Positions 1 to 20,002 of a stretch of DNA of 20,002 nt are shown piece by piece. The first letter of the stretch is position 1. Each line of letters starts with the position of its first letter. Source of the DNA: a virus. The notes beneath the pieces were generated by a model. That model searched no databases. It was not told where the DNA came from and saw only the letters and a program-made list of their open reading frames with translations. The translations under genes and the position numbers were made by a program. The stretch lies in IMG/VR virus record IMGVR_UViG_3300046007_000587, positions 1 through 20,002 of that record. One strand, 5' to 3'.

Positions 1-150
1 GCGTATAACTTTATTAAAGCCGAGCAAGATATGATGGTTAGGATTGATACGCAATATAAAGAAGCTCTTTCGCTCTTTAAACAACTTGGTGATGGTAAAG
101 ACCGCCGTGATACTTATCGTGACGTACAAGTACGTTACCCTGTGAGGTGA
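1..150 (+). CDS. C-terminal end of a phage structural protein (partial)
   Basis: The first 49 codons form an open frame that ends at a TGA at 148-150; the start lies outside the window. The visible tail is hydrophilic and helical, with a block rich in Lys, Gln, Asp and Arg (KQLGDGKDRRDTYRD) and a final VRYPVR. Its place directly upstream of small virion proteins suggests a head-tail adaptor or other neck/tail protein, but the fragment is too short to assign a family. Its stop codon is embedded in the ribosome binding site of the next gene, so the two are probably translationally coupled. Confidence 0.6.
   Translation, partial: AYNFIKAEQDMMVRIDTQYKEALSLFKQLGDGKDRRDTYRDVQVRYPVR
144..150 (+). 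promoter_or_regulatory. Shine-Dalgarno GAGGTGA containing the upstream stop codon
   Basis: GAGGTGA lies one base before the ATG at 152. Its final TGA is also the stop codon of the preceding gene. The AGGAGG-like core is rather close to the start. The arrangement implies that the ribosome terminating on the upstream gene sits on the initiation site of the next. Confidence 0.55.
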
Positions 151-151
151 C

Positions 152-580
152 ATGGCAATCTATCAAACCATGTGTACAAGTTTTAAGGCTGAGGTTGCTC
201 AGGCTTTACACAATTTCACTGCAAATACTGGCGATGTTTTTAAACTTGCTCTTTATGTTGCTAGCGCCACGTTGGGTTCTGATACAACCGCATACACAGC
301 ATCGGGCGAGTCTAGTGGGACTAATTACACGGCTGGTGGGATTACGCTAACGAATGTAACCCCTACAACATCAGGCACGACAGGCTATTGGTCGTTTGAG
401 AATGCTACGTTTTCAAACGTAACGCTTACATGTGCTGGAGCTTTAATCTATAATTCTACCAATCAAAACCGTGCAGTATGTGTTTTAAATTTTGGTTCGA
501 CGATTAGTAAGTCGGGTTCCAACCTGACAATTACTTTCCCTCCTCCGGGGGCAACGGATGCTGTTTTGAGGATAACCTGA
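152..580 (+). CDS. Small phage virion-type protein, paralogue A
   Basis: A 142-aa protein starting MAIYQTMCTSFK. It is Thr/Ser/Asn/Gly rich with alternating hydrophobic residues, as expected for a beta-sandwich virion or fibre-associated protein. It has no signal peptide or membrane segment. It is clearly paralogous to the product at 792-1250: both start with a Met-Ala-x(2-3)-Met-Cys-Thr-Ser-Phe block and share FK.ALY.ASAT, SGTNYTAGG near residue 55, a TNVTLT-type strand, a LIYN.TN.NRAV block and a hydrophobic C-terminus ending in LLRL/VLRI. Small proteins of this kind are often seen between neck and tail-fibre genes of aquatic phages, but I know no assigned function. Its TGA shares an A with the ATG of the next gene. 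Confidence 0.8.
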   Translation: MAIYQTMCTSFKAEVAQALHNFTANTGDVFKLALYVASATLGSDTTAYTASGESSGTNYTAGGITLTNVTPTTSGTTGYWSFENATFSNVTLTCAGALIYNSTNQNRAVCVLNFGSTISKSGSNLTITFPPPGATDAVLRIT

Positions 581-774
581 TGGCAATGGTATTTACGACC
601 AAAGGTGAGATGGACGAATCCCTACTTGAGAAAAAAGAAGGGGTGGTTGATACTGACAACGAACACACAACGTGGGTCGAGTACTGGCATAACGGTGAAA
701 TGGTGCATCGTTCCGCGCATGTGACGTTGAAAAAAGCTATGGTGCTGTCTGCCACAGCAGCAAAAATCGGTTAG
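580..774 (+). CDS. Small conserved-looking phage protein, 64 aa
   Basis: A 64-aa acidic N-terminal/basic C-terminal protein (MAMVFTTKGEMDESLLEKKE...). The start at 580 overlaps the preceding TGA by one base; an internal ATG at 586 is an alternative start three residues shorter. No clear Shine-Dalgarno precedes either, so expression probably depends on coupling. The middle reads THVEYW-like (TTWVEYWHNGEMVHRSAHVTLKK, residues 30-52), suggesting a short beta-hairpin then a helix. I do not recognise a family. Its position between two paralogues suggests a virion or assembly role; this is only context. Confidence 0.7.
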   Translation: MAMVFTTKGEMDESLLEKKEGVVDTDNEHTTWVEYWHNGEMVHRSAHVTLKKAMVLSATAAKIG

Positions 775-779
775 TTTGA

Positions 780-785
780 AAGGAG
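780..785 (+). promoter_or_regulatory. Strong Shine-Dalgarno AAGGAG
   Basis: AAGGAG ends six bases before the ATG at 792. It is the closest match to consensus in this part of the window and fixes that start. Confidence 0.7.
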
Positions 786-791
786 CCTCAA

Positions 792-1250
792 ATGGCAAAT
801 ACTCAGGCAATGTGCACTTCGTTCCTGCAAGAGCTTATGCAGGGGTTGCAAAACTTTACGACGAGCACAGGTAATTCGTTCAAAGCAGCGTTGTATTTGG
901 CTTCGGCAACTTATAATGCTTCGACCACTGCATACGCTTCAACTAACGAAGTATCGGGAACCAACTATACAGCAGGTGGTGTGGCGGTGACCAATGGTAC
1001 TTCGCCGCAGTCTAGCAATGCTTCGGCAACTGCTGGTGTTGCGTACTGGACCCCGTCTGCTTCAATTACGTATACCAACGTGACGCTTACAACGGCTTTT
1101 GATGCGGTGTTAATTTATAACAATACCAATTCAAACCGTGCTGTTAGTGTTCATACGTTTGGTTCGCAGACGATTACGGCGGGTACGTTTACGCTGACTA
1201 TGCCGACCAACAACACCACCTCTGCTTTGTTGCGTCTATCCACGACCTAA
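792..1250 (+). CDS. Small phage virion-type protein, paralogue B
   Basis: A 152-aa Thr/Ser/Ala/Asn-rich protein starting MANTQAMCTSFLQ, preceded by a strong AAGGAG. It aligns along its length with the product of 152-580 (shared MCTSF, FK.ALYLASAT, SGTNYTAGG, LIYNNTN.NRAV). It is about ten residues longer, mainly through a Ser/Ala-rich loop near residues 75-88. The beta-rich, polar composition suggests a structural protein. The strong ribosome binding site, compared with the weaker one for paralogue A, suggests the two copies are made in different amounts. Function unknown. Confidence 0.8.
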   Translation: MANTQAMCTSFLQELMQGLQNFTTSTGNSFKAALYLASATYNASTTAYASTNEVSGTNYTAGGVAVTNGTSPQSSNASATAGVAYWTPSASITYTNVTLTTAFDAVLIYNNTNSNRAVSVHTFGSQTITAGTFTLTMPTNNTTSALLRLSTT

Positions 1251-1270
1251 TTTCTTTTTAGGGGTAGCCC

Positions 1271-2434
1271 GTGGCTAATTTTGGCTGGGGTTCAAACCCG
1301 TGGGGCTACGACGGTTGGGGTGGTGTTGGTGTTGAAAGAGCGTTAACAGGCGTTGCTGCGTCTGGTAACGTAGGTTCAGTTACTGAAACAAACAACCCAA
1401 CCGAGAATGGTGTAGTTGCTACTGGCGCAGTTGGTTCTGTCACTACCTCTCGTACGGTAGCTCTGACAGGCGTCAGTGCGTCTGGAGCTGTTGGGTCTGT
1501 TACTGAGACAAGTAGCCCAACTGAAGACGGTGTTGTAGCCACAGGTGCAGTTGGTTCTGTCACTACCTCTCGTACCGTTTCTCTCTCAGGCGTATCTGCA
1601 TCTGGTGCAGTTGGTTCTGTCACTGCTTCGCCTTCTCAAACTCTTTCTGGTGTAACTGCATCTGGTGCAGTTGGTGATGTCGTATTTAATTATCAGTTAG
1701 CTGGAGTTGAAGCTTCTGGCGCGGTTGGTTCTGTCTCAGTCGCTGAACGTCAAATAGCTCTTACAGGTGTAGAAGCTAGTGGCGCAGCAGGTGACATTAC
1801 ATTTGCTTTCCCTGTTGACATAACAGGCGTTGCTGGAGCAGGTAGTGTTGATTCAGTTAACGCTAGTGTTTCTATAACCCTTTCCGGTGTCCAAGCCGCA
1901 GCCGCTGTTGGCGATGTAACTGAAGAAGTAAATCCGGCTGAAGATGGTGTTATAGCTGTTGGGCAAGTAGGTGTAGTTGGGGCTGAGGTCGCTATCGAGC
2001 TGTCTGGTATAGAAGCAGCGGGTGCTGTTGGGAATGTAGAGTTTACTAAGGTTGCGGATCTTACAGGCGTCGAAGCAGCGGGTGCTGTTGGTTCAGTAGT
2101 TCCGTTACCGTTTAGTGGCGTTTCTGGGTCTGGACAAGTAGGGTCTGTTGGTACGACAATTACCGTTAGTTTGTCTGGGGTTGAAGCTTCTGGCGCAGTA
2201 GGTAATTTATCTTACACAGTGCCTGTTAGTATTACCGGTGTTGCTGCACTAGGCAATACTGGAGTTATAACAGTAGGACCAACACAAATTGGTTTAAGTG
2301 GTGTTCAGGCACAAGGTAGCGTAGGTTCAGTTGGAGTCTTATACTGGGGCTTAATTAATAATTACCAAGATCCTCAATTTGGAACAGTTAACAACTACCA
2401 AGATGCCGATTGGGATTTAGTTGAAACGGAGTAA
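1271..2434 (+). CDS. Repeat-rich phage structural protein (GV.ASGAVGSV repeats)
   Basis: A 387-aa protein with a GTG start preceded by AGGGG. Residues 4-20 are a Trp/Gly segment (FGWGSNPWGYDGWGG). From about residue 24 to 356 there are about 17 units of 15-21 residues with the core (L/I)(T/S)GV.A.GAVG.V, separated by variable 3-8 residue linkers; such alternation suggests a stacked beta-solenoid or fibrous shaft. The C-terminus carries a short doubled element, NNYQDPQFGTV and NNYQDADWDLV. Similar Trp/Asp duplets end many aquatic phage fibre-associated proteins. Two units of the same repeat also end the protein encoded at 10967-11740. The gene lies directly upstream of the tail fibre, so a fibre or fibre-connector role is likely but unproven. 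Confidence 0.8.
   Translation: MANFGWGSNPWGYDGWGGVGVERALTGVAASGNVGSVTETNNPTENGVVATGAVGSVTTSRTVALTGVSASGAVGSVTETSSPTEDGVVATGAVGSVTTSRTVSLSGVSASGAVGSVTASPSQTLSGVTASGAVGDVVFNYQLAGVEASGAVGSVSVAERQIALTGVEASGAAGDITFAFPVDITGVAGAGSVDSVNASVSITLSGVQAAAAVGDVTEEVNPAEDGVIAVGQVGVVGAEVAIELSGIEAAGAVGNVEFTKVADLTGVEAAGAVGSVVPLPFSGVSGSGQVGSVGTTITVSLSGVEASGAVGNLSYTVPVSITGVAALGNTGVITVGPTQIGLSGVQAQGSVGSVGVLYWGLINNYQDPQFGTVNNYQDADWDLVETE
1340..2338 (+). repeat. Array of about 17 coding repeats of the GV.ASGAVGSV type
   Basis: About 17 units of roughly 45-75 bases encode the core GV.ASGAVGSV. The first units also form a higher-order repeat: bases 1381-1500 and 1501-1620 align without gaps at a period of 120, including a long identical stretch ttggttctgtcactacctct at 1431-1450 and 1551-1570. 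Later units are diverged at DNA level. Confidence 0.8.
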
Positions 2435-2437
2435 CAA

Positions 2438-4297
2438 ATGGCTAGTACATACTCAAACCTAAAATTTGAACTTATCGGCACGGGTGACCAATCAGGCACC
2501 TGGGGCACAACGACCAATACCAACTTAGGCACAGCGATTGAACAAGCCTTGGTTGGTATGGCAACGATCAGTAGCGGATTTACAGGTTCCCCGTTAACTC
2601 TAACGCTAACGCTCACAGATACCAACGCTGCTCAAAACGCACGAGCGTTAGTCCTCAACTTAACTCAGGCGTTGGGGAGTGCCGGTACGCTCAATGTGCC
2701 AGCTATCCAAAAGCCTTACATGATTATCAACGCCACGGGGCAAACCGTGACGGTTAAGGTTACTGGGCTAACGGGTGTTGCTGTACCCACAGGTAAACGT
2801 GCCTTTTTATATAACAACGGTACAGATGTAGGAAACTTTTTTAATTACGCAGATACGTTATCTCTTGGTACGGACCTTGCAGTTGCTGATGGTGGTACAG
2901 GAGCTTCGGATGCACCGACTGCGCGAACTAATCTTGGTGCAACAACCGTTGGCGGCAATTTATTTACCCTCACTAATCCTTCCGCAATAACATTCCTTCG
3001 GATCAATGCTGATAACACGGTGTCCGCACTTTCTGCTGCTGATTTTCGTACGGCGATTGGTGCAAGCTCAAGCTCAGGTACAGTTACTTGTGTAAATACA
3101 TCTAATGGTCCTGGCCCAATTAACGGCTTGACTCTCACAGGTGGCCCCATCACATCCACTGGCACGGTAACACTTGGTGGCGGGGTTAACGTATCAACAA
3201 TCACTACGGGTACGCTTCCTGTTGCCCGTGGTGGTACAGGTCTGTCGTGTGTAGGAACTTCGGGGAACGTCTTAACTTCAAACGGTACAGCATGGGTGTC
3301 CCAAGCTGTTGCTGCCGGTGGCGCAAATATTCAATCATTTACTTCTACGGGAACTTACACTAAACCTCCCGGCACTAAGTTTGTATATGTTGAAGTTTGG
3401 GGAGCAGGTGGAGGTGGAGGTGGTGGTAGTTTTCTTGCACCGGCTGGTCAGTATTGGGGTGCTGGAGGAGGTGGGGGTGGCGGTTACACATTTAGGATGT
3501 TAAATGCCCCAGCTGTAGGAGCTACAGAAACTGTCACTATAGGTGCTGGAGGTGCGGCTGGCACTGGTTCTACATCTGGACCGTCTACACGTGGGGGCAG
3601 AGGTGGCACCACTAATTTTGGTACTCTTGTATATGCTTATGGTGGTAAAGGTGGTCTGTCTCAATGTGGCGATTCTGCTGGTGGAGGTGGTGGCATTGTT
3701 GGTTTCTGCACGTGTTTTCTATCAGTTGGAGCTCCATCCCCAGTCAATGCCATTTTTGTTAGCCTTGGCGGTTCAGGTAATACTGCTATTACTTCTGGTG
3801 GTGCTACTACCACTTTTGGATTTGTAGGGATTTGGGCTGGTGGTGGAGGAGGATTAGGTAAAGCACCCATTAGTTGTAAAACAGGAGGTAGAATGTCTTT
3901 ATTTGGTGGAGGTGGAGGTGGGGCCGGTAGTGGTAGTGGTGCTACACCCCCATTCCCCGGTCCTGTCGGTACTCCAGGGGGGCTTGGAAGGATGTTAGGT
4001 GCGCCACCTAGTAGGATACAACCTAATAGTTATTCCCCTTCTACTAATCTTTACAGAAATGGGGGCGGTAATGGGGCTGATCCGTGTGCCAGTACTGATG
4101 CTGTAGCAGGAAGCTGTTTTAATGGTGGGGGTGGTGGGGGGACTTGGCCTGGGTCACCTGCGGCACTTCCAAGATCACGGGGGGCCGCAGGTGGCATTGC
4201 GGGGGGAGGAGGTGGTGGTACATATCGGAATTGTGGTTGTTTTGCCCCTGGTGGAGCGGGTGGTGCTGGTTATGTCATAGTGTATTCATGGAGTTAG
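2438..4297 (+). CDS. Tail fibre / receptor-binding adhesin with glycine-rich C-terminal domain
   Basis: A 619-aa protein. Residues 1-45 (YSNLKFELIGTGDQSGTWG...) match the N-terminal block common in phage tail fibres, which usually anchors the fibre to the tail. Residues about 147-155 (LAVADGGTG) and 260-268 (LPVARGGTG) are the GGTG motifs that recur in fibre shafts. From residue 297 (FTSTGTYTKPPGTKFVYVEVWG in part) the protein becomes a glycine-rich domain with six or more poly-Gly runs, a pattern known from phage adhesins whose Gly-rich loops contact the receptor. This domain also carries eight cysteines and several X-Pro-Gly sites. It is followed by a probable assembly chaperone. The exact host receptor cannot be inferred. 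Confidence 0.88.
   Translation: MASTYSNLKFELIGTGDQSGTWGTTTNTNLGTAIEQALVGMATISSGFTGSPLTLTLTLTDTNAAQNARALVLNLTQALGSAGTLNVPAIQKPYMIINATGQTVTVKVTGLTGVAVPTGKRAFLYNNGTDVGNFFNYADTLSLGTDLAVADGGTGASDAPTARTNLGATTVGGNLFTLTNPSAITFLRINADNTVSALSAADFRTAIGASSSSGTVTCVNTSNGPGPINGLTLTGGPITSTGTVTLGGGVNVSTITTGTLPVARGGTGLSCVGTSGNVLTSNGTAWVSQAVAAGGANIQSFTSTGTYTKPPGTKFVYVEVWGAGGGGGGGSFLAPAGQYWGAGGGGGGGYTFRMLNAPAVGATETVTIGAGGAAGTGSTSGPSTRGGRGGTTNFGTLVYAYGGKGGLSQCGDSAGGGGGIVGFCTCFLSVGAPSPVNAIFVSLGGSGNTAITSGGATTTFGFVGIWAGGGGGLGKAPISCKTGGRMSLFGGGGGGAGSGSGATPPFPGPVGTPGGLGRMLGAPPSRIQPNSYSPSTNLYRNGGGNGADPCASTDAVAGSCFNGGGGGGTWPGSPAALPRSRGAAGGIAGGGGGGTYRNCGCFAPGGAGGAGYVIVYSWS
3408..4218 (+). repeat. Recurrent GGT/GGA tracts encoding poly-glycine in the adhesin
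   Basis: Several near-identical runs of ggtgga/ggtggg codons occur at about 3408-3428, 3465-3483, 3680-3693, 3838-3852, 3904-3922, 4123-4142 and 4200-4218. They encode poly-Gly stretches separating variable loops. Short direct repeats of this sort favour recombination or slippage between loops. Confidence 0.75.
4290..4293 (+). promoter_or_regulatory. GGAG ribosome binding site that decides the chaperone start
   Basis: GGAG at 4290-4293 sits six bases before the ATG at 4300. It overlaps an in-frame ATG at 4288 that has no comparable site. This favours the start at 4300, just after the fibre stop at 4295-4297. Confidence 0.55.
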
Positions 4298-4299
4298 TC

Positions 4300-4728
4300 A
4301 TGGCAACAGATAATTTTTATGACATACGTAACAACGTTGTATTTAACGTAATAGTAGCTGATGAACAGCACGCTAAAAGTTTTGGTTTAAAACGCTACCC
4401 CATTGTGATTGCTGATGTTGGAACTGTAGATATTGGGTGGACTTATCTGCCGCAAGAAGACACGTTTTTACCCCCACCAAGAGATATTCTTGCTGAATGG
4501 GCAGCGGTACGTAGTATAAGAAATTCTCTTTTGATAGAGTCAGATCTCTACGTTATGCCCGACCGCTGGGCTACTTATACTCAAGATGAGCAGTATGCTT
4601 GGTCTGTCTACCGTAAAACCCTCCGGGATATACCGCAAACTTTTATCGACCCTAAAGAAGTTGTCTGGCCTGATAAACCTTGGGTTGAGTCGATGGAATC
4701 AATAAAACCATCTGAAAGAATTAGTTAA
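4300..4728 (+). CDS. Phage tail (fibre) assembly chaperone-like protein
   Basis: A 142-aa protein; the frame stays open further upstream inside the fibre gene, but the start at 4300 follows a GGAG and begins MATDNFYDIRNN. The C-terminal half fits the phage tail assembly chaperone family (Phage_tail_APC type): a helix with IRNSLLIESDLYV near residues 70-84, then W..YR.TLRDIPQ at 101-112 and VVWPDKPW near 121-127. Members usually follow a tail-fibre gene and are thought to help fold or trimerise it. The gene lies directly behind the adhesin, so it probably serves that protein. The N-terminal 60 residues, containing GWTYLPQEDTFLPPP, form the small domain often found in this family. Confidence 0.8.
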   Translation: MATDNFYDIRNNVVFNVIVADEQHAKSFGLKRYPIVIADVGTVDIGWTYLPQEDTFLPPPRDILAEWAAVRSIRNSLLIESDLYVMPDRWATYTQDEQYAWSVYRKTLRDIPQTFIDPKEVVWPDKPWVESMESIKPSERIS

Positions 4729-4733
4729 GACGG

Positions 4734-5486
4734 ATGAGTTTACCTAAAAAAGTTTTTGTAGCCACTCCTATGTACGGAGGGGCTTGTTTTGTACCTTATG
4801 TAACAGGGATGTTAGATACGCTGCAAACTTTTGTAAATAATAACTATACCTTAATGTTTTCTGCAATAGCTAATGAAAGTTTAATTACTAGAGCAAGAAA
4901 CGAATTAGTAAGGCAGTTTTTAACTACAGATGCTGAGTATCTTTTATTTATAGACGCAGATATTAAGTTTTTAGGTAAAGATGTTTTAAAATTATTGCAA
5001 GCGGATAAAGACATAATTTGCGGGTTATATCCCAAAAAAGTTGTTGATTGGGAACGCGTTGATATAGCTGCAAAACAAGGCTTAACTAATTTAAAAGACT
5101 ACGCGTCCTCTTATGTTGTAAATACGTTAGTTAAAGATTTAGATAAAGTCATTGAGTCTCCTGTTATTGAAATAAAACATGGCGGTACAGGGTTTATGCT
5201 TATAAAACGTCATGTGTTCGATGTATTGGCGCCGCATGTTAAAGATTATGTTGTTTCAACAATACCCACACGGGGTGGAACACAACATCCAAAAATAAAA
5301 GAATTTTTTGCTACAACAATAGAAGACGAAAGTGACTACTTTATGTCCGAGGATTATTATTTTTGTGCTCTATGGAGAAAACATGGGGGGAAGGTATACG
5401 CAGATTTAAGTATCATTTTGTCTCATATGGGAACTTACGAGTATTCAGGTAATTTGATAAGGGGTGGATGTAATCCAACTTTATAA
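4734..5486 (+). CDS. GT-A-fold glycosyltransferase
   Basis: A 250-aa soluble protein. It starts with a strand leading to ATPMYGG (residues 10-16), then ITRARNELVRQFL (51-63) and YLLFIDADIKF (69-79), where D74-A-D76 is the DXD motif that binds Mn2+ and the nucleotide-sugar. A GTGFMLIKRHVF segment and a late SED (205-207) with H231 complete the usual acceptor/catalytic half of this phage group. It transfers a sugar from an activated donor; donor and acceptor are not deducible. There are no membrane segments. The gene is clearly AT-rich: two 60-base samples I counted were 28-32% GC, against 62% in a sample of the lysis gene at 8041. This suggests separate acquisition. It lies between the fibre chaperone and the oxygenases, so modification of fibre or surface glycans is a plausible role. 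Confidence 0.82.
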   Translation: MSLPKKVFVATPMYGGACFVPYVTGMLDTLQTFVNNNYTLMFSAIANESLITRARNELVRQFLTTDAEYLLFIDADIKFLGKDVLKLLQADKDIICGLYPKKVVDWERVDIAAKQGLTNLKDYASSYVVNTLVKDLDKVIESPVIEIKHGGTGFMLIKRHVFDVLAPHVKDYVVSTIPTRGGTQHPKIKEFFATTIEDESDYFMSEDYYFCALWRKHGGKVYADLSIILSHMGTYEYSGNLIRGGCNPTL

Positions 5487-5490
5487 GTAA

Positions 5491-5495
5491 AAGGA
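5491..5495 (+). promoter_or_regulatory. Shine-Dalgarno AAGGA
   Basis: AAGGA lies five bases before the ATG at 5501. It gives the first oxygenase gene its own initiation site, unlike the two oxygenase genes that follow, which rely on ATGA overlaps. Confidence 0.6.
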
Positions 5496-5500
5496 TAAAT

Positions 5501-6070
5501 ATGTGGTTTTTAGAACCTCGCATAGATGCCCAAGAGACATGGGCATATGCCGATAAAATTCTTACAAAAGAACAATGTGAACAAGTTATTAAATTAGGAG
5601 AGTCCTTATTGCCTGATACCGCAAGCACATCTGGAGGTGTTTGCCCAGATGTGCGAGACAGTAAGGTATCTTGGATATTACCTTCTAAAGAATCCGAGTG
5701 GTTGTTTCGTCATATGACAGATGTGGTGTTAAGCCTTAATAAACAATTTTTTCGATTTGATTTAGAGGGTTTTGGGGAAGGATTTCAATTTACTAAGTAC
5801 GAAGCCCCTGCTGGCAAATACGATGTTCATATAGATAAGTCTTTTGGCAAAAATATACGAAAACTTTCAATTGTTGTGCAGCTTTCAGACCCTACAGAAT
5901 ATGAAGGCGGTGATTTATGTATACAAACATGTAATAACCCTCAATTTGCAAGAAAAGAACAAGGGTTTTTGGTGGCCTTCCCAAGTTATGTATTACATGG
6001 TGTGCAGCCCGTTACTAGCGGCACGCGTTATAGTTTAGTTGCATGGCTTACAGGACCACCATTCAGATGA
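5501..6070 (+). CDS. 2-oxoglutarate/Fe(II)-dependent oxygenase, PKHD (prolyl-4-hydroxylase-like) type
   Basis: A 189-aa protein with a complete double-stranded beta-helix signature: H110-I-D112, distal H166 (YVLHGV) and R176 (TSGTRYS) ten residues later, as expected for 2-oxoglutarate binding. The YEGGDLCI block before the distal His is typical of P4Hc/PKHD hydroxylases. Known members hydroxylate prolyl or lysyl residues, or small substrates, using O2 and 2-oxoglutarate; the substrate here is unknown. There is no signal peptide, so it should act in the host cytoplasm. The gene has its own ribosome binding site and overlaps the next by ATGA. Its base composition is AT-rich in places, like the glycosyltransferase. 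Confidence 0.88.
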   Translation: MWFLEPRIDAQETWAYADKILTKEQCEQVIKLGESLLPDTASTSGGVCPDVRDSKVSWILPSKESEWLFRHMTDVVLSLNKQFFRFDLEGFGEGFQFTKYEAPAGKYDVHIDKSFGKNIRKLSIVVQLSDPTEYEGGDLCIQTCNNPQFARKEQGFLVAFPSYVLHGVQPVTSGTRYSLVAWLTGPPFR

Positions 6071-6678
6071 ACATGCTTACACCCAAAGAAATTTTTGCTC
6101 AGCAAGGCTACGCTCTGGTTAAGGGATTTATATCCAAAGACGTTGCAAGGTTTTTGTACAACTATCTTCTTATTACTGTTCGTGCCGCCCAATTTCAAGG
6201 TGGTGCAAAACACGACACACAAGTTGTTGAGGCATTAAGTGCAGTAAATGGTGATCCTGGTTTTGAAACTTTGCTTTGGAACGTGCATCAACGTATGGAA
6301 GAGTGTACGGGCTTAGAACTTATACCTACCTACTCTTACCGCCGACTTTATAAGCATGGCAACATTCTTGCAAAGCACACGGATCGACCTTCATGTGAAG
6401 TATCAGCAACCATAAAGCTGTCGGATTCTGGCGGGTACAACTGGCCTATTTGGATGGTCGATACGCCTTATGAACTTGAAGATGGCGATGCTGTTATCTA
6501 TCGTGGATGCGATCTTGAACACTGGCGAGAGCCTTGTGAAGGCCCAGCTAACTACGTGATGGGGCAAGTGTTTACGCACTATGTCGATAAAAATGGCCCA
6601 CATACAGCCTATGCTTACGACAAAAATCAACTTAGAGCCAACGTATTTGAAAGCCTAAAAGGTGGGTTTCTTAAATGA
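6067..6678 (+). CDS. 2-oxoglutarate/Fe(II) oxygenase-like protein, second of three
   Basis: A 203-aa protein. The start at 6067 gives an ATGA overlap with the previous stop; an in-frame ATG at 6043 is a less likely alternative. The metal triad is visible: H104-T-D106 (AKHTDRPSCE) and H152 (LEHWRE). The block GDAVIYRGCDLEHWREP is the strand-turn carrying the distal His. The usual Arg or Lys about ten residues after that His is not there (N162). The only nearby basic residue is R154, so 2-oxoglutarate binding may use a different residue. It shows little similarity to the neighbouring oxygenases beyond the motif, so it is not a simple tandem duplicate. Substrate unknown. Confidence 0.78.
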   Translation: MNMLTPKEIFAQQGYALVKGFISKDVARFLYNYLLITVRAAQFQGGAKHDTQVVEALSAVNGDPGFETLLWNVHQRMEECTGLELIPTYSYRRLYKHGNILAKHTDRPSCEVSATIKLSDSGGYNWPIWMVDTPYELEDGDAVIYRGCDLEHWREPCEGPANYVMGQVFTHYVDKNGPHTAYAYDKNQLRANVFESLKGGFLK

Positions 6679-7301
6679 TAAACACTGAGTGGCATTTCCC
6701 ATGCCCCATATACACGGTTGAACGTCCTGATTTTCTACAGTCAGTTAGCCAAGTGTCTGAAGAGTCGTTAGCGGAAAGTCGTAAGACCGAGCAAGTTAAT
6801 GACATCCACCCCGTATTGATGAGCGGCAATTATTTTGCCGATCCTCGTATTGCCCCTTTTAGTCAATTTATAGCCGATACCGCTTGGAATATCCTTCAAG
6901 ACCAAGGTTATGCTATGCAGAATTTTCGCACCTCTTTTATAGAGATGTGGACTCAAGAGCATTACAAAGTGTCTGGCATGGAGCAGCATGTTCATGGGTT
7001 TGGATCGCAGATTGTTGGGTTTTACTTCTTAGAAGCGCCAGAAGGTTCTTCCCGTGTTGTGTTCCACGACCCTCGTCCGGGGAAAATTCCACTTAATCTG
7101 CCAGAACAAAACGTAAGTCAAGCTACCGTAGCAAGTCAAATGATTAACTTTGAGCCTAAGCCGGGGCTTATGATCTTTTCAAATGCTTGGTTGCCGCATT
7201 CGTTCACCCGTCACACCGCAGACAAACCTATCAAGTTTGTTCACTTCAACCTTACCGTACAAGCTGCGCCGCCACTGCCTCCCCCCGCCGAAGTGGTATG
7301 A
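6675..7301 (+). CDS. Putative 2OG-Fe(II) oxygenase of the 2OG-FeII_Oxy_5 type, third of three
   Basis: A 208-aa protein overlapping the previous stop by ATGA. It fits the family recognised by H.H...(S/Q)..G.YFL..P.GS near the middle: H105-V-H107 (EQHVHGFGSQIVGFYFLEAP), then F.DPRP, then PG..I.F..WLPH with H175. The C-terminal strand KFVHFNLTV replaces the more usual R(I/V)S(I/F).FN, with K187 where Arg is common. The N-terminus (W.FPCPIY) is also typical. The last 13 residues are a Pro/Ala-rich tail. Phage members are common in aquatic viromes; their substrates are not established. It ends with ATGA into the next small gene. Confidence 0.78.
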   Translation: MINTEWHFPCPIYTVERPDFLQSVSQVSEESLAESRKTEQVNDIHPVLMSGNYFADPRIAPFSQFIADTAWNILQDQGYAMQNFRTSFIEMWTQEHYKVSGMEQHVHGFGSQIVGFYFLEAPEGSSRVVFHDPRPGKIPLNLPEQNVSQATVASQMINFEPKPGLMIFSNAWLPHSFTRHTADKPIKFVHFNLTVQAAPPLPPPAEVV

Positions 7302-7534
7302 ACAAGTATAGTATCCGGTTTAACAAGACGCGAGGGCAACCGGGGCGAGGGACTATTGACCATGTATGGCGAGTGTTTGAAAATGGCAAGGAGTATCTGT
7401 TTAAGAACCTGAATATCACAGTGCCTGTACACAGTGAAAAGGACGGAAACGGAGTCGATTACAACATTTGCTGTTATGGCGTATTGACCATAGACCGAGA
7501 TACTTCAACAGCGGTGATAACAGATGGACGATAA
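7298..7534 (+). CDS. Small unknown protein, 78 aa
   Basis: The protein starts MNKYSIRFNKTRGQPGRG at an ATGA overlap; the frame is open further upstream inside the oxygenase gene, but the overlap start is the better choice. It has basic N-terminal residues, an aromatic DHVWRVFENGKEYLFKNL stretch, a Cys-Cys pair (NICCYG) and a final strand LTIDRDTSTAVI. This suggests a compact, beta-rich fold. I recall similar short proteins beside oxygenase genes in aquatic phages, but know no function. Translational coupling to the third oxygenase suggests it belongs to the same cassette. It overlaps the holin-like gene by 11 bases. Confidence 0.7.
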   Translation: MNKYSIRFNKTRGQPGRGTIDHVWRVFENGKEYLFKNLNITVPVHSEKDGNGVDYNICCYGVLTIDRDTSTAVITDGR

Positions 7535-7949
7535 AACCCACGAACTAGCGGTTCTTAAGGCGCAAGCTAAGATCAAGCTAGAGGAACTTAAGGCCCAAGA
7601 CTCTGCTAAGGAAGTTGCTGGTAAAGCGATTGGCGAGGACGGGCTTCTTTATATCTTCCTCATCGTACTCGTGGGCGTGGGTGCGTCACTATTTCTTGAA
7701 GGCGAAAAAATTGCTGCTGTTATGGGTCTTCTTGGTGCTTCACTTACTGCGCTCATTCAAATGCTAAATGGCATTGCTGGCACTGCTGCTAAGCAAGAAA
7801 AGCCAGAGTTTGAAGTCATCAAAGATCTTATCCACCGCCTTGACAAACTAGACCGTGCCGAGCAACCCATGCAAGTGGATGTAGAAGGCACCAAGGTGAC
7901 GGTTAAGAAAGGTGCCGATCAGATTACTGCAAGAGGTGAACATGTTTGA
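7524..7949 (+). CDS. Holin-like two-TM membrane protein
   Basis: A 141-aa protein. Residues 5-35 are a charged helix likely to form a coiled coil. Residues 41-58 (LLYIFLIVLVGVGASLFL) and 63-86 are two hydrophobic helices joined by a short EGEK turn. The remainder is a hydrophilic helix plus a short beta segment (VDVEGTKVTVKKG). Small two-TM proteins directly upstream of an endolysin are good holin candidates; the long soluble C-terminus is larger than in classic class II holins. It overlaps both neighbours, so the lysis genes appear to be one coupled unit. It could also be an accessory membrane protein, with the next gene as the true holin. Confidence 0.6.
   Translation: MDDKTHELAVLKAQAKIKLEELKAQDSAKEVAGKAIGEDGLLYIFLIVLVGVGASLFLEGEKIAAVMGLLGASLTALIQMLNGIAGTAAKQEKPEFEVIKDLIHRLDKLDRAEQPMQVDVEGTKVTVKKGADQITARGEHV
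7933..7939 (+). promoter_or_regulatory. Shine-Dalgarno GAGGTGA
   Basis: GAGGTGA lies two bases before the ATG at 7942 and supports that start over an in-frame ATG at 7912. Confidence 0.55.
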
Positions 7950-8427
7950 ATTACTTGGCGGCGGTCTCCTCGGCTCTATCTTTGGTGGCATCTTCAGGCT
8001 TGCCCCTGAAGTCTTGAAGTTTCTCGACAAGAAGAACGAGCGCCAGCACGAGCTATCCATGTTCCAACTCCAGACCGACCTCGAAAAGATGAGGGGCGAG
8101 TTCAAGATGGAGGAGAAGTATGTTGACTACAGCATCCAGCAAATGGATACGATTAAGGAGGCATTTAAGGAACAGGCCGCAACAGCAAAAGAGGCTGGTT
8201 GGTTCGCTTCTTTTATCACTGCTGTTACCCGCCCCGGTCTTACTTGGATTGCTTTTGGCGTATACGTGGCTGTCAAAGCTGCTGGCCTGACGATTGCCTT
8301 CCAGACTAACGCTAATTGGGCTGAGGTACTAACCAAGTCCTATGACGAAGATGACTTCGCCATGCTGAATATGATGTTAACGTTCTGGTTTGTAGGACGG
8401 TCTATCGAGAAGTACAACAAGTCGTGA
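7942..8427 (+). CDS. 3TM-holin-like membrane protein
   Basis: A 161-aa protein. Residues 1-28 are a Gly-rich hydrophobic/amphipathic helix (LLGGGLLGSIFGGIF). Residues 30-83 form a long charged coiled coil. Then come a TRPGLTW turn (R97-P98), a membrane helix at about 100-119, and a second at about 138-152. The amphipathic helix, charged coil, RP motif and two C-terminal TM helices resemble the 3TM holins associated with gene transfer agents and many aquatic phages. That family is thought to release endolysin through the inner membrane. It lies directly upstream of the lysozyme and overlaps it by four bases. The gene is GC-rich (62% in one 60-base sample). Confidence 0.65.
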   Translation: MFELLGGGLLGSIFGGIFRLAPEVLKFLDKKNERQHELSMFQLQTDLEKMRGEFKMEEKYVDYSIQQMDTIKEAFKEQAATAKEAGWFASFITAVTRPGLTWIAFGVYVAVKAAGLTIAFQTNANWAEVLTKSYDEDDFAMLNMMLTFWFVGRSIEKYNKS

Positions 8428-8891
8428 ATGAAGCCAAGAAACTTTGCAAGGATGTATTAATCAAACCATTTGAGGGTTTGGCAAAGCGTTTGCCTGACGG
8501 ACGAGTAACTGCTTATCCTGATCCCGGAACCCGTGGGCATCCTTGGACTATTGGTTGGGGTGCGACAGGGCCAGAGATTCAGCCGGGAACGATTTGGACG
8601 ATTCAGCAGTGCGAGGATGCGCTTGACCACCACGTTGAGTATTTCGTGCGTGGGCTTTTAAAGTTTTCACCCAAGTTAGCAACCGCTTTGCCTCGACGGA
8701 TTGCCGCCGTGACAAGCTGGGCATACAATTGCGGTTTAGGGAACTATCGGGTTTCCACGTTCAAGAAGCGGGTTGATGCGGGGGATTGGGATGGTGCAGC
8801 CGATCAATGTTTATTATGGAACAAAGCTGCTGGAAGAGTTCTCCCCGGACTTACTCGCCGCCGTGCGGCTGAAGCTGCGTTGATGAGGTGA
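8424..8891 (+). CDS. Endolysin: GH24 (T4/P22-type) lysozyme
   Basis: A 155-aa muramidase that cuts the beta-1,4 bond between N-acetylmuramic acid and N-acetylglucosamine. The start is a GTG overlapping the previous TGA; an ATG four bases later is out of frame. The catalytic region shows E17 in KPFEG, then YPDPGTRGHPWTIGWG with D33 and T42, the Glu-Asp-Thr arrangement of GH24 with the longer loop seen in many phage lysozymes. The C-terminal helices contain SWAYNCGLGNY and LPGLTRRRAAEAALM, both standard for the family. No signal peptide or SAR segment is visible, so it should need a holin to reach the wall, and two candidates lie immediately upstream. Confidence 0.93.
   Translation: MNEAKKLCKDVLIKPFEGLAKRLPDGRVTAYPDPGTRGHPWTIGWGATGPEIQPGTIWTIQQCEDALDHHVEYFVRGLLKFSPKLATALPRRIAAVTSWAYNCGLGNYRVSTFKKRVDAGDWDGAADQCLLWNKAAGRVLPGLTRRRAAEAALMR
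8885..8891 (+). promoter_or_regulatory. Shine-Dalgarno GAGGTGA containing the endolysin stop
   Basis: GAGGTGA ends three bases before the GTG at 8895, and its TGA is the lysozyme stop codon. It supports the GTG start of the next gene and couples structural expression to the lysis genes. Confidence 0.6.
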
Positions 8892-8894
8892 GCC

Positions 8895-10970
8895 GTGCCA
8901 CTCAAAAAGATCCTACTAAAGCCGGGAGTTAATAAAGAAAACACTCGGTATACCAACGAGAATGGTTGGTACATCAGCGACAAAGTGCGCTTTCGCCAAG
9001 GCACTCCCGAAAAGATCGGTGGGTGGGCTAGGATTTCTGCTAATACTTTCCAAGGTGTATGTCGTGCGCTTTGGAATTGGGTGACGCTTGGCTTTCAAAA
9101 TTTGCTAGGAGTTGGAACCAACCTCAAGTATTACATTGAACGGGGTGGAGAATATATTGATGTTACCCCCATCAGGACAACAGTCACTCTTGGCACAGAC
9201 CCTTTTGCAGGAAACGGCACTACAACGGTTACGGTAACCGCTAATTCTCACGGCGCTCTTACCGGCGATTTTGTTACGTTTTCAGGTTCTACTGATACGC
9301 TAGGTCCGGGCGGCACTTCGCTATTTGATGCTGAGTACCAACTTACGGTTGTCAATGCAAACTCTTATACGATCACTACTGCTTCTTCTGTAGCTGCTGG
9401 TTCTTATGGTGGGTCTGCTGTTGTAGCAGCATACCAAATTAACGTAGGCCCAGAAATTGAAGTTCCTCTCAGTGGATGGGGAGGGGGTGGTTGGGGTCTT
9501 GGTACGTGGGGGTTTGGTGTTACTGGGTCAGTAGCACTGCGCTTATGGTCTGCTAATAACTTTGGCGAAGATCTAGTCTTTGGTCCTCGTGGTGGGGCTT
9601 TGTATTACTGGGATGCAGGTAACCTTTCAACTAACCCCGTTGGGCGGGCTGTAAACGCCAATACGATTGGTGGTTCTGTCACATTTGATACGGCTGAGAC
9701 TAATTACTTAACTCTTTCTAACCTGTTGGCTGAAGGTACTGCAATTAAGTTTGAAACTTCTGGGTCGATGCCTTCACCCCTTGTTGCCGGTACAACTTAT
9801 TATTTGCTTAATGTTGATGGTGCTACCGCTCAGCTATCTGCCACACTTGCTGGATCAAAAATTGTTGTGACAACCAACGGTTCGGGGGTTTATATATCTG
9901 AGCTTGTGGATGTGCCGACTATACAAAACTACATTCTTGTTTCAGACACTTCTCGTTTTGTCTTGCTGTTTGGTACGACCGACTACGGTAGTACTACTTT
10001 AGACCCCATGCTGGTGCGGTGGAGTAACCAAGAATCTGTCGTTGATTGGGTACCTTCGTCATTAAACCAAGCGGGATCTGTGCGGTTATCGCATGGTTCT
10101 GAAATTGTTACTGCGCTACAGACACGGCAAGAAATTGTTGTTTGGACTGACTCTTCTCTTTATTCACTTCAATATGTCGGTGCGCCTGTTGTTTGGGCTT
10201 CGCAGCTTCTCGGAGACAATATTTCTATCGTCGGTCAAAACGCCGCAGCAGTTGCTTCCGGCATTGTGTATTGGATGGGGGTAGATAAGTTTTACCGCTA
10301 CGATGGCCGGGTGCAAACACTTCGTTGTGATCTTCGCAGGCATGTATTTAGCAATATTAATACGAGTCAGTATTTGCAAGTTTTTGCCGGGACTAACGAA
10401 GGATTTAATGAGGTCTGGTGGTTTTATTGCTCGGCAGGTTCTAACGTTGTTGATTCGTATGTGGTTTACAACTATGCCGAAGACGTTTGGTATTACGGCT
10501 CGCTTGGGCGTACTGCTTGGATTGACTCCGGTTTACGAGATTACCCCGTAGCTGCTACTTACAACTATAACCTTGTCAACCACGAACAAGGTATTGACGA
10601 CAACGCTACAGAAACACCAACAGCTATCGACGCCTATATTGAATCTGCTGAATTTGATATTGACGATGGCGAGCACTTTGGGTTTGTATGGCGTATGGTG
10701 CCTGACCTGACGTTCCAAGGCTCAACGACTGCGTCGCCTCAAGTCACAATGACGATGTATGGCATGAATGGTTCGGGGTCTGGGTTTAATACTGAAGCGT
10801 CAAAAGCTGTTGCCCGTACTTCGACGGTTACGATTGAGCAGTTTACTAATATTGTTTACACCCGCATTCGTGGTCGTCAGATGATTATGAAGATCGGGTC
10901 TTCAGGGCTTGGAACCACTTGGCAGCTTGGTGCACCACGGATTGATATTAAGCCGGATGGTAGGCGATGA
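8895..10970 (+). CDS. Phage virion structural protein (tail tube/stabilisation type)
   Basis: A 691-aa protein with a GTG start after GAGGTGA. The N-terminal block (PGVNKENTRYTNENGWY...KVRFRQGTPEKIGGW) is a strong signature of a large family in short-tailed aquatic phages, usually annotated as a tail-tube, stabilisation or packaged structural protein. Repeated aromatic/Gly blades through the second half (for example VYWMGVDKFYRYDGR) suggest a beta-propeller-like body. Two small beta modules appear inserted: about 104-174 (TVTVTANSHGALTGDFVTF) and about 256-333 (ending ...TTYYLLNVDG...). Between them, residues 193-209 form a Trp/Gly run, SGWGGGGWGLGTWGFGV. The next gene overlaps by ATGA. Confidence 0.82.
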   Translation: MPLKKILLKPGVNKENTRYTNENGWYISDKVRFRQGTPEKIGGWARISANTFQGVCRALWNWVTLGFQNLLGVGTNLKYYIERGGEYIDVTPIRTTVTLGTDPFAGNGTTTVTVTANSHGALTGDFVTFSGSTDTLGPGGTSLFDAEYQLTVVNANSYTITTASSVAAGSYGGSAVVAAYQINVGPEIEVPLSGWGGGGWGLGTWGFGVTGSVALRLWSANNFGEDLVFGPRGGALYYWDAGNLSTNPVGRAVNANTIGGSVTFDTAETNYLTLSNLLAEGTAIKFETSGSMPSPLVAGTTYYLLNVDGATAQLSATLAGSKIVVTTNGSGVYISELVDVPTIQNYILVSDTSRFVLLFGTTDYGSTTLDPMLVRWSNQESVVDWVPSSLNQAGSVRLSHGSEIVTALQTRQEIVVWTDSSLYSLQYVGAPVVWASQLLGDNISIVGQNAAAVASGIVYWMGVDKFYRYDGRVQTLRCDLRRHVFSNINTSQYLQVFAGTNEGFNEVWWFYCSAGSNVVDSYVVYNYAEDVWYYGSLGRTAWIDSGLRDYPVAATYNYNLVNHEQGIDDNATETPTAIDAYIESAEFDIDDGEHFGFVWRMVPDLTFQGSTTASPQVTMTMYGMNGSGSGFNTEASKAVARTSTVTIEQFTNIVYTRIRGRQMIMKIGSSGLGTTWQLGAPRIDIKPDGRR

Positions 10971-11740
10971 CCACCCTTCAGCAACCTGCTGTTCCAAACC
11001 TACCGTTTGCCTCACAAGACTACTCGGCTGTTTATCAAGAGCAGTTCAATAACGTTCTTCGCCTATATTTCAACCGCCTTAATAACAACCTTCTTTCGCT
11101 TTTAGGTGACTACGGGGGCCGGTTTTTAGATTTCCCGCATGGATCATTTTACGATGTTGGGGATCAAGTAGCCGTTTCAACCACCACTGCTTACCCTGTC
11201 AGACTTAACGCTACGGCTTATTCCAATGCAGTTAGGGTTGTTGATAACACCAAGATAACTTTTACATACCCAGGTACATATAACATTCAGTTCAGCGTTC
11301 AGATGGCTAATTACGACAACGCTGAACAAGATATTGATATTTGGTTTGCCAAAAACGGTGCGTATATTCCTGACTCAAACACTCGGTTTGGGCAAATCCC
11401 TCGTAAAAATCCTGGTATCCCGTCACATATGGTGGGTACGGTTAACTTGTTTGTGGATGTGGTAGCCGACGATTATGTTGAGTTGTATTGGCGTACCAGC
11501 GATCTTGACACTTATATTCAGTACTACGGCTCTGGTACTTCCCCCACTCGCCCTGCTATACCTTCGGTCATTCTCACTGTATCATTCGTGTCAGCATCGA
11601 CCACGGCTGTAAGTAATATTCTGTCTGTAGGGCTGTCCGGTGTATCTAGTACGGGGGTTACAGGTACTGTTTCTAATGGACATTCTGTCGCTTCATCAGG
11701 TGCTTCAGGCACAGGTGCAGTAGGCACCGTTACTCCTTGA
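10967..11740 (+). CDS. Phage structural protein with jelly-roll-like domain and C-terminal repeats
   Basis: A 257-aa protein starting MTTLQQPAVPNLPFASQDYS. Residues 13-55 hold a helix with RLYFNRLNN and a Gly/Asp turn. Residues about 75-215 are beta-rich, with TYPGTYNIQFSVQMANYDN, DIDIWFAKNGAYIPDSNTR and DDYVELYWRTSD, a pattern like C1q/TNF-type jelly rolls in phage fibre or head-decoration proteins. The last about 38 residues are two units of the repeat found in the 387-aa protein near the window start (VGLSGVSSTGVTGTVS and VASSGASGTGAVGTVT). The start overlaps the preceding stop by ATGA. It is probably a tail or fibre component, by context. Confidence 0.78.
   Translation: MTTLQQPAVPNLPFASQDYSAVYQEQFNNVLRLYFNRLNNNLLSLLGDYGGRFLDFPHGSFYDVGDQVAVSTTTAYPVRLNATAYSNAVRVVDNTKITFTYPGTYNIQFSVQMANYDNAEQDIDIWFAKNGAYIPDSNTRFGQIPRKNPGIPSHMVGTVNLFVDVVADDYVELYWRTSDLDTYIQYYGSGTSPTRPAIPSVILTVSFVSASTTAVSNILSVGLSGVSSTGVTGTVSNGHSVASSGASGTGAVGTVTP
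11627..11734 (+). repeat. Two units of the GV.ASGAVGSV-type repeat
   Basis: Two coding units with the same core (L/S)SG(V/A)(S)(S/G)TG.(T/V)GTV as the array at 1340-2338, here as a C-terminal tag on an unrelated domain. Confidence 0.7.
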
Positions 11741-11751
11741 TTGGATAAGTT

Positions 11752-13890
11752 ATGTCTACAAGTAATCTTACCTTAGACTTGTTTAAAGAAGCTGCTTCCG
11801 TAGCTGAACAAGATTACAGAAACGGAAAAGTAAACACACCGTTTGGGCCAATGTTTGCTCGTGATGCTGCGTTTGTTTTTAGCGAGCTAAATAAGTTAGG
11901 TATTACTGATCCGTCTAAACTGCAAGCCAAGGTTGTAGGTTCTGGCGAAAGCCAAAAAGTTCAGTACATAGACGGAACTACAGGTAAAGTAATCCAAGAA
12001 AAGCTCACAAGTCAGGGTGGTTCCTTAGATTTAGGTGGTAACAAAGATGTTAATGGCTATGACCTTTTCATGGCCCCCAACGAACAAGGTGGGCTAACAC
12101 TTCAAAGTACCCCACCAAAAAAGTCTAGCTGGGTAAAATTTAGGGATGACGTACTAAAACCTGCGGCGGCAATTGCAGCAGCTTATTTTCTCGGCCCAGA
12201 AGTACTTGCGGCGTTAGAGGGTACAGGGGCTGCTGCTGCCGGGACTGCCGCTGCCGGAGAAGGTATTTTAGCTGGTACTACCGCAGCAGATATTATGGCT
12301 GCAACTGAAGCTCTTGAAGCAGCAAGTAATGCAACACTTGCTGGAGGTGCTAGTGCTAGCGCTTTTCCTGCTGCTTCCGGTGTTCCCGCTGCGCTTACTG
12401 GTGCTGAACTTGCCGCTGCTGGTGCTGGTGCTGAACTTGCCGCTACTGCTCCTGCCGCCGCTGGTACGGCTGCTCCTGCGTCTGTGACTGTTGCTGCTAC
12501 TCCGATTTCTGCTACGCCTTCTCTTCTTCCTGCTGTCGCTGGGGCGGGTGTGTTGGGAGCCCTTACTCTTCCTAATAGTCCTGAAGCTGTCATGCAGGGA
12601 GCGGGGACTACAACGACTACGACTCCTGAAATAACAGAACAGCAACGACTAGAAAAATTACAACAAGGGGCTGCTGCCGGGGCTGGTGCCTCTATCCTTA
12701 AACAATTAGCAGACGCTACTGGACTCAGTGAAGATACGCTTAAGATGTTGCTCCAGGGCGGTGCTGGTTTACTTGGTGGTGCAGCAAGTTATTACGATGC
12801 CAAAGCAGCTAGAGAAGCTGCAAGAGGTGCTTCATTTGCACCAAGTTCTGGACTTAAAGCAGTAACAGGTAAAGGTGGGGCTACTGGCTTTAAGAAAGCT
12901 GCGTCGGGCGGTGTGATGAGTGTGCTCAACGAAAAAGGCCCAGAGGATTATGGTATTGAGTCTTTGTTAGACCGTGAAATGTTCATGGAAGCTAACATGC
13001 CTGCGGGAGAAAATACTCAATACGATATATACGGCAACATGATTATGCCAGACCCTTATTTGCGCTCTATGACTGTGGGGGAAACAGATCAAACTGAAAG
13101 AGATGCGATGAGGGAATATTACAAAAATCCTGAAAACGAAAAATTAAGTTATGACATACGCAAAAATTTGGAAGATGCGGTAATTGCTAGAGGTGGGATG
13201 GGCGAAATAGATGTTCAAGAAACTTTACGAAATATCTATAATACCCCAGAAGGACAAAATATATTTTTTAATTATACAGATCAGCTTAAATACGCTCCTT
13301 CAGACGCTACAGAATTAATATTAAAAGACATTGGGTTAGATGCAAGAGAAGCTGAAGGGTTTACTCCTGATACAAACAGTTTTGTACCACGCTTAGCTTA
13401 TGATTTATCTAATTTTGATCAAAGCAATCCAAAAATAGGTCAAGCGCTTGAAAGAGAAATGCTTAAATTAATTGACCCTAACGCTCCCCGCACATTTTTC
13501 CGTGATTACAACCAAAAAGATTTCACAGAAGTTCCTAATATAGGTGGTGGCGGCGGTGAAGGTAGTGGTGGCAGCGGCAGCGGTGGGGGTGGTGCTGCTG
13601 GTGGAGTAGCTTCTCTTATACCTAGTCGTATGGCACGGGGGCGCTACTTGGATGGACACAGCGATGGTATGGCTGATAAAGTACCTGCAAGTATCGAAGG
13701 CAGGCGTCCCGCTGCGCTAAGTGATGGTGAGTTCGTGATCCCTGCCGACGTTGTCAGCCACTTGGGTAACGGCAATTCAAACGCTGGTGCTAAACGTTTG
13801 TATGAAATGATGGATCGTATTCGCGGTGCTCGCACTGGAAACACTAAGCAGGGCAAGCAAATCAACCCTAATAAATTTCTGCCGAGGTAA
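11752..13890 (+). CDS. Large internal/structural virion protein with conserved C-terminal domain
   Basis: A 712-aa protein. Residues 1-110 are mixed alpha/beta. About 125-290 are very Ala/Gly-rich with hydrophobic helices. About 300-350 contain an Ala-rich helix. Residue 386 begins GGVMSV. About 400-600 form an acidic, AT-rich module rich in Tyr, Asn and Asp. A Gly/Ser linker (about 600-622) leads to the C-terminal domain: GGVASLIPSRMARG, then DGMADKVPASIEGRRPAALSDGEFVIPADVVSHLGNG and AKRLYEMMDRIRGARTG in part. The latter block is highly conserved in large virion proteins of aquatic phages. Ala/Gly-rich hydrophobic stretches fit an ejected internal protein able to enter a membrane, but this is inferred. 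Start by GGATAAG upstream. Confidence 0.72.
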   Translation: MSTSNLTLDLFKEAASVAEQDYRNGKVNTPFGPMFARDAAFVFSELNKLGITDPSKLQAKVVGSGESQKVQYIDGTTGKVIQEKLTSQGGSLDLGGNKDVNGYDLFMAPNEQGGLTLQSTPPKKSSWVKFRDDVLKPAAAIAAAYFLGPEVLAALEGTGAAAAGTAAAGEGILAGTTAADIMAATEALEAASNATLAGGASASAFPAASGVPAALTGAELAAAGAGAELAATAPAAAGTAAPASVTVAATPISATPSLLPAVAGAGVLGALTLPNSPEAVMQGAGTTTTTTPEITEQQRLEKLQQGAAAGAGASILKQLADATGLSEDTLKMLLQGGAGLLGGAASYYDAKAAREAARGASFAPSSGLKAVTGKGGATGFKKAASGGVMSVLNEKGPEDYGIESLLDREMFMEANMPAGENTQYDIYGNMIMPDPYLRSMTVGETDQTERDAMREYYKNPENEKLSYDIRKNLEDAVIARGGMGEIDVQETLRNIYNTPEGQNIFFNYTDQLKYAPSDATELILKDIGLDAREAEGFTPDTNSFVPRLAYDLSNFDQSNPKIGQALEREMLKLIDPNAPRTFFRDYNQKDFTEVPNIGGGGGEGSGGSGSGGGGAAGGVASLIPSRMARGRYLDGHSDGMADKVPASIEGRRPAALSDGEFVIPADVVSHLGNGNSNAGAKRLYEMMDRIRGARTGNTKQGKQINPNKFLPR
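13884..13890 (+). promoter_or_regulatory. Shine-Dalgarno GAGGTAA containing the upstream stop
   Basis: GAGGTAA ends two bases before the ATG at 13893; its TAA stops the preceding gene. Confidence 0.55.
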
Positions 13891-13892
13891 TC

Positions 13893-15746
13893 ATGGCAAT
13901 TGATGTTGCAAAGCTTAAAGCAGCAGCGGCGGGGTCTGAACAAGACAAAGTTAATTGGTATGCAGATCGTATCCAAGAGGGTATGACTGATGCTCAGATT
14001 GCTGCTGCGGTAGATAAAGCGTTAGGTACAAAGTACAGTACTTCCGGTGCTACTGATCCAGATTGGAATTACCTCCAACAAAAAGCTGCTGAGCAAGTTG
14101 TTAAAGAAACATCTAAAAGCAGTGTAAAAGATAAAGCCACTGCATATAACCAGCTTTATCAAGGGGCTGGCCTTACTAATGATGAGATCCAACAAGCAAT
14201 CGTTAACGCTGCTGGAAAACAAGACCCCAACGACATTCGTGCACTGCTTGGGATCGCCGGAGCACAACGCGCTTCCGCTCTACCGTCTGGAGCGGATAAG
14301 GCAACTTATGTAAAACAAATGCTTGGGTATGGATATACCCCTGATGAAATTGCTAACTACATAAATACTGGGGTAGGGCAGCAATCCGATGCAGATATGA
14401 GGGCTCTTTTTGGGCTTGCTAATGTAAACCTTCCTACGTATTTACAACCAAAAGTAGATACAGGCGCAACGTTTAAACCCATAGAAGGTGGTGCAGGTGT
14501 AGCTGTTACTGGAGAGTCTGGATTACGCGAAGGTTATGCGCCTTATGTTCAAGACTTTTTGCAGCGGGCATCTGCTTTACTTGCTAGGCGTGACGCAATA
14601 GATCCTAAGACAGGAGAACCTTTATTTACTGGGCCTCAGTTTGGTACGACATATGGCACCGATACATCTAAAACACTTAGCGATTTACAAACACGCCGCG
14701 AATCCATGATGTCAGGTGACAAAGCGTATACACCGTTTAAATACTCGTTTGCTCCTAAACCTGCCGCAGCAGGTGGAGTGATGTCCTTGGTTGATAGGTA
14801 TCAAACAGGTGGTGACGTTAGTAGTGGTGCAACTACAGGTATGCAGGGTAGCCAAGTAGTGCCTTCAACTTTTACTGCTCCAACTGACGGATATTCCGCT
14901 ACAACTTATACTTCAGGGTATACGGCACCGACTGATATATACAAAGGTCCAGGAGATGCTGGCATTACGGCGGGTACTGCCACTTTTGATACTACTGCGC
15001 GTGATCGGTTGATGAACCCCTATATGTCAGGAGTTGTTGATCCTGCTGCGCGTGAAGCCAAACGTCAGTCTCAAATACAAGGCATGACTAATGCTGCTAA
15101 GTTTGCACAAGCTGGTGCGTTTGGTGGTACTAGAAATGTTCTTGCAGGTGCAGAATTACAGCGCAATCTTGCTACACAGCTTGGTGACATTTATGGGCGT
15201 GGACAGAAAGAAGCCTACGATGCTGCACAAAGGGCGTTTGAAGCCGAGCAAGGGCGTGCGCTTACGGCAGGTGTTGAAACCGAACGTGCTAGACAAGAAG
15301 CAGGAAGGCAAGGACTTTCTGGTGCAGAAGCCGCAGCACGGTTTGGTCTTGACGCAAATAAATTAACCGAACAATCCAGCCAATTTGGTGCTCAGTACGG
15401 ACTCAATGTTGCAACCACTGCTGCTGACTATGAACAAAGAGCGCGGCAGCTCCAGCAACAAGCTGAAGAAGCTCAAGCCAGAGGCGATCAGTTTGCTGCT
15501 GATCTTGCGCTAAGACAACTTCAAGAAGCTAACAATGCAGCAGCGGCTACTCGTGCGTTTGAGTACCAACAAGCTAGAGACACGTACCTTGACCCTTTCC
15601 GTGAGCTTAGCTACGCAAGTTCGTATCTTACTGGGTTGCCGATTAAGGCTGGAGACACGGGAATTAGTCCTCTAGCAGAGTCGCTTGTAGGTTCAGCTTC
15701 CGGTATTGCTCTTCTAAAGAAAGCTCTTGGTCTTCCTGATAATTAG
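13893..15746 (+). CDS. Large helical virion protein with three N-terminal helical repeats
   Basis: A 617-aa protein. The first 180 residues hold three repeats of a helix-turn-helix-like unit with the pattern DK...Y....G.T.DEI...I..A.G at about 18-45, 80-108 and 135-162. The second and third are followed by (D/A)(I/M)RAL(L/F)G(I/L)A. Residue 294 begins GGVMSLVDRYQTGGD, echoing a motif in the preceding protein. Residues 315-360 are Thr/Tyr/Gly-rich (three copies of a TAPTD-type element). From about 380 to 590 the protein is a long Gln/Ala/Arg/Glu-rich helix likely to form a coiled coil. The composition fits an internal or ejection protein. I do not recognise a catalytic domain. Confidence 0.7.
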   Translation: MAIDVAKLKAAAAGSEQDKVNWYADRIQEGMTDAQIAAAVDKALGTKYSTSGATDPDWNYLQQKAAEQVVKETSKSSVKDKATAYNQLYQGAGLTNDEIQQAIVNAAGKQDPNDIRALLGIAGAQRASALPSGADKATYVKQMLGYGYTPDEIANYINTGVGQQSDADMRALFGLANVNLPTYLQPKVDTGATFKPIEGGAGVAVTGESGLREGYAPYVQDFLQRASALLARRDAIDPKTGEPLFTGPQFGTTYGTDTSKTLSDLQTRRESMMSGDKAYTPFKYSFAPKPAAAGGVMSLVDRYQTGGDVSSGATTGMQGSQVVPSTFTAPTDGYSATTYTSGYTAPTDIYKGPGDAGITAGTATFDTTARDRLMNPYMSGVVDPAAREAKRQSQIQGMTNAAKFAQAGAFGGTRNVLAGAELQRNLATQLGDIYGRGQKEAYDAAQRAFEAEQGRALTAGVETERARQEAGRQGLSGAEAAARFGLDANKLTEQSSQFGAQYGLNVATTAADYEQRARQLQQQAEEAQARGDQFAADLALRQLQEANNAAAATRAFEYQQARDTYLDPFRELSYASSYLTGLPIKAGDTGISPLAESLVGSASGIALLKKALGLPDN

Positions 15747-15750
15747 GTGA
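15744..15750 (+). promoter_or_regulatory. Shine-Dalgarno TAGGTGA overlapping the upstream stop
   Basis: The TAG stop of the preceding gene opens TAGGTGA, which ends six bases before the ATG at 15757. Confidence 0.55.
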
Positions 15751-15756
15751 ACAGAT

Positions 15757-17355
15757 ATGGCACAAATACCTTTTCCCCCAGGAGGACCGCAGGTTCAAGC
15801 GGCGCTACAAAATCCTTCTCGGTTCCCTGATCAAAAGCTGCAAGCCTACGCGCAAGGTCAACAGCCTACAGGACAGGTGCCACCACCACTAGCTGCTAAT
15901 GAGCTAACAATACGTAACGCTCAACGCCAAGCAGCTTCTAGACAGCAAGCTATGCAAAACGACCCGTCAAAAAGCCCAACGACATTCCAGCAGCTTCAGG
16001 CTAGAGAACAAGCCCTTGCTCAGAAAGAACAGCAGCTTGGTGTGATGGGTGCGCTCATGGCTAAAAAAGCCCAAGACATGCAAGCCCGTGAGCAAGGTAT
16101 TGCTGCTCTTCCCATGCCGCAAGATATGTTTACTGCTATGGATGGAGGGATTGTGTTTAGCGGCGGCGGTAATGTTGAAGGCTACGCTAGCCGTGGGTTG
16201 GTAGCACCTGATTTGGGTGGGTTTAATGAAGATCGTCCTTCTTTTTCAGTACCTGCTAGCGCTTCCAGAAAGTCAAAAGAAGATTTAGAAGAAGAGGACA
16301 TACTTGCTCGGTTGTTAGATCCTGCTGAACGGTTAGCTGCGCTTTCTAAAGTATCTACACTTAGCAAAGAAGATAGAGAAAAAATAAAAGCTGAACGCAA
16401 GAAAGAGCTTGAAGAACAATACAGCAGATACGAACAAGGTATTGCTGGTCTTGCTGAAGAAGAAGCTGCGGCTATTCGCGGTAAAAAGGGTGATTTCTTA
16501 ACAGGTTTTCTTTCGGGCATACCAGAGCGTGGGGCTGGTGGTCGGCGTATATCCGATGTGCTGTTAGGTGGGGTTAAAGGTCTTGCAGCGCAACAAAAAG
16601 CCGAAGAGGAAAGAGAGACCAAGGCTAATATGCTTATTGCAGCAGCTAAACGTAAACAAGCTGAAGCAAGGTTTGCTGAAGAACGTGGGCGCGATGATAT
16701 TGCTAAGAAAGCCACAGACGAAGCGCAAGCACTACTTGATAAAGCTTTTGGCAGGGAAAGAGAAGTTGAGACGCTTGCTACCGAAGCTGCTAGAGCCGGT
16801 GCTACTTACTTGTCTGGTAAAGATAAAGCCGCATCTCAAGCTGCGCTAAGAGAACGTGCACTAGAGTTAAAGCAACAACAACTATCTATCAATGAAGCTT
16901 TAGCCCAAGGACGTATTAACCAGATGCAAGCTCAGGCGCAGATGGCTGGGATTACCGCAGAACTTAGAGGGTTAGCTGTTCAAAATGCAGCATTACAAGC
17001 GCAGTCGGGTATGTTGCAAGCACAGTCTGGTGCTATGGATAGGGTAGAAAGAACACTCCAAAATAATATTGCGTATGTTAAAGCAGAAACCGATATTTCT
17101 AGATTGTTGGCTAAAGATAAACTTAGCCCCGAAGATGACAAAAAATTAGATACGTTGATAGCAAGAAGGAACGCTATACGGACTGAGACTGAAGCTAGAT
17201 TTGGGTTACGACAACCAAGCGCATCCTCTGGTACCACTGTCCCTGCTAACTTACCTAAAGAAGTTAAAACCAAAGACGGTAAGACTTATACTAGACCGCC
17301 AGGATTTTCTGATGAACAATGGGCGCAATACGTAAAAGAGCAAGGTACTAAATAA
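15757..17355 (+). CDS. Coiled-coil virion/internal protein
   Basis: A 532-aa protein. The N-terminus is Pro/Gln-rich (QIPFPPGGPQVQAALQNPS). Residues 70-115 are a Gln/Ala/Glu helix. Residues 128-155 carry MDGGIVFSGGGN and a Gly-rich turn. Long Glu/Lys/Arg/Ala helices then run from about 170 to 470, broken by a Gly-rich loop (DFLTGFLSGIPERGAGG) near 247-263. The C-terminus has KTKDGKTYTRPPGFSDEQW, a compact motif that resembles the S-P-x-E-W-L repeats at the start of the next protein. No catalytic site is visible. It is likely a structural or ejection protein together with its neighbours. Its TAA overlaps the ATG of the next gene by one base. Confidence 0.68.
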   Translation: MAQIPFPPGGPQVQAALQNPSRFPDQKLQAYAQGQQPTGQVPPPLAANELTIRNAQRQAASRQQAMQNDPSKSPTTFQQLQAREQALAQKEQQLGVMGALMAKKAQDMQAREQGIAALPMPQDMFTAMDGGIVFSGGGNVEGYASRGLVAPDLGGFNEDRPSFSVPASASRKSKEDLEEEDILARLLDPAERLAALSKVSTLSKEDREKIKAERKKELEEQYSRYEQGIAGLAEEEAAAIRGKKGDFLTGFLSGIPERGAGGRRISDVLLGGVKGLAAQQKAEEERETKANMLIAAAKRKQAEARFAEERGRDDIAKKATDEAQALLDKAFGREREVETLATEAARAGATYLSGKDKAASQAALRERALELKQQQLSINEALAQGRINQMQAQAQMAGITAELRGLAVQNAALQAQSGMLQAQSGAMDRVERTLQNNIAYVKAETDISRLLAKDKLSPEDDKKLDTLIARRNAIRTETEARFGLRQPSASSGTTVPANLPKEVKTKDGKTYTRPPGFSDEQWAQYVKEQGTK

Positions 17356-20002
17356 TGTCCCCCCAAGAATGGCTTGCTTCTCAGAAGGGTAGTGCTGCGC
17401 CTGTTAAGGCGATGTCACCAGAAGAATGGCTCGCTGCTCAAAGACAACGGGAAGGTCGCCCTCCAGTAGTAGAAGAAGAGTCAGCCCTCCGCAAAGCTGG
17501 AGATATACCCTTGAGTATTGCTCAAGGTGCGGTTTCTGGTGTTCGCATGATTGCGGATGCTTTTGGTGCGGGCAGCGATACTTCTAAAAATATAAGAAGC
17601 GTAGAAGATTACCTTGGTGGGTTGATGTCTGCCCAAGCCAAGAACGACCAAAAAGAAGTAGCCCGTATTATGAAAGAGGCCCAAGATGCGGGTGCTCTTG
17701 AAAGCGTTGGGTTAGCTCTAAAAGCCTTTTCGGTTGCTCCTGCTAAAACTGTTGCAAATGCTCTTGGTACTTCTGCCCCAGCTATTCTTGCTGGGTTAAT
17801 TGCAACTGTTACCGCCCCGGCGTCTATTCCCGCTGCTGCTATTGGTACGGCTGCTACGTTAGGCCTTGGGACAATCATGGGTGCCGGTACAGTTAAAGGC
17901 ACTATTTATGAAGAGACTAAGAAAGCTCTTAAAGAATACGATATAGATGATAAGAAAGCAGAAGAGATTGCTATAAAAGCTCAAGAGTACGGCGGCAAAA
18001 ACCTGGATATGATTCTTCTGGGGGCTGGGCTTGGTGGGATTGCAGGACGGTTTGGTGCGGAAAAACAATTTGTAGATTCTTTAGCTAAACGCATTACTGC
18101 AAACGTAGCAGCCAAAGAAGCGGCGAAAACTGCTGCTAAAGAAGCTCCTAAAACAGGTGCGGTAGCCGCAGCTAAAAAGGTTGGCGCTGAAGCCGGTAAA
18201 GAAGCTCTTCCTGAATTTGCTCAGGCAGCACAAGAAAAAGGCGCAGAGAATATTGCACTGCAACGTGAGGGTAAAGAGTTAGGTATTAAAGCGTTGGCTG
18301 AAACGCCAACGATGCGCGGTGTGATTGCTGCGGGCACATTAGAAGCTCTTGCTGGTGCTGCGCTAGGTGGTGGGTTGTCTATACCGCAAGCAGTAAAAAT
18401 TGCGCGTGACTCTGGTGCTAGCGACGAACAGATTAAACAACTCCAAGATAGGATTGACGCAGAGCAGGCTAAGAAAGAACTTCAAACTAAAGCTGCTGCG
18501 GTTAGTCCCGAAGCAGTTGTAGGTAGAGCTAGTGAGCTTGTTGGAGAAACACCCTCTGCTGCGGATGTATTGACTGCTGCACAGCAAGCGGTATCAGAGC
18601 AACTAGGAGAACAAGCTCCCGTCACCCCCGAACGAAAAGTAGCTGATGCAGTTACTAAAGTTGATGAAGTTACTTCTCGGATCAATGAACTTACCGACGA
18701 GTACATAGCCGCTGGCATAGAACCTGACAAAGCAAAAATTCAAGCTGCTGCACAAGTAGCAGAAGAGGAAAAAAATGACCAAGAGGTTGAGCAAGCACAG
18801 GCCGAGATTGCTAAAGTTCAAGCCGAAGCCGCGAAGGAGGTCGAAGATGTTGCTAAAACTATCGAACAGTCAGGTGGAGAAAGCGTTCCAATTCCTAGCA
18901 AACCCGCTGGAGGAGTACCCACCGCTAGAGTTGAGCCACCTGTCACCGAGCGAGTGGAACGCGCTGCACCTGTTGTTGAAGAACTTGTACGAAGAGAAGA
19001 GGCACCATCCGGTGCAATAGAGGAAACTAAACCCAAAAAGGAAATCCCCAGTGCCACTACGCCCACCGAAGCCAAGCAAGCAAAAGAAGAGGGAGCAGCA
19101 GCGCCTACTGAAGGAACAGAAGTGGCAGAATTTGCCACAGCAGCCAAGCTCCCTAAAGTTGTCAAGCAGCCTAGCGGTAAGAATGCAGCCGGAGAAAGCG
19201 TAAAGACTTTAGAACTCTCTAATGGTGATAAGGTTCAAATCATCCGTAGAGACAATATGTGGGTGCGGGAAGATGACGGTGTAGTAACGCCTGTAGGTAA
19301 GACGCTACGAGATGCTATTGCTAACGTCACTGGAGTTGCAGCCGAGCCTCTTGCTAAACGTGGCCCCAAGCCTAAGCTAACTGAAGAAGAAAGAGCTACT
19401 AAGGCGGCAGAGAAAAAAGATTGGACTAGCGTTCTTAATTTCTTAGAGCGTTTAATTACCTCTACTAAGAAGCGCGTTGATACTGGCGAGGAAGGTCTTG
19501 CTGTTCAACTTGATAGGTTCTTTGGTCCAAGACCTGAAACACCCGAAGGCCCAAGGAAAACCTACCAGACTCTGTTTGAAGAGCGGACACTCGACAATAT
19601 TCTTAAGTCAAAAACATCTAACCCCGAAGCGTTGGCTGTTTTGCGTAAAAACTTTTATGAGAGCATTTACCCTGCGCTTGAAGTTCTGTATGACCTCAGT
19701 ACGAGACCTCAGCTTGCAACTACTCGCATTAAAGGGATGGCCGAAGCGCAGTTCAACCGTGCGCCTGTAGATATACGGAATCTCATAAAGACTAGAGTTG
19801 AAGGTGCTAGGGCTGCGCCTGCTCCTGACATCGAACAAAAGATCACTGAATTAGCAGAAGAAGCGCCACCTGTGCAAACAGCACAGCCCACTGGCCCTGC
19901 GCCCGTTGTTACTGTTAAGAAGAAAAAGCGTGTGTTTGAGAAGCCAGAAGGTCCGACTGCACCGCTAAGCCAAGTAGAAACAGGGGAAGATTCTACAAGC
20001 GC
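17355..20002 (+). CDS. Giant internal/polyvalent-type phage protein, N-terminal part (runs off the window)
   Basis: I read this frame codon by codon from the ATG at 17355 to the edge with no stop: at least 882 codons. Residues 2-10 and 21-29 are a tandem repeat (SPQEWLASQ, SPEEWLAAQ). Residues 48-70 (GDIPLSIAQGAVSGVRMIADAFG in part) resemble the N-terminal region of giant aquatic phage proteins often labelled large polyvalent proteins. Hydrophobic Ala/Gly-rich stretches at about 136-178, 217-235 and 323-345 could insert into a membrane. About 380-500 is a coiled coil, and 515-605 a Pro/Glu/Ala linker. About 616-660 is a small beta module (LELSNGDKVQII, MWVREDDG). At 668-680 is KRGPKPKLTEEER, then helices. 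Enzymatic domains, if present, must lie beyond the edge. Confidence 0.75.
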   Translation, partial: MSPQEWLASQKGSAAPVKAMSPEEWLAAQRQREGRPPVVEEESALRKAGDIPLSIAQGAVSGVRMIADAFGAGSDTSKNIRSVEDYLGGLMSAQAKNDQKEVARIMKEAQDAGALESVGLALKAFSVAPAKTVANALGTSAPAILAGLIATVTAPASIPAAAIGTAATLGLGTIMGAGTVKGTIYEETKKALKEYDIDDKKAEEIAIKAQEYGGKNLDMILLGAGLGGIAGRFGAEKQFVDSLAKRITANVAAKEAAKTAAKEAPKTGAVAAAKKVGAEAGKEALPEFAQAAQEKGAENIALQREGKELGIKALAETPTMRGVIAAGTLEALAGAALGGGLSIPQAVKIARDSGASDEQIKQLQDRIDAEQAKKELQTKAAAVSPEAVVGRASELVGETPSAADVLTAAQQAVSEQLGEQAPVTPERKVADAVTKVDEVTSRINELTDEYIAAGIEPDKAKIQAAAQVAEEEKNDQEVEQAQAEIAKVQAEAAKEVEDVAKTIEQSGGESVPIPSKPAGGVPTARVEPPVTERVERAAPVVEELVRREEAPSGAIEETKPKKEIPSATTPTEAKQAKEEGAAAPTEGTEVAEFATAAKLPKVVKQPSGKNAAGESVKTLELSNGDKVQIIRRDNMWVREDDGVVTPVGKTLRDAIANVTGVAAEPLAKRGPKPKLTEEERATKAAEKKDWTSVLNFLERLITSTKKRVDTGEEGLAVQLDRFFGPRPETPEGPRKTYQTLFEERTLDNILKSKTSNPEALAVLRKNFYESIYPALEVLYDLSTRPQLATTRIKGMAEAQFNRAPVDIRNLIKTRVEGARAAPAPDIEQKITELAEEAPPVQTAQPTGPAPVVTVKKKKRVFEKPEGPTAPLSQVETGEDSTS

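Follow-up and report, generated by a model that had tools for sequence, protein, structure and literature searches.

A 20-residue array repeat recurs as a C-terminal tag on a needle-like tail-tip protein of an uncultured phage

Introduction

The window analysed here is the whole stretch of a 20,002-base IMG/VR virus record from an uncultured phage. On its plus strand, which also carries the nozzle-like gene and the three large genes described below, it encodes a 387-aa protein that contains a long array of short repeats (1271..2434) and, well downstream, a 257-aa virion protein (10967..11740). The first-pass annotation, made from the DNA alone, had claimed that this second protein, otherwise unrelated to the first, ends in the same repeat, and had offered docking between two virion parts or transfer by recombination as explanations. 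The locus thus raises the question of whether the repeat is truly shared and, if so, what it does at the end of the 257-aa protein and how it came to be there.

Results

The array repeat at the C-terminus of the 257-aa protein

The array gene, delimited by its ORF, its repeat units and its relatives, contains 17 units of type A between constant ends (~1337-2341), as revealed by a unit search and by comparison with relatives. The type A unit has a G-V-x-A-x-G-x-V-G-x-V core repeated about every 20 aa, and both the core and the spacing are found at the C-terminus of the 257-aa protein (...VGLSGVSSTGVTGTVSNGHSVASSGASGTGAVGTVTP), whose final 37 residues are two repeat units. Their cores, of 17 residues each, begin at residues 221 and 241; unit 1 (11627..11677) reads VGLSGVSSTGVTGTVSN, and unit 2 (11687..11737) reads VASSGASGTGAVGTVTP and runs up to the stop codon. 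The glycines of both units are spaced by exactly 20 residues, the commonest spacing in the arrays of relatives (558 of 843 spacings, with 21 residues in 173 of 843).

Using a weight matrix made from the 17 array units of the window, the two tag units score 20.1 and 13.9 bits and are the top two of 4,997 scanned segments in 17 window proteins, the array being left out. The next-best score is 2.7 bits, setting aside one segment that overlaps the tag (3.5 bits). None of 20,000 composition-keeping shuffles of the 52-residue tail attained the score of the pair; the best single score was matched by 8 of 20,000 such shuffles and by none of 300 shuffles of all 17 window proteins taken. This result confirmed that the array repeat recurs as a C-terminal tag; outside the tag, the 257-aa sequence is, as labelled, unrelated to the array protein. 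When the window ORFs are searched with an HMMER profile of the 17 array units, the tag goes unreported at E<=1, and every unit of the array itself scores higher than the two tag units, at 28.7-43.4 bits; the two should therefore be regarded as diverged members of the repeat. The one-unit tags of relatives, scored with a matrix of 505 distinct units from 66 distinct array ORFs, reach 28.6 (L003), 37.0 (L004) and 40 bits (L195), compared with a median of 34.8 bits for array units.

The tagged protein resembles a tail needle

The preceding gene (8895..10970) matches phrog_3287 and encodes a nozzle-like virion structural protein, probably similar to gp10 of P22. In a phmmer search of PDB sequences it matches 9nwi_Y (E 3.2e-12), a relative present in six chains, and it shares 34-38% identity with proteins of Phage DSL-LC04, Planktothrix phage Pag-Yong1 and Pelagibacter phage HTVC027P. 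Among isolates, its relatives are annotated as "stabilization protein" or "needle head protein", names that we take to correspond to P22 gp10. In P22, genes 10 and 26 are adjacent and are followed by the ejection-protein genes. The 257-aa gene adjoins the nozzle-like gene in the window, starting at 10967, and this order is also found in relatives. Three large genes (712, 617 and 532 aa; 11752..17355), defined as ORFs, occupy the ejection-protein place of P22-type phages, and none of them has a PHROG match.

From its ORF, its relatives, a structure model and its place after the nozzle-like gene, the 257-aa protein can be described as a tail-needle-like virion protein composed of a short N-terminal anchor, a C1q/TNF-like knob and the repeat tag. 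The conserved anchor comprises residues 8-47 (10988..11107), according to alignments and the model, and the jelly-roll body comprises residues ~54-212 (11126..11602), according to the model, Foldseek and VIA. The AlphaFold2 model, based on 30 relatives, places a helix in residues 20-46 and the jelly roll in residues ~58-209, with a mean pLDDT of at least 90 in every ten-residue block of residues 61-210, and the tag is disordered in this monomer model (pLDDT ~31-38). For the jelly roll, Foldseek retrieves BxpB/BclA (E 1.8e-8 to 6.4e-8), and the best VIA rows are F-BclA, Caprin-2 C1q and BxpB (Z 15-16 over 129-137 residues, rmsd 2.0-2.5); the predicted structure of the body has the C1q/TNF jelly-roll fold. 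The Pfam family BclA_C gives 17.0 bits on the 257-aa protein, below its cut-off of 38. The knob of the Sf6 needle does not appear among the best 50 VIA matches listed, which excludes nothing.

In relatives, the same anchor is kept with C1q, 460-aa and short bodies, that is, the bodies have been exchanged, and the anchor probably binds the virion. The profile of the anchor (A4) found no match among PDB sequences at E<=5. The place after the nozzle, the short N-terminal helix and the C1q/TNF-like knob make the protein look like a tail-needle analogue, and we infer a needle or plug-type tip protein with its anchor seated in the nozzle and a trimeric knob. The available part of the work on P22 and Sf6 needles (PMC3741392) describes a virion-binding N-terminus that is kept and completely different C-terminal tips that are exchanged; the Sf6 tip is a TNF-like knob that confers no host specificity in P22, changes of tip slow DNA delivery in P22, and the shafts of P22-like needles have 11-16 heptads. 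Given the P22 gene order stated above, the 257-aa gene is similar to gp26 of P22/Sf6 in its location directly after a gp10-like nozzle gene; it is also similar in its kept N-terminus with exchangeable tips and in its TNF-like knob, to which the Sf6/HS1 needle knob is the closest known counterpart. It differs in that the long coiled-coil shaft of the P22 type is missing, the predicted shaft being a single helix of ~27 residues. Since the anchor lacks a match to solved structures and the shaft is far shorter, we use needle-like as a working term and do not file the protein in the gp26 family.

In the isolates DSL-LC04 and Pag-Yong1, the gene after the nozzle is needle-like, with a body of another kind behind a short N-terminal stretch, and in HTVC027P this gene looks unlike a needle; all three post-nozzle genes are devoid of the window's anchor and tag. 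The 460-aa body (DAFGRxRVSxPYTLFDSQNRYA; phrog_1645; L142-L161, L238-L243 and L391, 6866-8290) is found with the anchor of the window in many contigs, and in the isolate phage DSL-LC04 it stands behind a different N-terminus.

Array orthologues hold either of two repeats

The constant ends of the array protein are WGSNPWGYDGWGG at the N-terminus and YWGLINNYQD...DWDLVETE at the C-terminus. The orthologues identified by these ends hold either of two 20-aa repeats that are unrelated to each other: type A (GVxASGAVGSV), the one found in the window, or type B (ETATGTDAV...), which shows an invariant Glu each 20 residues over a long stretch. In L341-L348, L251 and L257, similar ends are kept and the whole core is swapped between types, the period being constant at 20 aa. 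A search for type-B tags found none in 2.1 million scanned segments, where the matches beyond the seed arrays were more array genes or the weak L222.

The model of the array protein is solenoid-like, with one EEE/E/EEE set per 20 aa (mean pLDDT 48). Foldseek gave nothing significant for it (best E 0.9), and the best match of a second look was the curli subunit CsgA (Z 15.2, rmsd 9.0, for this same model of pLDDT 48). We treat both the solenoid look and the CsgA match only as leads. The array unit was considered as a possible curlin repeat and rejected, as the conserved Asn/Gln of the curlin motif is missing: the 505 distinct units have no conserved N or Q and are composed of G/V/A/S/T.

Two phrog_644 paralogues (152-580 and 792-1250), a family whose function is not known, lie ahead of the array gene in the window, and the arrays of L016, L167 and L172 are likewise preceded by genes resembling this pair. 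Elsewhere in the window, three consecutive genes (5501-7301) match PHROG families named 2OG-Fe(II) oxygenase or ferrochelatase, and a glycosyltransferase-like gene with a weak Anp1 match (4734-5486) is located beside them.

Distribution of the tag in relatives

Three of the 80 loci nearest to the needle anchor profile carry the tag: L002, which is identical to the window, and L003 and L004, with one unit each. In related C1q bodies lacking the tag, the protein stops shortly past the jelly roll. Searching with a degenerate pattern that describes a unit closed by GTVTP-stop, we retrieved 41 contigs. In most of them (37) the needle is of a second form, which joins the needle anchor to a short GDVYRD...LRIK body and ends in 1-3 units. 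C1q needles account for three more (L182, the contig of L003; L183, the contig of L004; and L195), and in the last one (L179) the match is the N-terminal part of a nozzle gene that is split. Among the short needles, which are 80 of the 471 relatives, the tag is found in 12 of 80 loci and 8 of 53 distinct ORFs.

We have also scanned the collected loci, with 13,563 distinct ORFs in all, a set that informs on the location of the tag and not on its frequency, because the tag pattern had served to retrieve part of it. With a threshold of 18 bits, the repeat was confined to arrays (89), needles (37) and nozzle pieces (2), a count in which the needles L178 and L201 landed in the class "other" owing to the motif used. 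Shuffled ORFs gave 0 matches at this threshold in 4.7 million scanned segments. Below it, L027 (719 aa; 17.5 bits) and L026 (12.2 bits) are unit-like. Of the 35 needle ORFs so classed, 33 have their last unit starting 17 residues before the C-terminal end. In most tags of short needles, the units are joined by a GPVGGTIT linker at a fixed 23-aa spacing (e.g., L167, 13650-14036), which is absent from the 61 distinct arrays counted. The phage collection yielded no match to the array gene and none to the tagged short needle. A search of genome contigs gave two weak MAG matches (L389, L390).

The nozzle gene is split, with its N-terminal piece tagged, in L016 (10677-12706) and L179 (contig G066:26456-26761), the only splits away from a contig end among 23 records with a nozzle match. 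In both, a piece of ~140 aa ends in the tag and a TGA that overlaps the ATG of the remaining ~535 aa (CCATGA). In L016, the needle is untagged.

The TP-stop endings of the tags are partly built into the GTVTP-stop pattern; the window, L003, L004 and L245 were found without it, and other ends are TMTP (L244, L246) and GTVTAII (L265). A programmed frameshift at the conserved Pro-stop was considered and rejected because the hexamers vary: 33 distinct sites have CCATAA (14), CCTTAA (8), CCTTAG (5), CCATGA (4) and two others (1 each). At the Pro-stop of the window, the +1 frame closes after 8 codons and the -1 frame after 3. In L016, in L179 and in the L004 and L195 needles, all with CCATGA, the -1 frame is that of the next gene, through its overlapping ATG.

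In summary, array proteins and tail-tip proteins share one repeat and are the only places where it occurs in the collected loci; as a tag it consists of 0, 1, 2 or 3 whole units, gained or lost at the extreme C-terminus of two different needle bodies. The tag is a portable tail-tip module.

Tag and array type in relatives

The first-pass annotation had proposed to look in relatives for co-variation of the repeat between the two genes. When a tagged short needle and an array gene are on the same contig, the array is of type A in 23 of 23 records; untagged short needles of 90 aa with an array have type B in 11 of 12. The remaining one, G132, with a type-A-like array (unit spacings of 20 and 22) and an untagged needle, is a counterexample. 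C1q needles with an array are tagged in 3 of 10 records (the window, G002 and G003); the needle tag is absent from the other seven (G010, G013, G014, G015, G016, G097 and G045), and G045 has a nozzle tag in its place. The 460-aa bodies with an array are untagged in 6 of 6 records.

In every tagged record a type-A array is present, or the place of the array is off the contig or borderline. The array gene is missing as a separate gene from 20 of the 41 pattern contigs because these mostly have under ~8 kb of upstream sequence. In the needle/array pairs worked out, the array lies ~8.1-11.9 kb upstream, and G050, G067 and G069, with 9.6-10.7 kb upstream, are borderline for array absence. For the untagged short needles, 28 records were searched with A3 and 23 of them also with A6, and neither array type was found in 11 of these 23.

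In a nozzle tree of 49 sequences, all 22 tagged short-needle rows are on one side of one fully supported branch. This tree requires three changes of the tag in all, one of them among short needles, and two of array type; the tree of short-needle heads requires three of each. The nozzle tree was made without G045 and G073, and that of the anchors from 35 rows. The heads of G054, G074, G084 and G152 fall among untagged heads and their nozzles inside the tagged clade, suggesting that the head was swapped while the tag stayed with the array type. Either tree offers only 1-3 independent pairs for tag and array type, never significant, so the association is real in counts with few events behind it; given the shared descent, we do not take the strong-looking 2x2 association as proof. 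In the short needles, tag and array type are confounded by descent. Absence of the needle tag while the array persists, one half of the outcome that the first-pass annotation had named as refuting its reading (the other half being no predicted contact), is found in 7 records of the C1q type and 6 of the 460-aa type.

Discussion

What the tag may do

We tentatively favor, as quite possible, a reading in which selection maintains the tag as a module of the tail tip, its rungs stacking either with those of the array or with one another. The C-terminus of the needle would then carry an optional one to three rungs of the 20-residue solenoid-like repeat of the array, and these rungs would form a short beta-solenoid with an exposed edge. 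Array rungs, or the same rungs of neighbouring subunits, could stack like-with-like on this edge, and such stacking may attach or align a putative array fibre at the tail tip. The attachment would be optional, since large needle bodies and the other repeat type appear to manage without the tag. Docking of the tag onto the array is plausible. The confinement of the repeat, outside arrays, to tail-tip proteins of the collected loci is consistent with stacking, and so are the place of the tag at the very end of the protein, the tagged nozzle piece beside an untagged needle in L016, the type-A arrays of the tagged short needles and the existence of a long partner built of the repeat of the tag. 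Against it stand the arrays that persist untagged, that of G132 among them, the type-B arrays without a matching tag, the confounding of tag and array type, the low confidence of the array model and the disorder of the tag in the monomer model.

Curli provide a precedent in which a short surface-held repeat protein seeds a long one by stacking compatible rungs, according to the available part of PMC10192328. The phage of the window is similar to the CsgA/CsgB case described there in that it has a long repeat protein and a short protein with compatible repeats, and it differs from curlin in that its repeat lacks the conserved Asn/Gln and there is no evidence of amyloid. By analogy, the rungs of the needle or of the split nozzle could be a rung-matched socket that captures or nucleates a length-variable solenoid fibre, as CsgB seeds CsgA, and a change in the repeat type of the fibre would be accompanied by loss or change of the socket; we consider this socket unlikely.

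A rather unlikely alternative to stacking on the array is that the rungs have a job of their own at the needle tip, lengthening the trimeric tip in the form of a beta-helix or an extended knob, and tuning membrane contact or the speed of DNA release, in which case the resemblance to the array would reflect a shared fold module and no contact. The constant position of the tag at the distal end of the needle and the existence of arrays without a tag would agree with this, as would the exchangeable needle tips of P22, which affect the rate of DNA delivery in the available part of PMC3741392. However, it does not explain why the short-needle tag is found only beside type-A arrays, though descent could account for that, nor why the unit is present on a nozzle piece in L016 and L179.

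How the tag may have arisen

The tag could also be a by-product of recombination, by which array-type repeats, as sequence that shuffles easily, had their 3' ends with the stop codon pasted onto neighbouring structural genes without any docking function; this is likewise improbable in our opinion. The change by whole units agrees with it, and the single unit of L003 combines the 5' part of window unit 1 (19/21 nt) with the 3' part of window unit 2 (25/30 nt), which, at the sequence level, matches what an expansion or contraction by whole units would leave. The inserted tag of L016 and L179 ends in TP-TGA over the ATG of the rest of the nozzle, the needle bodies and heads are mosaic, and the tag is missing from most array genomes with large needles. 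However, recent copying from the own array is rejected, as the best own-array identity of the tags is 28-34 of 51 nt, no closer than to arrays of other phages, and the amino-acid motif is retained while the codons diverge. Moreover, tags land only on needle or nozzle genes, and the 23-aa spacing of most short-needle tags is not seen in the arrays counted. The earlier suggestion of recombination therefore survives as modular gain and loss (0-3 units, different bodies, split nozzle) and fails, at the DNA level, if taken to mean that the tag was recently copied from the array of that phage.

Convergence of Gly/Ser/Thr/Val-rich C-termini by chance or through low complexity, a reading to which the weakness of the window's two units (they escape HMMER and rank among the weakest tags found) could point, is extremely improbable given the shuffles of the tail, the L004 unit that equals a median array unit (37.0 vs 34.8 bits) and the absence of the repeat from every other kind of ORF among the 13,563, and for the relatives the sequence scores already refute it.

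Relation to known phage modules and significance

Virion-protein modules, such as Ig-like domains, and swappable needle tips are known. Ig-like domains are short beta-rich modules on several unrelated phage virion proteins, often C-terminal, as reported in the available part of PMC9022992, which cites Fraser et al. (2006). The tag is similar to them in being a short, probably beta-rich module on unrelated virion proteins, and different in that its unit is no Ig fold but a 20-aa repeat that, in the same phage, also makes up a separate long array protein. Among the P22/Sf6 needle tips described in the available part of PMC3741392, none has a repeat common to another protein, and a literature search with most subscription journals outside its scope found no needle tip made of units common to a separate array protein, and nothing relevant on needles with tandem repeats or on fragments of the repeat itself. 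The tag is thus a real, modest but testable variant of the known modularity of phage tails.

Docking aside, we have here a needle-like tail-tip protein that is lengthened by whole 20-residue units common to another gene, in a group of phages that exchange array repeats as well as the tips and heads of their needles. If the stacking reading is true, a simple like-with-like code that attaches swappable fibres to the phage tail tip would be legible from sequence alone, and it would help to recognise virion components among the uncharacterised repeat proteins of aquatic phages.
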